Shown: positions 1 through 64,000 of the stretch, piece by piece | Layout of the letters: each line of letters opens with the position of its first letter | How positions within the stretch are numbered: the first letter of the stretch is position 1 | DNA from: a virus | DNA length: 64,000 nucleotides | Virus record (IMG/VR): IMGVR_UViG_3300005289_000052 | Coordinates: 124,001-188,000 of that record | Strand: one strand, 5' to 3' | Notes under the pieces: generated by a model | Seen by the model: the letters and a program-made list of their open reading frames with translations, nothing else | The model's database searches: none | Told to the model about the DNA's origin: nothing | Made by a program: the position numbers and the translations under genes

Positions 1-771
1 ATGAAATTCGCACGTAGCATTCCAAACGTGTTGGTTTACACTTCTGGGTCTGGTGCTCAAGCTATCGTTTCTTCTTCCCAAGTTCCAGGCGGGGTTGTGG
101 CGGGAGTTGAGTATTACATCGAATGGTGCATTGACATGCCTAACGGAATGTACAGAGCGCGTATTGATGGTGTAGAGGTGACACCCGTTGCGATTGGTGC
201 TAGCGTTAAGACCTACCTGCTCCAGGGCGTTCAGTATTTGATGTACGGTAGCTGGAATACGACCGTCAGCGCAGCAGTCGACATCTATCTTCGAGATGGT
301 TACGTTCTCGAGAAAACACCCGACGGATTGATGAGTAGTTGGTTGGGTCCACAGCGTGTTCGTCGTCTTCCAGTAGCGGAGTTTGTAGCTCCTTGGGCAG
401 CCAGCAATGGTGCGGAACCCAAAGATGTTCTGAACACCCCAGTCACGACTGCTGCTAACCGCTTAACTCCGGTGGTTATTTCGGACAGCGACGTGACAGA
501 AGCAATCGTAAAGTTTGACACCTCTGTCATTCAAGGGAAAATCAATGGGGTGTCGATCAACACCTCTGCCACCAAACCAGGCGGTAAAGTTGGCAACGTG
601 GAGCTAGTTTTGTCTTCGGCTGGAGTAGACGGTGCTAAGACCACTATCGTCCCAACCACTGAGATGTTGATGTTCAGTCGCATCGGTCTTTCATCCAAGG
701 CACCAAACGGTAGTGCGTGGACTGCTGAGAACCTTGCCGCCGCCACTCTAAAACTCAAACCGGTAAACTAA
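1..771 (+). CDS. Tail fibre-like virion protein, 5' end cut by window
   Basis: The reading frame is open from base 1 and codes 256 residues to a TAA stop. Its C-terminal 145 residues align with the C-terminus of the next gene: both share LGPxRxxRxP followed by PKDxLN about 20 residues later. Lined up this way, roughly 105 N-terminal residues present in the neighbour are missing here, so the ATG at base 1 is probably internal and the real start lies before the window. The protein is rich in beta-forming residues (V, T, S, G) with no signal or membrane segment, as expected for a fibre or appendage. Function is inferred from composition and position only. Confidence 0.75.
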   Translation: MKFARSIPNVLVYTSGSGAQAIVSSSQVPGGVVAGVEYYIEWCIDMPNGMYRARIDGVEVTPVAIGASVKTYLLQGVQYLMYGSWNTTVSAAVDIYLRDGYVLEKTPDGLMSSWLGPQRVRRLPVAEFVAPWAASNGAEPKDVLNTPVTTAANRLTPVVISDSDVTEAIVKFDTSVIQGKINGVSINTSATKPGGKVGNVELVLSSAGVDGAKTTIVPTTEMLMFSRIGLSSKAPNGSAWTAENLAAATLKLKPVN

Positions 772-781
772 GGGGTTTATA

Positions 782-1885
782 ATGAAAGACCTTAAACCCA
801 TTGGGGTTGAGCATTTACAAAACGGTCAATCGGTTGCTAGTTTACAGACTGGGCGAGGTTTGTTCGCTATCTGGGACATGGATACCATCAAGACCAACAG
901 CGCATACATGCCACTGGGTTTGTTCGTTCAAGGTAACCAGGTGCGCTACGGTTTAGGGAATGATGCGACTGGTGGTTCTGCCAATGGGATGGTGCAGATT
1001 GGTAACTTGGGTATGTGGGGAGACCGTTCCGACTTCCGGGTCTGTGTTTTTGGTTTCCGCTATAAACCTGGCAACAAATCCGGCATCGCCCAATTCGGCG
1101 TTAGGTTGGCACGGTTAACCGCTGACCAATCGGCAAACCCAGACAACATACTGCTCAGTATCCCAGCGAATTCGCCAGAAGGCTATTACGAAATCGTAAT
1201 TCGCCCTTACCTTAACACTGGTACGACTTACGGGGCGTCGGTCTACAAGGACGGTGATCTGATCAGTACGCCTGGTATTGTTTATACGCTTAATGCGTCC
1301 AGCTTTAAAAACGCATTCTTCTGCATCGGGTCTGCGGTCACTACTATGATGTCTTCAGCCAGCGCGTTGGCTGGCGACTACACATTCTCGATGGAAGACA
1401 TGTATACTGCATGGTCGAACGTCGGCGATGAAGATATTCGTCTGGGTCCAATCCGAATCAAACGCATTCCGTATGTATCGGTAGATCCTAGTGCCTGGAC
1501 TGCTGTGGGTGGTAAAACACCGAAAGATATTCTGAACTTGTCGGGTAATGGTGGTGCCCTTCGCACGGACTATCTGACTAACGACCCGGCCAATAGTTCG
1601 ATCAAATGTAAACTGGACGTCAGTGTACTTAAAGATATTGATCGTGTGGTAGCGTTAGGAGTCTCCTCTTCCGCTTGGCGGGATGGCGGGACGGTAGGTA
1701 GTCTGGGGGTTAAATGGAAACACCCTGATGGCGAAACTCTCCCTACTACCCATTCCCCGACTACTGGAATTTACCGTACTCAATTCGATGTCCTCAATCC
1801 GACGTTGATCACTACTCCGGGTGGGGCGGCTCTGACGAAGACTTCATTGGCTGCGTTGGAGTTGGTGGTCACCCCAAGCGCGTAG
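782..1885 (+). CDS. Tail fibre-like virion protein, tandem paralogue
   Basis: Codes 367 residues. An AAGGGG ribosome site lies ten bases before the ATG and the gap from the previous stop is ten bases, so the two genes are co-transcribed. The last 150 residues are homologous to those of the upstream gene (LGPIRIKRIP, then PKDILN), showing a tandem duplication. The N-terminal 210 residues are Gly/Ser/Tyr-rich with many alternating hydrophobics, resembling a beta-sandwich carbohydrate-binding or capping domain, but no named domain is recognised. Likely a surface-exposed fibre or decoration subunit; receptor binding is a guess. Confidence 0.8.
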   Translation: MKDLKPIGVEHLQNGQSVASLQTGRGLFAIWDMDTIKTNSAYMPLGLFVQGNQVRYGLGNDATGGSANGMVQIGNLGMWGDRSDFRVCVFGFRYKPGNKSGIAQFGVRLARLTADQSANPDNILLSIPANSPEGYYEIVIRPYLNTGTTYGASVYKDGDLISTPGIVYTLNASSFKNAFFCIGSAVTTMMSSASALAGDYTFSMEDMYTAWSNVGDEDIRLGPIRIKRIPYVSVDPSAWTAVGGKTPKDILNLSGNGGALRTDYLTNDPANSSIKCKLDVSVLKDIDRVVALGVSSSAWRDGGTVGSLGVKWKHPDGETLPTTHSPTTGIYRTQFDVLNPTLITTPGGAALTKTSLAALELVVTPSA

Positions 1886-1892
1886 GTGAACT

Positions 1893-2642
1893 ATGTCATT
1901 CAATCTTCGTAATGCTCCGACATACGCGGTCACCACAGAGCCTCAGCGCATTAACCTGCGCAACGCACCTGTGTACGCAGTTACCAAAGATGCTCCTGGG
2001 GTCGCTGTGCGATCTCTGGATCTCTCGGTTTTGGAGACCGTACCACCTGAAGTAATGATGCGTAGTCTCGACGCATTGGTCATGGAAGGAGTTGTTCCAT
2101 CCAGTTTGTTTTCGACCCTTAATGGGTTGGAAACTTTGAGGGCGGCGATCAAGAAGGAACTTGGTGTAGTCGTTAACGATGCGTTGGCAACGTTCGGTAA
2201 TCCCTTGGTTAATACTGGGGCCTACAACACTCGGGTTATCTTAACGGCTAACCCAGCGTCGGAATTTGGTGGCACTGTAGCTCTCCAGTACACTCGTTTC
2301 CCTCTGAGCGAAGCGTTCAAAGGAAAGGACACCAGTCAAGTCGTAGGAGCTGCAACTACTCTCCACGGACGCTTGGCTGCTATCAACGCGTTCTACGGTT
2401 TGAAGTTAGAACCGCGAGATGTAGTTGATCGAGTGTTGGTTCCAGACACCAAGAGCTTCACCTTGCGCATCACCAACGATAGTTACCTGTACGCCCCAAA
2501 CTCTACTGTGTTTATTGGATTGTTGGGTAACGACCTTGAACTGGAAATCGACAATAGTCAGATGAACGGTTTCGAGGAGATCAATGATCTCGAGTCCTGG
2601 ATCAAAGTCAGTGAGATGAATGGATTCACTCCAGCGACTTGA
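1893..2642 (+). CDS. Virion protein of the small paralogous family, with N-terminal tandem motif
   Basis: Codes 249 residues, starting seven bases after the previous stop. The N-terminus repeats a short unit twice (LRNAPTYAVT and LRNAPVYAVT). The middle and C-terminal part matches the small virion proteins encoded at 2677-3126, 3232-3762 and 3862-4368: an x-Y-x-R-(F/L/I) strand, then a Leu-Glu-Asp-like segment, then S-Y-L-Y. It ends with two QMNGFE/EMNGFT boxes, a tail also seen at the end of the 3862-4368 product. It probably joins the fibre or decoration complex of the two genes before it. No enzyme motif is visible. Confidence 0.8.
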   Translation: MSFNLRNAPTYAVTTEPQRINLRNAPVYAVTKDAPGVAVRSLDLSVLETVPPEVMMRSLDALVMEGVVPSSLFSTLNGLETLRAAIKKELGVVVNDALATFGNPLVNTGAYNTRVILTANPASEFGGTVALQYTRFPLSEAFKGKDTSQVVGAATTLHGRLAAINAFYGLKLEPRDVVDRVLVPDTKSFTLRITNDSYLYAPNSTVFIGLLGNDLELEIDNSQMNGFEEINDLESWIKVSEMNGFTPAT

Positions 2643-2644
2643 CG

Positions 2645-2676
2645 GCATAGAGGGAGGCCACCGCCTCCCCTTATGC
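2645..2676. terminator. Bidirectional terminator
   Basis: GCATAGAGGGAGGC pairs with GCCTCCCCTTATGC over a CACC loop: 14 base pairs with one mismatch. It lies between converging genes and the base of the stem carries the GCATAA/TTATGC box seen in most terminators of this window. Confidence 0.85.
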
Positions 2677-3126
2677 TCAGAGCTTACGGATCGTCAGATC
2701 CACGGCACCCAGGTAAACCCAGCTACCGTCTTTGGCGAGCAGTTGGAGCGTCTTGCTTTCACCAGCAGCCACCGGCAGGGTCGCATCTTGCTCGAAAGCC
2801 AGTTCACTGGCGATGAGTTTGTAGCGATCTGCAATCAGCGTGATAATGGAGGCCAGAGTGTCACCGGCTTGTAAGGTGTAGGTGGTCGACTTCACGATCT
2901 CCTCCACGTACAGGCGACGGTAGTTCAACGTCTGGGTTCCGTAGAACTCGTTGTTGAGGGTAGCCTCGACAGTGAGGGAAGAGTTCTTGACAGTGATGTC
3001 GCCGCTGCTGTCGATCTGCACCAGGTCTTTGATGACGAAATCATCGAGCGTAAACGACGTGCCGTTGGTCTCGTTGATCTGGTTGATGACGTTCTGAAGC
3101 GGACTTAAAGTGTGATCAACTAGCAC
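2677..3126 (-). CDS. Small virion protein family member (GTG start)
   Basis: I place the start at a GTG preceded by CAGGAG at seven bases; this gives 149 residues. An upstream in-frame ATG at 3240 would add a basic stretch unlike anything in the family and lacks a good ribosome site. The protein has the family layout: a helix ending NGTSFTLDDF, a strand with YRRL, then a C-terminal strand pair (WVYLGAVDLTI). It is the only family member on the minus strand. Its TLQAGDTLASI segment resembles the start of a LysM repeat, but too little follows to call one. Probably a virion component. Confidence 0.75.
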   Translation of the reverse strand: MLVDHTLSPLQNVINQINETNGTSFTLDDFVIKDLVQIDSSGDITVKNSSLTVEATLNNEFYGTQTLNYRRLYVEEIVKSTTYTLQAGDTLASIITLIADRYKLIASELAFEQDATLPVAAGESKTLQLLAKDGSWVYLGAVDLTIRKL

Positions 3127-3231
3127 GTTGATACTCCTGTTGTAGTAGGGACGTCTATAACGATAGGTGCTCGGCGACGTATCATTTGACGGGAGCAATC
3201 CCACCCACTTTCTAAAGCAGGCGTCTTTGCC

Positions 3232-3762
3232 ATGTACCACATTGGAATGAAATCTGTAGAGCAGTTACTCGCTCTACTTAACGACACCAACGGGTTGTCG
3301 TTAACACTTGATGACATCCAGTTCAGTACTCCGGTTGTGCTGACCCCAGAGTCTCAGGTAGGCGACGACAATCCTGCCAACACTGAGATTCTGATTGTTG
3401 CCAAGCCTAATCGCAAGCCGATTGGTGAGGTAAAGGTTCGGTACGATCGGATTGATCTGGCTGACTTTGAAACTCTGCGTGACCCGACTGAGATCGAGGT
3501 TACACTCCCCCTGACCCATGCTCGATTAATGGAAGCTTTCAATATCCATTACGGTTCCGCTCTGGAACTGGAAGACATTGACGTCACCACTGTCCTACCT
3601 GAGGACATCGACGAGGAAACTTTCGTTGAGCTGAAAGCCTCTACAGGCTCGCTAGCTTATCGAGGAGAGATCCTACTGTCTGTGATCCCAGGTACGATCA
3701 AGCTCAGCAATGTGATCATTGTAAGAGCACTCAGTGGCCTTGAGTATATGGGTCGACCTTAA
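3232..3762 (+). CDS. Small virion protein family member
   Basis: Codes 176 residues. The start is uncertain: ATG 3232 has AGG at about eleven bases, and an ATG five codons later has GGA almost touching it, so 3232 is preferred. Two copies of the family fold can be seen: LLNDTNGLSLTLDDIQF followed by VRYDRIDL, then a second block with LELEDIDV and SLAYRGEILLSV. The protein is strongly acidic. It diverges from the preceding minus-strand paralogue across about 105 bases that hold no other gene. Function unknown; a virion role is inferred from neighbours. Confidence 0.78.
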   Translation: MYHIGMKSVEQLLALLNDTNGLSLTLDDIQFSTPVVLTPESQVGDDNPANTEILIVAKPNRKPIGEVKVRYDRIDLADFETLRDPTEIEVTLPLTHARLMEAFNIHYGSALELEDIDVTTVLPEDIDEETFVELKASTGSLAYRGEILLSVIPGTIKLSNVIIVRALSGLEYMGRP

Positions 3763-3764
3763 TG

Positions 3765-3787
3765 AAGGGGCCTTCGGGCCCTTTTAT
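3765..3787. terminator. Terminator, UUCG loop
   Basis: AAGGGGCC, TTCG, GGCCCTTTTA directly after the stop codon at 3760-3762, followed by the TTATGCC box. One G is bulged. Confidence 0.8.
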
Positions 3788-3807
3788 GCCGGAGTTTGTG
3801 TGTAATT

Positions 3808-3841
3808 TTTAATATCTTATGAGTAGGGCATAAGTCCTACT
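3808..3841 (+). promoter_or_regulatory. Possible late promoter and leader hairpin
   Basis: An AT-rich stretch (AATATCTTATGAG) ends in TATG, the motif reported for phiKZ late promoters as I recall it. Immediately after, AGTAGG (3822-3827) pairs with CCTACT (3836-3841) around GCATAAGT, a small hairpin in the leader of the 3862 gene. Promoter call is tentative. Confidence 0.35.
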
Positions 3842-3861
3842 TCGTTTACCTGGAGATCCCC

Positions 3862-4368
3862 ATGAAAATCAATGTCGCAAAAACTGGTGCCGAGAACATT
3901 CTGGCCCTGGTACTGGACGCTAACCCAGGTCTGTCGCTGACCGCTGCCCAGTTCACTCTGGGTAACCCAAGCGCATTCGTGGGTACTGCTGGTCGTAACA
4001 CCCAAGTCACCCTGACCGCTGTTGAAGGTGAGGGCAAGACTGGCTCCAAAGTCATCGACTACACCCGTCTGAACCCAGTGACCGGCCCTAACGCTGGTCA
4101 AGCTGTGACTGGCGTGGAAACTGCGCTGGACGCTACTGACGTACAAGTCAAAGCTGCCCTGGTTGCTCTGTTCGGTCTGGTTGCTGCTGACGTTGTCGTG
4201 TCTGATCTGGTTCTGCCAGTTGACGCCGACACCGACGGTTCCATCACCCTGGCCGCTGGCGCCAACAGCCTGCTGTACGTTGGCTCCACCTCCGTGGTGC
4301 TGAAAGCTCCGGTCGACGATATCAGCGATATCGAAGGTCAGATGAACGGTTTCGAACCTGAAGCCTAA
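3862..4368 (+). CDS. Small virion protein family member, probably abundant
   Basis: Codes 168 residues from an ATG with GGAG eight bases upstream. It carries the family pattern twice: ANPGLSLTAAQFTLG with IDYTRL, then a second block with LLYVGSTSVVLK, and it ends QMNGFEPEA like the 1893-2642 product. Codon use is more uniform (CTG, GGT, ACC, GCT repeated) than in neighbours, which suggests high expression; together with its own upstream TATG element, leader hairpin and perfect terminator this points to an abundant virion protein. No enzyme motif is present. Confidence 0.85.
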   Translation: MKINVAKTGAENILALVLDANPGLSLTAAQFTLGNPSAFVGTAGRNTQVTLTAVEGEGKTGSKVIDYTRLNPVTGPNAGQAVTGVETALDATDVQVKAALVALFGLVAADVVVSDLVLPVDADTDGSITLAAGANSLLYVGSTSVVLKAPVDDISDIEGQMNGFEPEA

Positions 4369-4375
4369 GTAGTCG

Positions 4376-4409
4376 GCATAAAGGGAGGCCTTCGGGCCTC
4401 CCTTTATGC
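4376..4409. terminator. Bidirectional terminator, 15-bp perfect stem
   Basis: GCATAAAGGGAGGCC pairs perfectly with GGCCTCCCTTTATGC around a TTCG loop, between converging genes. This is the cleanest example of the GCATAA-boxed terminator. Confidence 0.95.
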
Positions 4410-4415
4410 TGTCTG

Positions 4416-5063
4416 TCACAGGAAGTACAATTCCAGATGCTCTTTGATCTTCTCGAGGTTTTCAGCCACAGGAAGTTCTGCATCCAACACCAGCGAACGT
4501 TCAGTGGTGTGTGGGTGTCGCACTTGGAAACCTTCACGCACTGCATCATGGTACTCGATGCCTTTCAGCTCGATGCGGTCTTTGGCACGCACGAGATCAG
4601 ACTGACGAGCCATTGCCACACGAGGGTCGATATCGAGGAACACCACGAGATCAGGACGGAACCCTTTAAGAGCGATCTCTTCAACCTTGAGGAAGTCCAA
4701 CGTGTCTACCACAGAATCGTCCACAGCATGACATTGCATGGCGTAAGACGAATCGGTGTAGCGGTCGCTCAGTACGACGTTACCCAACTCAAGTTTCGGC
4801 TTGATCATCTCTTCGGTGTGTTGAATCCGACCAGCCATGAAGCAGAACAGTTCTGCCATTGGGTTGAACGGTTCGTCACGCCTTTTGAGCAGAAGCTCAC
4901 GAATCTCTTCAGCCAATTCTGTTCCACCCGGTTCACGGGTTTCTACCACATGGTTGGAGATACGAGTCCGCAGCCAGTTTGCCACCTCGATACGCATGGT
5001 GGTTTTGCCGCAGAAGTCAGGTCCTTCAAAAGCCATGAAGAACGGTTTAACTTGATTGCTCAT
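4416..5063 (-). CDS. tmk: Thymidylate kinase
   Basis: Codes 215 residues, the usual length for dTMP kinase, which phosphorylates dTMP to dTDP for dTTP synthesis. Visible motifs are the P-loop EGPDFCGKTT (residues 13-22), REPGG in the dTMP site near residue 45, and DRYTDSSYA, where Arg binds substrate. The usual LID region near residue 150 is present and basic. The start overlaps the 3' end of the upstream structural gene by 17 bases, so it is translated as the last cistron of a tail-gene run. It presumably feeds the phage nucleotide pool. Confidence 0.92.
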   Translation of the reverse strand: MSNQVKPFFMAFEGPDFCGKTTMRIEVANWLRTRISNHVVETREPGGTELAEEIRELLLKRRDEPFNPMAELFCFMAGRIQHTEEMIKPKLELGNVVLSDRYTDSSYAMQCHAVDDSVVDTLDFLKVEEIALKGFRPDLVVFLDIDPRVAMARQSDLVRAKDRIELKGIEYHDAVREGFQVRHPHTTERSLVLDAELPVAENLEKIKEHLELYFL

Positions 5064-6408
5064 TCTTGTCTGGTTCCAGGAAGAGAGTCAGGGACGTGTT
5101 GCTCGCATACCGCCGAGTTGTCGACCCTGTACCTTTGAGGTGAATATAGTCTTGAGTCATCGTGACCACACCAAACAGCTCCTTGGTTTCGCCACCCGCT
5201 TCGTACAGATAACGCACTGGCATTCCCGGATAGATCAAACTACCACGAGAGTTCTCCCACTTGACCTGCACAGGCTGGCCTTTGCGAGAAGAGATCTTGG
5301 ACAACGCAGACATCAGGTTGCTTGAGATCTTGTCAGCCGCTTGCACGACGTGGTTTAACCCGTTCTTGGCTTCTTCAAACAGCACCTCAGTAACGTTCTT
5401 CCCTCGGGAGAGAGTTGTTACGTTATCAATGGTTTTACCGAAGCTGTCGAAGATGGCTTTAGCATCCGTGAGACGGAAGCCGTTACCTTCACCAACTTGA
5501 CGAGCGTTAGACGAATCCACCGAACGAGTCGAACCAGTGGCCAGAATGATCAACTGGTTAGCCGTCTGACGGAACGTACGCTCTACCTCTGGGAAGCGGT
5601 TCTCAGGTACGTTGATTACCGTGAGGCCGCTAGGGGTAGCTTCGAAGCGTTGCGTGTTAAAGAGAGGCCATACATACCAAGAGCCTTGGTGTAGATAAAA
5701 ACCGATCTCACTGTTGTAGATGCCGCCACATTTATCTTGAATGTAGCTAGGCAGGGCTACCAAAGGCGTACCGTGTGGAATGACCACGTGGGCACGCTTC
5801 TCAGTGTTATCGGCCTCGACCATATCAATGGCTTCAATCGACAACCCACGCTCCAGAGGCATCTTGTTGGATTCATCTGCGAGCATGGATTGTAGCACTT
5901 GCCAAGGAGTGGCTTGCTTGAACACCCCACCAACCGTACAACCACGCAACCATTCAGTTACGTTGTCAATCAATTGGAAGTTGACTTTGATCACGTCACC
6001 CAAGTCACCCATCTGCACCGAATCGAGCATTGGTGAAGAACCTTCTTTCGCATGGTCCCGCACGTCCATCAAGATCGCAGTATAGATGAGGGTTTCAACT
6101 TGAGCATTGGCTGAAACCGTGTCAGAGATCTCTCCGATGTATTGGCGTTGGATTACTGCCTTGAGGTTATTCCGTTGAGGGAACACCTTCTGGCTATACG
6201 TACCAGCACCGAACACCACCTCCATCACGATCTCATCAGCAAAGCTTTGAGTGAAGTCTCGAACGATGTCCACCGACATGAACTTGAGTGGGGCTATCGT
6301 GTTACCGTCTGGTAACTGAAACCACATCTCGTACAAGTAGTGAACATCTTTAGGTCCATCCTTGGTGATCTTCGAGACCTCATTCATTAAGGTGCTTTTC
6401 TCGATCAT
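5047..6408 (-). CDS. Probable baseplate hub-like structural protein
   Basis: Codes 453 residues, coupled by an ATGA overlap to the gene before it. The N-terminal 130 residues (YEMWFQL, then VDIVRDFTQSFADEIVMEV) resemble in pattern the first barrel of gp27/gpD-type baseplate hubs, and a late segment (GMPVRYLYE, then LFGVVTMT) resembles the second barrel. This is a fold-level impression, not a sequence match. It sits in a block of similarly sized structural genes, consistent with a tail tip or baseplate role. Confidence 0.6.
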   Translation of the reverse strand: MIEKSTLMNEVSKITKDGPKDVHYLYEMWFQLPDGNTIAPLKFMSVDIVRDFTQSFADEIVMEVVFGAGTYSQKVFPQRNNLKAVIQRQYIGEISDTVSANAQVETLIYTAILMDVRDHAKEGSSPMLDSVQMGDLGDVIKVNFQLIDNVTEWLRGCTVGGVFKQATPWQVLQSMLADESNKMPLERGLSIEAIDMVEADNTEKRAHVVIPHGTPLVALPSYIQDKCGGIYNSEIGFYLHQGSWYVWPLFNTQRFEATPSGLTVINVPENRFPEVERTFRQTANQLIILATGSTRSVDSSNARQVGEGNGFRLTDAKAIFDSFGKTIDNVTTLSRGKNVTEVLFEEAKNGLNHVVQAADKISSNLMSALSKISSRKGQPVQVKWENSRGSLIYPGMPVRYLYEAGGETKELFGVVTMTQDYIHLKGTGSTTRRYASNTSLTLFLEPDKNEQSS

Positions 6409-6977
6409 ACCGAAGCGCCTCGACGGATCAGTTGGTCAGCCAGACCTTCCACCATCATTGAGTGCTCCAGCGGGATCTCAGAAGCCACCTGAGCAGGTGT
6501 TGCCATGTCGCGACGGATAGCACGACGGTTCAAGCGATCCAGGCTACGGAACAAGCGAGAGCCGCTGACAGCCGTTTCAACATGCTGCCGTGCCATTGGG
6601 TAGATCATCGCTGCAAACTCTTCTAGCGTGCGCAGAGAGTCCACAGGGACCTGATCTCGAAGGCCTGGGTCTTTGTTGACCTCGTCTTGCCAGTCGTTGA
6701 TGTGCTCCAAGATCCATCCGTAGATCTGTTTGGATTCATCAGGGTTCACCAGCGCAATGGTTGCACCTTGAGCCATGTGATCTGCCATCTGGGCGACCGT
6801 CAAGTTAGCCTTTACCATGTTCTGGTAAGCTGCTGCGTCAACGGCGTCATCACCTGAGGAGTACAGACCAAACTTCTGCACGTACTCTTGCGAGTAGAGG
6901 TACATCTGTGGGATCAGGGCTTCCACGAAGTAGTGGAAGATCTTGTAGGCTGCGGTGTGATGCTTTTGTTCTAACAT
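6405..6977 (-). CDS. Conserved virion-cluster protein, function unknown
   Basis: Codes 190 residues, mostly alpha-helical, with a basic Arg-rich segment (RLNRRAIRRD) near residue 150. Its stop overlaps the next start (ATGA) and its own start overlaps the previous stop (TGATG), so four genes from 9885 down to 5047 are translationally coupled. No family recognised; the position suggests a small tail or baseplate assembly protein. Confidence 0.7.
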   Translation of the reverse strand: MLEQKHHTAAYKIFHYFVEALIPQMYLYSQEYVQKFGLYSSGDDAVDAAAYQNMVKANLTVAQMADHMAQGATIALVNPDESKQIYGWILEHINDWQDEVNKDPGLRDQVPVDSLRTLEEFAAMIYPMARQHVETAVSGSRLFRSLDRLNRRAIRRDMATPAQVASEIPLEHSMMVEGLADQLIRRGASV

Positions 6978-8380
6978 CAGTAATCCCTCAAGCCAACCTT
7001 GATCAGGATCATCAACATTGGCACGTAATAGAACCGTTCCAGGTTAGACCAGTTCTTGGACGTACGAACCAAGTACAACAACACGGTCTTGTCGATGGCC
7101 TCGCCTTGCAACAAGTCCCACAACAGCTTCTCAAGCTTGGAGAACCCTTCTGGAGTGTTCTCGTAGAAAGCTCGGGACAGGACGTAGTAGTCATCCTTGT
7201 TGACACGGTGAATGTCAGGCAGTGCCGCAATCCCTACAGCTTCCTCAGAGGCCGTATGGAAGCCTTTCATCTCTGTCTGCACCAACACACGCCGTAAGTC
7301 GTTATAACGCGACTGGCCGCCTAATAGACGCCCTGGAACCAGAGGATCGTTGTACAGCTCCTGACCATCTACGTGACGCAGGGTAGAACGCTCCGTAGGG
7401 AACACTACTTCCTGCACACCGCTGTAATAGATGCCGTCAAACAGAGGACTCTCGTCGAACTGTCGGAAGGATACCAGTCCAGCAGTCTGGAAGCACAGAT
7501 CAACCATGTCACCATCGGCAGCAATCAAGCAGGTCCAAAGGTTGTTCTCTTTGTACCGGATCGAACGGTCAGTGTTGAGCGCGCGGATCTTCATGATGGT
7601 GTTGTTGTCGGTGTTATCCAACGTCGACAGGAAAGCGGTGACGAAGAACGGGTCGTAGCACACTGTCGGGATGCCATCGGTTTCTTGGTCAGGCAGAATC
7701 AGCGTAGCGTACTCGGTGTTATAGAAGTCGACCAGATACTGGTTCAACATCTTTTTGTAACCGGCGTTCAGAGAAGCGAGTTGTTCAAACTCACTGGTGG
7801 CGATCACTGGGTTCTGACCGTAGTAAATGAAGTCACGAACGAACGTGGTATCCTTCACTACTTTGCGACCGAGATCGTCCCGGTACTGCTTGGTCAGGTA
7901 ATCACGCATGACGTAGTCGATGGTGTAGACTGCGTCTTTGAACACTGCTTTCTTTTCAGAGCGAGTGATCGTGAACACACCTACTTGACCATCACCCACG
8001 TCAGCGAGGAAGATGTCGCCTTGGTTAGGTTTGGTGCCTCCGTAGATGGTAGCCGAACCGTTGATCACCGTATTGCGATCTGCGTCCTGTTGCTGATACG
8101 TCAGCGGTGAGGTCACCTTCAATTCCAAGTGACGAATCAACTTGTATTGTTGGTACACCGCTTTCTGCGTCAATTGCAGGTCGGATGTTTCGTTGTCCAG
8201 ATCGAGGATCTGGTTGTAGTAGTCAACGGTCCAGCTAGCACCTTCAACGTGCGTCAGTAACGCAGTCTGAGGAATGTAGCGAGAGTCGACCACCTGATTG
8301 CGGACTTCGGGAGCCACAGCAATCGGTTCAACCGGTTTAGCCTTGGGGGGCAAACCCTTGTTGGAATCTAAGATTGGCAT
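6977..8380 (-). CDS. Virion structural protein
   Basis: Codes 467 residues and begins at a TAATG overlap with the upstream gene. The N-terminal 30 residues are Pro/Lys-rich and probably extended; the rest looks like a mixed alpha/beta structural protein with many aromatic residues. It has no signal, membrane or catalytic motif. Its place between two other large coupled genes supports a tail or baseplate role, but I do not recognise a specific homologue. Confidence 0.7.
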   Translation of the reverse strand: MPILDSNKGLPPKAKPVEPIAVAPEVRNQVVDSRYIPQTALLTHVEGASWTVDYYNQILDLDNETSDLQLTQKAVYQQYKLIRHLELKVTSPLTYQQQDADRNTVINGSATIYGGTKPNQGDIFLADVGDGQVGVFTITRSEKKAVFKDAVYTIDYVMRDYLTKQYRDDLGRKVVKDTTFVRDFIYYGQNPVIATSEFEQLASLNAGYKKMLNQYLVDFYNTEYATLILPDQETDGIPTVCYDPFFVTAFLSTLDNTDNNTIMKIRALNTDRSIRYKENNLWTCLIAADGDMVDLCFQTAGLVSFRQFDESPLFDGIYYSGVQEVVFPTERSTLRHVDGQELYNDPLVPGRLLGGQSRYNDLRRVLVQTEMKGFHTASEEAVGIAALPDIHRVNKDDYYVLSRAFYENTPEGFSKLEKLLWDLLQGEAIDKTVLLYLVRTSKNWSNLERFYYVPMLMILIKVGLRDY

Positions 8381-9885
8381 TAGGGTTTTCCTCTCTTAGC
8401 GATGATACCGGTAACGCCTACCGTGTACATCCGTCTGACTTGGGATTCCTTCTTCTTGTTGATGAGGTCTTTCAGCCAATCGATTGGGAAGATCTCACCG
8501 CCAATGAGTGGAGGTAGGGGTTTCTTACGAGGGTACAGAGTCTTGATGACTTCGATAGCGAACTCACCTTCCTTACGGATACGATCAATGGCCTCTGGAC
8601 TCAGGACTGACAGATCAGTCACGATAGCGAAACGCAAGTGGTACACGTAACGCGGGTTGAGATCCACTGACGCAGTCAAGTTGCCATCTGCATCCATGAT
8701 GACCGTACCGTCTGGCATCGGCTTACCCCAACGGTACAAACCGAAGTGGAAGATCGAATCGTACAGGCGGTTGATATACGGCCACTCTTTCTTCAAGAAC
8801 TTCAAGGTAGCAGGACTGAATTCAAAGTCCCCCAGCTCGGAGATGTTGAAGAGTTCACCACGATCCTCACCAACACCCACCAGGACGTCCAGCATGCTCG
8901 CTGTGCGCGAGTGCGTCCATTCAGGTACCCAGTCATCGAAGACGGGAATACGGTTGCCCTGGAGCGGCTGAGCGCGTTCCTTATAGAGGTTGGTGAACTG
9001 ATCGTAGTAGTAACGATCGTTAGCAGGTCGGCGAGCTTGTTTGATCAGCTCGTATACCGAGTACTCACTGCGGTACTTGACGTCAATCAGTTGGTTGTGG
9101 ATACAGACTGGGTAATGGAATTGAACACCCACTACTTTGTCGTACTGGAACGTGTAATCGAATCCAGTTTCCCACGGAGCACCATCACCAGCCTTAGAAC
9201 CTTTCTCTGGCTGCGCTACGAAGTTAAAGCCACCGACGATACCTACTTGACGCTCAGTGATTGCCATGATGGGCTGAGTGCCTGCTTGGGTAGTCAGTTG
9301 GGTAGCGCGACCAGTGATGTGGTCCTTCACCCACTTACCGAGTTCTTCACCGTAAGGTTCCACTCGCTCACGCATCTCAAAGATCTCGTGAAGAATGATT
9401 GCCACCACGTCAGGGACAGGATAGTGGTAGTCCATTTGATGGAGTAGTTCTACCCGACCTTGTGAACTGCGTACTCGAAACTCATCACGCCACCGCTCTG
9501 CCATGGTTCGGTCTGGGGCACGGTAACGGAAGTTGATAGTCACTTCACATTGTACGTAGATCGGCTTAACGTAAACGTCGAGCTTCTGGTCGTAGAAAAT
9601 AAAAGGTACGTTGGGCCGCTTCACTGCACTCGACAGTGTGCGGTCTTCAATGTACTGTTCGTCGGCTTCGATGTTGATACGACCATTGAACGGGAACTTG
9701 TTCTGAATCCCGTTGGTCGTCATCGTAGAGCCTGGTTGGAATTGAGACTCGGCTGCTCCGAAGAACTCAAAACCCGTATCCTCAGGAAGCCTCATAATGC
9801 CAATGAGCTGTTTCGCTACCTGGACAATAGCTGGACGGGTAATGGAGTTATACGTCTCTGGTAGTTCAACGACAATATTGGGCAT
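8380..9885 (-). CDS. Virion structural protein
   Basis: Codes 501 residues from the ATG with GGAG eight bases upstream; a longer frame to 10005 would add 40 Cys/Leu-rich residues over a hairpin region and is not credible. It is rich in Tyr, Arg and acidic residues. It is the first gene of a coupled run (this gene, the next two, then thymidylate kinase). Likely a large tail or baseplate subunit; no domain recognised. Confidence 0.72.
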   Translation of the reverse strand: MPNIVVELPETYNSITRPAIVQVAKQLIGIMRLPEDTGFEFFGAAESQFQPGSTMTTNGIQNKFPFNGRINIEADEQYIEDRTLSSAVKRPNVPFIFYDQKLDVYVKPIYVQCEVTINFRYRAPDRTMAERWRDEFRVRSSQGRVELLHQMDYHYPVPDVVAIILHEIFEMRERVEPYGEELGKWVKDHITGRATQLTTQAGTQPIMAITERQVGIVGGFNFVAQPEKGSKAGDGAPWETGFDYTFQYDKVVGVQFHYPVCIHNQLIDVKYRSEYSVYELIKQARRPANDRYYYDQFTNLYKERAQPLQGNRIPVFDDWVPEWTHSRTASMLDVLVGVGEDRGELFNISELGDFEFSPATLKFLKKEWPYINRLYDSIFHFGLYRWGKPMPDGTVIMDADGNLTASVDLNPRYVYHLRFAIVTDLSVLSPEAIDRIRKEGEFAIEVIKTLYPRKKPLPPLIGGEIFPIDWLKDLINKKKESQVRRMYTVGVTGIIAKRGKP

Positions 9886-9942
9886 GTCGGGTCTCCAGTG
9901 TAAGATCATAGGATACCCAGAGAACAACAGCATAAGGACCAG

Positions 9943-9959
9943 CCCATAAGGCTGGCTAT
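9943..9959. other. Hairpin in the leader of the tail-gene run
   Basis: CCAGCC and GGCTGG pair around CATAA, with no T-tract on either side. It sits 60-75 bases upstream of the 9885 start codon on the minus strand and could be an RNA-processing or leader element. Confidence 0.5.
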
Positions 9960-10033
9960 ATTGGGAATAAAGAGCCCCTGGACAACAGCAGTGTTTTAAG
10001 GGCATTTGATACGGTTAGGTAATAGGAAAATAC

Positions 10034-10070
10034 CAAAAAAAAACACCCCTAGACAAGCGGGTGTTTCTTA
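10034..10070 (-). terminator. Terminator with long T-tract
   Basis: On the minus strand AAACACCC and GGGTGTTT pair and are followed by nine T. It ends the two-gene unit 10935-10080 and carries the TTATGCC box on the outside. Confidence 0.9.
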
Positions 10071-10079
10071 TGCCGTCGC

Positions 10080-10583
10080 TTATTCGACAACGAAGCCATG
10101 AGAGGCAACGTCACCGGTCAGCTCACCGCGCAGGTTGCGGATCATCAGGTCGAACACCAGAGGCACTTCTTGGCGCTGGCCCAGAGGACCGGACAGCGAG
10201 GTAGTGAGGATCAGGATGCGATCACAACCGTGGGCCACGATACCGAAGTTCTCGTACAGGTACGGTTGACCACCGTAGGCCACTGGGTTTTGATCCATGT
10301 AAGACATACCCATGTTCAGCATGCGGGGTTGCTGAAACGCCAGTGTGCGCTGATTGACTTCGTTGGCTTCTGGACCGTTGACCTGATTGAAGGTGATCGG
10401 GTTCAGGATCAGAGAGAAGCCTTTGCCTTCTTTGATGTCGGCGGCGAACTCAGGACTGAGCTTTGCGATGGCTTCGACCACGGCGTCCACCGAAGTGATC
10501 AGGTAACGCTTGTCGAAGAACTGACCGCACACCAGGTTAGCGATTGGGAAAGTTTTGACGGGTTGCTTTTCTTGCTGTTCCAT
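10080..10583 (-). CDS. Unknown protein of a small early unit
   Basis: Codes 167 residues. Of two nearby ATGs, the second is chosen because GAGAG lies seven bases before it but only one base before the first. The protein has no membrane segment and no motif I know. It is preceded by a membrane-protein gene and an early-type promoter, and closed by its own terminator, so it forms a separate unit inside the late structural region. It may act early in infection rather than in the virion. Confidence 0.72.
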   Translation of the reverse strand: MEQQEKQPVKTFPIANLVCGQFFDKRYLITSVDAVVEAIAKLSPEFAADIKEGKGFSLILNPITFNQVNGPEANEVNQRTLAFQQPRMLNMGMSYMDQNPVAYGGQPYLYENFGIVAHGCDRILILTTSLSGPLGQRQEVPLVFDLMIRNLRGELTGDVASHGFVVE

Positions 10584-10626
10584 TTGCATACTCTCTTGAG
10601 CTTAAAGGTTGATGTAGCGACGGGGT

Positions 10627-10935
10627 TTACTTAGCAGGGTGATTCGGTGGAACACCGACCTTGAAGGTACGGACCCACTTGCGGACTTTGAAAAACTGAT
10701 ACCAGCCCACGATGTAGTTGACGATGATCAAAGGGATCAAAGCCATCATTCCAAAGTAGCCAGCCAGGATCAGGAAAACGGCGGTGGTCGCTGTGAACTT
10801 GTAGCGACTCGGACAAGTGGTCACGAGGAACTTCACAGCACGGTTGTCGTTCTTCTTCTCGAACAGATAGATCCCACGCAGGGTGATCAAGAATCCGAAG
10901 ATCAGAAAGACGTAAGCGAAGATGGTAAAGCCCAT
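10627..10935 (-). CDS. Small membrane protein under an early-type promoter
   Basis: Codes 102 residues from an ATG with GGGAG eight bases upstream. It has three hydrophobic segments (about residues 4-24, 53-72 and 74-90) separated by a basic loop (FEKKNDNRAVKF) and a basic C-terminal tail. This predicts an inner-membrane protein with two or three passes. The gene is directly downstream of a TATATTAC promoter, suggesting synthesis at the start of infection. Role unknown; host-membrane modification or superinfection exclusion are possible. Confidence 0.75.
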   Translation of the reverse strand: MGFTIFAYVFLIFGFLITLRGIYLFEKKNDNRAVKFLVTTCPSRYKFTATTAVFLILAGYFGMMALIPLIIVNYIVGWYQFFKVRKWVRTFKVGVPPNHPAK

Positions 10936-10984
10936 AGTTAAAACTCCCTTGAGCATTGAGATTAGAAGGTTAGGTACCAATGTT

Positions 10985-11018
10985 ACACTAGAGTAATATA
11001 GACTTGAGATTTATTTAT
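10985..11018 (-). promoter_or_regulatory. Early-type promoter (TATATTAC)
   Basis: Minus strand reads AATCTCAAGTCTATATTACT then CTAGTG. It is nearly identical over 45 bases to the element at 29943-29975, including the upstream AACTGGAA. TATATTAC is the core reported for phiKZ early promoters used by the virion RNA polymerase. Confidence 0.78.
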
Positions 11019-11035
11019 TTCCAGTTAACAGACGG

Positions 11036-11067
11036 CATAAAAGCCCGCCCCGAAGGACGGGCTTTTA
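11036..11067. terminator. Terminator
   Basis: AAAAGCCCG and CGGGCTTTT pair around CCCCGAAGGA. It ends the 12405-11098 gene and carries the GGCATAA box. A 15-base palindrome, CGACTGAATCAGTCG (11073-11087), lies between it and the stop codon. Confidence 0.85.
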
Positions 11068-11097
11068 CTAGACGACTGAATCAGTCGACTTCAAGAA

Positions 11098-12405
11098 TTA
11101 CTTCTTGTCGCCGTCTTTCTTCTTGTCATCTTTCTTTTCGCTTTTGCCAGCGGCAGCGATGGAACGCTCTACCAGTGCCAGAGCCGAACGAACGGCGCTG
11201 AAACCAGCGTTGTTCACTTGCAGCAGCGGACGGGTCAGGTCCTTGGTCGCTTTACGCAGACCACGGTTGACGGTGGCGTTCGACCAGGCTTTGCCCAGCT
11301 TGCCGGTTTCAGCAGCGTTCACGAACTTCTCGGTGGTCTGAACAGCCTTCTCGCGAGCGGTGTTCAGCTTGTCCATGTAGGAGCCCTTAGCCAGCAGGGT
11401 TTCCACGATGGTCGAGCAGTGGCCGAGGATGTCGCGCAGGGTGTTTGGACCTGGGCAATCGATCTCGGCGCCTTCGTTGATGGACGGCTTCTTACGAGCC
11501 AGGGTCAGAGTGCCCTTGGAGTCGTCGTCGCCAGCAGCGCCACCTTCGGCCGAAGCGGAGAAGTACCAGCCACCAGCGGCTTCTTTCGAACGCGAGGTGA
11601 TCTTGCCAGCTACGGTGCTGAACATGCCATCGGCGCTTTCAACGGCGCTGGAGATAGCGGACTCTTCCAGAGCAGCCTGGGTTTTCGGATCGGCCAGAAC
11701 GGCGCCCATGGCAGCGTAGTACTTCTCGGCAGCCGGAGCCAGTTCGGACCAGGATTCTTGAACCAGTTCACCCAGTACGCCCAGACCTTGGGAAACCGAA
11801 GCGCCGTCGACTTTGCCTTTGTAAGCGATCGACTCGCCGCCGGTTACCTTGACTTTCTTGCCTTGGTAATCGACTGCTTCGCCGGTTTTGCCTTTCAGGG
11901 CTTCGATGCGGGACTTCAGCTTCTTGGCGCCGCCGAAGATCTTGGCGAAGAAGTTCTTGACAGCAGCAATGGCCTTGGCCACGGCGTTCTTGATGGCCTG
12001 CCAGATCTTCTTGATGGTTTCCTTGATACCTTCCATCGAGATGGTGGTAGCAGCGGCTTGGCCAGAGGCACCGCCGAAGGATTCCAGGGAAGGAGTAACG
12101 GCGCTGACTTTCAGGCCCAGGCGAGAGGTGTAGGAACCAACGGCGTGTTGCATGAACAGCGCAGCCTGAGGGTTCAGACCGCCGTCTTGCATGGCAGCTT
12201 CCATCGAAACGAAGATGGACTCCAGGCCGTCGGAGATTTCTTCCAGTTCGCCTTGGTCGTCACCAGCTTGCTCGGATTCCGAGAAGGCTTCGGCGGTTTC
12301 GGCAATTTCTTGCTCAACGGTGTCGTCCGGGCTCACGACCAGGTCGGTTTCGTTGACGGTGTCGTCTTCCATGGAGACGAACAGTTGACGCAGAGATTGA
12401 GACAT
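11098..12405 (-). CDS. Probable inner-body / ejected head protein
   Basis: Codes 435 residues from an ATG with GGAG nine bases upstream. The N-terminal 60 residues are very acidic and contain VSMED at 10-14; further VSMEA, SLESF and ISMEG sites follow. S-x-E is the recognition motif reported for the phiKZ prohead protease, so this looks like a propeptide with several cleavage points. The next part is Lys/Ala-rich with an amphipathic helix (IKKIWQAIKNAVAKAI), and the C-terminus is a lysine tail. Such proteins in the phiKZ group fill the head and enter with DNA. Codon use suggests strong expression. Confidence 0.7.
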   Translation of the reverse strand: MSQSLRQLFVSMEDDTVNETDLVVSPDDTVEQEIAETAEAFSESEQAGDDQGELEEISDGLESIFVSMEAAMQDGGLNPQAALFMQHAVGSYTSRLGLKVSAVTPSLESFGGASGQAAATTISMEGIKETIKKIWQAIKNAVAKAIAAVKNFFAKIFGGAKKLKSRIEALKGKTGEAVDYQGKKVKVTGGESIAYKGKVDGASVSQGLGVLGELVQESWSELAPAAEKYYAAMGAVLADPKTQAALEESAISSAVESADGMFSTVAGKITSRSKEAAGGWYFSASAEGGAAGDDDSKGTLTLARKKPSINEGAEIDCPGPNTLRDILGHCSTIVETLLAKGSYMDKLNTAREKAVQTTEKFVNAAETGKLGKAWSNATVNRGLRKATKDLTRPLLQVNNAGFSAVRSALALVERSIAAAGKSEKKDDKKKDGDKK

Positions 12406-12491
12406 GTGGAGTAACTCCGATAAACAATTGTTGATGCGTAAATGCACACGTGCATAACATACATACATTTACACAGATTGGCATTTTGGCC
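12406..12491 (-). promoter_or_regulatory. Possible late promoter region with repeated TATG
   Basis: On the minus strand the spacer between two genes reads TGTATGTATGTTATGCACGTG, giving three TATG motifs in 16 bases followed by a CACGTG palindrome. It precedes the probable inner-body gene. TATG as a late-promoter element is from phiKZ studies as I recall them. Confidence 0.35.
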
Positions 12492-13061
12492 TTACACGAA
12501 CTTCGCGTACAGAGCCCGGAGGTCGATCGGGTCGTCGCCCTTGGCTTTGGGATTGCGCCATTCACCAAACATGATGTACAGCGTGATCACCAGGTCGTTC
12601 AGACCTTCTGGACGGGAGATCCATTCGGAAACTACCTTGCTCGGGGCAGTTCCTACAGTGGTGTAGAACTCGCGGATCTCCTTGCTGGCGTTACGTTCCC
12701 TATAATCATTACTGGGTTTAGGGTTCTCAGTCAGCAGGGCTAACCAGTTCTGAACAGACACCCGGCGACGACCCGTTTGGATGTACTTGAGGGTATCGAG
12801 CAGAAACTCATAATTATATCCGTACAGAAACGGATTGTTTTTCTGCGTGTTCAGGAACAGAGCGAAGTTATTGAAGCAACCCATCGCTACACGCAGGGCT
12901 CGTTTTTGGAACGCCCAACCATTACGGTCGACAGTCCCTTCGATCAAGCTGGTGTACAGTGTGTTAACGTCAGCGCTACCGCTAACACGACTGATGTCCA
13001 TACGATCGGAGGGAGCAATGAAGCCGCGTGGGTAGAGGTCACCCGATACGCGACTAGTCAT
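12492..13061 (-). CDS. Virion-cluster protein, unknown
   Basis: Codes 189 residues; the start lies eight bases inside the end of the upstream gene. The protein is mixed alpha/beta with several Arg-rich turns and a predicted helical middle. No motif is recognised. Being coupled to two structural-looking genes upstream (13054-15090), it probably belongs to the same assembly module. A tail-terminator or connector-type role is possible from its size but unsupported. Confidence 0.68.
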   Translation of the reverse strand: MTSRVSGDLYPRGFIAPSDRMDISRVSGSADVNTLYTSLIEGTVDRNGWAFQKRALRVAMGCFNNFALFLNTQKNNPFLYGYNYEFLLDTLKYIQTGRRRVSVQNWLALLTENPKPSNDYRERNASKEIREFYTTVGTAPSKVVSEWISRPEGLNDLVITLYIMFGEWRNPKAKGDDPIDLRALYAKFV

Positions 13062-13944
13062 TGAAGCCTTCCTCCATGTCGTTGAGCTTCTTGTTCAGCT
13101 TTTGCAGACGACCCTCGGTGTAGACGATCTCCTGCTCGATCTTCGCATCTTTGCTGCCGTCTTTCAGAACGAGCAAGCGGTACTCCAGAGCACGCTTCTC
13201 TTCCACAGCAGCCTTGTAGCGATTGACCTGCCACTCAGCGATAGCCATGCGGACATAGTAGATCGGGTTCAGGCGAACAGGGATGATGCCGAAGTGGAAC
13301 GGATCGGTCTTGGTAGCGCCAACGGTGGCTTCTACGGTCGATACGTCGTCCGGTGCTACAACCATGTCAGGGATGGCCTGGAACGAGCTTTCCATGCGAC
13401 GTACGTCGATGGAGAGGATGCTGAGGCAGTACGCGTAGTTATCGCGGTTGTCCCAGATCCAACGCTCTTCGGCACGAGACATGGCTTTCGGCACACGGAA
13501 CGGACCGTCTTCCGATTGCTCTTCGGACAGAGTCCACAGCAACAGGCGGCGCGCATAACGAGAAGCGAAGGAAGCCACTTCCAGATACTGGAGGATGTTG
13601 GCACGCAGGAAGCTGATGCTCGAGGACCCAACGTCTTTAGCGAACGCACGGTCGATCAGCTTGCCCAGCACTTCCATTTTGTCATCCACGTTGGACAACA
13701 CCTGGTAGGACGCCACGATGTAGTTGCCGTTGGCCTTTTCGATCTTGGCGATCTTGAGGAAGTTCTTGTCGTAGTTCTGGGTTTGTTTACCCTTGAACTT
13801 GGAGTTGCGATAGAACTCGGAAGCTTCACGCAGCGGAGGCAGCGTCAGTTCTTTGAGTTCGTTTTTCACGACTGCCAGCTCTTCGATCAACCGGCCCTTC
13901 TCGAAGGTCGGGAGCATCAGAGCGAGAAACTTTTGTAACTTCAT
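13054..13944 (-). CDS. Virion-cluster protein with C-terminal coiled coil
   Basis: Codes 296 residues. An N-terminal charged helix is followed by a mainly helical body, and the last 60 residues show heptad-like leucine spacing (EYRLLVLKDGS, then GRLQKLNKKLNDM), predicting a coiled coil. RBS GAGG lies seven bases before the ATG. It is the middle gene of three head-to-tail cistrons. Probably structural; no homologue identified by eye. Confidence 0.7.
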   Translation of the reverse strand: MKLQKFLALMLPTFEKGRLIEELAVVKNELKELTLPPLREASEFYRNSKFKGKQTQNYDKNFLKIAKIEKANGNYIVASYQVLSNVDDKMEVLGKLIDRAFAKDVGSSSISFLRANILQYLEVASFASRYARRLLLWTLSEEQSEDGPFRVPKAMSRAEERWIWDNRDNYAYCLSILSIDVRRMESSFQAIPDMVVAPDDVSTVEATVGATKTDPFHFGIIPVRLNPIYYVRMAIAEWQVNRYKAAVEEKRALEYRLLVLKDGSKDAKIEQEIVYTEGRLQKLNKKLNDMEEGFND

Positions 13945-13956
13945 GGTGACCTCGAG

Positions 13957-15090
13957 TTAGATGGCGGGGCTGTTGCCCAGTTGGTAAGCTTTGAGGATCT
14001 CGCCTACGTCTGGACCTTTGCCCTTGTTGGAGACCGCCAGTTCTTTCACCGACATCTCGGTTGGGATGGCGATGGAGCGGTGGTAGAAGGTGACGTGTTC
14101 CCACTCAGGGTCGACCACGCACAGGATCATGCAGTAGGTCTCACGGAAGAGCTTCTCACGAACGCGGAAGTCTTTCAGGCGACCACCAACTTGACGCTCG
14201 ATGTCTTTCACAGCAGCCGAGGAACACACGATGATGTTCGACGCGGTAGCTACGGAAGGCTGGCCGGAGAAGATGGCGGAGATGCTGTTACCCTTACGAC
14301 GCTTACGCAGCTCGTCGTACAGACCGGTTGGGTCTTTGGCCAGGGTTTTCTTGTGAGCATCGATCAGGTCTTGGCACAGCAGCAGGTCACGAACGAACTC
14401 CAGTTGGCCTGCACGCCAAGCGTGGAAGCGTTCCTTGACGGAGATGTTCTTGCTGCCGACGCTTAAGATATGAACCAGCTCCTTGGTCCCGATGCCGCTG
14501 CAAATGAGGCGGACGTTGATCGGGAAGGTAGCTTTGTTACCCTCGGACTCGATGTTGACTTCCAGCATCTTGCCCACAGACAGGTTGGTCAGCTCGCCCA
14601 GTGAAGCCACGGCGTCACGACCAGTGGTCAGAGTTGGCGGATTGCCTACCGGAAGTTCGTCTTCGATGTCCTCGAGGCTCACCTTGAGGTTTTGCAGACC
14701 ATCACGACCACCAGGTACCGGCAGAGCAAAACGATACGAGCGCGCGTCTTCCAGGCTCACCATGGTGGCGACGCCGTTGGAGACACCGTTGATCAGGTTG
14801 TCGGTAGCGTTACGCTTAGGGTTCAGCTTGTCGAGCAGGCGGATCACGTCCACGCTACCAACGTTCACCGAAAGTGCAATCGCTTGCAGGTAGTAGCCAC
14901 TGAACAACGAGGTCAGGGACTGCATGATGTCGCCAGCATAAGGCAGACGAATGAGCGACTCGTCCATCAGAACGATTGGCTCAACGCGAGTGGGTTGGGT
15001 GTACTCGATCAACGAACCAGCCTTCGCGGCCCGCATCGTGTCCGTCAATTTACTGGCCATATTAAGGCCAGTCACAATGTCATTCATCAT
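13957..15090 (-). CDS. Virion structural protein
   Basis: Codes 377 residues. The frame is open to 15150, but the ATG at 15090 has GAGG eleven bases upstream, and the extra 20 hydrophobic residues would overlap the start of the divergent gene, so 15090 is used. Two VSLED sites lie near residues 110 and 138; they may be chance. The protein is mixed alpha/beta with basic patches around residue 265. The function is unknown and is taken as structural from its neighbours. Confidence 0.7.
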   Translation of the reverse strand: MMNDIVTGLNMASKLTDTMRAAKAGSLIEYTQPTRVEPIVLMDESLIRLPYAGDIMQSLTSLFSGYYLQAIALSVNVGSVDVIRLLDKLNPKRNATDNLINGVSNGVATMVSLEDARSYRFALPVPGGRDGLQNLKVSLEDIEDELPVGNPPTLTTGRDAVASLGELTNLSVGKMLEVNIESEGNKATFPINVRLICSGIGTKELVHILSVGSKNISVKERFHAWRAGQLEFVRDLLLCQDLIDAHKKTLAKDPTGLYDELRKRRKGNSISAIFSGQPSVATASNIIVCSSAAVKDIERQVGGRLKDFRVREKLFRETYCMILCVVDPEWEHVTFYHRSIAIPTEMSVKELAVSNKGKGPDVGEILKAYQLGNSPAI

Positions 15091-15115
15091 TACTGATAAT
15101 CCCTCGAAGGTGACT

Positions 15116-16246
15116 ATGGCTAAAACTATTAAAGATGTGTTGAGCATCATTCAAAAGGCAGGTGGGCTAGGTGATCTTTCGCAGGCCGCGATTAATAACC
15201 TTAAAGGCATCAACCACCGAGGTTTCGGAAACCCGTTACCAGTCAACAAAGATAACCAGGGCTTGACGTTCTTCACACGCCCTAACCTGAACTTATCATA
15301 CGATAATATCGCGGCGAAGCGGATTCTGACCCCATTGCTCGATGGTGACGGTCCAGCGATGAACACGTACCAGCGTGCCGTGCGTATGACACTCGACCCG
15401 TACCTTGGTGACCCGTCTGCTTTTAAGATGGGAGATCCACGGCGTGGGGCTAAGATGATGACTTGTGACCTGATCGATCAGAAGCAAGCATTCATTCCGA
15501 TCCTCACGAACTGCCTCATTTCGTTAGGGGGTTGGCCAGACCTTTCGGTAGAGACTTTCTCCTCGACTCCAGGTAACTACGGTGAGTCCTGGGCGATGGT
15601 TGACAGTAGCTCTCGCTTCTATGAAGTGTTCGAATTGAACGCTGCATTTAAGAGTCTCGAGGGTGACCCGATCTCCACGATCTTCTCGACTTGGCTACAC
15701 TATATGTCGGGGGTTTACGAGGGGTCCATGGTTCCTTACCCGAACAACCTCGTGGAACGTCGCATTGATTACCAGACTCGCATCTATCGAATCCTGTTGG
15801 ACTCGAGTCGTCGGTACGTGCAAAAGATCGCAGCCTGTGGTGCAGCCTTCCCGCTGAACTCACCACTGGGTAACGCGTTCAACTTCACGAACGAAGGGGT
15901 CTACAACCAAGACAACGACCAGATCCAGATTCGCTTTAAAGCGATGGGTGCTGACTACAACGACCCAATCACCATTCAAGAGTTCAACGCAGTAGTTCAG
16001 ATCTTCAACCCGGAGATGAAAGGTGACGACAATGATCGTTCCCGCTACTACCGCAAACTCGATGGCATTGATGAGATGAAAGCCTACAACTATAACGGCT
16101 ATCCTCGCATTGATCCTGAGTCGATGGAACTTACGTGGTGGGTGCCGATTGACAACAACTCAGTCAGCGTCGCTGTGGCTACTCCGTCTTCTGGTGTGGA
16201 CCTCTCCCCAATCACTGACCTCCTCAAGGGCACTGCTTCGACATGA
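15116..16246 (+). CDS. Virion structural protein
   Basis: Codes 376 residues. The ATG at 15116 has AAGGTG six bases upstream; a longer frame from 14951 is antisense to the divergent gene and is rejected. The protein contains many Tyr, Pro and Asn residues and no enzyme motif. Its stop overlaps the start of the next, 970-residue gene (ACATGA), so the two are coupled and probably act in one structure, likely tail or baseplate. Confidence 0.75.
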   Translation: MAKTIKDVLSIIQKAGGLGDLSQAAINNLKGINHRGFGNPLPVNKDNQGLTFFTRPNLNLSYDNIAAKRILTPLLDGDGPAMNTYQRAVRMTLDPYLGDPSAFKMGDPRRGAKMMTCDLIDQKQAFIPILTNCLISLGGWPDLSVETFSSTPGNYGESWAMVDSSSRFYEVFELNAAFKSLEGDPISTIFSTWLHYMSGVYEGSMVPYPNNLVERRIDYQTRIYRILLDSSRRYVQKIAACGAAFPLNSPLGNAFNFTNEGVYNQDNDQIQIRFKAMGADYNDPITIQEFNAVVQIFNPEMKGDDNDRSRYYRKLDGIDEMKAYNYNGYPRIDPESMELTWWVPIDNNSVSVAVATPSSGVDLSPITDLLKGTAST

Positions 16247-19155
16247 CGACTACTACCGCTGAGTTAATGGCCGCGATTGACGCGGTGCGTTTTAACCCCG
16301 CTGCGATCCACCGTTTGGCCCTGAACATTCTTGAGGAAACTCGGAACGGGGAGCGGGTGATTGTAGACCCTACCAACCCTTTTATGTTCCTGCTGGAATC
16401 CAGTGCGGTTAACGTTGCTGCTGCTATGGCGTGCAACGAAGCCAACCTGCGTAAACAGTACGGGAGCATGGCGTTGACTGAGGAGGAGATCTACCTCCAC
16501 ATGTCGGATCGGGATTACCTCGACCGCTTCGCCAAACCTTCACGCACAGAGATCGGCATACTGCTGTCGTTGGATGAGATCTACCAACGCGTAGTGCCCA
16601 CTGGTCAAGGTGGCATGAAGAAGATGGTGATCCCTCGTAACAGTGAGTTTACTGTTGCAGGCTACAGCTTCACCATGCAGTATCCGATTGAACTGCGAGT
16701 CATGGCCAACAAAGGCTTGCAGGTGATCCACGACGTCTCACGTCAGTCTCCTCTGATGTCGTTGAACTCGAACGTGGCTAAGACCACACTGATGAACATC
16801 GAAGGACAGAAGTATCTGTTGATCTATGCTCCAGTGCTCCAGGTCAAGATCGACGTCCAGTATCCAAAGCTGGTCTCGGCTACTGCGTTCCGTAAGCGTT
16901 ACAACTTCGACAACCAGTTCCACTTTGCACGAGTGTACCAAGCCAACGCGGCTGGTGAGTGGGTCGAAATGAGGACCACGCACACCGATCAGGTCTTTGA
17001 CCCGATGGTTCCTACAGCGTGCTTGAAAGTGTTGGATGGTCAATTGGAAGTTAGCATTCCGATGATCTACCAATCAGCAGGCACCGTGGATTCAGAGTTG
17101 CGACTGGAGATCTACACCACTGTAGGACCTCTGGACCTGATCCTGAACAACTACGAACCGGGTTCTTACACCGCTCGTTGGATTGACTTGGATAACGATG
17201 ACAACGGGATCTACATCTCACCCCTGTCTCAGTTCAGCTCAGTCTCTGTGTTCTCTGATCGCGTAGTGACTGGTGGTAGTGCAGCGCTGTCGTTTGAAGA
17301 TCTGCGTGAACGTGTGATCAACAACAGTCTGGGTTCTCAACAGCTTCCGATCACCAACCAGCAAGTTACCTCGACGCTGTCGAACTTGGGGTACAACCTG
17401 TCGACCAACATCGACTTGATCACTAACCGTCAGTTCTTGGCTACTCGCGTGTTGCCTCCTCCGACTGATGGTTCTGTGATTGCTGGCGTGGCGTCTACCG
17501 TGGCTACCTATCAAGCATCGTTCGATGACTTGAAGACCCATGAGTACATTCGCGACAACGGTCTGCGGTTGACCATCACTCCGAAAGTGTTGTTCCAAGG
17601 TTACAACGGTCAGTACGGTCTGGTCTCCAAGATGCGTACGGATCAACTGTTGGCAATGCGTGGGACCGATGCGTTCCTCCCAGAGCTGGAACAGAACCGT
17701 TACCTGGCGTCTCCGTTCTACTACGTGTGGGACATTGACAATGACCTGTTTGATTGCCGGATGTATCACCTCGATTCGCCGGAAGTTGAATCCAAGGTAT
17801 TCGTCCAGGAGAACGACACCACAGGTCTGATCGTAGCTACTGACACTTACGCGCTGGAGAAGATCGACGAAGGCTATCGCGTCGTCATCAAGACCCGGTC
17901 GAGTGAAGAGTGGAAGTTGTTGCGTGACGATCAAGTCTACGTGCAATTGGCATTCGTGGCTGAAGGTGAAACGGCTCGTGCGTACATCAACGGTACGCTG
18001 CTGGCGCGTGACATCGACACCAACGAGCGGATCTACGAGTTCAAGATCCTCACCAACTACGACGTGGATGAATCCCACGGCCTGATGATCAACAACTTCA
18101 CCATCTTCGGTCAGATACAAAACTGCCCGATTCCACTGTCAGGTAAGTTGGACATCCTCTACGCAGCGGCTGACTATAGTTACCTCGACATGACCTCCTC
18201 GGAGATCGACACTATCCTTGACAGCTCTTTGCTGCCAGAGAAATACATCGGTCTGATTCACGAGCAACTGAACGTCACCTTGGGACACACCTTGGATGGC
18301 TTCTGGTTGAACAGCCGGTCTGTGGTGTCCTCGATTGAGTACATGACCTACCCAACTGACGTGGTGGCTACTTATCAGGAAACCGTTTACGAACGTGATC
18401 CTGTAACTGGCACCGTGAAGGTTGAGATGGTCAACGGTAAACCTAAGTTCAACATCCTGCATGCAAAAGGCGACATCATTCGTGATGCGTTGGGAGAGGT
18501 GACTTACCAGTATCGTGCTGGTGATGTCATTATCGATGCTCAAGGTAACCCGGTGCCAGCTAACCCACGTGGGATGCTGCGTCAGACGGATCTGTTCTTG
18601 ATGGACGGTCTGTACTACTTCGCTACCGAGGCAGCCTCTAAAGACTACGCGGCGAGTGTGCCTAACACTATCGTTTCGTGGTTGGAAGATGACATCGCAC
18701 CAATCTCCAAACGTTTGCTGGAACAGACTGAATTGTTCTTCCATCCTCAGATCACCACGGGTTACGCCAAGGCACTGGTGATGGATAACTTTGAAGTCGA
18801 CTTGGATACCGAGCAGACGCTGGTAGTTCGCTACTACCTGTCGGAGTCTGGGTTCAAGAACGCTGAGCTGCGTAAGAGCTTGGAGACCACTGCTATTGAA
18901 GTGATCCATGAAGCCTTTGCTGTCGCTCGCGTTAGCACCAAAGACATCGCTAACCGCATCCAGTTGGCTGCTGGCGACGATGTTCGTACGGTGTCGGTAC
19001 AAGGCTTGGGTGGTGGTACTCCAGGTTACGACATCTTGACCCTGCAAGACGAATCTGCTCGCTTGGGGATTCGTAAAAAGCTGGTTGCTTTGGCTGATGG
19101 TACTTACGCTGTAGAAGATGCAGTGGAAGTGATGTTCATCCTGCACGGTAACTAA
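16243..19155 (+). CDS. Large baseplate/tail structural protein
   Basis: Codes 970 residues, the longest gene in the window. The N-terminal 130 residues are helical, then long stretches alternate in a beta-rich pattern. The last third, from FFHPQITTGYAKALV onward, ends with a compact alpha/beta domain containing IEVIHEAFAVARVS. The size, plain N-terminus and coupling to a 376-residue partner fit a baseplate wedge arm of the gp6/gpJ class, but that is a fold-level inference. A strong terminator follows the stop at two bases. Confidence 0.7.
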   Translation: MTTTTAELMAAIDAVRFNPAAIHRLALNILEETRNGERVIVDPTNPFMFLLESSAVNVAAAMACNEANLRKQYGSMALTEEEIYLHMSDRDYLDRFAKPSRTEIGILLSLDEIYQRVVPTGQGGMKKMVIPRNSEFTVAGYSFTMQYPIELRVMANKGLQVIHDVSRQSPLMSLNSNVAKTTLMNIEGQKYLLIYAPVLQVKIDVQYPKLVSATAFRKRYNFDNQFHFARVYQANAAGEWVEMRTTHTDQVFDPMVPTACLKVLDGQLEVSIPMIYQSAGTVDSELRLEIYTTVGPLDLILNNYEPGSYTARWIDLDNDDNGIYISPLSQFSSVSVFSDRVVTGGSAALSFEDLRERVINNSLGSQQLPITNQQVTSTLSNLGYNLSTNIDLITNRQFLATRVLPPPTDGSVIAGVASTVATYQASFDDLKTHEYIRDNGLRLTITPKVLFQGYNGQYGLVSKMRTDQLLAMRGTDAFLPELEQNRYLASPFYYVWDIDNDLFDCRMYHLDSPEVESKVFVQENDTTGLIVATDTYALEKIDEGYRVVIKTRSSEEWKLLRDDQVYVQLAFVAEGETARAYINGTLLARDIDTNERIYEFKILTNYDVDESHGLMINNFTIFGQIQNCPIPLSGKLDILYAAADYSYLDMTSSEIDTILDSSLLPEKYIGLIHEQLNVTLGHTLDGFWLNSRSVVSSIEYMTYPTDVVATYQETVYERDPVTGTVKVEMVNGKPKFNILHAKGDIIRDALGEVTYQYRAGDVIIDAQGNPVPANPRGMLRQTDLFLMDGLYYFATEAASKDYAASVPNTIVSWLEDDIAPISKRLLEQTELFFHPQITTGYAKALVMDNFEVDLDTEQTLVVRYYLSESGFKNAELRKSLETTAIEVIHEAFAVARVSTKDIANRIQLAAGDDVRTVSVQGLGGGTPGYDILTLQDESARLGIRKKLVALADGTYAVEDAVEVMFILHGN

Positions 19156-19157
19156 CG

Positions 19158-19190
19158 GCATAGAGGGAGGCCTTCTGGCCTCCCCTTATG
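19158..19190. terminator. Bidirectional terminator
   Basis: GCATAGAGGGAGGCC pairs with GGCCTCCCCTTATG around TTCT, between converging genes. It is nearly the same sequence as the terminator at 2645-2676. Confidence 0.9.
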
Positions 19191-19193
19191 ACG

Positions 19194-20426
19194 TCACTTC
19201 TTGGACTTGTTCAGTTCGCGAAGTTTCTTTTTGGCATCTTCGTCATCCGAAGAAGTGATGGCAGCAACCATCGCTGTGTGCCCACGGTCAGCAGCACGAC
19301 GGCTCAGTTCAACGAAGTGGTTGCGCATGCGCTCACACTTGGCCAACATGGCATCGTACTTCTGTACAACGTCGATCATCTTGCGCATCGAGGACAAGCA
19401 AGAACGCAGAGCACGGTCAACGTCAGCACCCACTTTCGGGTTGAACGAAGACTTCTCGAGACGGTTCACTTCTGTGAGCAGACCTTCGAGTTGACCTGGT
19501 TGCTTGACCTTACGCAGCGGACACTTGTCAACCGAGTAGCCTTCCAGTTCGGCAACTACTTTGTCCCCATTGAAGGAGTTGGTGTAGGCTTGCGCGATGG
19601 TGGAGTTCAGGCTGTCGATGACCTCCCGCATGTCTTCTTGGTAATCAATCGGGTTACTGGAAGCCCGGTGGATCACTTGGAAGGCGTTACGGATAGTCGG
19701 GTCGGTGTCCCGGATCTCGATGTCGTTGATAGTGGTCAACACACGGTTGATTGCCATCTCATCGTTGGAGTTGTCCTTCTTGGACTCCTTGTCGATCAGC
19801 GTACACATCAACTTGAGCTTGGTGACCATCATGGAGAACGTGGAGTCAGCCGAAGCCAAGCAACGAGTGATCGGACCAACCGCCAAGATGTCACGCAGAA
19901 CACCGTTGTACAGTTGTGCCATTTCATCGTAGATCGGTTTCAGACGTTCAGCCTTACGCTCTTCGTAGTCACGACGGATAGCCGGAGAAACCATCTTCTC
20001 CAGATCACGCGTGGTCTTGAGGGAGGCAGTCATCTGCACAGCCGACTTCTCAGCTTCCTTGGAAGCCTTGTCGTTAGCCTTGAACATACCGAGCAACCAG
20101 AAGATCAGCTTGGCCACCAAAGCTACGAACGCAGCTACCGCACCACCAATCAGAGCCGCACTGGCAGCACTCATCGACTCCATCGAAACGGAGTAGTTGG
20201 TGAGCGTGGGGTTCTTACTGAAACTGTTGAGTTTCAGGTGGGCAGGCAACAGGTGCTGGACGGGCATGATCATCGACTTACTAACGCCGTTCTCACGACG
20301 CATAGCACGAACGACCATCTCGACGTCCAACGCTTTGGATTCCATCGAGAGCATGACCTCCTCTTCATCGAGGGTATCAGGACGCTCTGGTTCTGGCAGA
20401 CCAGTGGTAGTAGAACTGAGGGTCAT
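19194..20426 (-). CDS. Probable inner-body / ejected head protein with membrane segment
   Basis: Codes 410 residues, with AAGGAG eight bases before the ATG. Two LSMES/VSMES sites (near residues 27 and 81) match the S-x-E prohead-protease motif; cleavage at the second would expose a hydrophobic segment (about residues 88-114) that looks like a transmembrane helix. The rest is a long charged helical region with a lysine-rich C-terminus. Propeptide plus membrane helix suggests a head-packaged protein that may help DNA cross the host envelope. It is the third gene of the 22161-19194 operon. Confidence 0.68.
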   Translation of the reverse strand: MTLSSTTTGLPEPERPDTLDEEEVMLSMESKALDVEMVVRAMRRENGVSKSMIMPVQHLLPAHLKLNSFSKNPTLTNYSVSMESMSAASAALIGGAVAAFVALVAKLIFWLLGMFKANDKASKEAEKSAVQMTASLKTTRDLEKMVSPAIRRDYEERKAERLKPIYDEMAQLYNGVLRDILAVGPITRCLASADSTFSMMVTKLKLMCTLIDKESKKDNSNDEMAINRVLTTINDIEIRDTDPTIRNAFQVIHRASSNPIDYQEDMREVIDSLNSTIAQAYTNSFNGDKVVAELEGYSVDKCPLRKVKQPGQLEGLLTEVNRLEKSSFNPKVGADVDRALRSCLSSMRKMIDVVQKYDAMLAKCERMRNHFVELSRRAADRGHTAMVAAITSSDDEDAKKKLRELNKSKK

Positions 20427-20436
20427 ACCAGTCTCC

Positions 20437-20883
20437 TTAGAAAACGCTGTTGGCCTGGAAAACCTCGATCAGATCACGGTTCTCGTAAACGCACTTGTAG
20501 CGGTTTGCGATCTCGCAGGAGGTTGGGTCGGTGACTTCGCCGCACAGCAGCAGGTTCTTCAGGAGCGAAGAGGCCGCTGGGTGAGTAGCGTCGTGACACA
20601 GGCGGTAGCGGGTGATCCACAGCTTGAACACCAGGCCTTCCACGATATCCATGTCGATCACGTGCTGTTCGTTGATCACGTTCAGCGCTTGACCGATGTT
20701 GATACGCAGAGTGTTGCGGTACCAGGCTTCTGGATGATCCACAGCACTGGACGGCAGCGGGAGCTGACTTGCCAGGGCATCGGCCACCAACAGGCTGACA
20801 ACTTTGCAGCGGTCAGCGAATTGCACTTCACCACAGTCCAGAGCAGTCTGGAGAGCAGCGGCGATAGGTTTAATCTGTAGCAT
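20437..20883 (-). CDS. Unknown protein between two inner-body-like genes
   Basis: Codes 148 residues, helical, with six cysteines and no recognisable motif. It is separated from its neighbours by nine and ten bases, so all three share one transcript. It may be a chaperone or partner of the two membrane-segment proteins; this is inferred only from position. Confidence 0.68.
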   Translation of the reverse strand: MLQIKPIAAALQTALDCGEVQFADRCKVVSLLVADALASQLPLPSSAVDHPEAWYRNTLRINIGQALNVINEQHVIDMDIVEGLVFKLWITRYRLCHDATHPAASSLLKNLLLCGEVTDPTSCEIANRYKCVYENRDLIEVFQANSVF

Positions 20884-20892
20884 GGCTTAGCC

Positions 20893-22161
20893 CTATGCGA
20901 ATTTCAGGTTGGTAAGTTTCTCGGCGGTTACGAAGAGCTGGTTGTTCACCAGTTTCTCCAGTTCCACCTGGAAGCGAAGTTGTTCGTATTGCTTACGACC
21001 ACTTGGCAGGATGCTGGTGTAGAAGAACTGCATCAGCGTGCGTTTGTCGTCGATGTTCTTGAGCAACGCGTCGACCGCTTCGATGTCGTCCACGATTGCT
21101 TTGCGCTGATCGGCAGGCAGGTCTTTTTGCTTGAGAGAAGCAACCAGCTCACGTTTCATGCGACCCAGACGAGCACCCGGATCATCGTACAGCTTCATGG
21201 CAGGGTTGAGCAGCAGAACCAGCAGGATCAAACCGGCGGTAGGGATGATCAACGCGAAGAACAGGATCACACGGATTACGGTAGCGAAGATGTGCATGCC
21301 AGTCGACATGTACGAGGAATCGCCGCCATAGTGACGGTGGATCTTGTCCAGACCAGTGGCGAGGAAACGGCCAGCACCTTGACGGATAGCGTACTGGTCA
21401 GCCAGAGCTTCGGTCGCGGTCAGGTCGTAGATGTTCGAGCCCAGGGAGGATTTCGCCTCGAGGATCGCTTTGCGCAGAACGACGGTTTGGAAGACTTCCT
21501 TGCTCTCGCACTTAACCAGTGCTTCAGGGTCATCCAGCGAGATATCCAACGCCTTGCAAGCCTCGTCCAGAACCTGGGTACGTTTGATCACGTCGTCAGA
21601 TTTGAAGAATGCTTGGGTGGCAGCGTGTAGAATTACGTTCGTCGTTAATGTATGACCGAGGAACTCGTAGTAGGTAAACAGGTGACCTACTTCGTGCAGG
21701 CAAACGGCTGCTCGCTCTTCGTCACACAGCAGGGTGCTTTCACACAGCCCTTTGTAGACAGTCAGGGAGTGTTCGATTTCTGAGAAGATACCGGACACTT
21801 TACCGCTTTTCAGGTCGACGGAACCCTTGATGATGTCACTGCGACGTGCTTTGATGAATTTCTTCACGTCAGTGTTGTCGATGTGCGGCTTCCACCAATC
21901 GTAGATCAGTGGGTTGTTCTTATCGACCATCGGCGGGATGACATACGCATTGATGTCATTGTTTTTCTCGACCTTGAAATTGACCTTGAGGCCAGTGTGA
22001 CGCTTGATGATTTCTGCGAATCCGATCCGCTTAAGGGCGTCTCCTTCGTAGGCCTTCTCCGTACGCATCCGTTGGAAAGCCAACGTAAGTTCTTTGAAGA
22101 AGAGATCATTCTGGACTTGAATGGCCTCGAGGCCTATGGAAAGTCGTTTACTGGTTAACAT
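20893..22161 (-). CDS. M48-like zinc metalloprotease with membrane anchor, probable virion protein
   Basis: Codes 422 residues from an ATG with GGAG five bases upstream. HEVGH at 156-160 is the zinc-binding HExxH, and TEALADQYA (Glu251, Asp255) fits the third-ligand ExxAD motif of gluzincins such as M48. A hydrophobic stretch at about 289-319 predicts one or two membrane passes, followed by a charged helical tail. IGLEA near residue 10 is a possible prohead-protease site. The same operon encodes another protein with S-x-E sites and a membrane helix, so this may be a protease carried in the head and delivered to the host envelope. Substrate unknown. Confidence 0.72.
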   Translation of the reverse strand: MLTSKRLSIGLEAIQVQNDLFFKELTLAFQRMRTEKAYEGDALKRIGFAEIIKRHTGLKVNFKVEKNNDINAYVIPPMVDKNNPLIYDWWKPHIDNTDVKKFIKARRSDIIKGSVDLKSGKVSGIFSEIEHSLTVYKGLCESTLLCDEERAAVCLHEVGHLFTYYEFLGHTLTTNVILHAATQAFFKSDDVIKRTQVLDEACKALDISLDDPEALVKCESKEVFQTVVLRKAILEAKSSLGSNIYDLTATEALADQYAIRQGAGRFLATGLDKIHRHYGGDSSYMSTGMHIFATVIRVILFFALIIPTAGLILLVLLLNPAMKLYDDPGARLGRMKRELVASLKQKDLPADQRKAIVDDIEAVDALLKNIDDKRTLMQFFYTSILPSGRKQYEQLRFQVELEKLVNNQLFVTAEKLTNLKFA

Positions 22162-22199
22162 ATCAGCTCCATGGCTCGGGGGTGGGCTGTTAGAAAAGA

Positions 22200-22222
22200 T
22201 GACTCATAATGATAGTTTGAGC
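22200..22222 (-). promoter_or_regulatory. Weak early-type promoter candidate
   Basis: Minus strand reads CTCAAACTATCATTATGAG, resembling the TCTCAAATCTATATTAC element at 29943 but with a degraded core. It is placed about 45 bases before the 22161 start. Confidence 0.3.
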
Positions 22223-22247
22223 AAGGGCCACTAAAGGGAAACGTGCA

Positions 22248-23942
22248 GTGAACCAACCAAATTTTAACCCAGATGAAGTGAAAGGTTACGAAGTTAAACA
22301 CGTGACCTATACCCGTTCGAATAACCGAGATTCGAATGATGATGCGCTGATCATTAAGAAGATCGCGCACATGAAAAACGGTGACCAGATCCCGTTCCTC
22401 GATTTGGAGAAGAACTATAAACGTACGTTCTATCTGGAGCGTAATCAGAACTACACCGAGAAGAAGACTCAGCAGAAACTGCGGCGTCTGCAACAGTTCA
22501 CTTGTACCCAACGTAACCTGATCCCTTCGATCGGTCGTGCGTTAGGTCGTGGTAGCGTTAAAGGTGGTTTACGGACTATCGCTCGTAACCCTTTCTTATA
22601 CGGCACCGACATCACCAGTGCGACCCTGTACAAGCAGGACTTCCGTAAAGCGTACCCGGACTGTAACTCGCCTAACCGTGTAGCAGTATTCGACATTGAA
22701 ACTGATGTCGTAAACGGTGACGGTAGCGAACCGATCTGTATGTCCCTGACTTTCAAGGACAAGGTTTTCCTCGTTGTTACGAAGAAGTGGATCGGCACCA
22801 TTCAGGAGTTCGAGAAGAAAGCACACGCAGCGGCTGACAAGTATCTAAGCGAGCACTTCAAAGCTCGTAACATCACCATGGAAGTTATGGTGGTGGATAC
22901 TCCTGGTCAAGCGGTGGTGGAAACCTTCAAGCGTGCTCACGAGTGGAAGCCTGACTTCGTATCCGTCTGGAACATCAACTTCGACCTTCCAAAATGCTTG
23001 GCAGTATTGCAGAAAGAAGGCATCGACCCAGCACAGGTGTTCTCTGATCCGTCGGTTCCAGAAGAGTTCAAGTTCTTCCGTTATAAAGAAGGCAACGCCA
23101 CCAAGGTTACTGCAACTGGTCGAGTGGACTCCATTCACCCAGCAGAACGTTGGCACGTGGCCGAGTGTCCAGCTACCTTCTTCTTGATTGACTCGATGTG
23201 CGTGTACAAACGTATCCGCATGGCGAAGCAGAACGAACCGAGCTACGGCTTGGACGCAGTCATGAAGAAGAACCTCAAGAACCTGGGTAAGCTCAAGTTC
23301 GCTGAGGCAGATGCTTACAGTGGTCTGCAATGGCACATTTTCATGCAGGACAACTACAAGGTCGAATACTCGATCTATAACGTCTTTGACTGCATTGGTG
23401 TGGAGATCCTCGACGAGAAGATCAAAGACCTACAACTGGTTATCTCGACGCAATCCAAAGCATCGGAGTACACCATCTATAACTCGCAACCTAAGCGACT
23501 TGTGGATGACTTCTACTTCTTCTGCTTGGAGCGTGATTTTGTTCTGGGTTCTTGCTCGGACGAAATGGCTCACGAGTACGATCAGTACGTAACTGACATG
23601 AAGGGTTGGATCGTTACGCTACCGTCTCACCAGACTGTAGACAACGGTATTGCAGTGTTGGAGGAAATGCCAGACGTACGGACCTACATCCGAACGCACG
23701 TGGCTGACTTGGACATTGTATCCACCTACCCGAACGTACAGGTGATCCTGAACATCTCTCGTGAGACTACTCGCCGTGAGCTGTACAAGATTGCAGGTGT
23801 CGACGTCCGTACACAACGGATGGCAGGCATTAACCTGACGGGTGGACATGTCAATGCTGTTGAGATTGCGTGCTCGATCTACCAAGCACCTAACTTCGAC
23901 ATGTTGCTGAAAGACTTCGAAGAAGAGCAGAAGGCGGCATAA
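22248..23942 (+). CDS. DNA polymerase family B, exonuclease domain plus motif A (split gene, N-terminal half)
   Basis: Codes 564 residues from a GTG with AGGG ten bases upstream. Exo I is FDIET (148-152), Exo II is NINFD (242-246), Exo III is YNVFD (377-381): a complete proofreading 3'-5' exonuclease. Near the end DLDIVSTYPN (487-496) is palm motif A. Motifs B and C are absent; they are found in the minus-strand gene at 61786-64000. The two products must therefore assemble into one replicase. The gene ends GCG GCA TAA, and the stop lies inside the terminator's GGCATAA box. Confidence 0.9.
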   Translation: MNQPNFNPDEVKGYEVKHVTYTRSNNRDSNDDALIIKKIAHMKNGDQIPFLDLEKNYKRTFYLERNQNYTEKKTQQKLRRLQQFTCTQRNLIPSIGRALGRGSVKGGLRTIARNPFLYGTDITSATLYKQDFRKAYPDCNSPNRVAVFDIETDVVNGDGSEPICMSLTFKDKVFLVVTKKWIGTIQEFEKKAHAAADKYLSEHFKARNITMEVMVVDTPGQAVVETFKRAHEWKPDFVSVWNINFDLPKCLAVLQKEGIDPAQVFSDPSVPEEFKFFRYKEGNATKVTATGRVDSIHPAERWHVAECPATFFLIDSMCVYKRIRMAKQNEPSYGLDAVMKKNLKNLGKLKFAEADAYSGLQWHIFMQDNYKVEYSIYNVFDCIGVEILDEKIKDLQLVISTQSKASEYTIYNSQPKRLVDDFYFFCLERDFVLGSCSDEMAHEYDQYVTDMKGWIVTLPSHQTVDNGIAVLEEMPDVRTYIRTHVADLDIVSTYPNVQVILNISRETTRRELYKIAGVDVRTQRMAGINLTGGHVNAVEIACSIYQAPNFDMLLKDFEEEQKAA

Positions 23943-23984
23943 AAGGCAAAAAAAAGAAGGGGTGCAAGCCCCTTCTTTATGCCG
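23935..23984. terminator. Bidirectional terminator overlapping a stop codon
   Basis: AAGAAGGGG and CCCCTTCTTT pair around TGCAAG, with GGCATAA upstream (containing the polymerase stop) and TTTATGCC downstream, and an A8 tract that serves as T-tract on the minus strand. Confidence 0.9.
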
Positions 23985-24551
23985 TCAGCCTTCCAACTGT
24001 GCAGGACCACGATCCAGTTTAAACCGCACTGGATCTTCAAGGTCTGCATAGTCGTAGGACATGATCACGCTGGCAATTACTTTACCGTCAGTTCCAGCCC
24101 ACTCGACTTTATCGAAGTCAAAGTCCACGATCTCGAAGATCTTGTCCTTGTGTGCATCGAAGAAGTTGTGGACCAAGTTAGGGATTTCACCGTCCCCAAC
24201 GACAAACGCACGCATGGACTCAGGAGCCAACTTGCGTTGCATAACCAACGTTTCTGTACCACGCAGTCGAGTCTTACGATGTCTGACGATCGCAGCAAAC
24301 TCGTTGGTGAGTACGAAGTAGGTTTCGACGTGACCGAAGACCGGATCACGATCTACCTCTACTGTACAACGCCAACTAGGTTCATGCGCCAACAGATCAA
24401 CGTGGTGAAGCCGCCGGAGTTTCTCGGCTTCATCCAGAGACACTAAGTCTTCACCTTGACCGAGGAAGTACTGCTCAAATTCATCCACGGTAAAGTAAGA
24501 CATCTCGGGTTGACCATGGCCTGCATCAAGATCAACGCGTGAGTGTCCCAT
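23985..24551 (-). CDS. Unknown accessory protein
   Basis: Codes 188 residues, translationally coupled (TAATG) to the DUF4262 gene before it. An alternative ATG 16 codons in has a weaker context. The protein is acidic with several His residues in the N-terminal third; no motif is recognised. It is the last cistron of the run 26666-23985 and is probably a host-interaction or metabolic accessory protein. Confidence 0.7.
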   Translation of the reverse strand: MGHSRVDLDAGHGQPEMSYFTVDEFEQYFLGQGEDLVSLDEAEKLRRLHHVDLLAHEPSWRCTVEVDRDPVFGHVETYFVLTNEFAAIVRHRKTRLRGTETLVMQRKLAPESMRAFVVGDGEIPNLVHNFFDAHKDKIFEIVDFDFDKVEWAGTDGKVIASVIMSYDYADLEDPVRFKLDRGPAQLEG

Positions 24552-25516
24552 TAGACGGCCCCGAAGATCGGCTGTTGGAAGTTTTCGTTGTAGCCTTCTT
24601 CGCCTGGCAGTACGTTCTCACCGTCAGCCAGCAGAATTTGCAGAACGCGCGGTTTGTCAGCACGAGTGATGCAGATGATCTTCTCGTACATTTCCGGGGC
24701 GTTCATTTCCACCAACGTAGCACGCACTGGAGTTTCGTCAGGACGAGCCAAGCCAACGCCGGTTTCGCCCAATTCCAGTGGACCTGGTGATTGTGCCAGC
24801 AACAGGATAACGTGCGACAACACGTTCATCGGTTGGGCAGCACTGATGAACAACTCGTAACCCACCGTGTTCACCAGACCAGTGGTATAGATGAACTGTG
24901 GAGTTGTGCCCTGGGCTTCCACGTGGTGTGCTGCAAAGCCGTGTTCAGCGATCAGGCGATCGGTACGATCTTGTACCTGACTGCGTTCTGCGGCTGCCAT
25001 CACCTTGGTCAGTTGTTCGCGGGACAGTTCCTTGTTGGCAACCAGACCTTTGAAGAACAGATCACGAGTGAAGTGTTCGTTGACGAACTCACGGGTGTGG
25101 TAGGCCGTGGCGATGATCTCGGCTTCGAACTGTTCAACGTGCAGGTTCGGGCACTGAGCAACCTTGATCAGGAACTCACGCAGATCAGCACCGGTTGGGA
25201 TCAGATCCCAGGTGAAGAACAACTGGCCAGGAATCGGCGAGGCGTTGAACTCTTCCGGCTCTACGTAACGACCATACTCGTTGTTGATCAGGTACTCCAT
25301 GAAACCACCGACGATTTCTTCAGCGCGTGGATGACCAGCGCGGTCGAGGTTCTGGTAGCTTGGCACGCCTTCCGGCAGAGTAACCGACGAGATGTAGATC
25401 TCGTACATCTGGTACGGGTTGAACTGTTTGCTGGCTTCAAAGCCGTAACCGAAGAACGAACCCAGTTGCATTGGGGCCAGTTGGAAGATTGCGCGTGCGC
25501 CTTTTTGTGCTTGCAT
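24551..25516 (-). CDS. DUF4262-domain protein
   Basis: Codes 321 residues; AGGAG eight bases before ATG 25516 decides the start over a TTG two codons earlier. Residues about 190-321 fit the DUF4262 pattern: HGFAAHHVEAQ, then FIYTTGLVNT, later VLQILLADGENVLPGEEGY and a final QPIF. DUF4262 has no known activity. The N-terminal 190 residues are unassigned. It sits two bases after the stop of an unknown gene and is coupled to the next. It is common in accessory loci, so this gene may belong to a host-control module. Confidence 0.78.
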   Translation of the reverse strand: MQAQKGARAIFQLAPMQLGSFFGYGFEASKQFNPYQMYEIYISSVTLPEGVPSYQNLDRAGHPRAEEIVGGFMEYLINNEYGRYVEPEEFNASPIPGQLFFTWDLIPTGADLREFLIKVAQCPNLHVEQFEAEIIATAYHTREFVNEHFTRDLFFKGLVANKELSREQLTKVMAAAERSQVQDRTDRLIAEHGFAAHHVEAQGTTPQFIYTTGLVNTVGYELFISAAQPMNVLSHVILLLAQSPGPLELGETGVGLARPDETPVRATLVEMNAPEMYEKIICITRADKPRVLQILLADGENVLPGEEGYNENFQQPIFGAV

Positions 25517-25518
25517 TA

Positions 25519-26004
25519 TCAATGCTCCTGAGCATCAGTAGGTTCGTCGAACTGGATGTCGACAATTCGGAGAAGGTTTAGAACGTCGGCCAACACTGTT
25601 TCCAGCGGAGGACGACGCAGTTGTAGTTCGGGATAGAAGCGTGCAGACGTACCATCAGGGCGCAAAGCACCGATGAATTTGATAGCCTCCCAGTGCACAA
25701 CTGGATGGGTACCATAGATGTAGGTGGCGATCCCTTGGCCCCACCACATTGTTATCCCGTGAGAAGTGGCTCGGACATTGGTTTGTTTGTGGAACCAGAC
25801 CTTAACCGTACCGTCTTCTTGAATGTGGGGTGGTGTACGTTCCCAGTCGATGCCTCGTACATCCAGCACCATGTAGAACATACCACCCTTCTTAAGCTCA
25901 GCATGCTTGAACTTCTCGTACAAGTCCATCATGCGTTTGCCTGCCCACGGGTACAGTCGAGCGATACTTTGGATATCAGAGACCATGCGATCAGACTGGC
26001 TCAT
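25519..26004 (-). CDS. Unknown accessory protein
   Basis: Codes 161 residues, starting at an ATGA overlap with the methyltransferase gene. The middle (FYMVLDVRGIDW, then VKVWFHKQTN) looks like a beta-rich fold with a Trp-rich surface. No family recognised. Coupling suggests it works with the methyltransferase or the DUF4262 protein. Confidence 0.7.
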   Translation of the reverse strand: MSQSDRMVSDIQSIARLYPWAGKRMMDLYEKFKHAELKKGGMFYMVLDVRGIDWERTPPHIQEDGTVKVWFHKQTNVRATSHGITMWWGQGIATYIYGTHPVVHWEAIKFIGALRPDGTSARFYPELQLRRPPLETVLADVLNLLRIVDIQFDEPTDAQEH

Positions 26005-26666
26005 TTATCTTTCACCTTTTTGTAGACGGCCCAGTTGTCACGCATACCGCCGAAGCGGATGTGATGGCGTTCAAGCTCCATGGTCATTTCCCCATCACGC
26101 TCGAAAGCGAGATCGAAGTAATGGAACATCGAGTCAGAGCCAGTACAACCCATGAAGCCCTCGCCCTGATAGATCATAACCTGACCTACCCGCATTTTCT
26201 GGAGAACCTTTAGAGCAAAGTCGCTCCCCATCGGAGGCCAACCCATGACGAGCACGTCGTACGGATCGTAGTCCACTTCCAGGGCGTCACCACACTCGGA
26301 ACCGAAGTTCTTCTTGTCGTGAGTCCAGTACCACGAAGACCACAGATCCACAGCACGATAGTTCTCGACGCCACGCTGGCGCAGGTGTGCAGCCACGTAA
26401 CCAGTACCAGCACCCACCTCGAGGACGTTTTTGTCTTTGAGGTAGTTAGCCAGATAGTCAGCGTTCTCAGAGGTCAGGATGAACCACGCGTTGTTACGCA
26501 CATAGTCTTCACGCTGATGATAGTCGTGCTCGATCTCGTTGAAGATCTCGTTGAGTTCACCAAGAGACGGGTCTTGGAATTGCTTCCATTCCTGCTTAGT
26601 CATCAGTGGGAATGGTTCATCGAACTGTTCTGGTACGCCTGGCTTCTTGACGGAAGTTGCTTGCAT
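26001..26666 (-). CDS. SAM-dependent methyltransferase, class I
   Basis: Codes 221 residues. Motif I is VLEVGAGTGY (81-90), motif II acidic residue Asp107 in YRAVDL, and the motif IV region is VLVMGWPPMGSD (138-149). The PP in motif IV recalls the (N/D/S)PP(Y/F) of N6-adenine methyltransferases, but the first residue is Gly-Trp rather than Asn/Asp, so the substrate could also be protein or RNA. An N-terminal 60-residue extension is helical. It leads a four-gene coupled run. Possible roles are DNA protection or modification of a host target. Confidence 0.82.
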   Translation of the reverse strand: MQATSVKKPGVPEQFDEPFPLMTKQEWKQFQDPSLGELNEIFNEIEHDYHQREDYVRNNAWFILTSENADYLANYLKDKNVLEVGAGTGYVAAHLRQRGVENYRAVDLWSSWYWTHDKKNFGSECGDALEVDYDPYDVLVMGWPPMGSDFALKVLQKMRVGQVMIYQGEGFMGCTGSDSMFHYFDLAFERDGEMTMELERHHIRFGGMRDNWAVYKKVKDK

Positions 26667-26683
26667 ACTTGTTCTCCTTAGAA

Positions 26684-26941
26684 CTAGAAATTATCAAACT
26701 TGCCCAATTGGTCTTGCAGGCGAGTTCTGTACTTCTCGATATCGAACCAGTAGAAGTGCGGACAGTCAGCCGTTTGGAGCTGACCGTGGAAATGTACAAC
26801 GCAAGGGTAAATTGCTTCTACACCACCGGGCTGACGAGGATTACACTCCTTGCCATAGTGACGACCGGTGGCTTCACGAAAACCCTGACGGTTACGCACG
26901 ATGTAGACGCCATAAGTCAATTGGCGGTAAACGTCCCCCAT
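26684..26941 (-). CDS. Small accessory protein, paralogue of next gene
   Basis: Codes 85 residues; GGGGAG five bases before ATG 26941 sets the start. The core YPCVV, an aromatic strand, then YRTRLQDQL aligns with YPCVV and YKDKLLAQF in the 26944-27216 product, so these are tandem paralogues. It contains two Cys and several His residues but no clear metal site. Function unknown. Confidence 0.72.
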   Translation of the reverse strand: MGDVYRQLTYGVYIVRNRQGFREATGRHYGKECNPRQPGGVEAIYPCVVHFHGQLQTADCPHFYWFDIEKYRTRLQDQLGKFDNF

Positions 26942-26943
26942 AG

Positions 26944-27216
26944 TCACTCCCCTTGCACTTCGCGAAATTGTGCCAACAACTTGTCTTTGTAATTCTCAAG
27001 ACACATCCAACGCACACCCATGTCACCCCAACGATCGAAGTACGTCCATACCACACACGGGTATTTCTTCGGGTAGTTGGTTGGGTAATCCAGAGGCTCG
27101 TCTTCCTTTTTATGCTCACGCTTCACAAGGTCACGGTAAGCGCCCTGGGTACGGCAGAGATGCCCGCCGCACATCAAGCGTTTGTAATTTGGTTTTGCAG
27201 TTACCGCAGTATTCAT
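26944..27216 (-). CDS. Small accessory protein, paralogue of previous gene
   Basis: Codes 90 residues from an ATG with GGGGG nine bases upstream; a longer frame to 27267 runs through a terminator and is rejected. It shares the YPCVV and Tyr-x-x-x-Leu helix pattern with the 26684-26941 product. It is the first gene after the terminator at 27250. Function unknown; tandem duplication suggests a role under host-driven selection. Confidence 0.72.
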   Translation of the reverse strand: MNTAVTAKPNYKRLMCGGHLCRTQGAYRDLVKREHKKEDEPLDYPTNYPKKYPCVVWTYFDRWGDMGVRWMCLENYKDKLLAQFREVQGE

Positions 27217-27249
27217 TTTCCATGCCCCCTCTAGGGCTACAAACAAGAA

Positions 27250-27265
27250 GGGGTCCTGAGACCCC
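27250..27265 (-). terminator. Terminator
   Basis: GGGGTC and GACCCC pair around a CTGA loop, followed on the minus strand by TTCTTGTTT. It ends the early operon that begins at 29893. Confidence 0.75.
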
Positions 27266-27270
27266 AATTG

Positions 27271-27657
27271 TTATTTTCCACGTTCCTCAAAGAAGCTGAG
27301 GATTTTTCCTCGGCAGCGACGCACCCAGCGACCACAGGGAACTTGAGTCCCAGTTTTATGGCCTTGAAGTACGCGATCCCGTTCTGTCTTAAAGACCAGA
27401 GGCAGAGGATAGTAGATCCACAGATCATTAACCACACGACGCACCAAGGAGTAGTTGTACTCCCGACTGTCTACCTTCTCGTAGATACCCAGCCTGCATT
27501 GTTCAATTTCTTCTTCACGCAACTCATCGTACAGGATAGTGGTGATCCCAGTTTCTTCGTCAAAGAATTGCTTCTTTCGGAAGAGTGTGCCTTCTAAGGC
27601 GTGACTGTAGATCTTGTCATCTTTCTTGATGATGAGGCGGTCGGTGGTCTCCGTCAT
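27271..27657 (-). CDS. Unknown basic/acidic small protein
   Basis: Codes 128 residues from the ATG that overlaps the previous stop (CCATGA). The N-terminal half is acidic and the last 30 residues are strongly basic (RWVRRCRGKI). No known motif. It is the last gene of the small-protein operon. The basic tail might bind nucleic acid. Confidence 0.7.
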   Translation of the reverse strand: MTETTDRLIIKKDDKIYSHALEGTLFRKKQFFDEETGITTILYDELREEEIEQCRLGIYEKVDSREYNYSLVRRVVNDLWIYYPLPLVFKTERDRVLQGHKTGTQVPCGRWVRRCRGKILSFFEERGK

Positions 27658-27947
27658 GGTACTTGTATCCCGTTCTTCTTGATCCATTCTTGTACTTCTG
27701 GAGCCATGCGTTGAAGCTGCTCGGGCGAGTACTTTTTCAGGTCAAAGACAACGTGATCGCCATCGCGCATCTCGAAGTTGAAGAACGATTTACCAGTGGC
27801 GTAGTTGTAGCAGTCCCCTGCATTGCAGTGAACCGGTTGCATGTCTTTCACCCATGCTGGATCTTGATCCGCTTTTGGTTGAGCACCAACGTTCGCCTGT
27901 ACAGAAGTGCAGGCTACCAGAGCGATTACTGCGAAAAGAGATTTCAT
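27654..27947 (-). CDS. Small exported protein, possible lipoprotein
   Basis: Codes 97 residues. The N-terminus MKSLFAVIALVAC is a signal peptide with a lipobox-like LVAC, so the protein may be lipidated at Cys13; alternatively signal peptidase I could cut after VQA. The mature part has a CNAGDC pair suited to a disulfide in the periplasm. Phage lipoproteins in such positions sometimes block superinfection, but no specific family is recognised. Confidence 0.75.
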   Translation of the reverse strand: MKSLFAVIALVACTSVQANVGAQPKADQDPAWVKDMQPVHCNAGDCYNYATGKSFFNFEMRDGDHVVFDLKKYSPEQLQRMAPEVQEWIKKNGIQVP

Positions 27948-27954
27948 TATTATG

Positions 27955-28251
27955 TCATTCCACAATGACTAGTTTTTGATTGTCAAACAGCGCAGGCAGA
28001 CTAACCGGGTCTTCTGCTTGTCGACGGAGAAAATCTTCCACCGAGATTGGGGTATCCAAGTCGGAGAAAGAGATGTAGCGAATCCCACCGCATTCGGTTT
28101 TCACGTAAGCGTAGGGGTACTTCGGTTTAGTGGACGGGAGGTTATCCGCGATCCACTGTGTTGCAGCCTGCGCAGCTTCCAGGGTTGGGTAGATCTTGTC
28201 GGAAGTGTGCTGGATCTTGACCGTTGCTTTGCTGTAGTCAGGCTGGTACAT
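27955..28251 (-). CDS. Unknown small protein
   Basis: Codes 98 residues. ATG 28251 is preferred because AGGA lies eight bases upstream; it starts 14 bases inside the preceding gene. There is a KYPYAYV strand reminiscent of the YPCVV motif of the 26.7-27.2 kb pair, but similarity elsewhere is low. No signal or membrane segment. Function unknown. Confidence 0.7.
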   Translation of the reverse strand: MYQPDYSKATVKIQHTSDKIYPTLEAAQAATQWIADNLPSTKPKYPYAYVKTECGGIRYISFSDLDTPISVEDFLRRQAEDPVSLPALFDNQKLVIVE

Positions 28252-28513
28252 TGAGTAGTCCTGCATCAGAGAGGTCTTTGCGGATCATGCGGTACACGAT
28301 CCAGGTTGCAACCACAACGAAGAACAACAACCACACCTTGAAGATCGCCAGCACTACAGCGATAATCAAGAACCCAGTTGGCGAGAAGTTCTGGACACCC
28401 CACAGTGCAACCTTGGTCCAGAAGGTTTCTTTCTTGGTCAGGATGTATTCGCGACTAGCTTTCCAAACCACGAACAAACCGAACATCACCAACAACAGAA
28501 TCAATACGCCCAT
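28238..28513 (-). CDS. Small membrane protein
   Basis: Codes 91 residues with GGAG six bases before the ATG. Two hydrophobic regions (1-17 and 47-73, the second long enough for one helix plus a re-entrant part) are separated by a basic loop. This predicts a two-pass inner-membrane protein with basic ends facing the cytoplasm. Function unknown. Confidence 0.75.
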   Translation of the reverse strand: MGVLILLLVMFGLFVVWKASREYILTKKETFWTKVALWGVQNFSPTGFLIIAVVLAIFKVWLLFFVVVATWIVYRMIRKDLSDAGLLNVPA

Positions 28514-28516
28514 GTC

Positions 28517-28726
28517 TCACTCCTTGTTTTTGATAGGTCTATAACAACACACCCCATCGAACTCATAGCGTTGAGTAGGATAGGTTTTTTGAGGCGGTGG
28601 CGCGGGAGGATCATTCCTGTGAATAAACGCATGAACACCCGCACCGATACCACCTACCACAATGCCAATGATGCACAGTCCGATCAAACCGCCGATCATC
28701 ATCATTGCTTCATCTTGAGCGCGCAT
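28517..28726 (-). CDS. Small membrane protein with proline-rich tail
   Basis: Codes 69 residues; AGGAG six bases before ATG 28726 decides the start. A Gly/Ile-rich membrane helix (about residues 9-30) is followed by HRNDPPAPPPQKTYP and a CC pair near the C-terminus. Probably anchored in the inner membrane with a short exposed tail. Function unknown. Confidence 0.72.
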   Translation of the reverse strand: MRAQDEAMMMIGGLIGLCIIGIVVGGIGAGVHAFIHRNDPPAPPPQKTYPTQRYEFDGVCCYRPIKNKE

Positions 28727-28735
28727 GCACAACTC

Positions 28736-29029
28736 CTAGAAGACGTACTTCACGACCTTGATGTTAGCCTGTGTTGCCACAGGGTACAGATCCTTACGGT
28801 GCCACGTTTCCGAGACACTTTCAGAATAGTTGTTGAGGTGTTGCACTTCGTCCTGAGAGGTCGCAGGAGGCTCTTGGACGTGCGGAAGAGCAATAACGGT
28901 GAGCACTAGGGCTACCACGAATACGAACACCAGCCAGCGCAGGAAAGCGTTCTGGCGGGCAAGTTCACGTTGATCCACGTTCTCCAGATTGTGGATCAGT
29001 TCTTTGTTCTTCTGGGATTCCTTATCCAT
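28736..29029 (-). CDS. Single-pass membrane protein
   Basis: Codes 97 residues, coupled (TAATG) to the preceding gene. A charged N-terminal helix (1-30) leads into one membrane helix at about 31-50, with a polar C-terminal domain of 45 residues. The charge pattern predicts N-inside, C-outside. It might be a spanin-like or exclusion protein, but no lysis motif is visible. Confidence 0.73.
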   Translation of the reverse strand: MDKESQKNKELIHNLENVDQRELARQNAFLRWLVFVFVVALVLTVIALPHVQEPPATSQDEVQHLNNYSESVSETWHRKDLYPVATQANIKVVKYVF

Positions 29030-29229
29030 TACTTACCCACCCAAACTTTAGCTTCGGTTTGTTCGAACGAGCCATCTTCCAAGATGACTGTTTGTTTCAC
29101 AACACACCAGCCAGCTTCACACTGAGCAGGTTCAGACTTGAGGTCTTTCATCTGGTACATTGCGAAAGCCGACGAGCAGATGCCAGCGAGGGCGATAACG
29201 GCGATCAGAGCTTTAACGAATTTGTTCAT
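29029..29229 (-). CDS. Small secreted protein
   Basis: Codes 66 residues with AGGA nine bases before the ATG. MNKFVKALIAVIALAGICSSAFA is a textbook signal peptide with an AFA cleavage site, leaving about 43 residues containing a Cys pair (CEAGWC). The mature peptide is probably a disulfide-bonded periplasmic protein. Its C-AGxC layout resembles CNAGDC in the 27654-27947 product, so the two may be distantly related. Confidence 0.77.
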   Translation of the reverse strand: MNKFVKALIAVIALAGICSSAFAMYQMKDLKSEPAQCEAGWCVVKQTVILEDGSFEQTEAKVWVGK

Positions 29230-29263
29230 GGTTCTATTTCCTTCTGAGGATATTTAAGTTAGG

Positions 29264-29893
29264 TTAGTAATGCGACTTCGGGTTGAAGTCGATACCGGGC
29301 AAACGGCTTACTGCTGTCATGAGTCGATGAACGTGGGCAACCTGGATGCTGATCCGGGAAGGACCACCACGAGGATAACCACGACCACGTGTAAGTTGCT
29401 GCGCTGCGTCATTGACTGCGACAACCAGTCCTTGAATGAACTTGCGTTCTTCTTCGCTGGGGTTGAAGCGCATTGGGCACAGACGAACGAATTCTTCTAC
29501 AGTCCAGCCCATGATGAAGATTTCGCCATTCTTGATGGTTACTTCTTCGGCAGGGTTTATGTGGAGATAGACACGATACAACAACGCCATTTCGTCATTC
29601 TTCTGACTTGGGCGTTCGGCAGGATGAAGTATCTCGCGAAGTTCTTCGATCGTGTGGGGCCGGATGGATTGTACCAGAGTCATCACAGAAGCTGGCGGTA
29701 GCGGTTCACGTCGCAACTGTTGATTGTGATCCAGAGCAAGCTTCACCTTTAACTTGCTAGGGGAGTAAGCGATTGCAAATGGTTTGTGTGCGTGAACCGA
29801 AACAATCGTGTAGTGTGTGGAATTCGAATACTGTAGACTGTTGTCGTAGTTGTAAATCAACGCGTGGATGAGGAGACGAGTCTCTTCGCGCAT
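29264..29893 (-). CDS. First gene of the small-protein early operon, unknown
   Basis: Codes 209 residues. GGAG six bases before ATG 29893 is chosen over a TTG four codons earlier. The protein has an N-terminal helical region, a middle with many Pro/Glu, and a basic GRGYPRGG loop near residue 175. No domain recognised. It follows the best early-type promoter in the window at about 50 bases, so it should be among the first proteins made. Confidence 0.74.
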   Translation of the reverse strand: MREETRLLIHALIYNYDNSLQYSNSTHYTIVSVHAHKPFAIAYSPSKLKVKLALDHNQQLRREPLPPASVMTLVQSIRPHTIEELREILHPAERPSQKNDEMALLYRVYLHINPAEEVTIKNGEIFIMGWTVEEFVRLCPMRFNPSEEERKFIQGLVVAVNDAAQQLTRGRGYPRGGPSRISIQVAHVHRLMTAVSRLPGIDFNPKSHY

Positions 29894-29942
29894 GGAGTTC
29901 TCCAAAGAACGAAAGGTTAGGGACCGATATAACTCAGTCTAT

Positions 29943-29977
29943 TCACCAGTGTAATATAGATTTGAGATTTTTTTGAT
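29943..29977 (-). promoter_or_regulatory. Early-type promoter (TATATTAC)
   Basis: Minus strand reads AATCTCAAATCTATATTACA then CTGGTG, with AACTGGAA about 15 bases upstream, closely matching the element at 10985-11018. It drives the operon from 29893 down to the terminator at 27250. Confidence 0.8.
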
Positions 29978-30000
29978 TCCAGTTTACACGTATGTAGTGA

Positions 30001-30134
30001 ATACAGGCAATGTCAACATTGCTCGCAAGGGGGTGATCCAGCCTTAGTGTGGTCTCCGAATCCTTGTATCGCTGGGAAGCGTAATAAAACGGATTCACGG
30101 CTGCCTGTATCCAGTCCGTCCTTCGGGACGGACT
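30001..30134 (+). ncRNA. Candidate structured RNA with anti-16S-rRNA 3'-end sequence
   Basis: Five mutually compatible stems are visible: P1 30001-30007/30104-30110, P2 30008-30012/30017-30021, P3 30039-30043/30099-30103, P4 30058-30063/30091-30096, P5 30070-30073/30078-30081 capped by GGGA (a GNRA loop). P1 stacks directly on both P2 and P3. A perfect 9-bp hairpin with a UUCG loop (30113-30134) follows. The junction between P2 and P3 is unpaired and carries AAGGGGGTGATCC; with the CAGCC of P3 this 17-base stretch (30027-30043) complements the 3' end of Pseudomonas 16S rRNA. The strand is chosen because both tetraloops are canonical only on plus. It could instead be a leader of the 30161 gene. 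Confidence 0.55.
30113..30134 (+). terminator. UUCG-capped hairpin, terminator-like but no T-tract
   Basis: AGTCCGTCC and GGACGGACT pair perfectly around TTCG, followed by CCTATTCC. It would end the RNA at 30001 or act as a stable 5'-leader hairpin 26 bases before the next start codon. Confidence 0.55.
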
Positions 30135-30160
30135 CCTATTCCGCCAATCAGGTAAAACCA

Positions 30161-30667
30161 ATGGAAAACATCAAGACCGCCAGGACAGTGATCGATCTCG
30201 AGAAAACTGTGCAGAGGCTTATGGATTCAGTAGACCTTCTTCAAGACGCCGCAGAGATGTGTCGCGCTGAGGGTCCGATCTTACTGCGTGACTTCCGTAC
30301 CGTGGGTGTTAAAGTTCCACGTCAGTGCGGTAAATCCTTCGAAGCAGTACAACGCCTGATCCGCAATGAGAAGGCCATCATGATCTGTATCAATGATGCT
30401 CTTCGTAAATCGTTAGCCACCATCACCCACAGTCATCCGCATGGAGAGCCTCTCAAGCCTCACCAGATCGCGCGGATGTACACCGTGGACGAAGTCATCA
30501 AGGCAATCAAGTCAGTGCGTAACGGCCAACAGGACATCCTCTTGGCTGGCGCTAACGAGATCATCGTTGATGACTCTCACTGGTTCTTCCAACTGGTCCG
30601 CACTAACCAGTTCTACCAGTGGCTCTGGGATCGCCAAGGCGCAGACCAGAAAATCCTGCTCCTGTAG
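30161..30667 (+). CDS. Truncated P-loop NTPase-like protein
   Basis: Codes 168 residues from ATG 30161 (AGG upstream). VPRQCGKSF (52-60) is a Walker A of the RQxGKS type found in terminase and some helicase ATPases, and EIIVDDSHWFF (133-143) is a Walker B strand. It stops soon after, so only the first half of a RecA-like core is present. An in-frame GTG at 30047, placed ten bases after a very strong Shine-Dalgarno, would add 38 residues, but these translate the RNA stems and look non-coding. Role unknown: a nucleic-acid-dependent regulator or remnant of a larger ATPase. Confidence 0.72.
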   Translation: MENIKTARTVIDLEKTVQRLMDSVDLLQDAAEMCRAEGPILLRDFRTVGVKVPRQCGKSFEAVQRLIRNEKAIMICINDALRKSLATITHSHPHGEPLKPHQIARMYTVDEVIKAIKSVRNGQQDILLAGANEIIVDDSHWFFQLVRTNQFYQWLWDRQGADQKILLL

Positions 30668-30668
30668 C

Positions 30669-30704
30669 AAAAAAAAAGCAGGGGATGCGGCCCCTGCTTT
30701 TATG
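30669..30704. terminator. Bidirectional terminator
   Basis: AAAAGCAGGGG and CCCCTGCTTTT pair around ATGCGG, after an A9 tract that serves as T-tract for the minus strand, followed by TATGCC. It lies between converging genes. Confidence 0.92.
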
Positions 30705-30707
30705 CCA

Positions 30708-31067
30708 TTACTTCTTGGCACCAGCCTTTTTCAACGCTGCTGTTACCAGAGCGTTTTGACGGGCGTGGTCTTCGGAGATGAGTTTCAGCAGAGACGGACT
30801 GGATTTAACCAGGTCGCTCATTTCAATCTCAAACCGACCACCCTTACGGATGTGCAGTATCCCGAGCTGCCAGCCGAACTCAATGCTGGCGAACTCAATG
30901 AAGTCGCCTTCGTTGCAATAGCTGATAGCCAACTGCAACATCCGAGGCAGTGCAGTATCGAAGTACGAGTAACGGCGGACGTCGATAACTTCTTTGGATT
31001 TGCCACGAGTCATGGTTGCGATAACGCGACGAACGTGGACAGTTTTCTTTTGTTCCGAGATTGCCAT
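30708..31067 (-). CDS. Unknown accessory protein
   Basis: Codes 119 residues with AAGGA nine bases upstream of the ATG. The N-terminal 35 residues are basic, the centre is a beta-rich stretch (FIEFASIEFGWQLGILHI), and the C-terminus is a charged helix ending AGAKK. It may bind nucleic acid, but no known fold is evident. It follows the HslV-like gene on the same strand with a 39-base gap. Confidence 0.7.
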   Translation of the reverse strand: MAISEQKKTVHVRRVIATMTRGKSKEVIDVRRYSYFDTALPRMLQLAISYCNEGDFIEFASIEFGWQLGILHIRKGGRFEIEMSDLVKSSPSLLKLISEDHARQNALVTAALKKAGAKK

Positions 31068-31106
31068 GGGAGTTTTCCTTCTTAGGATTTAAGTTAAGAT
31101 GTCGCT

Positions 31107-31772
31107 TTACGACAAACGCATGTTGCGTTGGGCAATTTTCAGTAAGTCTTCGATCGGACGACTATTGTGAATGCGTTCCCGAAGTTTGAGTTTTTGTTCC
31201 CCAGACTCTTTATCTGGAGCCCAACCCACAGCACTATAGCGTTCGCTAGAATGTGGATCGAAATGCACAGCCATCCTGAAAGCATCCAACCAACCAATCT
31301 TGAATGTTTTCAGATAAGCTTCAAAGTAGGTAGCACCAGAACCGATAGCGATTGGGAGTTCTTTATCTGGCACTTCCCGAATATTGAGTATCTTCCTGCG
31401 AGTGATGATACTGAAACGATGTACCTTCCCAGTCTCAGTGACGATCAGCGCAGTGCCGCGAGGAATGTTGTTCTTCGTCAAGTTCAGCGCTTCAAACGAT
31501 TCAACAACGTGGTTCAGATCCGAACCCAAAGGCCAAATGGCCTCAAGGAAATTCCCTGTGTTGCCATCGCCAGCGCAACCCATGAACACGGCTACCTCAC
31601 CGCCAACCTTACGCTTCACTACGCCCTTATTGAGCATGATGATCTTTTGCGTGTTCTCTTTACTGCTGGTTCCAGTCGAGCCACACGAGTCACAGGAGAA
31701 TTCCATCGGATTGATGTGCGTCGATTTAAGGTCAGCGTACATCACTTTACCGTTTGTAGCAATCGTTGTCAC
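31107..31772 (-). CDS. HslV/proteasome-like Ntn hydrolase
   Basis: Codes 221 residues from a GTG with AAGGAAAGG upstream. After the initiator the chain begins TTIATNGKVMYADLKST, matching the start of HslV and proteasome beta subunits, with Thr2 as the likely catalytic N-terminal nucleophile and Asp14 at the usual acidic position. VAVFMGCAGDGNTG (60-73) matches the HslV GFAGGTAD strand-turn, and LPIAIGSGATYFEAYL (139-154) matches HslV's IAIGSG helix start. A small CDSCGSTG insertion (27-34) is unusual. It may form a phage peptidase ring or an inactive decoy; no HslU partner is seen here. Confidence 0.75.
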   Translation of the reverse strand: MTTIATNGKVMYADLKSTHINPMEFSCDSCGSTGTSSKENTQKIIMLNKGVVKRKVGGEVAVFMGCAGDGNTGNFLEAIWPLGSDLNHVVESFEALNLTKNNIPRGTALIVTETGKVHRFSIITRRKILNIREVPDKELPIAIGSGATYFEAYLKTFKIGWLDAFRMAVHFDPHSSERYSAVGWAPDKESGEQKLKLRERIHNSRPIEDLLKIAQRNMRLS

Positions 31773-31803
31773 AGGCCTTTCCTTCTTAGGATCTAATTAG
31801 AAC

Positions 31804-31828
31804 GGGGTCCCACAAGAGGACCCCATAT
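31804..31828. terminator. Terminator
   Basis: GGGGTCC and GGACCCC pair around CACAAGA, followed by the TATGCC box. It ends the gene 32904-31834. Confidence 0.82.
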
Positions 31829-31833
31829 GCCGC

Positions 31834-32904
31834 TTACTTCAGTTCAGGGAAGATTTCGCGGTATTGCTTCTTGAAGTGCTCGAGCAAACCAGCCTTGATC
31901 TCGGCACGCTTCTTGGCGCCGACACCATCGAGGATGATCATGTACTCGTTGATCGTCTTCTCGAGGATCGCTTCGTACTTGGCGTAGGAATCGACCTTCG
32001 GTTCTGGTACGTGCTTGGTGATGATCGCGCCCAGCAGAACCATGGTGGCGTGACCCAGCTCGCTGGTGTCAGCGTTAAGGATCGTTTGCAGCGCTTCGTT
32101 GATGTGCGCAGGCGCTGGCTTGAACTCGTCAGGCTGATCAGCCGGTTGTGACTTCGGCAGATGGTACGGCATTGGCCACATGGCGACAATAGCCCAACCA
32201 TTTACGTTGAATTCACGGTAGAAGCGCAGCAGTTCGGTGTGGGTGTAAGCATGGCCGACTGCACCTTCACCGATGATCATCGGTTTGCCATTACCGTTCT
32301 TGCGAGTGACCCAGAAGATGTCACCGGTTTCGGTCCACACCAACTGGTTACCCCAGCGCAAATGTTTCTTATCAGTGGATTGTCCACGATAGCGCAGGCC
32401 GCGATCTTCAACCCACTCCATGCCCAACAGCATTTTGGGTTTATGGATCAGACCAGCCGGATCGGTGAAGTACTCCACCGCATCGAAGACTTCGCGCGCG
32501 TTGCTGTAGAAGTGTTCGACCACTTCTGTTACTGGGAGGAACTCCAGCAGCTTGATATTGGCATGATCATAACGACCGCCCGCCAGATCACAGAAGAGAC
32601 GATCCAGAGTGATCTCACCACCACGATCCTGATACAGATTCAGTGCGTGGGCGTCCTCCTGGTTCATCTCCACGATCTGGAGAATGCCGTAGTCGCGCCC
32701 GCCGGGATGTTGCATCAGTTCGTTGGTCGGCGTCAGCGGCGCATTGATCTGCTTGGAGAACAGGAAGATCTTCGGAACATCACGGATGGTGAAGATGGCT
32801 ACAGCGGTGATGTCCAACACTTCCAGGTTGCGACCATGTGGGTCGATAATGACCTGGTTTTTGTCAGCGTGCAGTTTGTCAATTACGGGTTGCAAAAGGG
32901 ACAT
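31834..32904 (-). CDS. Unknown early protein
   Basis: Codes 356 residues. It stands alone between an early-type promoter at 32970 and a terminator at 31804, so it is a monocistronic early gene. Composition is that of a soluble alpha/beta protein; the last 60 residues (NEYMIILDGVGAKKRAEIKAGL) contain a helix-hairpin-like GVGAKKR that might bind DNA, but this is weak. No catalytic motif recognised. Likely a host-takeover factor by timing. Confidence 0.72.
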   Translation of the reverse strand: MSLLQPVIDKLHADKNQVIIDPHGRNLEVLDITAVAIFTIRDVPKIFLFSKQINAPLTPTNELMQHPGGRDYGILQIVEMNQEDAHALNLYQDRGGEITLDRLFCDLAGGRYDHANIKLLEFLPVTEVVEHFYSNAREVFDAVEYFTDPAGLIHKPKMLLGMEWVEDRGLRYRGQSTDKKHLRWGNQLVWTETGDIFWVTRKNGNGKPMIIGEGAVGHAYTHTELLRFYREFNVNGWAIVAMWPMPYHLPKSQPADQPDEFKPAPAHINEALQTILNADTSELGHATMVLLGAIITKHVPEPKVDSYAKYEAILEKTINEYMIILDGVGAKKRAEIKAGLLEHFKKQYREIFPELK

Positions 32905-32969
32905 GCGACATCTTCCTTCTAAGGATTCATAAATAGCTTAGGTGTGTGAGATTAAACAACTGTTGTCTC

Positions 32970-32998
32970 TCACCTGAGTAATATGTATCTCAAATTTG
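32970..32998 (-). promoter_or_regulatory. Early-type promoter (CATATTAC)
   Basis: Minus strand reads AAATTTGAGATACATATTAC then TCAGGTGAGA. It shares TTTGA, the ATATTAC core and the GTGA end with the elements at 60100 and 29943. Confidence 0.75.
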
Positions 32999-33008
32999 TT
33001 TCATTGCG

Positions 33009-33031
33009 GCATAGAGGGCCCGAAGGCCCTC
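33009..33031. terminator. Terminator, UUCG loop on minus strand
   Basis: GAGGGCC and GGCCCTC pair around CGAA (TTCG on minus), next to the GGCATA box. It ends the macrodomain gene. Confidence 0.83.
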
Positions 33032-33032
33032 A

Positions 33033-33473
33033 TCAGAAAAGCAGTACGTCAACCGGCAATTCTGTTCCGCCCAGACACTCTTCGACCAAAGGCTTGAAGA
33101 CCTTGACGAAGTCGAGCTGACCGTAGCCACAACCCAGAGCAGGGATTCCCAGTTCAGTGATACCCAGCTCTTTATACCGCGCTACCAGATCCTTGAACCC
33201 AGCTTCGAGATATTCCTTCTTACTCGGTTTGCTCCAGTGATGCTTCGTGGGGAAGAGCAACACTTGGAACGGTCCCGCATTGTAGACCACCAGCTTCCCA
33301 ACGGTTAAGTCCCCCGAGCGCAAGGCAGCTTGATAGAACTCCAGCAACCCCGGAATCCTGATCTTGAACTGCAACGCCAAACCATTACCCAAAGTCCCCG
33401 CAGTGTTAACAGGACAGGCAATGGTCTGGAGTCCACTCGAGAACAAGTCACCCTCACCCATGAAACGGATCAT
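33033..33473 (-). CDS. Macrodomain ADP-ribose hydrolase, DarG-like
   Basis: Codes 146 residues, a stand-alone macrodomain. VNTAGTLGNGLALQFK (22-37) matches the ADP-ribose-binding signature of DarG/TARG1-type macrodomains (VNTxGxMGxGxALQFK), and LGIPALGCGYGQLDF is the second ligand loop. These enzymes remove ADP-ribose from nucleic acids or proteins. Host DarT toxins ADP-ribosylate phage DNA, so this could be a counter-defence enzyme; alternatively it recycles ADP-ribose. The gene is coupled (TAATG) to an unknown gene upstream. No DarT toxin is visible next to it. Confidence 0.88.
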   Translation of the reverse strand: MIRFMGEGDLFSSGLQTIACPVNTAGTLGNGLALQFKIRIPGLLEFYQAALRSGDLTVGKLVVYNAGPFQVLLFPTKHHWSKPSKKEYLEAGFKDLVARYKELGITELGIPALGCGYGQLDFVKVFKPLVEECLGGTELPVDVLLF

Positions 33474-33886
33474 TAAGCTTTCCTCGTACTCTGATTCTGT
33501 TGGAGCTGACGAATCTGCTGTTCCGTAGGCAGGGTAGCCCGGTTAGCGTCTTCGGCAGTGATTCGCAGGATCAGTCGATGAATCTCTCGAGGTAAGTTCA
33601 AGAACTCAACGACAGTGAAGCCCCAGCGCTTATAAATCTCGTTGACGTTGTACTGATAGATCGCTCGATAAAGACCACCGTATTCGTGGTAGTCTTCTTT
33701 GTCGAAACGGGCCGCCAATGCTAACGGACGAGACTTATCATTGATGTGGTCGTAAATCCCATAATCAATGTCGTATGCGTCACGCAATACAAGTTGCGCT
33801 GAGATCCCGTCGAGTTTGCCTGAGGTTTCCAAGGCTCGCTCGACTTGACCTTTCTCCCCGACGCGGTTCAGACCGAAGCCTGGCAT
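33473..33886 (-). CDS. Unknown partner of the macrodomain gene
   Basis: Codes 137 residues. The start is uncertain: the ATG at 33886 has no good ribosome site, and the frame remains open upstream without another usable start. The stop overlaps the macrodomain start, so the two are made together. It contains many acidic and Tyr residues (DAYDIDYGIYDHIND) and a helical Gln-rich C-terminus. No motif recognised; a role linked to ADP-ribose biology is only a guess from coupling. Confidence 0.68.
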   Translation of the reverse strand: MPGFGLNRVGEKGQVERALETSGKLDGISAQLVLRDAYDIDYGIYDHINDKSRPLALAARFDKEDYHEYGGLYRAIYQYNVNEIYKRWGFTVVEFLNLPREIHRLILRITAEDANRATLPTEQQIRQLQQNQSTRKA

Positions 33887-33924
33887 CGCGACGTGTCTGT
33901 CGTTGTGCTCTCTGATCTCCGGGT

Positions 33925-35484
33925 CTATTGTAAGAGGGAGACTTTTGAAAGGACTTTGTTGATGCGTTGGGAGAGCATGAAAAAAAACACTCGACTCACA
34001 TCCAGAGGGATGATGTGAGGGTGGCCTTTATGCTCTGCCGACATCTGCGGGAAGTTGCAGGCCGGGCAGTTGTGACGTGGCAAACCGACGAGGCTGATGG
34101 TGGCGTCATCGATGAACTTACCGATTTCTTCCACGAACCGATTGCGCAGTTCTTCGTTGGTCGAGAACATCGACATCAGACCTTCGATGGTCTCACGGTC
34201 AGTACCCATCTGAGTAGAACCGTCACCCAGGTGCATCTCACCGACCCAGTGGCCGTATTGACGCATGGTCGACAGGCGACCCTGGTTGCTGATGTAGGAA
34301 TCGCGCTCGTCGCCCTTGAGTGGGACTTGGAATGCGTTCTCCATCATGTCGATGATACCGCCGATCCAGGAGTAACCCGAATCTTCGTACTGTTGCAGGT
34401 TCGGTACGAACAGCGTAGCCGCTACGACTTCGGTCAGTTGCACTTGGCGCTGGCCGCCGCGAGTGTGTTCCGATTCGTAACGCTTGATGTCGTCATCGGT
34501 CATGCGAGCTTTACGCTGTTGCATGCGACGCTTCTGCCACTGGGTCAGCGACGACTTGTCGGTGTACACCAGTTTGCCCAGGTCGAGCATTTCCTTGATC
34601 ACGAACTTGCAAGACGCGTCGGTGTTGACGCACGCCTGAGCGTACGGGTAACCGTTCGGGTACATTGCCAGAGCCAGACCCCACAGGATGGTCGGGATGT
34701 CGGTGACCTTGATGATCGACTTGAGGTAGTCGACGCCCATTTCTTTCGCGTTGGTTTCGAAGACGTATTCGAACGCGAAGTTGAGCAGGTAGTTGATCTG
34801 GTACACCGAAGTGTTCGAGAACAACAGACCGTTGGTGAAACGCCCGAGGGTGATCTTGTCGTTGGCGATACGACGTTCAAGCTCGAGGATCGCAGCTTCT
34901 GGCGGGTTCTTGAAGCTCAGCCAGATACCGGTGTGCCACAGTGGAACAGACACGATCGAACCCATGCCGGTCATTGCAGCAGCGTAGATCTGCGCGCGCT
35001 CACCCGTCAGAGCACCACCGCCAGCATCGAAGCGAGGACGGGAAGCAGCCAGCTTCTGACCTTCTACTTCAATGTACTGTGCCCACTCGGAACCTTCGCG
35101 GTTCATCGAAGCAGCCAGCGGGTTACCGCGCATCAGGGTGTTCTGACCATCACGCAGGGTTTGGGTCCACAGGCGAGTAGCCGGGTCACCAGCAGCGTTG
35201 ATGTTCGGGTAGTTATCGATCAGCGCACCCAGGTCGAATGCGTCACCACCGAGCAGACGCAGAGTGGAGTTCTCGGCCTCGTAGTCGATGTACTGGAGTT
35301 CTTTGTCAGTCGGCTTACGCGAGTGAGGGAACTCTTGGGTGACGTTGTCGTTGTGGGTCTTCGCCTGATAGTCATGGCTCTCGGACGTTGGGTCCAGGCC
35401 AGCTTTGGCGGTGTCGCTTACCGGCGCGGCTTGTTCAGCATTGTCTGCTGGGATTTGACCTTGACCGTCATCATTGATAGGCAT
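33925..35484 (-). CDS. Virion structural protein with C-terminal CxxC
   Basis: Codes 519 residues. The first 65 residues are acidic and low-complexity, followed by a large helical body. Near the C-terminus HNCPACNFPQ and two His residues (EHKGHPH) could bind zinc. The codons are highly biased, as in abundant virion proteins. It is preceded by a 170-residue gene 10 bases away on the same strand. Possibly a head or portal-type component; no portal or capsid fold can be identified by eye. Confidence 0.72.
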   Translation of the reverse strand: MPINDDGQGQIPADNAEQAAPVSDTAKAGLDPTSESHDYQAKTHNDNVTQEFPHSRKPTDKELQYIDYEAENSTLRLLGGDAFDLGALIDNYPNINAAGDPATRLWTQTLRDGQNTLMRGNPLAASMNREGSEWAQYIEVEGQKLAASRPRFDAGGGALTGERAQIYAAAMTGMGSIVSVPLWHTGIWLSFKNPPEAAILELERRIANDKITLGRFTNGLLFSNTSVYQINYLLNFAFEYVFETNAKEMGVDYLKSIIKVTDIPTILWGLALAMYPNGYPYAQACVNTDASCKFVIKEMLDLGKLVYTDKSSLTQWQKRRMQQRKARMTDDDIKRYESEHTRGGQRQVQLTEVVAATLFVPNLQQYEDSGYSWIGGIIDMMENAFQVPLKGDERDSYISNQGRLSTMRQYGHWVGEMHLGDGSTQMGTDRETIEGLMSMFSTNEELRNRFVEEIGKFIDDATISLVGLPRHNCPACNFPQMSAEHKGHPHIIPLDVSRVFFFMLSQRINKVLSKVSLLQ

Positions 35485-35494
35485 TTACGGCTCC

Positions 35495-36007
35495 TTACAG
35501 GGACGACAGTTCAGGGGTAGCGACGGCCGCCGGAGTCGGCAGGGTAATCGACGCGGTCACATCGGCAGGCTGGAAGAAACCGGTAACGTTGAACGCACCT
35601 GGGATCACTACCAATTGATATGACGCGATCCATTCACTGTATTCCTCAGCGATGGTCAGCACGGCAGCCAGCAGGTCTTCTTGGACCAGAGTCGGGTTGC
35701 CTTGTTGGCTACGAGCCAGTTCCACGTGTTTGGCGTGGATGGCATCGAGGCGCACTTTGTAAGCTTGCATGTCGTTGTTGAGAACCTCAACAGCGGCCAG
35801 CAGGCCCTTCGGATCTTTCACCGCACGCTTCACCAGCTCTTTGTTACGGATCAGGATCAGGGCGTTGGATGGGCTAACCCGCAGTGCGTTGCACTCGGCC
35901 AGCAGTTCATCGAGACCCATCCATACGGACAAGCCTTCGTTATGGGCCTGGAGTTGGGCCACATTATTCGGACCACGATAGCGTGGACTCTGTTGCGAAT
36001 TCGACAT
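35495..36007 (-). CDS. Unknown virion-cluster protein
   Basis: Codes 170 residues. It is helical with a Pro/Ala/Thr-rich C-terminal tail. The 10-base gap to the 519-residue structural gene shows co-transcription. It diverges from the plus-strand gene at 36115. No known family. Confidence 0.7.
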   Translation of the reverse strand: MSNSQQSPRYRGPNNVAQLQAHNEGLSVWMGLDELLAECNALRVSPSNALILIRNKELVKRAVKDPKGLLAAVEVLNNDMQAYKVRLDAIHAKHVELARSQQGNPTLVQEDLLAAVLTIAEEYSEWIASYQLVVIPGAFNVTGFFQPADVTASITLPTPAAVATPELSSL

Positions 36008-36061
36008 TGATTCGATTTCCTGTGGTAAAAAGTTACGTGCCGGTGGACTGAATAAAAGAAA

Positions 36062-36106
36062 AGAGGCACTTTTCCTATAATTGGAAGTTTGCGTATTATT
36101 TAACAG
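36062..36106. promoter_or_regulatory. Divergent promoter region
   Basis: The 107-base spacer holds CCTATAATTGG and, on the plus strand, GTTTGCGTATTATTTAACAG, which faintly resembles the early-type element. It must serve two divergent operons. Exact elements uncertain. Confidence 0.35.
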
Positions 36107-36114
36107 GACAGTCT

Positions 36115-36969
36115 ATGACTATTGATGAACTTGAAGTCTTCCTTGATCAGCGTGTTTCACCAGAGGCGACTGAGTCACTGATTGACTGTGCTCGCGTAAT
36201 GTGTGAATCCGGTTTGACCAGTCACCTTGACGACATTGACGACCTCATCGCTTTAGAGGATAACGTCGGGCGTGACGTCACCGTGTCTCGGATCAGAAAC
36301 TATCTGGAAGACGCACTAGAAGCATGTGTGAACCAGTTCGGTGTTGAGCTGCAACAAGGCATCGACATCAACCTGCGACACCTGACAGCACTGCAACGCG
36401 GGATCAACCAGATCACTGACTTCGAGGACATCGAGACCTTAGAAGCTTACTGTCTGTCGGAAGAAGATCCCGAACAACGTTTGGCTGACATGATGGAGCT
36501 GCTCACCGAATACACGTGGGCTGACTACCTACTGTTTATTCAGACCGTCACTCCTTCGTTCTTCAAACGGGTGCTGGAGCAGATCACCAAGCCCGATAGC
36601 TTGGAAGAGATCGACAACACTGGTAATGCGATTCTGTTGCGTACCAAGTCGTTGTTGCTCAAGGTACAAAAGCCTTGGTTGATCGACGAGATCGAAGACG
36701 GTGCTACGCTGGGCTTGTCCCTCGATGCAATGATCATCCGTTTCCGGGCTCGCTACGAAGTAGCATTGGCTCAAACTATGGAGTGGAACCGTAAGCCACA
36801 ACTGTTGGCTGAACAGTACATGCTCTATATCTTGGCCTCTGACGTCCCGGATGACAAACTGCTGGAGGCTTCACAGACCCAAGCAGAGAACGTGATTCAC
36901 CACATGCCAACTCTGTCGGCTGTGTTGCGTCATTGCCAAGAACTCTTAAGCCAGGTGCCTTCTAAATGA
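36115..36969 (+). CDS. Unknown protein coupled to an RNA polymerase subunit
   Basis: Codes 284 residues, all helical and very acidic. Its stop overlaps the next start (AAATGA), so it is translated together with the beta'-like subunit and may be needed for its assembly or packaging into the virion. There is no signal or catalytic motif. Confidence 0.72.
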   Translation: MTIDELEVFLDQRVSPEATESLIDCARVMCESGLTSHLDDIDDLIALEDNVGRDVTVSRIRNYLEDALEACVNQFGVELQQGIDINLRHLTALQRGINQITDFEDIETLEAYCLSEEDPEQRLADMMELLTEYTWADYLLFIQTVTPSFFKRVLEQITKPDSLEEIDNTGNAILLRTKSLLLKVQKPWLIDEIEDGATLGLSLDAMIIRFRARYEVALAQTMEWNRKPQLLAEQYMLYILASDVPDDKLLEASQTQAENVIHHMPTLSAVLRHCQELLSQVPSK

Positions 36970-38279
36970 AAGTAGCCGATTACTACTTGGCGGCCTTGAA
37001 TGCTGGCGCCTATAAAAAGAAGATCTGGGTACTGAGCTTATTCAGTCTTCTGGTGGAGCCTAAAGCCTACCGTTTCCCTTACGAGATCGTGAAGACCGAG
37101 AAGAACGTATTCTTCCGCAACCCAGAGGACTTGGATGACCTCGTGTTGTTGGACGATGCCCTCGTGTCACGCCCTGTGCTCACGTTTAAGGACAAGCTCC
37201 AGATCACCCCTGATCGTGTACCGAACTTGGCTGCACCGATCACTACGACCGCTGGGAACCTGTTGTTCAACTTCTATGTCCTGATCTACTCGATGGGCAA
37301 GAAGATCCCGTACATGGAAGGACGTCTGACACCAAAGATGGTTGAAGGACTGATCCAACCGCGCTTGACTTCCAATCCAGTCAACAACGGTGAGAACTAC
37401 GACCCCAACGATCTGAACCCGATCTACGTTTCAGAGTACAAGAAGTTCAACCGTGCGATGTTTGCACTGATGGGCTTCACACAGCTCTGTGTGCCCTCTG
37501 CTACGCCTCGGACGATGTCGACTGACCCTCGTATCCCTGAGATCCGAAACAAGCTGGTAGAGAAGTACAAGGACCGTCTGAACGACCCGGCTGTGATCTC
37601 CATGATCGATGCTGAGTTGATCAAGATCGACAAACAGTGGATGGCCGATGACCCGGATGGTGGCGCTGGCTTCTACGTGAACGAGAACAAGTCCTACGAC
37701 GTTGTGCGTAAGAAAGTGTTCCTGATGCACGGTGCTGAGGCTGGCTTCCAAGAAGGTACGGACGTTGACTTCATTAAGAACTCCCTGAACGAAGGCTGGG
37801 AGATCGAGAAGCTTCCGTCCATGGTCAACTCCCTGCGGGAAGGTTCGTACAACCGTGGTCGAGACACAGCGCTCGGCGGTGAGGCTGTAAAGTTCCTGGG
37901 TCGAGTTTTCCAGAACACTGTGATTGCAGAGAAAGACTGCGGCGCCACTATGGGCTGGGACAAGGAAGTAACAGAGGACAACTACAAGGAATTTGCTGGC
38001 TTCTATGAGAACACTCCGAAAGGACCTGTGATCCTGGAAGAAGCTTACCTCAAAGGTAAGATCGGCAAAACTATCAACATGAGAACACCCATGTTGTGTA
38101 GGACTCCGAAAACCGGCTTCTGCGAATGCTGTATGGGCGCAAAGAACGCCCTCAACCCAACCTCTCTCGGATTGTTGGCAGCAGACGTAGGTTCCCAGAT
38201 GATGGGCATCTTCATGGGTGCGATGCACGGTAAGTCCTTGAAGACCGCAAAGTACGACTACTTGAAGTCTATCTTCTGA
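36966..38279 (+). CDS. RNA polymerase beta'-like subunit, probable virion RNAP
   Basis: Codes 437 residues. Near the C-terminus a Cys cluster (C378, C386, C388, C389; CRTPKTGFCECCMG) matches the second zinc site of beta', followed by SLGLLAADVGSQMMGIFMGAM, which corresponds to the first trigger helix (AAQSIGEPxTQ in bacteria). The protein stops just after this helix, so the second trigger helix and jaw must come from elsewhere or be lost. It differs from the beta' C-terminal-type subunit at 41590-43557, implying a second polymerase. By position it resembles phiKZ gp80 of the virion RNAP (recalled, not checked). Confidence 0.8.
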   Translation: MKVADYYLAALNAGAYKKKIWVLSLFSLLVEPKAYRFPYEIVKTEKNVFFRNPEDLDDLVLLDDALVSRPVLTFKDKLQITPDRVPNLAAPITTTAGNLLFNFYVLIYSMGKKIPYMEGRLTPKMVEGLIQPRLTSNPVNNGENYDPNDLNPIYVSEYKKFNRAMFALMGFTQLCVPSATPRTMSTDPRIPEIRNKLVEKYKDRLNDPAVISMIDAELIKIDKQWMADDPDGGAGFYVNENKSYDVVRKKVFLMHGAEAGFQEGTDVDFIKNSLNEGWEIEKLPSMVNSLREGSYNRGRDTALGGEAVKFLGRVFQNTVIAEKDCGATMGWDKEVTEDNYKEFAGFYENTPKGPVILEEAYLKGKIGKTINMRTPMLCRTPKTGFCECCMGAKNALNPTSLGLLAADVGSQMMGIFMGAMHGKSLKTAKYDYLKSIF

Positions 38280-38311
38280 AGCAGTTCATTCTCAATACGG
38301 AGACAGTCCCA

Positions 38312-39274
38312 ATGGGCAAGCAATCGAATAACACCCAACCTCAATCCCAACAAAAGGGTGAACAGGATGTTCAGGACAAGAACGAGTTGGATAGCGCTGG
38401 CGCTGGCGACATCGCTGAGCAAGGCAATGAAACCTCTGGCGATCAGAGCGGCGATGCGGGCAACGGCGAGAGCGGCTCCGATTCCGAAGGCACCGAGGGT
38501 GCTGGGGACTCCGATGCAGGCTCGGACGCAGAAGCGCTGGCGGCACTCGCGGCGTTGAGCACTGCTGGTCAAGGCGATGGTGCTACCGATGAAGGCACCG
38601 ATGGCAATGAAGACCAAGGCGGTGATAGTGATGCCGATACCGATGGCGGTGACGTAACTGAAGCCACCGACGAACCAGGTGATGACGTCCAGATCAACGA
38701 TGCCCCTGCTGCGACCGAAGCCCCCGTCCAAGGCAACGCTGCTTCCGTAGCCGATGCTCCGAACGACACTCCGGTGGCCGCGCCTCACGCACGCATCCCG
38801 TCGGTTACCCTGAACCCGATTCCTACCAAGGTCGACATCAAAGTGCAACAAGACAACCTCAAGCTGACCATCATCGCGTCGCAACTGCAAGACTACGCGA
38901 CCAACATGCACCCGTCCAAGGCCATGAACGCCGTCGACGGCAAGGCGAACCAAACTGCGCTGTGGCGTACCATTGAAATGATCCTGAAGCTGGAAGGCCC
39001 AGAGTTCATCAAGGGCTTCACCATGCTGCTGGACTGGTTCTCCGAGAACCGCCAAGGCGCGCTGAACGAGCGTTACATCTACCGCTACTTCGCCGACCTG
39101 ACCATTCCGAACAACGATCGCAAGAACTTCAACCGCATCCTGAACCTGCTGGTTGCGACTGCTGATCCTGCTACTCGTCGCCTGGGCCTGGAACAAGCCG
39201 ACCTGACCGCGACCCTGTCCGGTTTCCGTGACGGTGCGATCCAACAGCGTGTGACCGAGTTCTACTCGCTGTAA
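38312..39274 (+). CDS. Virion-cluster protein with long acidic disordered N-terminus
   Basis: Codes 320 residues; GGAG nine bases before the ATG. Residues 1 to about 155 are Asp/Gly/Glu/Ser/Ala-rich with almost no hydrophobics, so disordered and strongly negative. Residues 160-320 form a globular helical domain (for example YIYRYFADLTIPNNDRKNF). DNA-mimicking or scaffolding behaviour is possible. It is third in the operon with the virion-RNAP-like subunit. Confidence 0.75.
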   Translation: MGKQSNNTQPQSQQKGEQDVQDKNELDSAGAGDIAEQGNETSGDQSGDAGNGESGSDSEGTEGAGDSDAGSDAEALAALAALSTAGQGDGATDEGTDGNEDQGGDSDADTDGGDVTEATDEPGDDVQINDAPAATEAPVQGNAASVADAPNDTPVAAPHARIPSVTLNPIPTKVDIKVQQDNLKLTIIASQLQDYATNMHPSKAMNAVDGKANQTALWRTIEMILKLEGPEFIKGFTMLLDWFSENRQGALNERYIYRYFADLTIPNNDRKNFNRILNLLVATADPATRRLGLEQADLTATLSGFRDGAIQQRVTEFYSL

Positions 39275-39286
39275 AGCGGCATAGAA

Positions 39287-39325
39287 GCAAAAAAAAGAGC
39301 CCTGGGAAACCGGGGCTCTTTATGC
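39287..39325. terminator. Bidirectional terminator
   Basis: AAAGAGCCC and GGGCTCTTT pair around the loop, with an A8 tract on one side and TATGCC on the other, and GGCATA just upstream. Between converging genes. Confidence 0.9.
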
Positions 39326-39330
39326 CGCAC

Positions 39331-39939
39331 TCAATGGAGAGTGTGGTTGTAGTTGATGTGTTGCGTCACCACGTTAACCCGACCGCAGAACGCTTGGGTT
39401 TGATCGGCGTTAGCAGCCATGAAGTGCAGGATACGTCCTACCATGTCAACCGAGACATCCTTACGGAAGCAGGCTTGCATGTTAGCGAACAGGGCCACTA
39501 AGTAATCGTCAATCACAGAGAACATGCGACCAGGGTTGGGTTCTTTAACAATGTAGCGTTGATACATCGTGTGGTAGTACTGCTGGTAAGTCTCTGCAAG
39601 GAAGAACCCTGCAAACAGCGCACCGAGGTTACGCACCACTTGAACTACCCAGGCACCACCCATCAGGTGCCAAGCGAAGTTGAAGCCCATCAGCACTTCA
39701 TGTCGCAGCTTGTTGTCGGTAATCTCTTTGCCGCTAGAAAGCCAATGGTACGAGGTTCCTGGGATGCCATGACGATCAGACATCATGTAGCGCAAATAGG
39801 GTTGGTCAAGGAGATCAATCATCAATTGACGGAAGTCCCCTGGACACCGGGGATCTTTGAAGATAGCATCCGGTGGTAGTTTAAACAGGTATTCAGCGCG
39901 ATGCTTAGGCATCTCACCGAAGATTGCAGGATGTTCCAT
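39331..39939 (-). CDS. Unknown protein
   Basis: Codes 202 residues; GAGGAG directly before ATG 39939 sets the start, because the longer frame to 39999 crosses the terminator. It is helical with a semi-hydrophobic stretch (about residues 85-112, FNFAWHLMGGAWVVQVVRNL) that may touch membrane. No family recognised. It follows the helicase gene after a terminator, as phiKZ gp76 follows gp75 in my recollection of that map. Confidence 0.7.
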   Translation of the reverse strand: MEHPAIFGEMPKHRAEYLFKLPPDAIFKDPRCPGDFRQLMIDLLDQPYLRYMMSDRHGIPGTSYHWLSSGKEITDNKLRHEVLMGFNFAWHLMGGAWVVQVVRNLGALFAGFFLAETYQQYYHTMYQRYIVKEPNPGRMFSVIDDYLVALFANMQACFRKDVSVDMVGRILHFMAANADQTQAFCGRVNVVTQHINYNHTLH

Positions 39940-39962
39940 ACTCCTCACCTTTCTTAAGGCTG

Positions 39963-39990
39963 GCATAAAACGTAGGGGACCGAAGTCCCC
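39963..39990 (-). terminator. Terminator
   Basis: GGGGAC and GTCCCC pair around CGAA (TTCG on the minus strand), followed on minus by TACGTTTTATGCC. It ends the helicase gene. Confidence 0.85.
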
Positions 39991-39995
39991 CACAA

Positions 39996-41573
39996 TCAAA
40001 TCACATAATCGGTTGTAAACGTTTGGTGGCTGGTGACACGACCACGGAATGTTTCCATCTTGCGCTCGTGATACTCGATGTGCTTTTCAATATCAGTACA
40101 CACCAAGTAGAAGAACGTCGGTATTGCATCAGGCCAGATCTTGAAGATCGTATCCCGTAGGCGCCCCATTGCTTGCAGGTTAGCCTGACTGGAACCTAAC
40201 CCATCCGTCATGTACACATGGAGCAGCTTTGGAATGTCCTGGGCTGTACCAAGCGATTTCAGGGTGGAGACGATAATGTCCGACTCAAGCATCTCATCGA
40301 AATCATCTTCTGCTGTATACCGCATGACCTTCAAGTCAGGGTGACGAGGACGCAGGTAGTCTGCCATCAACGTACACATTTCCACCGTAGCGAAGTACAT
40401 CAAGCATTTCTGCCCATCCTTCATTAACCGGCGGTAGTTCTGCTGGATCAGGTCAGCGTTCATCTCCAGATACGCCCGCAACGACTCCTTGTTCTTTGGC
40501 TCCATGAGAGCTTGTTCAAACAAGATGTGGGAATAGGACTTACGAGCCCTGTTGATCCACTTGAGTCGTGTAGGCTGTCTCAACCGATAAGCAACCGCTT
40601 CCACGGCGGTGAAGATCACCCGCTCGCCGTTGTCGATGCGCTCCCGTTTAGGGAACATCACCTCCTTACGACGGTTCAGGAAATCGTCGTCCCCCTCCAG
40701 CGTACCGGAAAGTGAAAGCGCTTTCTGACAGTGCATGTACAGGTCTTGACGATAGTTAAGATGGAAGTCCTGGTGGACCTCGTCAATCAACCGGAAGCCA
40801 AAGCCCATGGTCTGGTAGAAGTTCGGGGGTGTGCACCCATACCCCAAGTCGAGCAAGCCGTCTTTGAACTTCTCATAGTCCTTGAGGTAGTTGTAGAAGG
40901 TGGTGTTGGAGCAGATTACAATCTTCGCATCCAACGCACCAGCCACTGCAAGGTTCGTCGCAAGCGCAAGCTGCTTCGACCCCTGCAACACCATCAAGTC
41001 CCCTTTCTTTAACTTGAACGCTGCCTCAATGTCACCAATCCACTTCTTGATGTACATGGCTTTGATGCAGATAAACACCCGCTTGCCATAACTCGCGATA
41101 GAGGTCAGTGCCATAAAGGTTTTACCACGGCCTGGATCAACCGTGATGATTTTAGTTACACCATCTTGCCCGACATACTCGATCTTTGGGATCTGGTCTT
41201 CTCGGGGAGTACGTTTGTCAATCACGTCAAACTTCGCAGGGAAGCCGTAGTTCTCAACTAGGTACTCGTACTGGATGTTCTGGTCGTTAAACCCGTACAT
41301 CTTCAGGTGTCGCTTCAGGTCGTCTAACTCATTCCGGTGGAAGTGAAAGAATGACCTGTCGTGTGCTACCCCTACAAAGACGCGCAGCATGGCTCTTTGA
41401 AACTGCCCATTGGGCTGCCTCTCGTAGCCGTACTGCGCTAAGCCCCTACAGAACTCAAGTAGGGCTGACTTCACCCGGTGGTCGAAGTCGACCACTCGGA
41501 TGTGGTGACTTGCCACAATGATGCGCACGTCTGGCTTTGCAATGGTAGGTGGAATCGGGGTTAAACACGACAC
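39996..41573 (-). CDS. SF2 helicase, UvsW-like
   Basis: Codes 525 residues from a GTG with GGAGG upstream. Walker A is PGRGKT (147-152), the DEAD-box equivalent is DEVH (264-267), motif III is SGT (289-291) and motif VI is QAMGRLRD. An N-terminal 130-residue domain precedes the motor, as in UvsW/RecG-like recombination helicases. It would unwind branched DNA or R-loops during replication and repair. It follows the beta' gene at 16 bases. By position it corresponds to phiKZ gp75. Confidence 0.88.
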   Translation of the reverse strand: MSCLTPIPPTIAKPDVRIIVASHHIRVVDFDHRVKSALLEFCRGLAQYGYERQPNGQFQRAMLRVFVGVAHDRSFFHFHRNELDDLKRHLKMYGFNDQNIQYEYLVENYGFPAKFDVIDKRTPREDQIPKIEYVGQDGVTKIITVDPGRGKTFMALTSIASYGKRVFICIKAMYIKKWIGDIEAAFKLKKGDLMVLQGSKQLALATNLAVAGALDAKIVICSNTTFYNYLKDYEKFKDGLLDLGYGCTPPNFYQTMGFGFRLIDEVHQDFHLNYRQDLYMHCQKALSLSGTLEGDDDFLNRRKEVMFPKRERIDNGERVIFTAVEAVAYRLRQPTRLKWINRARKSYSHILFEQALMEPKNKESLRAYLEMNADLIQQNYRRLMKDGQKCLMYFATVEMCTLMADYLRPRHPDLKVMRYTAEDDFDEMLESDIIVSTLKSLGTAQDIPKLLHVYMTDGLGSSQANLQAMGRLRDTIFKIWPDAIPTFFYLVCTDIEKHIEYHERKMETFRGRVTSHQTFTTDYVI

Positions 41574-41589
41574 TTCCTACCTCCAACAC

Positions 41590-43557
41590 TTACTGTCTAG
41601 TCAAGTCCCCCATCATCAGAGGGTCCAGTGGGTGGTCTGGTCGGCCCTTCAAGATGAAGGTGCGAAGGTCTTGGAGCGTAGCCCCTTGACGTTCGTACGC
41701 CATGGATGCAGCCAAGCTGCGGTTGTCCATGTTGTCCTCGTAGTACCCAATTTCACCGTTCTCACGGTCTAGCGGTAAGCGGTGGTCCCGTTTCTCCACG
41801 CTCTCCACCATAGTGGACAGAATGATCACCTCAAGGTGTTGGACGTTTACGTTCAGCTTCGAGCTGATCAGCCCGTAGAACGCAAACAATGCTTCCTCGG
41901 TGTTCGAGTAGGCATTCGAGGTCTGATAACGTGAGCGTTTGCCACGCGGTTTCCCTTTCCGGGTTGGGGCCGCTTTGATGAACTTCTCGATCTCGCCCAT
42001 GTATTCCACCATGTTGGTGTGTTTCATGGGGAGCTTGAACATTACATCATTGTAGTCCCAGTGGGTCAGGTCAATCACGTAGTCGCCACGTGGGGTCAGA
42101 TCCCAGCCATAACGCTTGATGTAGATCAACGCTTCTTCAGTCAGATACGACAGACGCGAACCCATCGAGACCGACAGGTTAACTTGGTCAGCCGAATCTT
42201 CGGGTCCAGGGATTTCCAGGGTGATGTCGACAATTTCCGACAGTCGTTCCAACGGTAGTGCCCGTACGGTCCTTACCCGGTTAAGGTCAGGTAGTCGTGG
42301 CGCGTAGTCCGCAGAGATAACCATCTTGATTGCTTGACCAGCGAACTCAGCATTGAGCTTGACTTCGTTGCCCATAGTACCCAGTCGCAAGTACGCCTGA
42401 TCGTGGTCGTTGATATAGAAGTCATCAACCACGGAGCTACCATCCAAGTGTTTGGTAGACAGAACGCTTTGCGACACCAGCTCACATAAGGTTGTGGCGC
42501 TGACGTGACCCAATACTGTTCCTGGTGGAATCGAGAAAGCCAACTCGCCCATACAGGTAGAACAGACACCGTAACGATCCGGGTGTTTACATTTCAGTAC
42601 GGTCCGCACTTCGATTTCAGTGCCGATCAGGAAACGCTGGTGTTTCAGAATCGGGAACAGACCCTCAGGGGTAACCCGATACTTACCTTCCAATGCCTGG
42701 AAGTTCCCAGCCGTAACCTTCCAACGCATGGTGCCAGTAGCACCACAGTCGCCGTAGTGCACACGTTGCAATGTTGCGCAACCGAGTTGAAGCTGTCGGT
42801 TGAAGTACTCGGAATCCGCTACCGGGTCCTTTGCTGCTTCCAACGCTTTGGATGCCGACCGGGATTCGATCAACGCGTCGTACAGACTGATCAGGCCCTG
42901 AGTGTAGTTCCGCATCACCGGATCGTGGAAGATCCTGGAGTCCACGTCGGTCAAGAAGCCCCGCAGAGAACACACCTGCAATGTCTGACCAATACTCACC
43001 AGCTTAGACTTCACAGCCTTAGCGATTGGGTTGTAGGCCAGTTCATTCGGATCTTTCAACACCGCCGTCACAGCACGATAAGTTTCATCGATGCTTTGTT
43101 GGGTTGGTTTCGCATTGGCGTTTGCCGCAGCGATCTTCGGATGACGGATTACGTCAATGAAGTCAGTAATACAAATACTGGCCACATGACGTTCCTGCAT
43201 CGTTACGGTGTTGTTGTAGATCGTCTGTTGCGTATCGTAGATCGCCCGCGACCACATTTCGTTGTCGTAGTTGATACGGTTCGCATTACAGTAGTCCACT
43301 GCCAAGGAACGCCCAGTAGCCATCAGGTCGTTGAACGTGTCCTTGGTCAAGCGGTCAGTCCCCATGTGCGACTTCTTCAAATGGGGGATCTCTGGGAACA
43401 TCCGGTTGAACAATGCGCAATACCACACGTAGATCGTGGCTTCACGCTCAACCGCAAGCTCACCATCATCAAACTCAATGATGAACTTGTCGTCCGGGAA
43501 GGTCCAGACTTCTTCCTCACTCTGCTGGTAAATCTCGCGAGCAGGGTAACGATTCAT
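41590..43557 (-). CDS. RNA polymerase beta' C-terminal subunit, probable non-virion RNAP
   Basis: Codes 655 residues; AAGGAGG before ATG 43557 sets the start. Around residue 322 CKHPDRYGVCSTCMG is the second beta' zinc site, followed by GHVSATTLCELVSQSVLSTK, the trigger-helix equivalent. About 290 residues follow, with a Lys/Arg-rich loop (RKGKPRGKRSRYQ). Being ten bases after the beta subunit gene and on one transcript with the SF2 helicase, it is the likely homologue of phiKZ gp74 in the polymerase that transcribes middle and late genes. Confidence 0.87.
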   Translation of the reverse strand: MNRYPAREIYQQSEEEVWTFPDDKFIIEFDDGELAVEREATIYVWYCALFNRMFPEIPHLKKSHMGTDRLTKDTFNDLMATGRSLAVDYCNANRINYDNEMWSRAIYDTQQTIYNNTVTMQERHVASICITDFIDVIRHPKIAAANANAKPTQQSIDETYRAVTAVLKDPNELAYNPIAKAVKSKLVSIGQTLQVCSLRGFLTDVDSRIFHDPVMRNYTQGLISLYDALIESRSASKALEAAKDPVADSEYFNRQLQLGCATLQRVHYGDCGATGTMRWKVTAGNFQALEGKYRVTPEGLFPILKHQRFLIGTEIEVRTVLKCKHPDRYGVCSTCMGELAFSIPPGTVLGHVSATTLCELVSQSVLSTKHLDGSSVVDDFYINDHDQAYLRLGTMGNEVKLNAEFAGQAIKMVISADYAPRLPDLNRVRTVRALPLERLSEIVDITLEIPGPEDSADQVNLSVSMGSRLSYLTEEALIYIKRYGWDLTPRGDYVIDLTHWDYNDVMFKLPMKHTNMVEYMGEIEKFIKAAPTRKGKPRGKRSRYQTSNAYSNTEEALFAFYGLISSKLNVNVQHLEVIILSTMVESVEKRDHRLPLDRENGEIGYYEDNMDNRSLAASMAYERQGATLQDLRTFILKGRPDHPLDPLMMGDLTRQ

Positions 43558-43567
43558 ACAGACCTCC

Positions 43568-45745
43568 TTAGGACTCTTCTTTCCGATAGACGAAGCGCAT
43601 GCCCGCACATTCAAGGATGTGGTTCACGAACACATTGTTACGACCGTTACCCACTGGGAACTCTTTCCGGTCGATAACTTCCTTGATACGGGTAGGTTTC
43701 TCGGCTCGCATGATGTTTGCCAAGATTTCCTTACCCACTGTCGGGTTGTTGGACTGATCGATGATATCTGCCCAGACTTCGCCGCCACAGGTAGCCGCAC
43801 CCAAACGCACTTCCGCCTCACCAGTCATCCGTACAGGCTGTGCAGCACCTGGATAACTGTTCTTGTCAGACTTGGTGATCTTGGCTGGGATGCCGTGGTG
43901 TTGCAGTTTCGCTGCCGATACGCCAGACCAATCGCCACCGGTTTTCTCGAGGACGATGATGTAAGCGGAACCGATAAGCACAGGTTCGACCGTGGTAACC
44001 TCTTTGCCGAGGTAACCAATAAACTTGACCGGACCATAGACTGGAGGGAATTCCTCCTTCAACTGCTCGATCATTGTCGGGTAGTCGATCGGGTTGTTAT
44101 TCGGCATCCACAAGAAGATCCCGTCACGCAGGACAGAGAGCACGTGTGGTTCGCCAGCGTTCGGGTAGTCTGGCTCCATCATCATCTGCACCATCCAAGG
44201 TGAGCAGATCTGGTAGAAGCGCAGCAAAGAGCCGTAAGCCAGCTTGACTTTCTCTGGGTCCAACTTGATACCAGGTTGTGGTGCCTGGAAACGAAGCAGC
44301 GACTTAACCTCCTTAGGAATGTCAGTGCCATCGCGGTTGAAACCGAAGAGTTCCCGCAGTTGCTTGGTGAGACGGTCAGCCGAGGCGTTGATATACGGCT
44401 CGTACATGCAGCCCAAGTTCATCCGTTTGATAACGGAGTAGGGTTCCATGATGATGTCAGCCCGATTACCCTCAGCGTCGACAGGCATCCGGTGGGCTGG
44501 CCACACTTGACAGATTACACCTTTGTTACCGTGACCGCCAGAAAGCTTCGCACCATCGGTTGGATGGGTGTCGAACTCGATCGTGATTTCAACCCGCCAA
44601 TCGTCCAGCGGTTGCCGACGATAAGTCTTGCTCGCTTGTTGCCCTTGCGAGTTAGGTTTGTTCACGTAGCCGAGCGCCTGGAAAATCAGCTCGTGGAATT
44701 CAGGAGTCAACGACAGGTTAGCGCCGTGAGACTTCTTGAGCTTGTAGTACACGTCCAGGATTTTCTGGTGGAACTTGAGGGCCGCCTGATAATACTTGTT
44801 CATCTGGCGTTCCATACCGACAGGCGTAGGAGGATTCCGATTGGTATCCTCGTGATACACCTGTACGTCAATTACGCGAGCACCTGGTGTTACGTAGGTG
44901 AGGCGGTCATAGACGTAATCCACTTCTTGCAGGGCACCCACGGACATTTCCACGGGAGCTAGCAGCGGATCATACGGTCTTGTTGCAAACAGCAATCCAT
45001 CGGGACGCACGATGTCGCCGATGTCCGGCCACGGTTTGTACAGCCCTGGGTTTTCCGGGTCGGGATACAGATTCAGGAACATGTGTTTCGAACCTGCCGA
45101 CTCGGTGTACTTCTTGAAGCCTTTCGCTACGAGATCAGGGCAAACGTCGTCTGCCACAATCACGCCGTCCTCGATAACCCCAGGCATCGTCATGTAAGCT
45201 ACCTTGAGTTCACGACCCAAGTTGTAGTTACCGTCTTTGTCATGGTTCGAGGAACGTGCCACCACAGACCCTGCCGCAATGCTAGCCCCGGCATAAAGCT
45301 TGGATGTCACGTCTTTGTTGAACTGGTACTTGAAACCAAAGTACTGGTGCTTGCAGTTGAACCGAGGAACGATCAGTACCCCGATCTCTAGTGTCTCCGC
45401 ATCTTCGTAGATGTATACAGTTTCAGGGTTTTCAGCAATGGTGTCCACACCAATGGAAAACGGATAGCGCTCGATCTCTGCAATGATGTTAACATTGCGG
45501 TCAAACCTTTTCTCAAAGGTGAAACGACCGAACTCTCGTTCTGTGCCGGTTTGTTGCCGACGGGGTGTTGCTCCCTTAATTACCAGCGCTTGACCGTACT
45601 GCGAGTTGACCATCTGCACACGAGACGAACTGTTGGCACGCAGGTGAGTAATGATACTACCTTGACCAGTGATCTCTGGGAACAGTTGGTAATCTGTTGC
45701 CATCGGGTCCGCGTTCGAATAGTGCGGAATGGGTGTATCGTCCAT
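43568..45745 (-). CDS. RNA polymerase beta C-terminal subunit, probable non-virion RNAP
   Basis: Codes 725 residues from an ATG with CAGGAG six bases upstream. Around residue 402, LSGGHGNKGVI matches the beta KLAGRHGNKG active-site motif (Lys binds nucleotide), then HRMPVDAEG, ADIIMEP and an RMN segment match the MPxxxxGxxxDIxxNPxxVxxRMN stretch. The N-terminal half of beta is not in this gene and must be encoded elsewhere. Unlike the phiKZ counterpart (gp71-73, recalled as intron-split) the gene is continuous. It pairs with the beta' subunit ten bases downstream. Confidence 0.88.
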   Translation of the reverse strand: MDDTPIPHYSNADPMATDYQLFPEITGQGSIITHLRANSSSRVQMVNSQYGQALVIKGATPRRQQTGTEREFGRFTFEKRFDRNVNIIAEIERYPFSIGVDTIAENPETVYIYEDAETLEIGVLIVPRFNCKHQYFGFKYQFNKDVTSKLYAGASIAAGSVVARSSNHDKDGNYNLGRELKVAYMTMPGVIEDGVIVADDVCPDLVAKGFKKYTESAGSKHMFLNLYPDPENPGLYKPWPDIGDIVRPDGLLFATRPYDPLLAPVEMSVGALQEVDYVYDRLTYVTPGARVIDVQVYHEDTNRNPPTPVGMERQMNKYYQAALKFHQKILDVYYKLKKSHGANLSLTPEFHELIFQALGYVNKPNSQGQQASKTYRRQPLDDWRVEITIEFDTHPTDGAKLSGGHGNKGVICQVWPAHRMPVDAEGNRADIIMEPYSVIKRMNLGCMYEPYINASADRLTKQLRELFGFNRDGTDIPKEVKSLLRFQAPQPGIKLDPEKVKLAYGSLLRFYQICSPWMVQMMMEPDYPNAGEPHVLSVLRDGIFLWMPNNNPIDYPTMIEQLKEEFPPVYGPVKFIGYLGKEVTTVEPVLIGSAYIIVLEKTGGDWSGVSAAKLQHHGIPAKITKSDKNSYPGAAQPVRMTGEAEVRLGAATCGGEVWADIIDQSNNPTVGKEILANIMRAEKPTRIKEVIDRKEFPVGNGRNNVFVNHILECAGMRFVYRKEES

Positions 45746-45803
45746 AAAACGCTCCTGACAGAGGGAGTTTGCTACTAAAGAAACAGGCGCACGAAGCCTA
45801 TGT

Positions 45804-45830
45804 CCCAATAATAGTATAGGTTTCAAATGA
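45804..45830 (-). promoter_or_regulatory. Weak early-type promoter candidate
   Basis: Minus strand reads CATTTGAAACCTATACTATT; it keeps TTTGA and an AT-rich core but lacks ATATTAC. It would drive the polymerase subunit genes from 45745. The plus-strand gene at 45856 starts 26 bases away. Confidence 0.35.
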
Positions 45831-45855
45831 TTTTTGTTGGATGTGAGGTTTTACT

Positions 45856-46200
45856 ATGGCCATGCCTATTTCCCAGAAAATGATTGACCCTGGAGCGCAG
45901 GTCTATTACGACCAAGCTTTCAGACGAGTACTTGAAACACACTTGGGTCTGCTCCGAAATATGGCCGATACCAAAGCTGTAGAGATCACCAACGATCTGG
46001 CCTACAAGTTCGAGTACGACTTTTACGGGCTGCTCCAAGCTAAAAACGTGCCGGAGTACTTACACTGGGTTGTCATGCGGGTTAATGACATGACTGATCC
46101 ACGACAATACTTAAGCTCTATGAATCAGTTCCTCTATCCACCGGCTGAGGTCATTGAGAACATTCGCCGGATTTATGCAACCACTGTCAATAAGCTATAA
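45856..46200 (+). CDS. Small unknown protein
   Basis: Codes 114 residues, with GAGG eight bases before the ATG. It is helical, soluble and has no motif. It is a single-gene plus-strand unit inserted between the beta subunit gene and the genes that precede it on the minus strand, closed by its own terminator. Its spacing suggests independent regulation. Confidence 0.73.
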   Translation: MAMPISQKMIDPGAQVYYDQAFRRVLETHLGLLRNMADTKAVEITNDLAYKFEYDFYGLLQAKNVPEYLHWVVMRVNDMTDPRQYLSSMNQFLYPPAEVIENIRRIYATTVNKL

Positions 46201-46201
46201 A

Positions 46202-46240
46202 AAAGAAAGAGAGGGTTTGACCCCTCTCTTTCTTTATGCC
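46202..46240. terminator. Bidirectional terminator, 14-bp stem
   Basis: AAAGAAAGAGAGGG and CCCTCTCTTTCTTT pair perfectly around six bases, followed by the TTATGCC box; between converging genes. Confidence 0.93.
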
Positions 46241-46246
46241 GTCAGG

Positions 46247-47581
46247 TTAGATCCCGTTAGGGAACATAACCTGTTGTTGCTGTTGCTGGCCGAACAGGCC
46301 ACCTTGCGGGCTACGGAAGCCACCGTTGTTGAACGCACCGGTTTGGAACGTCTGCGGTTGGGCGTAACCACCACGGGTCACTTGCACCGGCGGCTGGAAG
46401 CTCTGCGGGCTTTGGAACAGTTGAGGCTGAGCGAAACGATTCGCCTGCTGGAACGCGGCGTTTTGTTGTTGCAGCGCCGGGCTCTTGGCCACCAGGTCTT
46501 TCCAACTGCCAGGAGTTGGAGCTTGGTTCTGCTGTTGAGTTACCGGTTGCTGGCTGAACGGTGGATCGAACGGGATGTCGTTGTTCTGCGGCTGGAACGG
46601 CGTAGGCGCAGCGGACTCACGCTCAACTACAGCTTGAGCCAGACGATTCACGTTGTGCTTCGGCGCAGCCGTGGTAGCAGTCAGGCTAGCCTTGATGCCT
46701 TCGTGACCGTCACCGACGTCACCTTCGTTACCTTGCAGCGATGGGATCATGTCGCGGTATTGCGCCAGATCGTCGATGTGGTCAGCGAAGGACAGGTCGA
46801 TGTGCAGCTCATCAGGATTGTCCAGGTGCTTGCGGAACAAATGAGTCATCTTGTTCAGCTTCTTGGCGATCTTGACGAACGAACTCAGCAGGGCGTGCAG
46901 GTTTGGTGCTGCCATGCTGTTGCTGCCGAACGAGTAGGCTTCGGCTACATCTGCATCCGGGAGGATGTAGTTGAACAGCGCGAGGATTGCCTTCTTGTTC
47001 TTGAGCGAGCCCATGTTGACATCGTAGGCTTTGGTGCCTTCGGATTTCAACTGTTCGATCAGTGGGAAGTCCACGACCGCTACACGCTGGTAGCCTTTGC
47101 CCTTGTAGGTGCCGCCACGCTTGATGAACAGCGACATCAGGCGACGCTCGCCGTCAATCGAGATCACGTCCATCAAGTTGTTCAGCTTCTTGAGGGTGTC
47201 AGCGTTCACCGCGCCGATCAACGACAAGAACTCCGACTGGGTCGGCGACAGCTTCTTGTGGTAATCGGTATCAACCGCCATACCCATCAGGTCGGTCAAC
47301 AGGCAGGAAGCTACGGTGGTGATACGAGCCATCACCGCAACTTTCAGCTTACGGATCATCGGGGACTCGCCACGAATGATCGCTTCGGACATGGGGTGGA
47401 ACGCGATGGTGTTATCCCAGTCCGGGTTCTGGAGCACCGGTGAAGCCGGGAAGACGATGCGCTTCCCGTTACACATGGCCGGGACTTTCTCGCCGCCAAT
47501 TACATAGCTGACGAGATTGTCATCGCCGACCACGAAGTTGTTCGCTGCCAGAATGGCACGATACAGTTCGAGGATGGTCAT
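46247..47581 (-). CDS. Unknown protein with Gln/Pro-rich C-terminus
   Basis: Codes 444 residues; the ATG overlaps the upstream stop (ATGA) and has GGGAAGGA before it. Residues 1-290 look globular; residues 300-444 are Gln/Asn/Pro/Phe-rich and disordered, ending in a run of six Gln before VMFPNGI. Low-complexity tails of this kind occur in jumbo-phage nucleus-associated proteins, so recruitment to the nuclear shell or replication compartment is possible. No catalytic motif. Confidence 0.72.
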   Translation of the reverse strand: MTILELYRAILAANNFVVGDDNLVSYVIGGEKVPAMCNGKRIVFPASPVLQNPDWDNTIAFHPMSEAIIRGESPMIRKLKVAVMARITTVASCLLTDLMGMAVDTDYHKKLSPTQSEFLSLIGAVNADTLKKLNNLMDVISIDGERRLMSLFIKRGGTYKGKGYQRVAVVDFPLIEQLKSEGTKAYDVNMGSLKNKKAILALFNYILPDADVAEAYSFGSNSMAAPNLHALLSSFVKIAKKLNKMTHLFRKHLDNPDELHIDLSFADHIDDLAQYRDMIPSLQGNEGDVGDGHEGIKASLTATTAAPKHNVNRLAQAVVERESAAPTPFQPQNNDIPFDPPFSQQPVTQQQNQAPTPGSWKDLVAKSPALQQQNAAFQQANRFAQPQLFQSPQSFQPPVQVTRGGYAQPQTFQTGAFNNGGFRSPQGGLFGQQQQQQVMFPNGI

Positions 47582-49071
47582 AGTTTTCCTTCCCATGGGT
47601 TATGTTGACTCTGCATCGAGTCAAGGTTGAAGTTAGGCTGCTGCACCGGGACCTGAACTTGATAGTTCTGTGGTTCCTGTGGAGCATGGTGGCGGATGTC
47701 AAGGTTACGCGAGATCGTATCGAAGTCGCTCACCAGACCGAAGACGTGCTCCTTGTTGTACGAGATCACTGGAGCAAACAGTGCAGAGGCACAGGTCGGT
47801 GCACAGAAATCCTGAGCAGCGCCACCCTGCATGCTGACTTTCACCCAGGTTTCGCCGTGCATGTCCACCATACCAGTCAAGCTGAACTTGATTTGGCTGT
47901 TGTGGGACAGACCACGCAGAACCGAAGCAGTCAAGCGTTGCTTGAACATCTCGATCGAACGGGTCATGTCGAAGGCAGCGAATGCCTTGTAGTCCCGGAC
48001 TTCCACTTCGTATTGGCCGCCGAACGTGTCGTTGGTTGCTACGAATACCACACCAGTCAGGAACAGATCCGACATCAGAGCCGGTACCTGAGTGGCGACT
48101 GCGATTGCAGCCAGGGTCTCACCAGTAGCCGCATTCCAGTTGGAAGTCGAACCACGGTTGTGCAAGCTGTGTGCAAACTGCGACTGGCCGCCGATTACTA
48201 CAGCGACGTTGTCCAGACCCGGAGAGATACCGCACAGCGCACCGTAGGTGATGCTGCCGTCCTCGTTGAAGTTCAGCGTCTTACAGATCGCATGGAACAG
48301 TGGGTCTTCGGTGATTACGCCTTCTGCCACGTTGCCAATTGCGTACTGCATGGCATCTGGCATGGTGGACTGGCCACCCATTCCGTTCACCACCGAGTCA
48401 CGATAGTTCGAGAGAACCGACGCAGCGTAGTGGTTAGGGATTTCGTTGATCAGCTTGGACTTCTTCGGCAGCAGGTCTGCGAAGACCAAGCGACCGTCGG
48501 CGTAATGAGCACCGCCAGTTTGCGAGGACACTTCCAGTACCGAGAAGATGTCTTCTGGCCGGATAGCCATGGCGACGTTTTCTTGGGACTGGTTGAAGCT
48601 TGGGTTGTACGCACCGAACAGCAGGTGACTGGAATCGATCACGTTGGTACGATCACCCAGAGTCTGGATGGTCACCGACTTGTCGAAGTACATCTTCATG
48701 TTCTGGTCGATGATGGTCGATTGGCTGTCGACCCGGTGGAAACCAGGGTAGTCGGTGTAGCCCGACACGTAGGTTACCAGGTTAGCGCCCATGGCGCGGG
48801 AATGTACTTCCATCATGAAGCGCAGGCGTTGCTCGCCGAAACCGTTGGCGATTTGAACCTGTGTAAAGATGTCAGCACTCGGCTTGAGCATCATGCCACC
48901 CAGCCCGGACAACGTACCCGCGTTGATTTGACGTCCATTGCGGGTAGATTCCTGCAACATCGACAACACTTGGGTATCGACGTTATCGCCCATGTAGTAC
49001 GGGCGCAGGTACTGGTCGTTGTACGTACCGGTAGGGGTGAACAACAACTTAGCGATTTGGAAATTGGACAT
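47578..49071 (-). CDS. Virion or replication-cluster protein, unknown
   Basis: Codes 497 residues. It has a beta-rich composition with many Gly, Asn and Ser residues and a Gln-rich C-terminal 45 residues similar in style to the next protein. The 34-base gap from the preceding gene holds AGGTC at about twelve bases. It is coupled to the 46247 gene. No motif recognised; it sits among RNA polymerase genes rather than structural genes. Confidence 0.7.
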   Translation of the reverse strand: MSNFQIAKLLFTPTGTYNDQYLRPYYMGDNVDTQVLSMLQESTRNGRQINAGTLSGLGGMMLKPSADIFTQVQIANGFGEQRLRFMMEVHSRAMGANLVTYVSGYTDYPGFHRVDSQSTIIDQNMKMYFDKSVTIQTLGDRTNVIDSSHLLFGAYNPSFNQSQENVAMAIRPEDIFSVLEVSSQTGGAHYADGRLVFADLLPKKSKLINEIPNHYAASVLSNYRDSVVNGMGGQSTMPDAMQYAIGNVAEGVITEDPLFHAICKTLNFNEDGSITYGALCGISPGLDNVAVVIGGQSQFAHSLHNRGSTSNWNAATGETLAAIAVATQVPALMSDLFLTGVVFVATNDTFGGQYEVEVRDYKAFAAFDMTRSIEMFKQRLTASVLRGLSHNSQIKFSLTGMVDMHGETWVKVSMQGGAAQDFCAPTCASALFAPVISYNKEHVFGLVSDFDTISRNLDIRHHAPQEPQNYQVQVPVQQPNFNLDSMQSQHNPWEGKL

Positions 49072-49105
49072 CTGCGTATTTGACCTTCGGAGTCAGGAGT
49101 TTAGG

Positions 49106-50635
49106 TTAGGCCGGGACGCGCTCAAGAATCAAGCGGGCCAACTGATTTTTGATTTCAGCAGGCAAGACCATATCGCCGTTGACAATGTAGCGGGAGAGTT
49201 CCGGGAGCAGTTCCTGAGGCAGGTTCAAACTCCAGTAGTTCTTGGACATCTCGCTGACCAGGATATTGATCGCTTTGATGGCCACATTGTTTTGCCGGTC
49301 GTTCTGACCAGCATTCGCTTTACCGCCTTGACGCTGTGCGTATGGATAACGCTCCAGCAACGCAGCGACGTATTCGCGAGACACACGTGCACGGTAATCG
49401 TTGTTACCCAACGAATACTCATCAGCCAGCACGACAGGCTGTGCACTCATCAAGGCTGCGAGTTCCTTGAAGTCCCAATGCCACAACAGCGCCTGGGTTA
49501 CACCCATGGTGCGCAACAGGGCAGGTTTGCTCAAGCTTGGGATAGCTCGGGCTGACAGCGACTTGGACATTACCCACTGACACATGGTCATGTGGTGTTG
49601 CTCAATCCGCATCGTTGACATCCTCGTGAGAATTCCCACGAAGCCTTCTACCAGTTCTGGCGGGATTGTCGGATCGACTTTCCTTGCCATACCAAGGTAG
49701 TTCTCCGTATAAACAGACAACATTACAATGTCGCCGTTGGAGACTTCTTGCTTGATCTTGTAGTTCTCTGCCGAGGAAATGTTATCTTCCTCAGTTTCCC
49801 GCGACTTGTTAGTCTTAGGAATGATCGCGCCGTCTTTCCAGAAGTTACGATCCAGCGAACGCAGGCTGGTGTCGATGGTGTGGTATACGTTGGAGATCAC
49901 ACTGCAATTGTTATCTTCAACGGTCACTTCACCGATACAGACTTTACGCACGATGACTTTCGCCAGCAGCCACGTCGGCAAGGTTTCCGAGCCCAATGCC
50001 TTGAAGACTGCGCCGTTCGAAACTTTCTCTGCCTGAGCGTACGGTTCAATGTACACCCGAAGCCGTTCCATCGCTGGAGTTTCGTACAGCCACGATTTAC
50101 CGATCAAGCCCAGAGTGTGGAACTCTTTCAAGTTGTTACCAACCTGAGGCAAGATCACTTCGGCGTATTCACCGAAGATTGGCACCATGCCACCCAGCGC
50201 TACAGTCATGTAGGCCAGCACATAGTAGTCATCCCGCAGATAGGTCTTCTGCCAGGGTTTATCGTCCAGCTCCGTTTTGGTTGTGGTGGGCATGTAGATC
50301 TTGCCGTACATGCGGATGAAGTTCGTGAGTTCGTCCAGCGTAATCAGCCTGTACAAGTCACGGACCAGCAATTGCACACGGGACTTCATACGACCCATGT
50401 CTGCTACAGTTTTGATCACCTCGTGGATTGAGCAATAGGTTTGCCAGATGGCGTCCTGTTTTTCAACCGGCAAAGATGCAAAGAATGCGTTTATCTGTAG
50501 GAACAGACTTGGCAGATCTTTGAAATTGTTCCGACGATACAGAATCGAAACACTCCAGTCCAACGACTCTTCTCCGTGCACGATACGGATTGTAGTGAGT
50601 TCATTGGGCTTCTCACTAGCATTTAGAATTTGCAT
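49106..50635 (-). CDS. Candidate fifth subunit of the non-virion RNA polymerase
   Basis: Codes 509 residues with AGGAAG six bases before the ATG. No domain is visible: the protein is helical throughout with a few Cys. The proposal rests on position and size: it lies three genes before the beta subunit, where phiKZ has gp68, a protein of about 520 residues by memory that recognises promoters for the non-virion polymerase. An early-like promoter lies just upstream. Confidence covers the gene; the function is a hypothesis. Confidence 0.7.
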   Translation of the reverse strand: MQILNASEKPNELTTIRIVHGEESLDWSVSILYRRNNFKDLPSLFLQINAFFASLPVEKQDAIWQTYCSIHEVIKTVADMGRMKSRVQLLVRDLYRLITLDELTNFIRMYGKIYMPTTTKTELDDKPWQKTYLRDDYYVLAYMTVALGGMVPIFGEYAEVILPQVGNNLKEFHTLGLIGKSWLYETPAMERLRVYIEPYAQAEKVSNGAVFKALGSETLPTWLLAKVIVRKVCIGEVTVEDNNCSVISNVYHTIDTSLRSLDRNFWKDGAIIPKTNKSRETEEDNISSAENYKIKQEVSNGDIVMLSVYTENYLGMARKVDPTIPPELVEGFVGILTRMSTMRIEQHHMTMCQWVMSKSLSARAIPSLSKPALLRTMGVTQALLWHWDFKELAALMSAQPVVLADEYSLGNNDYRARVSREYVAALLERYPYAQRQGGKANAGQNDRQNNVAIKAINILVSEMSKNYWSLNLPQELLPELSRYIVNGDMVLPAEIKNQLARLILERVPA

Positions 50636-50660
50636 ACAAGCTTCCTAGTCGAAGTACTGC

Positions 50661-50689
50661 ACTTGGATGATATATACTTCAAAAATCTT
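50661..50689 (-). promoter_or_regulatory. Early-type promoter candidate
   Basis: Minus strand reads TTTTTGAAGTATATATCATC then CAAGTGCAG; it shares TTTGA, the AT-rich core and the AAGTG end with the stronger elements at 60100 and 32970. Confidence 0.45.
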
Positions 50690-50745
50690 CGTGTCAACTT
50701 TTTAGAAAGCGACCACATAGTCCTTTGTTAGGGACATTTACCTAA

Positions 50746-50782
50746 GAGAAAGGAGTGGATCGTATTGATCCACTCCTTTCTC
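50746..50782. terminator. Terminator, 16-bp perfect stem
   Basis: GAGAAAGGAGTGGATC pairs perfectly with GATCCACTCCTTTCTC around GTATT. It ends the SSB-like gene and separates it from the 50635 gene. It lacks the GCATAA box. Confidence 0.93.
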
Positions 50783-50792
50783 TATTGAGGGT

Positions 50793-51554
50793 TTACATCG
50801 GGAAATCGTCGTCGCCGAACGAGTCCGAACCGCCACCAGTGCCTGGGGCGTCGTTACCACCGCCACCCCAATCGTTGCGCTGGCCACCGCCACCGCCGCC
50901 GTTGTTGTTACGGTTGTTGTTGTAGTTGTTGCTACCACCACCGCCTTGACGCTGACCGCCATTCTGACCGTCTTTCGGTTTCGGTTCGGTGTAGTTGGCA
51001 ACAGCAGTCGCAGCCATCATGTTTTCCAGCATGGTTGCGTAACCGGCCAGGTAGTAGTCGGACGCTTCACGCTTGGTCACCGGCTCGCCATTCACGCCGA
51101 TCATGACGTGGTAGTTCGACGGCAGCATGTTGAACTTGAGGTACGGACGATCCTTGGCCACACAGGCCAGGAACAGAACGCCGTCTTTGTCACGACCAAC
51201 CAGAGTGGTCGAAACCAGTTTCGGTTCAGCCGAACGCTCACCACCGAAGAACACGTGGTTGAGGTTTTGCAGCTTGAGGACCTGGTTGTCTTCCAGACTG
51301 ATGGCTTTGCGCATCATCTGGAGCAGCAGGTAGAACGAAGGCATGTCCATGGCGCCACGGATGTTGCCGTTGTTCTTGTCGTTTGGAACGTTGGTGTAAA
51401 CGTCGATCCGTGGGTTGTTCGCTACCAGCGAGATTGCCCAGGAACCAGGCTTGTTCGCACCTTGCACCGGAGGGCAAGACAAGCGCAGTTTGTATTCATC
51501 CAGAGCGTTCTTCGGACGGGGTGGTGCTTGGAAACGACCTTGTTGACCAGCCAT
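50793..51554 (-). CDS. Single-stranded DNA-binding protein (SSB-like)
   Basis: Codes 253 residues from an ATG with GGAG six bases upstream. Residues 1-195 look like a beta-rich core with many aromatic residues; residues about 200-240 are a Gly/Asn/Gln-rich linker; the protein ends SFGDDDFPM, the acidic tip typical of SSBs, which recruits partner proteins. The core does not show an obvious OB-fold signature by eye, so the identification rests mainly on the linker and tip. The strong isolated terminator suggests high expression. Confidence 0.78.
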   Translation of the reverse strand: MAGQQGRFQAPPRPKNALDEYKLRLSCPPVQGANKPGSWAISLVANNPRIDVYTNVPNDKNNGNIRGAMDMPSFYLLLQMMRKAISLEDNQVLKLQNLNHVFFGGERSAEPKLVSTTLVGRDKDGVLFLACVAKDRPYLKFNMLPSNYHVMIGVNGEPVTKREASDYYLAGYATMLENMMAATAVANYTEPKPKDGQNGGQRQGGGGSNNYNNNRNNNGGGGGGQRNDWGGGGNDAPGTGGGSDSFGDDDFPM

Positions 51555-51615
51555 GTGAATCTCCAACTTGCGTACAAATGATGAGTGGTTCCTGTAAACC
51601 GTTACAGTTACCTAT

Positions 51616-52467
51616 TTAAAACATCGACAACAGGATGCTTTTGAAGGTCGGATGCAATGGTTCAGAGTTGATATCCATACGCATCTTGTCCAACGTGGTG
51701 GTAGGGTTCCACCGTCTGCGGTCCGCTAACTCGATGATCTGTTTCTTTTCCTTCATCGGGAAGGTGTTGAAGTGAACGCCGTCACCAAAGAACTGGAGGG
51801 TTACATGGTTAAACGGCATCCTCGACAATTCTTTACCACCTGTGAGCTTTGAGTTCCAGGAGGTGTATGCCTTGATCTTCCCTGTGTGGGACTCCAGCAA
51901 ACGTAAGCGGGAGAACTCGTACCGAGACAACAAGTCAATCGGCATGTGAGTAATGATCAAGGCGTCATCAGGATTCTGCGGCAACTTGAGATCACTCTCA
52001 ATCACCGTCATGTCCAAGTGCATCTCGTGCAGACGATCCAGAACACTCTTCTCCAAAGCTGCCCCGAACTTCTGCTTCTCGGTTTTGAGTTCCCGAAGGA
52101 AGCAGTTACGGTATTTGGATGGAATGCTCTTGTACGACTGGACGTAAGGCACCAGTTTACAACGACGCTGCGTGTTCAACTGAACAGCCGAGGCGATGAT
52201 TCGCAACTCGGCAGTCAGAGCGTCTAACAGCGGATCAGGGAAAACTTTATCCTGATCTTGGGTTGGGATTGCTCCCATGATGTTACGGATCAGAGTGCGC
52301 AGGTTAACCCAAAGCGCATCTACCGATTGCAGCGGCGGCTTCTGCTTGTGCTCTGGGTGATCTTCGGAGAGCCCCATCGCACTTTCTAAAGCCAAGGCTG
52401 TCGCAATGGAAACGGGCACTTGCGTACCCATCTCACGATTACCCAGTACTTGGTAGTAGCGATCCAT
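51616..52467 (-). CDS. Unknown protein coupled to SbcD-like nuclease
   Basis: Codes 283 residues; its ATG lies 29 bases inside the end of the nuclease gene, with GAGG nine bases before it. It is basic and helical, with segment RRRWNPTTT near residue 250. No ATPase motif is present, so it is not an SbcC. Being coupled to the nuclease it may be a DNA repair or replication partner. Confidence 0.72.
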   Translation of the reverse strand: MDRYYQVLGNREMGTQVPVSIATALALESAMGLSEDHPEHKQKPPLQSVDALWVNLRTLIRNIMGAIPTQDQDKVFPDPLLDALTAELRIIASAVQLNTQRRCKLVPYVQSYKSIPSKYRNCFLRELKTEKQKFGAALEKSVLDRLHEMHLDMTVIESDLKLPQNPDDALIITHMPIDLLSRYEFSRLRLLESHTGKIKAYTSWNSKLTGGKELSRMPFNHVTLQFFGDGVHFNTFPMKEKKQIIELADRRRWNPTTTLDKMRMDINSEPLHPTFKSILLSMF

Positions 52468-53584
52468 TCATGTATTCCTCAGCCAGCGCAAGTTGCTCTG
52501 GTGAAAAGCCTCTTCGCTTAAGTCTTTCCAGAACCATTGGTACGACCGACGTCGGTGTGATAGCCACTGGCGTAAACGGTGTAACGATCCGGTTGACTGC
52601 TTCGCGGGTAATCTTCTCGCCATCTGTCCACTTGCCGCTTAACGAGTGTAGGTTGAAGTGCTTCTCGACCTCTTTAAAGCCGAGTTGAATTGGGTCACCC
52701 TTGTTACCAAGGACCCGAATGAATGTACCGACCGGCATGGTATCCGCCAAAGCTTGGATGCGGTTCATGCAGTCTTCCAGCTCACAACCTTTAAGATCAA
52801 TGGTCTTGTACAACATCGCGTCTTCGTTTACCACGAACTTGATCTCGTGGTTCCCGTGTTCGCGATCAACTACCACCCGGTAGTGACCCTTGTCTTCTTC
52901 TTCCCCGTGACTCAGGCGTTCCAAAGAACCAGCAGCCAGGATGTTCCCGTACTGTGAGCGCTTGTGGATGTGTCCGCCAAAGACGAAGTACCTGGTGATT
53001 CCCATGTACCGCTCAGGGATGTGGGTTGGAACCGGGACGTGACTTGGGAGTTGGTAGTTGAACGCACCGTGCAGAATGGTGAAGTCTACTTTCTCTAAGC
53101 CTTTCTCGGTCAAAGCCTGAACAACGTCTTTCCAAACATCGTCAGTCTCCACACGCCATTCGTCAGGTACGTAAAGAATGTTGATACCGAAGCGATCGAT
53201 GTACTCGATCGACAAGGTGTCTACCCACTTTACGTCTGCACCAATAGCCGCAATCTCATTCTCAGAGATCACGTTGGCACTTTGTTTCCAGTCGTGGCTA
53301 GGTGTTCCTTCCAGAATACGCACCACAATGTCGCGGCGTTTACACATGGAAAGAAACCAGAAGAACCAACGACGGATCTGGTCGATCAGGACAACCTCAG
53401 AGTGCATCACCAGACGGTCGTAGAGATCGCCTGCAATGATGATCATGTCCAAGTCACCAGTCTCAGCATTATCCGGGAAAGCTTTGTACAGCGCTTTCAG
53501 GACGTGTGAGGTGAGGGTATTGTGATGGCCTAGGTGAACATCCCCCGTTTCACCTATTCGCAGCTTACGCGAGATCGTAGTCAT
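52439..53584 (-). CDS. Metallophosphoesterase nuclease, SbcD/Mre11-like
   Basis: Codes 381 residues from the ATG that overlaps the preceding gene's end. All calcineurin-type metal motifs are in order: GDVH (14-17), AGDLYDR (51-57), GTPSHDW (93-99) in place of GNHD, LHG (171-173) and GGHIHK (203-208). The C-terminal 150 residues fit the capping domain of SbcD/Mre11 proteins. It would process DNA ends and hairpins during recombination. The partner SbcC/Rad50 ATPase is not in the window. Confidence 0.87.
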   Translation of the reverse strand: MTTISRKLRIGETGDVHLGHHNTLTSHVLKALYKAFPDNAETGDLDMIIIAGDLYDRLVMHSEVVLIDQIRRWFFWFLSMCKRRDIVVRILEGTPSHDWKQSANVISENEIAAIGADVKWVDTLSIEYIDRFGINILYVPDEWRVETDDVWKDVVQALTEKGLEKVDFTILHGAFNYQLPSHVPVPTHIPERYMGITRYFVFGGHIHKRSQYGNILAAGSLERLSHGEEEDKGHYRVVVDREHGNHEIKFVVNEDAMLYKTIDLKGCELEDCMNRIQALADTMPVGTFIRVLGNKGDPIQLGFKEVEKHFNLHSLSGKWTDGEKITREAVNRIVTPFTPVAITPTSVVPMVLERLKRRGFSPEQLALAEEYMNGSLLPSTG

Positions 53585-54128
53585 CGGACAAGAAACCTTC
53601 AGACTGGACGGGGATAGCTTTTGCAGTAGGCATTTTGCCTGGTTCTGCATCAGCAGCGTCAGCGCTGAGGGATGTCAGTCCGTAGAACTTGAACACCTTT
53701 TGCCACTCGAGTACTTCACGATCATAGAGGCGACGACCCTCTACACGCTGCACCAGAGCGTTCTGGATGTAGCGCTGGCCAAGCATCGGGATCATGTCAT
53801 CCTTCTGCATAGCCTTCGAGATGTGCTCGAACATACTGTCACGCGGGTTGCGTGCAATCCCGAAGTTAACGGGACGACCAATGGCTGGACACTTGAACAG
53901 GAAGTTCTGTCCTTGGTATACAGCGATCGGGCGGAGTACAGAATCTGAGACGCGCAGCCAAGCTTCAAAAGATTTCGGCGGCTCTTTACTCAGAATCAAC
54001 GGCAGAATCGTTTCCCGGAATTGGTTTTCCTGGATACGGGGAAGATCTTCTTCGAAGGCTTTTTCTAATACTGCGAAGGCTTCTTTAACTCTGTCGTCGT
54101 TGGGTACCGGTTTGCTAAGTGGGTTCAT
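53565..54128 (-). CDS. Unknown replication-cluster protein
   Basis: Codes 187 residues with TAGGAGG eight bases before the ATG. It is soluble and helical at the N-terminus with an extended, Ala/Asp-rich C-terminus. Its end overlaps the nuclease start by 20 bases, so the two and the 51616 gene form a coupled trio. No motif known. Confidence 0.72.
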   Translation of the reverse strand: MNPLSKPVPNDDRVKEAFAVLEKAFEEDLPRIQENQFRETILPLILSKEPPKSFEAWLRVSDSVLRPIAVYQGQNFLFKCPAIGRPVNFGIARNPRDSMFEHISKAMQKDDMIPMLGQRYIQNALVQRVEGRRLYDREVLEWQKVFKFYGLTSLSADAADAEPGKMPTAKAIPVQSEGFLSDDYDLA

Positions 54129-54141
54129 GGTTAGTCCTCCT

Positions 54142-54178
54142 ACGAAAGACCCAGGGCTCTATACCCTAGGTCTTTCGC
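54142..54178. terminator. Terminator with interior bulge
   Basis: CGAAAGACC and GGTCTTTCG pair, then after a CA/TA internal mismatch GGG and CCC pair around CTCTATA; GCATAAAG follows. It ends the 54965-54210 gene. Confidence 0.85.
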
Positions 54179-54209
54179 ATAAAGAGTTACGTGGTTGGTA
54201 GCGGTACTT

Positions 54210-54965
54210 TTATCGCGACTGACCCGCACCAGGCAAACCTGGGCGCGAGTCTCCGACGGTACGGGCACGGACTTGTTGGGTCAGGCCTTGCACCATCTGT
54301 TGCATCTGCTGGGCTGGGGTCAACTGCGCGTACACGCCTTGTTCTACGGCAGCCAAGTCGGGGGTCGGCTCGAGAGCCGATTGCAGGGACTTTGGCAGCA
54401 CAGAAGCTTTACGATGTACGATGGCCGGGCGTTGCTCGAGGCCTTCGCGGCCAGGCAACGACTCTTGGGTCTCCACTTCCAACACGGGTTGTTGGTCCAT
54501 GATGAAGGAGGTGCCGTCGATCGGTTCATCGGACGAACGATACACTTCGACATAGAATGCGACATTTACGGTGCCGCCAGTTTGTTGCTGGAACTCGTGA
54601 ACCAACAGCGCAGCCAGGTTTTCGTCCACGTCCAGCGCATCGAACTGGTCCAGGCCAACTTCACGGCGGGTGTGGATGTGCACTTTACCGGGATTGATCG
54701 GGTGATCATAAGCATCCTGGTAGATGCGGTACATAGTATTCTCGGTCAGAGCCTCGTAAACCTTGAACACCAGTTGTGGCGCAACCGGGGCGTGATCGTG
54801 ATGATCGACGACGTGCTCATTGCCGCCGAGCTTGCGCAGGGAGATCAACTGGCTCACCACAATACCCAGGTCTTGGATAGCGCTGAGCAGATGATGTTCC
54901 AGACCATCGAGACGTTGCTCGATAGCGATCAGACGTTGTTCATGACTCGGTTGGTTCTTGGACAT
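54210..54965 (-). CDS. Unknown protein with N-terminal coiled coil
   Basis: Codes 251 residues, GAGG nine bases before the ATG. Residues 5-45 show heptad-like Leu/Ile spacing (HEQRLIAIEQRLDGLEHHLL) and predict a coiled coil; a His-rich VVDHHDHAP linker follows, then a beta-rich domain, and the last 45 residues are Gln/Pro-rich. It could be an oligomeric tail or baseplate attachment protein. No match recognised. Confidence 0.72.
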   Translation of the reverse strand: MSKNQPSHEQRLIAIEQRLDGLEHHLLSAIQDLGIVVSQLISLRKLGGNEHVVDHHDHAPVAPQLVFKVYEALTENTMYRIYQDAYDHPINPGKVHIHTRREVGLDQFDALDVDENLAALLVHEFQQQTGGTVNVAFYVEVYRSSDEPIDGTSFIMDQQPVLEVETQESLPGREGLEQRPAIVHRKASVLPKSLQSALEPTPDLAAVEQGVYAQLTPAQQMQQMVQGLTQQVRARTVGDSRPGLPGAGQSR

Positions 54966-54976
54966 CGGTATTTCCT

Positions 54977-55378
54977 CTAACCATTGTTGGCATCAAAGAT
55001 AGCAACCACTTTCGAGTTGATCACTTGGATTTCCTTACCGACGCTATAAATGACGGCGTCCTGGGTAACCGTTGCGTCCACTCGGAGGTTGATGTTGTCG
55101 GGGTTAGTGTCGTCCACTGCGGTAATCGTCACATCTACTTGGATGGTATCGAAGTAGGGGTTGATGAAGTTAGTCACTACGCGCTTGGTTTCAGTACGTA
55201 GCAAACTGCGGTTGTCCGCACACTCCTTGATCAGATTCGGCAGCGAAGACACTTGCCCTTGATACAGATGACTCTGGGAGAAGTCACTCAAAAAGAAATA
55301 GCTGATTAACTTATCCAGCTTCTCTGCAATGTTCCCAACCCAGCCGGAAGCACTGAGAGACGGCACTTGTACGGCCAT
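54977..55378 (-). CDS. Possible baseplate wedge protein (gp25-like), tentative
   Basis: Codes 133 residues from an ATG with GAGG nine bases upstream. The middle (LLRTETKRVVTNFINPYFDTIQV, then INLRVDATV) follows the pattern of gp25/GpW wedge proteins, where a helix is followed by a strand with R-I-x-x-V and a final A-T-V strand, but the EPR signature is missing. The call is by pattern only. A strong terminator precedes it. Confidence 0.5.
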   Translation of the reverse strand: MAVQVPSLSASGWVGNIAEKLDKLISYFFLSDFSQSHLYQGQVSSLPNLIKECADNRSLLRTETKRVVTNFINPYFDTIQVDVTITAVDDTNPDNINLRVDATVTQDAVIYSVGKEIQVINSKVVAIFDANNG

Positions 55379-55425
55379 TAGCTCTACCCTCAAAAGACAT
55401 ATAAAGGAAGAAGAGGGTAGAAAAG

Positions 55426-55458
55426 ACAAAAAAAAAGAAAGGGAGCCGAAGCCCCCTA
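55426..55458 (-). terminator. Terminator with T9 tract
   Basis: On the minus strand GGGGGC and GCTCCC pair around TTCG, followed by TTTCTTTTTTTTT. It separates the gene ending at 55478 from the gene starting at 55378. Confidence 0.9.
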
Positions 55459-55477
55459 ACTTTTCCCAGTCCGAAGA

Positions 55478-56092
55478 CTAAAGCGAGGCGTTGTAACGAC
55501 TGGTTGGGTCGTCACGGCCTTCTTTAATCTTACGGATCAGATTGCCAATCGAGTTTTCCAGAATGACTTGCTCGTCATGCTGCAACTCACGGTCGCCTTC
55601 GTTGAGTTCCTCGAAGAACGTCCATGCTACCCAGTCTTCTTCGGTTTCTTGCACCACACCATTCATGAGGCGGCGGTAGTCATAATGATCATGACCAATC
55701 GCATTGCCTTCGGTGTTCTTGTAGGTGTCAGAATAACCGTCGAGTTTCTGAGCCAGGTAGCGTGCCCGAATGAACGGGTCTGCCATGAGGTAACGCTGCA
55801 TCACCGGTGGAGCATTTTGCATCTGTGCAATCGATGATAACAGCCGGATAGCATCAGTATCCCACATGGTCTGGACACTACGAACAGCAGCACGAGCCGC
55901 CCGCATTGCATCTTGACCGAAATACTGATCCCACTTCTGCGTAGCCATCTGCACGAATGCTCGACCAGAATCCGTAAGGTTCTGAGTAAACATCGCGGCA
56001 GATTCAGCCAGGTACTGCATTGTTGATTCGGCTCTTGGCGCGTACGCCAATTCGTTGAATGCCAACGAGCCGCCTTCGATATAGCCTGCCAT
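55478..56092 (-). CDS. Unknown helical protein
   Basis: Codes 204 residues with GAGGGAG seven bases before the ATG. It is almost entirely helical with Ala/Met/Gln-rich surfaces and an acidic C-terminal third (EETEEDWVAW). No motif is known. It lies between the beta' N-terminal gene's downstream neighbour and a terminator. Function unknown. Confidence 0.7.
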   Translation of the reverse strand: MAGYIEGGSLAFNELAYAPRAESTMQYLAESAAMFTQNLTDSGRAFVQMATQKWDQYFGQDAMRAARAAVRSVQTMWDTDAIRLLSSIAQMQNAPPVMQRYLMADPFIRARYLAQKLDGYSDTYKNTEGNAIGHDHYDYRRLMNGVVQETEEDWVAWTFFEELNEGDRELQHDEQVILENSIGNLIRKIKEGRDDPTSRYNASL

Positions 56093-56133
56093 GGTAGCTC
56101 CCTCGTTACATACTTTATTGGCTACCTGTAAGA

Positions 56134-56415
56134 TTAGACGTGCTCAAACCCTCGGGCAGCCAGCCATTCAGGTTGAGCGTTAGTTGCGACCAGCACCATG
56201 GAGTCGGTTCCTTTGTCCACCAGGTACAGGTCATATTGCTTCTTGTCATCGTGTTGACGACCGCGCAGTTCGAAAACCACGTTGTGTTCCGCGAGTCCTT
56301 GCTTCATCGACACGAAGTCTTCCGCCGGTTGTGGGAACATGGCAAGATAGAGAGCAGGGGTGGAGTGGTGTCCATCCTTGATCATCTGGAGCACTTTCTC
56401 AGCACTGGTGTTCAT
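56134..56415 (-). CDS. Small unknown protein
   Basis: Codes 93 residues with AAGGAAAAGGAAA before the ATG. It looks like a compact alpha/beta fold (FELRGRQHDDKKQYDLYLVDK) with no motif. A terminator separates it from the RNA polymerase gene upstream, so it has its own expression or depends on read-through. Confidence 0.7.
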   Translation of the reverse strand: MNTSAEKVLQMIKDGHHSTPALYLAMFPQPAEDFVSMKQGLAEHNVVFELRGRQHDDKKQYDLYLVDKGTDSMVLVATNAQPEWLAARGFEHV

Positions 56416-56431
56416 AGTTTCCTTTTCCTTA

Positions 56432-56459
56432 AAAGGGAAGGGGGACTCAAGTCCCCCAG
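56432..56459 (-). terminator. Terminator
   Basis: GGGGGAC and GTCCCCC pair around TCAA, followed on minus by TTCCCTTTTAAGG. It ends the beta' N-terminal subunit gene three bases after its stop. Confidence 0.85.
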
Positions 56460-56462
56460 AGG

Positions 56463-57905
56463 TTAGCGGCCATGGTGAATGAAGTTGGCAAGCGTTGCGA
56501 TGATTGGTGCAGGAAGCGATACGTGTCCAGAGATTGCCCTGGGGTTACGTAGATCCAGTACACCATTATGCGGGGCCAACGGGTCCAACTTGAGAAGCGT
56601 CTTTTCGTCCAGGATCACAATGCCGTTCAAGGCGTCACCGTCAAAGTCGGCGTTCATCCCGGACAGGATGTTCACAGATGGGCTGATGGTGTTGATCTTG
56701 GGGTCTTTCTTGATGCGACGGATGTACAGGCGCTGAGCCGAGAGACGGGTCAACGTCGGGTTACGCTGGAAGATTACCGCAATACCGCCACGGTGTCCTT
56801 CTGCGATCAGTTCCTCAAACAGCTCATCCAGCAGTGGGTGATACCGCAGGGTGTGCTCGTAAAGGAACTTGTTGATTTCGTTCGGGCTAAAGAGTTGGTC
56901 TGTTCCCGGAACGCAACGACGAAGTAGCTTGCTGGTCAGGTGAACCTTCAAGGTCATCACTGCCATCGGCCACGGTAGTTCGAGATCCTCGTAGTGGTGA
57001 GGGTCAGACAGGGACGAAATTACACCACGGAACGAGTAGTTAACTCGAGAGCCGAAGATGTGCTTACGATACCAGCCTGGCTTACCACCCAGTTGCCCTG
57101 CGATGAAAGGCGCATAATAAGCCACCAACATGTTCAGAGCTTTGATCGTCATCACTTCAATCTGCCGAGGTTTCAGCGGAGTGGGTGAGTTTTCGATCGA
57201 ACTGAATGTCCGCATGGCGTTAATCGCCGGAGTCATCCCTGTGTCAGCGTAGGTGCCAGTTGCCGTGTTCTCCGTAATAAAGGAGATCCGACTTGGACAG
57301 GGGATATACTTCGAGAAGATCGCATGACGGTACATCTGGACAAACATCAACGCGTCGTCCATTTGTTGCTGGTTCTTGTTGTTCGGAAGAATCTCCCGCA
57401 AGAACAAGTTCATCAGGTCATCGAAATGCCTGTAGAACGTATTGATACCCCGACCAATGTTCAGCCCTTTCAGGTACTGCAACACGTGTTGGGCATCGTT
57501 GTTGGGGGGAATGTACGATGGATTGGTTACCCAGTCCAGTAGGTTCGTTCCCTTGAAAGCGAAGATCGGCTTAAGCACATGGAGTGCCCAAGGGTTGATC
57601 AGTGCGTCAATGCCTCTTGGCGCAGCAATCCACAACAAGGACTCCAAAGGTCTTTCCGTAACCGACATACAGGGAAACCCGCAGTGGTCACACACAACAC
57701 CAACGTTGTGTTCGTACTTAACCCTCTTACATTCACATGACGGCACGACGTCTAAGGTGTCACCCTCATAACGCGTCATGATCATTTGGTTCAGTCGTTC
57801 CCGATCCAGCTCGGTAGTAACATCGAAGTCGTTGATGATCACGGGAGCTGTTGTCAACTTGTTGAACAACTCATCGTGACTAACGATTTCCGCTTCTACG
57901 CCCAT
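56463..57905 (-). CDS. RNA polymerase beta' N-terminal subunit (catalytic NADFDGD)
   Basis: Codes 480 residues. Cys57, Cys59, Cys72 and Cys75 form the N-terminal zinc ribbon. FGSRVNYSFRGVI (284-296) matches the beta' GKRVDYSGRSVI motif, RNPTLTRLSAQR (381-392) matches NRAPTLHRLGIQ, and NADFDGD (418-424) carries the three catalytic aspartates that bind magnesium. It ends 56 residues later, so the gene holds only the N-terminal half of beta'. By position, next to the probable shell-protein gene, it corresponds to phiKZ gp55 of the non-virion RNAP, and would pair with the beta' C-terminal subunit at 41590-43557. Confidence 0.92.
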   Translation of the reverse strand: MGVEAEIVSHDELFNKLTTAPVIINDFDVTTELDRERLNQMIMTRYEGDTLDVVPSCECKRVKYEHNVGVVCDHCGFPCMSVTERPLESLLWIAAPRGIDALINPWALHVLKPIFAFKGTNLLDWVTNPSYIPPNNDAQHVLQYLKGLNIGRGINTFYRHFDDLMNLFLREILPNNKNQQQMDDALMFVQMYRHAIFSKYIPCPSRISFITENTATGTYADTGMTPAINAMRTFSSIENSPTPLKPRQIEVMTIKALNMLVAYYAPFIAGQLGGKPGWYRKHIFGSRVNYSFRGVISSLSDPHHYEDLELPWPMAVMTLKVHLTSKLLRRCVPGTDQLFSPNEINKFLYEHTLRYHPLLDELFEELIAEGHRGGIAVIFQRNPTLTRLSAQRLYIRRIKKDPKINTISPSVNILSGMNADFDGDALNGIVILDEKTLLKLDPLAPHNGVLDLRNPRAISGHVSLPAPIIATLANFIHHGR

Positions 57906-57926
57906 GGGCTACTCCTGAAGTGACGG

Positions 57927-57960
57927 ACATAAAAAGAAAAGGGGACCGAAGTCCCCTTTT
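57927..57960. terminator. Terminator
   Basis: AAAAGGGGAC and GTCCCCTTTT pair around CGAA, followed on minus by CTTTTTATGTCC. It ends the probable shell-protein gene and separates it from the beta' gene. Confidence 0.9.
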
Positions 57961-57985
57961 GCTCAGTGCAACACGCTACCGCTTA

Positions 57986-60022
57986 TTAACGGTTCCAGGT
58001 CCCGGTGAAGGGGGAACCGAACATGCGGGAACCTTGTTGCTGACCGCCACCGTAGTTGAAGAAGCCACCAACGTTGTTGGCAACCAGGTGGTTGAGGTCG
58101 TAGCCGCCGCGCTGGGTCAGGACGTTGTTGTCGTCCAGGCCTTTCGCAGGACGCACGTTCAGACCGCAACGTACGATTGCTTCGGACAGCGCTTCCAGGA
58201 AGGAGTTGTCGAAGCTTACGCGACGAGCAAAGCCTTTGACGTGGATTTCCGATGCCAGGAGCTGACGCAGGATTTCTTTGCGCTGAGCCAGGCGGATTTC
58301 CAGAGGAACCTGGATGTTGCGGTGAGTTTCTTCCCACGCCTCGACCAGTTTCGGGTTGGTCTTGCCAGCCAGGTTGAGGATGGCCAGGTAGTCGATCTCA
58401 CGCAGGTCACGACGATTGCCTTCGCGATCGTAGTAGAAGCCCAGGTGGATACGGTCCTGATCGTCGTAGCACACTGGCTTGGACGCATCGAACAACTGCT
58501 GGAAGTGACCCATGGTCAGGTTGTTGGCTGCTTGCAGGATGGTCAGACGTGCGTTCTCGTCGCCGTTGGCGGCCGCGATGTAGGTCTGGTGAATCCAGGA
58601 CAGCTCGCCAACCTCGGCGATGTCGAGGGTGAAGATCAGCTTTTGACCGATCAGCATGTTGATGAGCTGGCGCATTTCGTTGTCACCGAAGTCGGCGGAA
58701 CGAGTTGGCAGTGCATCAGGCTTGGCTTGCGGATCGCCGGTCAGGTTGACTTCGTAACCGGTAGCACCCAGGTCTTTCAGGTCCACGTCGGTAGCCTTGC
58801 CCTTGTTGGCGCGCCAGGTACCGGTGAACAGGCCGTTGCGGTTCAGGCCGAAAGCAGTGGACAGGGCCAGGAGTTGCAGCTCCATGTTCACGGCGTCGGT
58901 CAGGGTGTCGACCGAGGTCAGCACCATACGCGGCTGGTACATCTGGGTAGCCATCATTTGCTGCTGGTTGCCGAACATGCCGAAGGCTTGCTGCTGAGGC
59001 TGGAAGCCTGCTTGAGCCGGTTGGTACATCAGGTCGACGTAGCCAGCGACGCGAGTCAGTTGGCGGGTCTGTTGCAGGCTGAACTGCGAGTCGGCTTGGG
59101 ACTGCGCGGACATGGTGACGATGATGTCTTCACGTACCGGCATGCCCACGATGTCTTCGCCGTGCTGACGAGTGAACTCGACGCGCGCGCTCAGTTGGTC
59201 GCCGGAGCCGACTTCACCCAGGGTGAACGGTTCTTCGTTGCCGCCGAGCTGGTTGTCCATGATGGTGTAGCAGGCCTGGGTGCTGTTGTGCAGCAGGCGG
59301 TTGAAGCGGTTCTCGGTGCTGACTTCAGCTTCGGCTGGAATCACAACGCCACCGGCATCGTGGATCTGAGCGTTGAAGCCGTAGCTGTTGATGACGAACT
59401 GCTCCAGAACTTGCCAGTACGACTTGTTCAGGTAGATGTCGCCAGGCACGATGTCGACTTCGACGGTGGTGCCGCCCAGGTTCACGCTGCTTGGGTCCAG
59501 TGGAGCGCCGCTCGATTCGACCAGCAGGCTGTAGACAGCGATGTGCTTCTGGCCCTGGTATTCTTCGTAGTAGCAGACCAGGATGCTGGAGAAAGTCACC
59601 TTGGACTGGTTGTTGTCCAGTACCAGGATGTTGAACTCTTTCTTCTGCTGTTCGGTCAGCACTTTGCCAGCGCGTTCTTTCAGACCCAGTTGAATGGTCT
59701 GAACGTCTTCACCGGACATGTTCCGTGGAACAGGGCGGCGGTGGTTGGCGTTGATGTCCAGGACCGAACGGCCACGGCTACCTACGCGGGAGTTGTTGTT
59801 GGATTGCTGGTTCATCTGAGCACCTGCGTTGAAAGGCTGTTGCGGTTGAGCATTGCCGCCAGTTGGCTGCTGTTGCTGCCCACCGGTTGGTTGTTGAGTT
59901 TGTTCTTGGGGCTGTTCAGCACCCGTTGGAGTCATACCCGCTTTCAGCATGGCATCTGCCATTGCGCTGTTCTGCGGCTGGTTCCCCTGGCTCTGGCCAG
60001 GTCCATTACGTTTGACGGACAT
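57986..60022 (-). CDS. chmA: Probable phage nuclear shell protein (chimallin, ChmA)
   Basis: Codes 678 residues. The first 95 residues are Gln/Gly/Asn/Pro-rich and disordered; the remainder is a large alpha/beta protein ending in a Gly/Gln/Phe-rich tail (GGFFNYGGGQQQGSRMF). Identification rests on context: it is the gene next to the gp55-like polymerase subunit, as the shell protein gp54 is in phiKZ; it has a strong early promoter and its own terminator; its codons are highly biased; and the size is near the 600-650 residues of known shell proteins. These build the protein nucleus that hides phage DNA from host defences. I cannot confirm it by sequence from memory. Confidence 0.68.
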   Translation of the reverse strand: MSVKRNGPGQSQGNQPQNSAMADAMLKAGMTPTGAEQPQEQTQQPTGGQQQQPTGGNAQPQQPFNAGAQMNQQSNNNSRVGSRGRSVLDINANHRRPVPRNMSGEDVQTIQLGLKERAGKVLTEQQKKEFNILVLDNNQSKVTFSSILVCYYEEYQGQKHIAVYSLLVESSGAPLDPSSVNLGGTTVEVDIVPGDIYLNKSYWQVLEQFVINSYGFNAQIHDAGGVVIPAEAEVSTENRFNRLLHNSTQACYTIMDNQLGGNEEPFTLGEVGSGDQLSARVEFTRQHGEDIVGMPVREDIIVTMSAQSQADSQFSLQQTRQLTRVAGYVDLMYQPAQAGFQPQQQAFGMFGNQQQMMATQMYQPRMVLTSVDTLTDAVNMELQLLALSTAFGLNRNGLFTGTWRANKGKATDVDLKDLGATGYEVNLTGDPQAKPDALPTRSADFGDNEMRQLINMLIGQKLIFTLDIAEVGELSWIHQTYIAAANGDENARLTILQAANNLTMGHFQQLFDASKPVCYDDQDRIHLGFYYDREGNRRDLREIDYLAILNLAGKTNPKLVEAWEETHRNIQVPLEIRLAQRKEILRQLLASEIHVKGFARRVSFDNSFLEALSEAIVRCGLNVRPAKGLDDNNVLTQRGGYDLNHLVANNVGGFFNYGGGQQQGSRMFGSPFTGTWNR

Positions 60023-60099
60023 CGTGTGTTCCTTTCATTGAGGGTGAGCACTACAACAAACCATTTGCCTATGCTCTATTTAATTACACTTGGCATGGT

Positions 60100-60129
60100 C
60101 TCACTTAGGTAATATGTGGCTCAAATGAC
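60100..60129 (-). promoter_or_regulatory. Early-type promoter (CATATTAC)
   Basis: Minus strand reads CATTTGAGCCACATATTACC then TAAGTGAGAC, closely matching the element at 32970. It lies about 85 bases before the shell-protein start codon. Confidence 0.78.
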
Positions 60130-60182
60130 TTTGAATCAAACATCACCTAAGCGGGTTACCAAGATCATGCGCCCATAAATCT

Positions 60183-60200
60183 AAATGCCGAAGCATCCAG
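60183..60200 (-). other. Small hairpin in the 60023-60243 spacer
   Basis: GATGC and GCATT pair around TTCG on the minus strand, followed by TAGATTT: a weak terminator for the gene 60540-60244. The rest of this 221-base spacer holds the shell-gene promoter and leader and no credible gene. Confidence 0.45.
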
Positions 60201-60243
60201 TTGAGAGCATTCTCCTATAACATAGTGCAGTGTATGTAAGAAA

Positions 60244-60540
60244 TTACTTTATCCTCACATTACTGATCAGCGAGTAGACGGTAAGTCCTTTCGCTTTAGC
60301 AGCTTTTCGAGCATCCATCTCGGCTTGAAGTTCCATCATTGACTTGGAATCAAATTCAAACTCCGTGATATCGTGACCACGGTTGTTGCTGATCCCCAGT
60401 ACAACTTTGCGTTCGAACTTCTTTCTGGCCTTAACAGCGGCCTTCACCGGCTCCGATGCAACGGACACTTGACCAGTAGACTGGGCAATTGCCAAACGCA
60501 GTGCTGCTTCGAAATCCGAGAGTTCATTGCTAACAACCAT
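60244..60540 (-). CDS. Small early basic protein
   Basis: Codes 98 residues with TAGGAG seven bases before the ATG. The centre is strongly basic (VKAAVKARKKFERKV) and the rest is helical, so nucleic-acid or ribosome binding is possible. An early-type promoter lies about 60 bases upstream, and the gene stands alone before the shell-protein gene. No family recognised. Confidence 0.73.
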   Translation of the reverse strand: MVVSNELSDFEAALRLAIAQSTGQVSVASEPVKAAVKARKKFERKVVLGISNNRGHDITEFEFDSKSMMELQAEMDARKAAKAKGLTVYSLISNVRIK

Positions 60541-60589
60541 GGTTCAACTCCTAAGTTGAAAAAGTTTATAAGACAGATTACCTTGTGTC

Positions 60590-60620
60590 TGTCACGTGGA
60601 TATTATGTATTTGAAATTCC
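60590..60620 (-). promoter_or_regulatory. Early-type promoter, variant core
   Basis: Minus strand reads AATTTCAAATACATAATATC then CACGTGACAG. It keeps the AATAC-ATAATAT and GTGA parts but not ATATTAC exactly. It serves the 60540 gene. Confidence 0.5.
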
Positions 60621-60648
60621 TTTTAATCAACTCTAAAGGGCCGCCCCA

Positions 60649-61749
60649 ATGTACACCCTTTTCAATGAACCGATCTGGGGTACGCAAGGTGCTAGCATTA
60701 CCTTCCCCAAATATCAGCGAGCTATTCAGGGGCTGCGCCAGAATCTGGACAAGGTGATCGAGTACAACCGTACCTATCCACGTGCCGTTGATAGTGGTCA
60801 CTTCCTCGTGAAACTGCTGCAATCCCTTAACGTACCATTGTCCATGGACGTGAACATTTACAGGGATCGTGTCGAGGAAGCCGCAGAAGGTCTCGCTATG
60901 GCGATGAACCTCACCTCTTCATTATACCGTGGTCGAGTCTTTAGTCCAGGACTTTTCTACGGGCCGGGTTCCTACGAGATCGTGGTTGCCCATGCTGAGG
61001 AATTCGATTTACGGGATATTGAGGATAACTGGGAGCAGTTGTGCCCAGTGACTTTCCTGACTCACCCCAAGACCGACCTCGGAATGGATACCCCCATGGG
61101 TTTCCAAACCAACGGTGAAGAAGGGTTGTCGATTATCCTGATCAACATTCCCATGCTGGCTGTGCAGTATAAACAGTGGCGTATTCGGGAGTGGCACCAG
61201 AATAATGAAGCGCAGCGGACGATGATGCAGTTTGTATCCTCGTATCCCCTGAACAACGCTTTGCATTCGCAGTTGGACATTGCGATCCTGAACCGTTTCA
61301 TGAATGTCTACCGGGGAGACCCAGTGGGACTGAGCATGATCCGTAAACCGTTTACCATGACTCGATGGGAAGCGGAACTGGACTTTGGGTTGGATCAGTA
61401 CGCCGAAGACTTGCAGAAACGCAAGTATACCTTCGATCACTTCTTAGCTGTCTTTAAAGGAGTGTCAGCATGGACCCTACGAGACGCTCTACGCATTCCT
61501 ACGATGGCACCGACCCGTCAGGTCACGTGGGCGCTTGCGATGTCCAGAGCGCGTCTGGTGGACTTCCTGTTGGACTGGACCAAAGAGAACCGAGTGGATC
61601 GTAACAAGAGCTACTGTAACGATATCCAGTTGGAAACTTCTCGACTGCTGAATGACAGTGCTCTGCGTAGCTCCCTCCCGCGTTGGGCATATCCAGCTTG
61701 GGAAGACCTCTTTAAAGAGATCATCGCCAAAGCTAAAAGCGTCCGCTAG
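60649..61749 (+). CDS. Unknown protein of the replication cluster
   Basis: Codes 366 residues with AAGGG ten bases before the ATG. It is mixed alpha/beta with many Tyr, Trp and Arg residues and a basic C-terminus. No motif is visible. It is a one-gene plus-strand unit between the small early gene and the polymerase gene, closed by a strong terminator that begins inside its stop codon. Confidence 0.73.
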   Translation: MYTLFNEPIWGTQGASITFPKYQRAIQGLRQNLDKVIEYNRTYPRAVDSGHFLVKLLQSLNVPLSMDVNIYRDRVEEAAEGLAMAMNLTSSLYRGRVFSPGLFYGPGSYEIVVAHAEEFDLRDIEDNWEQLCPVTFLTHPKTDLGMDTPMGFQTNGEEGLSIILINIPMLAVQYKQWRIREWHQNNEAQRTMMQFVSSYPLNNALHSQLDIAILNRFMNVYRGDPVGLSMIRKPFTMTRWEAELDFGLDQYAEDLQKRKYTFDHFLAVFKGVSAWTLRDALRIPTMAPTRQVTWALAMSRARLVDFLLDWTKENRVDRNKSYCNDIQLETSRLLNDSALRSSLPRWAYPAWEDLFKEIIAKAKSVR

Positions 61750-61790
61750 GGAAACGGGGAAGCCTTGCGGCCTCCCCGTTTCCCTTTATG
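61748..61790. terminator. Bidirectional terminator overlapping two stop codons
   Basis: AGGGAAACGGGG and CCCCGTTTCCCT pair, with a further GCC/GGC around TTGC. The stem starts within the TAG of the plus gene, and the TTTATGCC box contains the TAA of the minus polymerase gene. Confidence 0.95.
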
Positions 61791-64000
61791 CCGCTGCGGA
61801 TGCTGGGACAAAGTCCGAAACCAACTTGGTATTGTTGTCGTTAGACAAGAACACGCCGAGCGATTCCAAGATCAGATAGAACGGCCGGACTGTAGAGTAG
61901 ACCAGTTTACGAATGTTCATTGCTGACAATACTTCTTTTGGCAGACCAGTCAACTCCACAACGTCCTTCGGCAGCAGCAACGTGGTAGCGTTGGTTTTGC
62001 CAGCGTAGGTATCGGTGAGGGTTTGTTTGATCTGAGGATCTTCGATCGTATCCAACCACAGGCCCAATGCCGTTTTGTTAGGCAAGTCCAGGGAGACTTT
62101 GATCGCAGAGTACGGAGGTTTTGGAGCTTCCCCGTATTTTGGACGGAACACACGCTCCCACAGGAGGTAGTGTTGATAAGGAGACTGACCTGGGTTGACG
62201 TATGCCGCCGGGTCTTTCACCTGAGTCCGTGCCAAGTAAGTAGATTCAGCGCGCATCACAGAACCAATAATGCCGTGTTCGATATCAGCAACACGCTGCA
62301 TGATTTCCGTGATCTTGATCTTCTTGCCGTCGATGATGCAGTCCATGATTTCACACATGGTCGACGTCACTTGTTTCATGATCTGTGGCGGACAGTTAGA
62401 GTCTTTGAGGTAAACCCCTTTGATCTCTTCTTCCAGCTTCGAGAACACGTTCCCTTCTTTGGCTGCCTTGTAGGCGTAGTAATGCTTAGCCATCGAAGTC
62501 AGCGAGAACACCGAGAATGCAAACTCGTTCTTCATCGCCAATACGTTCAGCTTCTCTGGTACCACACCGAGTGTAGTGGACAGCATAGCCAAAACGTGGA
62601 TGATCGACTGGGTGGCCAGGTAAACCATGGTGTAGTCCACGGCAAACGCGGTTTCACTAAAGTCAATCTTACCGGTGTACCACTCAACCCAGTTCTGCAC
62701 GGTGAAGATCGTGGAGTCTGTGTCGGAGGTGATCGCTACGTGTCGGACAGAATCCCGAATCCATGCAACCGAGGCTGGCATGTTGTCGGATACCCAGAAC
62801 GCTTTGATCAGGTACTGGTATTCGTTCAGTACGTGGTGGATGTTCTTGATGGTTGCCCCGATCAAGCAGTAGCTCGTTGGGTTTACTTCCAGCAAGCGAC
62901 CCAGACCCAAACCTTGTAGCTCCTTAGCGCACAGGAGGCTCACAAACGCTTTTAAGTCCGCATCCATACCCTTGACATAGACCTTGGCTTCTTCCAGCTC
63001 CAGCGGCACTTCTACCTTCATGGAGAGGCGAGCCATGAACACCCGCATTGGTCCGTCGTTGAACTTCGCCAAGTGCCAGCAATCGCCGACATAAGCAAAG
63101 GCCGAACGTTGCAGATCGTTCATACCTTCAACCAGCTTACGGATTTCCGCAATCTGACTTTTGTTGGTCCAGTAGTGGTGAGTCGAGTAAAGGATCAGTT
63201 CCATTACTTCGTCTACGGTTGGAGCACGGAACCCGTAGAGGCTCATCGCTTTCTCAATCAGATCGTAGTCAACGTGACCGATGATGCTGACGATATTTGC
63301 CTTCACTACATCAGGACACCAATAATGTCGGTTGCCTGCCAAGAACTTCTCGTTGTTGGCGTTCCCCAAACTGGTGGCTACACGGCAGGTCGAAGTCAGG
63401 CTCGAGTGAGCAGACTTGTTGTGCAGGATCGTGGAGGTCGACGCTTGTGCCCCGGACAGACTGTTGTTCGCAATCTTGTACGTGGTTTGTTCGTTCTCCT
63501 TAAGTTCTGCCAGTTCTTCCATCTGTACAGCATGGCGGCGGAACTTCTTGACTGCTTCAACATCCCCGGCTTTCTCAGCCTCATCTGCTTTCAGATTGGA
63601 TTCTTGTTGCTCCATCTGTGCATTGTGACCTTCCTTCTTTACAGCACCCCGGCCCACAATGTTACCGGTGATGTATTCCGACAGTAGAGAAGGAATAACG
63701 TCCGGGTGTTCGTACACAGTCATGGACGGTGCAAACAACCAGTTGTTATCTTTGATGTCCTTGAGGTAGGTCGAGTAAGTCATCTCCGTACGCTCACGGT
63801 CACCGACTTTGTTCCGGTGCAGGCAGTACAGAGCTGGGTCTTTGATCTCGAATTTACCACCCGGACCTGTCACACGGTGAATGTACCCTTGACAGTCTTC
63901 CAACGGCTTCCCCGTACGCACATGCAAAAAGATTGCCATGTCACGACGGTAGTTAGCCAGAATATCTAGGTCGCGCTTATAAGCGGACGCTGGCTTGATG
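61786..64000 (-). CDS. DNA polymerase family B, motifs B and C (split gene, C-terminal half; start beyond window)
   Basis: The frame is open to the window edge: codons before the ATG at 63939 read LDILANYRRD without a stop, so the start lies outside. From that ATG, KIANNSLSG (155-163) is palm/finger motif B (KxxxNSxYG) with Ser-Leu in place of Tyr, and SDTDSTIF (at about 62705-62728) is motif C with the catalytic aspartates. Between them is a helical insertion rich in Glu/Lys. The exonuclease and motif A are supplied by the gene at 22248-23942. The protein ends with Ala-Ala-Ala-stop inside the terminator box, as its partner ends with Ala-Ala-stop. Confidence 0.9.
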   Translation of the reverse strand, partial: IKPASAYKRDLDILANYRRDMAIFLHVRTGKPLEDCQGYIHRVTGPGGKFEIKDPALYCLHRNKVGDRERTEMTYSTYLKDIKDNNWLFAPSMTVYEHPDVIPSLLSEYITGNIVGRGAVKKEGHNAQMEQQESNLKADEAEKAGDVEAVKKFRRHAVQMEELAELKENEQTTYKIANNSLSGAQASTSTILHNKSAHSSLTSTCRVATSLGNANNEKFLAGNRHYWCPDVVKANIVSIIGHVDYDLIEKAMSLYGFRAPTVDEVMELILYSTHHYWTNKSQIAEIRKLVEGMNDLQRSAFAYVGDCWHLAKFNDGPMRVFMARLSMKVEVPLELEEAKVYVKGMDADLKAFVSLLCAKELQGLGLGRLLEVNPTSYCLIGATIKNIHHVLNEYQYLIKAFWVSDNMPASVAWIRDSVRHVAITSDTDSTIFTVQNWVEWYTGKIDFSETAFAVDYTMVYLATQSIIHVLAMLSTTLGVVPEKLNVLAMKNEFAFSVFSLTSMAKHYYAYKAAKEGNVFSKLEEEIKGVYLKDSNCPPQIMKQVTSTMCEIMDCIIDGKKIKITEIMQRVADIEHGIIGSVMRAESTYLARTQVKDPAAYVNPGQSPYQHYLLWERVFRPKYGEAPKPPYSAIKVSLDLPNKTALGLWLDTIEDPQIKQTLTDTYAGKTNATTLLLPKDVVELTGLPKEVLSAMNIRKLVYSTVRPFYLILESLGVFLSNDNNTKLVSDFVPASAAA

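Follow-up and report, generated by a model that had tools for sequence, protein, structure and literature searches.

A conserved structured RNA of nucleus-forming jumbo phages that may pair with the 3' end of host 16S ribosomal RNA

The DNA analysed here, which we call the window, is a stretch of 64,000 nucleotides comprising bases 124001-188000 within a 243,669-base virus record. It contains a chimallin gene at 57986-60022 (Pfam Chimallin_Phikzvirus, E=9e-61; PHROG 'nuclear shell protein', E=3e-116) and encodes several split RNA polymerase subunits, which together identify its source as a phiKZ-like, nucleus-forming jumbo phage. The element described below occupies positions 30001-30110 of the plus strand and is flanked by a divergent minus-strand gene (29264-29905) and by a plus-strand gene (30161-30667) that lies outside the element and belongs to PHROG 2586 (phrog_2586), of unknown function. 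Proteins encoded nearby on the minus strand match phrog_1040 (HslV-family peptidase; 31107-31772) and phrog_335 (phosphatase; 33033-33473), and a search of the whole window with the ARAGORN model found no tRNA or tmRNA.

A first-pass annotation had proposed five stems totalling 27 base pairs in these 110 bases, and all of the complementarities are present where it placed them. P1 joins ATACAGG to CCTGTAT (7 bp, with 8 possible; 30001-30008 with 30103-30110), and P2 joins CAATG to CATTG (5 bp; hairpin 30009-30020, with 30009-30012 opposite 30017-30020). P3 is formed by CAGCC and GGCTG (5 bp), P4 by GAATCC and GGATTC (6 bp; 30058-30063 with 30091-30096), and P5 by CGCT and AGCG (4 bp; hairpin 30070-30081, with 30070-30073 opposite 30078-30081), the last closed by the GNRA loop GGGA at 30074-30077. 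The folding energy of the 110-nt element alone is weak (z = -1.9, with 7 of 200 shuffles equally stable), and it reaches z = -2.8 when the predicted 5' end and the terminator hairpin are included. Since its energy sets the element only mildly apart from shuffled sequence, the case for a non-coding RNA rests on comparison with homologues.

A protein search with the product of the downstream gene led to a contig (L002) in which that protein is 48% identical and the 110 bases upstream are nearly identical; six viral contigs, L002's included, carry this close form. The downstream gene is missing at that location in L006-L008, so that the element stands alone there. Using a looser motif scan and BLAST with the PhiPA3 copy, we identified more distant homologues, both in uncultured phages (L027, L032, L036, L040, L049, L051, L053, L054, L069, L094, L104 and L109) and in the isolates phiKZ, PhiPA3, 201phi2-1, Viktualia, PA1C and DT01; Noxifer, Phabio, D6 and RVTF4 came to light in mismatch and covariance-model searches, and all of these isolates are Pseudomonas phages. 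The phiKZ copy sits between PHIKZ203, a predicted DEAD/DEAH helicase (PMC12571901), and PHIKZ204, and an SNF2/DEAD helicase gene adjoins the element in phiKZ, PhiPA3, PA1C, Noxifer and D6, suggesting that the locus is orthologous. Within the phiKZ and Noxifer groups the element's location is usually intergenic, and in the phage records examined it is either unannotated or overlapped by small hypothetical ORFs. With strict filters no member was found in EL, Goslar, SPN3US, RAY, CR5, AH06, LucasX, FLC9 or SNUABM_54, and the model search gave only a weak match in OBP (E=0.38); the strictness of the filters means that absence from these phages is not proven. Matches in EL (1707-1723) and OBP (230385) were rejected, as their DNA looks coding and the fold is missing. 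L094 carries a larger relative of 146 nt (2763-2908) that shares the core and P1 and differs in internal architecture, with uncertain assignment of P2 and P4. In Viktualia and 201phi2-1 (the pair L004, 2749-2830, and L005, 2746-2832) a tRNA-Leu gene precedes the homologue of the window's downstream gene, in the position held by the non-coding RNA in the window.

The conservation of the fold is illustrated by covariance models, by pair counts and by matches in genomes outside the model training. Model R1, built from six close sequences, matches the DT01-type group with E-values of 1e-6 to 1e-12 and Noxifer with 0.002-0.005; R2 comprises 22 sequences with the phiKZ-type group added, every one at E <= 0.05; and R3, from all 22 sequences, finds a single match per genome in D6 (E=2.5e-8) and RVTF4 (E=5e-8), neither of which was in the training set. 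An alignment of 13 sequences (A8) has standard pairs in 96.8% of its pair cells and changes on both sides at 16 of 22 pairs, compared with 78.8% pairing in shuffled controls and 30-49% when the registers are slid by 1-3 columns. In the 22-sequence alignment that includes the phiKZ-type group (A10), 92.2% of cells are paired, 19 of the 22 pairs show both-side changes, and no shuffle matches the covariation score. Both alignments had been fitted to the structure and are biased in its favour, but the slid-register control and stems written out by hand for each sequence agree with these results. Across the 22 homologues the compensatory changes that the first-pass annotation named as a check are seen in P1 (6 of 8 pairs, with 98% of cells paired), P2 (4 of 4), P4 (5 of 6) and P5 (4 of 4), and not in P3. 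The P5 loop is a GNRA sequence in nearly all members, with the variants GGGA, GCGA, GAGA and GTGA retained as the P5 stem changes; phiKZ, with CAGGA, is an exception. The five pairs of P3 can form in 20/22, 10/18, 8/22, 19/22 and 7/22 sequences respectively, and we reject it as a conserved helix. The contiguous stacking of P1 on both P2 and P3 is consequently only half supported: P2 is kept, whereas P3 is not conserved and would occupy the stretch complementary to 16S rRNA that is described below. What the comparison does show is a closed P1 stem around the P2 hairpin and a P4/P5 arm with its GNRA loop, and on this comparative evidence positions 30001-30110 of the plus strand almost certainly specify a structured non-coding RNA.

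The signals that might direct its expression lie on either side. The sequence TATATTAC (29951-29958, minus strand) is promoter-like for the divergent gene at 29264-29905, resembling the phiKZ early promoter consensus; the GTAATAT within this region is unchanged in seven close relatives, and the final base of GTAATATA differs only in L009 and L010. On the plus strand, TATG at 29991-29994 is a predicted late (nvRNAP) promoter with G 29994 as the inferred +1, phiKZ late promoters having the form T-3 A T G+1 (PMC4666361). It is unchanged in all seven close relatives, and in the DT01-type group and Noxifer TATG abuts the 5' end of P1. No TATG was found upstream of the phiKZ-group members, which have a AATGATATAG-like sequence in common there, nor was a sigma-70 site found among the expression signals sought for the element. 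At the other end, a 9-bp hairpin with a UUCG loop (30113-30134, plus strand) is the probable 3' end or terminator, its stem rewritten between close relatives with the UUCG kept. A T-rich tail often follows it (TTTTAT in L002 and L006); the window has only CCTATT, and termination there is inferred. A transcript from about 29994 to about 30140 is likely, as a prediction made without expression data. The first-pass annotation, the stems of which are largely upheld, had overlooked both this covarying hairpin and the most conserved part of the element.

That part is the unpaired stretch AAGGGGGUGAUCCAGCC between P2 and P4 (30027-30043, plus strand; core 30028-30039), in which 12-17 nt are complementary to the 3' end of 16S rRNA. 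The bacterial 16S 3' end, GGCUGGAUCACCUCCUU, is the reverse complement of AAGGGGGUGAUCCAGCC apart from one G.U pair. The complement covers the anti-Shine-Dalgarno CCUCC and GGAUCA as well as the 3' strand of helix 45, and in the window its CAGCC end could instead sit in P3. The 12-nt core AGGRGGUGAUCC is constant in 22 of 22 aligned members save for one position, G in 20 and A in 2, where variation is harmless to pairing because the position faces a U in 16S rRNA and both bases pair with U. The A form is found in Noxifer and Phabio and, outside the 22-sequence alignment, in D6 and RVTF4; Phabio keeps the core and not CAGCC. We regarded an RNA as a member of a new family if it had P1, P2, P4 and P5 with a GNRA loop and covariation support, and an unpaired AGGRGGUGAUCC between P2 and P4; both requirements are met, the second also by Noxifer, Phabio, D6 and RVTF4. 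The invariance of the core is in part a product of construction, since many members were first located through the motif; L002, which came from protein homology, and phiKZ, 201phi2-1, Noxifer, Phabio, D6 and RVTF4, which came from BLAST, mismatch or model searches, suffer less from this bias. All of the element sequences tested are predicted to form a duplex with the 16S tail at -36 to -49 kcal/mol, compared with shuffled means of -20 to -26 (z of -4 to -9 for the element), and the net cofold gain after the cost of unfolding is -13 to -31 in seven members. The intended 16S reference (L048) contains only the last 16S bases and yielded no Rfam score. The 16S 3' end is probably the target of the RNA, an inference from predicted duplex energies for which there are no binding data.

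Sequences resembling this stretch are not confined to the element. Chance 17-mers of this kind occur in coding DNA as KGVIQP codons, and copies of the element on bacterial chromosomes were rejected: of at least 120 genome_contigs matches to AAGGGGGTGATCCAGYC, the ones inspected have a coding look (ParB-like, or other KGVIQP codons). Numerous GGAGG matches among viral contigs, L013 and its relatives, likewise look like one repeated coding region in unrelated phages. The antisense form with GGAGG, AAGGAGGTGATCCAGCC(GCA), is a standard 16S 3'-end PCR primer that occurs in 277 papers, in keeping with the complementarity of the stretch to 16S rRNA; within the element's stretch GGGGG is commoner than GGAGG. 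Two AT-rich phages, on contigs of 142 kb and 62 kb (L103, about 5491-5506 on the minus strand, and L118, about 10989-11004), appear to encode a different non-coding RNA, in which a long closing stem surrounds GCACACGGATAGGGGGTGATCCAGTC and is followed by a strong terminator hairpin; R2 matches it at no better than E=0.34, and a convergent anti-16S RNA is possible. There may thus be a second kind of phage RNA that has the same stretch in another fold. The L103 phage has a second locus (L177, G001:C1:108522-108538, minus strand) with CACACGGATAGAGGGTGATCCAGTC after a long perfect hairpin. Small prophages or contigs of 5-27 kb (L065, L071, L075, L078, L088, L110, L120, L123, L127, L134 and L137) carry GGAAGGGGGTGATCCAGTCT in a conserved context, possibly as a very long Shine-Dalgarno sequence or as some other RNA. 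Finally, the related contigs L082, L108 and L116 have ATGGTTTTGGTCCTCTCCGAAAGGGGGTGATCCAGTC, with a short ORF ending inside the anti-16S-like stretch.

An RNA between a gene and its upstream neighbor could act in cis on the gene that follows, as a 5' leader or riboswitch, and indeed a same-strand gene begins shortly 3' of the element in the window, L002, L009 and L010. A terminator-like hairpin separates the two, however, and that gene (the phrog_2586 gene) is missing from that place in L006-L008, is replaced by others in PhiPA3, 201phi2-1 and phiKZ, and in PA1C gives way to a next gene on the opposite strand. A leader would be expected to have a constant downstream gene or function, and as neither is seen this reading is largely refuted and strikes us as very improbable, in keeping with the earlier claim that this is no ordinary 5' leader. 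Weaker still is the proposal that the GTG at 30047 starts a small ORF or extends the coding sequence of the downstream protein, which we regard as refuted even though in the window the frame of this GTG runs without a stop into the downstream ORF. The length of the element varies by 1-8 nt among homologues, shifting the frame, the frames interrupted by stops vary from member to member, the GTG frame of L002 is not in frame with the downstream gene, and the covariation is that of base pairs; conservation of the extension's amino acids, which the first-pass annotation had named as a refuting outcome for its RNA reading, is not seen. That annotation placed an RNA gene at this site, with a divergent promoter region on one side and a gene on the other, and it is borne out by the covariation and by the varying downstream genes. 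In the absence of expression data we infer that the element is transcribed independently, as a small RNA of about 110 nt plus its terminator hairpin.

The model that we favor, with somewhat better than even confidence and without expression or binding data, is that this phage RNA engages the 3' end of 16S rRNA and occupies 30S, as the finished subunit or in precursor form. By base-pairing with the 16S 3' end it would dock on 30S or on free or precursor 30S, occupying the anti-Shine-Dalgarno as a Shine-Dalgarno sequence without a start codon would, and a fraction of 30S subunits would be captured or marked, altering initiation during the nvRNAP-transcribed phase of infection. That 30S capture or control of initiation is the outcome we put at roughly an even chance; it is inferred, and an effect on translation is untested. 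Shine-Dalgarno sites are abundant in phage genes (68% in phiKZ against 9% in the control, and 62% in the window phage against 16%), so an occupied anti-Shine-Dalgarno should harm the phage too; an explanation of host-specific shut-off by Shine-Dalgarno-free phage mRNAs was accordingly rejected, plain host shut-off that spares the phage is unsupported, and partial or local capture of 30S is preferred. A rival reading makes the RNA a tether that places another phage factor at 30S, or a protector or decoy, shielding the 16S 3' end from a host defence nuclease or imitating it. In its favour, phage mRNAs depend on Shine-Dalgarno sites, so that a role of selective or local extent is more readily accepted than a global shut-off, and the GNRA arm, conserved and covarying, is one that antisense pairing does not need and may bind something else. 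No partner is known, and the proteins 135 and 216 of phiKZ, which have been reported in 30S fractions (PMC10914614), have no tested link to the RNA, and we regard this role as doubtful. Slightly less so, and still unlikely, is an action on 30S biogenesis, in which pairing with nascent or precursor 16S rRNA would block the formation of helix 45 and the KsgA, Era and YbeY steps at the 3' end and halt the assembly of new host ribosomes rather than initiation. The 17-nt complement does reach the 3' strand of helix 45 in most members (CAGCC with GGCUG), and in the window family, 201phi2-1 and L053 the pairing may run on toward the helix 45 loop. Such extension past 17 nt is suggestive in individual members only, being across members no better than shuffled (mean z -0.6), and the lack of CAGCC in Phabio also counts against this reading.

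The means by which phiKZ-like phages commandeer host translation are an active open question, the answers to which have so far rested on ribosome-binding phage proteins; if a conserved RNA carries a long stretch antisense to the anti-Shine-Dalgarno, a route through RNA would be added to these. On balance we think that nucleus-forming phages encode an RNA that pairs with the host 16S 3' end and controls, captures or marks the small subunit; if so, these phages use RNA directly on the host small ribosomal subunit. As the element is present in the widely kept phages phiKZ, PhiPA3 and 201phi2-1, the idea is testable at once with existing tools, and the RNA family also offers an annotation marker for nucleus-forming jumbo phages.

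Of the systems already described, the structured non-coding RNAs identified by Grad-seq in phiKZ itself (the PHIKZ298 3'UTR of about 100 nt, and the p40 5'UTR of about 180 nt, found partly in 30S fractions) come from the same phage family, but they are UTR-derived, lie at other loci and have no reported 16S complement, and the PHIKZ203/204 locus is not among the non-coding RNAs of that report (PMC8545117). A key-term search of jumbo-phage reviews from 2025 and 2026 and of studies on ribosome targeting and antisense oligomers, among open-licence papers without preprints, found no mention of the element, a scope that does not exclude a prior description elsewhere. By the family definition given above, and as judged from sequence comparison, it appears to be a new family, overlooked in the model phage phiKZ. 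No family of Rfam release 15 reaches its gathering cutoff in the whole window or in L057 (phiKZ), L061, L103, L118 or L154. The one weak resemblance, to the Caulobacter sRNA CC2171 (RF01867), scores 14.2 bits (E=0.43) where the cutoff is 75; the two align weakly over their full length and have in common mainly an anti-16S 3'-end stretch (AAAGGAGGUGAUCCAG in CC2171), along with a 3' hairpin, but CC2171 is bacterial rather than phage-encoded, the structure between differs, and there is no sign of homology beyond the motif. Ribosome-associated non-coding RNAs (rancRNAs) likewise would bind the ribosome and not mRNA, although none of them is known to us to be phage-encoded and deeply conserved with an explicit anti-16S 3'-end stretch. 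The extended Shine-Dalgarno elements of mRNAs use the same chemistry, a long pairing with the 16S 3' tail; the RNA described here differs from them in that most members have no start codon at a usable distance, in the preference for GGGGG over GGAGG, and in its apparent nature as an independent non-coding RNA.

Follow-up and report, generated by a model that had tools for sequence, protein, structure and literature searches.

A structured RNA family of phiKZ-like jumbo phages with a conserved complement to the 3′ tail of 16S rRNA

Many jumbo phages, phiKZ and relatives among them, carry a gene for a small RNA in which a single strand, complementary over 14 to 17 bases to the 3′ tail of the host 16S rRNA, is held between conserved helices. 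Sequence comparison establishes the RNA family, its predicted structure, the conserved complementarity and the predicted discrete unit. Conservation of the 16S complement points to the host ribosome as the direct target of this phage RNA. We consider it probable, with appreciable room for doubt, that the RNA acts in trans, pairing with the 16S tail of the 30S subunit and blocking or retuning Shine-Dalgarno (SD)-dependent initiation. One member lies in the window, the whole stretch of 64,000 nucleotides of viral DNA that was analyzed, where the RNA gene and its surroundings are composed of the following features:

29951–29958, minus strand: TATATTAC early-promoter element, outside the RNA and upstream of the divergent gene at 29264–29905
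29991–29994, plus strand: TATG, a phiKZ-type late-promoter/start motif recognized by sequence, with the G at 29994 as the predicted +1
29994–30140, plus strand: predicted transcript of the stand-alone non-coding RNA gene, with P1–P4 and terminator, homologues at 48 loci
30001–30007, plus strand: 5′ strand of P1, pairing with 30104–30110 (compensatory changes in relatives)
30008–30021, plus strand: P2 hairpin CAATG-UCAA-CAUUG (compensatory changes in L019-type relatives)
30027–30043, plus strand: 16S-tail complement AAGGGGGUGAUCCAGCC, with the invariant core at 30027–30040
30058–30063, plus strand: 5′ strand of P3, GAAUCC, pairing with 30091–30096 (compensatory P3 changes)
30071–30080, plus strand: P4 hairpin GCU-GGGA-AGC with a GNRA loop (GNGA loop in nearly all members)
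30091–30096, plus strand: 3′ strand of P3, GGAUUC
30104–30110, plus strand: 3′ strand of P1, CCUGUAU
30113–30140, plus strand: terminator-like hairpin AGTCCGTCC-TTCG-GGACGGACT, then CCTATT
30161–30667, plus strand: neighbor gene of unknown function (phrog_2586), outside the RNA and absent in relative L007

The TATATTAC element, which we take to be the phiKZ early-promoter consensus, has a single other exact match in the window, at 11000 on the minus strand. Further downstream, a gene at 31107–31772 (minus strand) matches the PHROGs 'peptidase HslV family' (phrog_1040).

The motif AAGGGGGTGATCCAGCC at 30027–30043 on the plus strand is the sole copy in the 243,669-base virus record. Its computed duplex with GGCUGGAUCACCUCCUUA has 17 contiguous pairs, one of them G-U, and an energy of -33.7 kcal/mol, versus -12.2 kcal/mol for the ordinary full SD AAGGAGGU alone. 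The Pseudomonas 16S 3′ end, GCGGCTGGATCACCTCCTTA, was verified in a Pseudomonas genome and fits the 17-mer, and the 17-base complementarity with a single G-U pair that the original prediction had read from this DNA is thereby confirmed. The accompanying claim that the C at position 16 marks the match as Pseudomonas-specific is incorrect, as C16 faces G1526 in Pseudomonas and E. coli alike; the base that discriminates between them is G15 (30041), opposite C1527/U1527. By arithmetic, an exact match to the 17-mer is expected about 1.5e-5 times per 128,000 positions, as in the window, and shuffled sequence with three mismatches tolerated gave a mean of 0.28 matches. Across all motif variants tested, the predicted duplex ranges from -25 to -34 kcal/mol. 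The opening cost of the motif is 8.7 kcal/mol, and the predicted 16S duplex exceeds both this cost and the window's sampled SD sites.

Among viral contigs, a scan for the 17-mer returned 51 matches, roughly 16 of which share one anatomy consisting of a closing helix, a hairpin, the motif, a second stem with a GNRA loop, and the other side of the closing helix. Pattern scans, BLAST and a covariance model brought the family to 48 copies representing 43 distinct RNAs. The structured 17-mer, which it had been proposed to look for in other jumbo phages, has counterparts with its core there, including in phiKZ itself, where the copy lies between PHIKZ203 and PHIKZ204 (approximately 212,850–212,980 of NC_004629). 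Members were identified in phiKZ and relatives, PhiPA3, PA1C and relatives, 201phi2-1, Viktualia, Psa21, Phabio, D6, RVTF4, DT01 and many uncultured jumbo phages, several of 220–325 kb; where hosts are stated for the named isolates, these are Pseudomonas species. Other matches to the 17-mer read as coding, in GGDPA (with A at position 5) or KGVIQS frames, and lack the scaffold. Such copies, of which the databases hold many, are what would favor regarding the motif as a chance match or a coding stretch, yet with scaffold, promoter and terminator conserved at 48 loci this explanation is refuted by the comparative data and we give it next to no credence.

Several of the searches were independent of the motif or driven by the flanks, and the members they brought in keep the core. 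Flank-driven BLAST recovered the copies in phiKZ, 201phi2-1, D6, RVTF4 and DT01, and the covariance model recovered Phabio after a motif pattern allowing two mismatches had missed it. A pattern made from the P1 ends alone returned six loci, all six with the core. A covariance model of the phiKZ type only finds the window RNA with an E-value of 1.2e-5, much of the score coming from the motif. Apart from the known members, a loose TATAG..TGATCC..AACTACG pattern picked up nothing but noise, and in GTDB contigs the 17-mer loci among the matches listed gave only weak, motif-driven model scores. At the DT01 locus (L333:631-753, minus strand), the opposite strand is annotated as hypothetical protein PA10_00263, probably spuriously. 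A very divergent pair of RNAs with a GGATTAGTTCC-type P4, L072 and L159 on contigs of 70–112 kb, may constitute a separate subfamily.

Genes of the window phage, including those for RNA polymerase and DNA polymerase, mark it as phiKZ-like. The nearest named counterpart of its RNA polymerase beta subunit comes from Burkholderia phage FLC9 (41%). Neither the motif pattern nor the covariance model found the RNA in FLC9, FLC8, Noxifer, OBP or EL, and it was not found in the tested phages of Erwinia, Serratia, Klebsiella, Salmonella, Vibrio, Stenotrophomonas, Aeromonas and Shewanella. Since FLC9, Noxifer, OBP and EL do without it, the RNA is not essential to the lifestyle. No E. coli-type member (CCAACC) was found in phages of enterobacteria, the single AACC match appearing to be coding.

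Across the 43 distinct RNAs, a 14-base core, RAGGRGGUGAUCCA, faces 16S positions 1528–1541 and varies at two positions only. Core positions 2–4 and 6–14 are invariant, which at some positions is partly ascertainment because most members were collected with core-containing patterns. The two variable positions, 1 (opposite U1541) and 5 (opposite U1537), each hold either A or G, both variants keeping the pairing. Toward helix 45, positions 15–17 read GCC, GTC, GCT, GCA, TAA, AGG or CTG, and pairing reaches 1525 in many members. Because these three positions vary around a constant 14-base core, the core corresponds to the complement of the free 16S tail, 1528–1541. The original prediction had the match running through the anti-SD and on into the helix 45 strand; the anti-SD part is upheld, and the last three bases are not fixed among relatives. 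On the other side, the base just before the motif is not fixed and pairing stops at U1541, with none into the 16S precursor. The flanks have a mean identity of 63%, and shuffled flanks reach 57% with the same aligner. Complementarity is thus kept while the scaffold drifts, as looked for in an antisense RNA, and this includes members from searches that did not select on the exact motif. The sequence comparison strongly supports the 16S tail as the predicted pairing target.

Conserved junction strands are often found in structured RNAs that bind proteins, and the strand could be a protein-binding element whose likeness to a 16S complement arises by chance or from an SD-like composition. We consider this improbable, given that the match coincides exactly with the free 16S tail, that the core variants all preserve pairing, and that a chance match of the 6–7 bases beyond the SD has a probability below 1e-3 by arithmetic.

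The predicted fold is supported by covariation, which was counted within subgroups because MAFFT misaligned P3 between them. In the phiKZ-type alignment, both sides have changed in 12 of the 25 pairs and 93.9% of cells pair, versus at most 47% in slid controls; in the L019-type alignment, seven pairs have changed on both sides and 97.9% are paired. Sequences in the window's own subgroup differ too little for covariation to be seen. Between subgroups, the scaffold signal alone looked too weak for a motif-masked covariance model. A scaffold descriptor gives 17 of the 30 members a higher score than any of the 179 control sites that carry the motif, membership having been assigned by eye beforehand and the other members failing the strict rules through a bulged P2 or P1. 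The minimum free energy fold of the lone window sequence pairs part of the 17-mer. Of the earlier claim that 12 of its bases lie in the unpaired P2–P3 junction, the junction is retained and the number is revised, with all 17 bases falling in it in the comparative structure. In phiKZ- and Psa21-type RNAs (L137, L286, L287, L053), a conserved GACCTCT just 3′ of P1 is similar to the anti-SD and might form a cis duplex with the motif.

The RNA appears to form its own transcription unit. In 47 of the 48 copies, TATG or TATAG directly precedes P1, which in many begins on the G of that motif. In phiKZ, the late promoters of the non-virion polymerase, nvRNAP, have been mapped to a TATG motif whose G is +1 (PMC4666361). 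We read TATAG as a further possible transcription start, perhaps that of middle promoters. Most of the 48 units end in a hairpin and a T-rich stretch, usually TTTATGCC. This predicted promoter and terminator delimit a discrete unit, as anticipated for a trans-acting antisense RNA. In L007, the RNA and its terminator are present and no plus-strand open reading frame follows. A cis-acting 5′ UTR element or riboswitch, which would in every case precede a target gene and share its transcript, was rejected on the basis of L007 and of the terminator in most members.

The original prediction had also raised strong recruitment of ribosomes to the GTG at 30047, and the motif could then be an over-long SD driving that reading frame or the gene at 30161. 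It does contain a perfect extended SD, its 17 pairs to the 16S end include the anti-SD, and three copies, those of the window, L023 and L026, have an open GTG frame. However, the start about 5–9 nt downstream with a conserved frame that an ordinary SD would have is absent: no start codon is provided by the fixed motif at normal spacing, 30 of the 43 RNAs lack any start within 20 nt of their GG-rich part, and the frame of GTG 30047 is closed or shifted in L006, L007, L009 and L047. A pairing of 17 bp is also far beyond normal SDs, and most members have their own terminator. Because the frame is not maintained and L007 has no downstream reading frame at all, the RNA is neither a leader nor the SD of a protein, and the recruitment claim is not supported; we regard this explanation as highly improbable. 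Loss of the motif with retention of the start, which had been named as evidence against a ribosome-directed RNA, is the reverse of what relatives exhibit, where the motif is kept and the GTG frame is lost.

We infer expression of the RNA, its binding to the 30S subunit and the direction of its effect on translation. Under the ribosome-masking model, a phage promoter with a TATG or TATAG start would produce an RNA of about 110–150 nt with its 5′ end paired into P1. P1, P2 and P3/P4 would hold the single strand RAGGRGGUGAUCCA(GYC) open, and this exposed strand would base-pair with the 16S tail on 30S subunits and cover the anti-SD. Masking may then block or retune SD-dependent initiation in middle or late infection. 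The structured display of the motif, borne out by covariation and the conserved complement, agrees with the earlier suggestion that the RNA could block, redirect or tag ribosomes; the part that relied on recruitment to the GTG is not supported.

The window phage's own genes use SDs, with 67% of upstream regions below -4 kcal/mol versus 17% in the background. A complete block would therefore also hurt the phage, making total shut-off unlikely. This SD use, which argues against plain shut-off, is one reason to consider that pairing with the 16S tail serves ends other than blocking, such as a 30S tether or tag, interference with maturation at the tail and helix 45, or a shield against nucleases. 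The complement also goes past the SD contact to take in all of the free tail, often continuing 3 nt into helix 45, and toxins that remove the anti-SD exist (PMC12274833). The pairing ends at U1541, short of the 16S precursor, which speaks against such functions. We hold these non-blocking functions to be a tentative possibility. Anti-SD masking itself may be limited in time, amount or place, and a tether, a maturation block and a tail shield are further candidate roles.

If the masking model is true, an RNA antisense to 16S rRNA is the means by which phages attack or retune the ribosome, a mode for which the open literature searched contained no report. The chances seem to us about evenly balanced that this is a natural class of phage RNA that masks the 16S anti-SD by long pairing and thereby reprograms or seizes host 30S subunits in jumbo-phage infection. 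Such an RNA may help explain how nucleus-forming phages favor their own messages, and it could provide a natural tool for switching SD-dependent translation. Its presence in phiKZ, the best-studied jumbo phage, makes the model readily testable with existing tools. Our literature search covered open-licence publications and found no description of the RNA there; the transcript may already have been detected in work published elsewhere.

In size and fold type, the RNA resembles the small structured RNAs of Rfam, in whose release 15 the window and 10 relatives matched no family at the gathering threshold, with only chance-level matches at E-values up to 10. Grad-seq in phiKZ described two non-coding RNAs, an intergenic RNA at PHIKZ297/298 and the 5′ UTR of p40, a fragment of the latter occurring in RNA polymerase and 30S fractions (PMC8545117). 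These are likewise small structured phiKZ RNAs, but their loci differ and the PHIKZ203/PHIKZ204 copy is not among the two. Ribosome-targeting proteins of the PhiKZ014 type (PMC10914614) are also phage factors directed at host ribosomes, although they are proteins acting mostly at the 50S subunit, whereas here an RNA is complementary to the 30S tail. The MazF toxin of M. tuberculosis acts on the 16S anti-SD to change translation (PMC12274833), in its case through cleavage by a protein, in contrast to the masking by an antisense RNA predicted here. The closest parallel in base pairing is the SD:anti-SD interaction, which shares the rRNA target strand and the AGGRGG center; the phage RNA differs in forming 14–17 pairs in place of 4–8, in covering the whole free tail, and in being a structured stand-alone RNA with no usable start.
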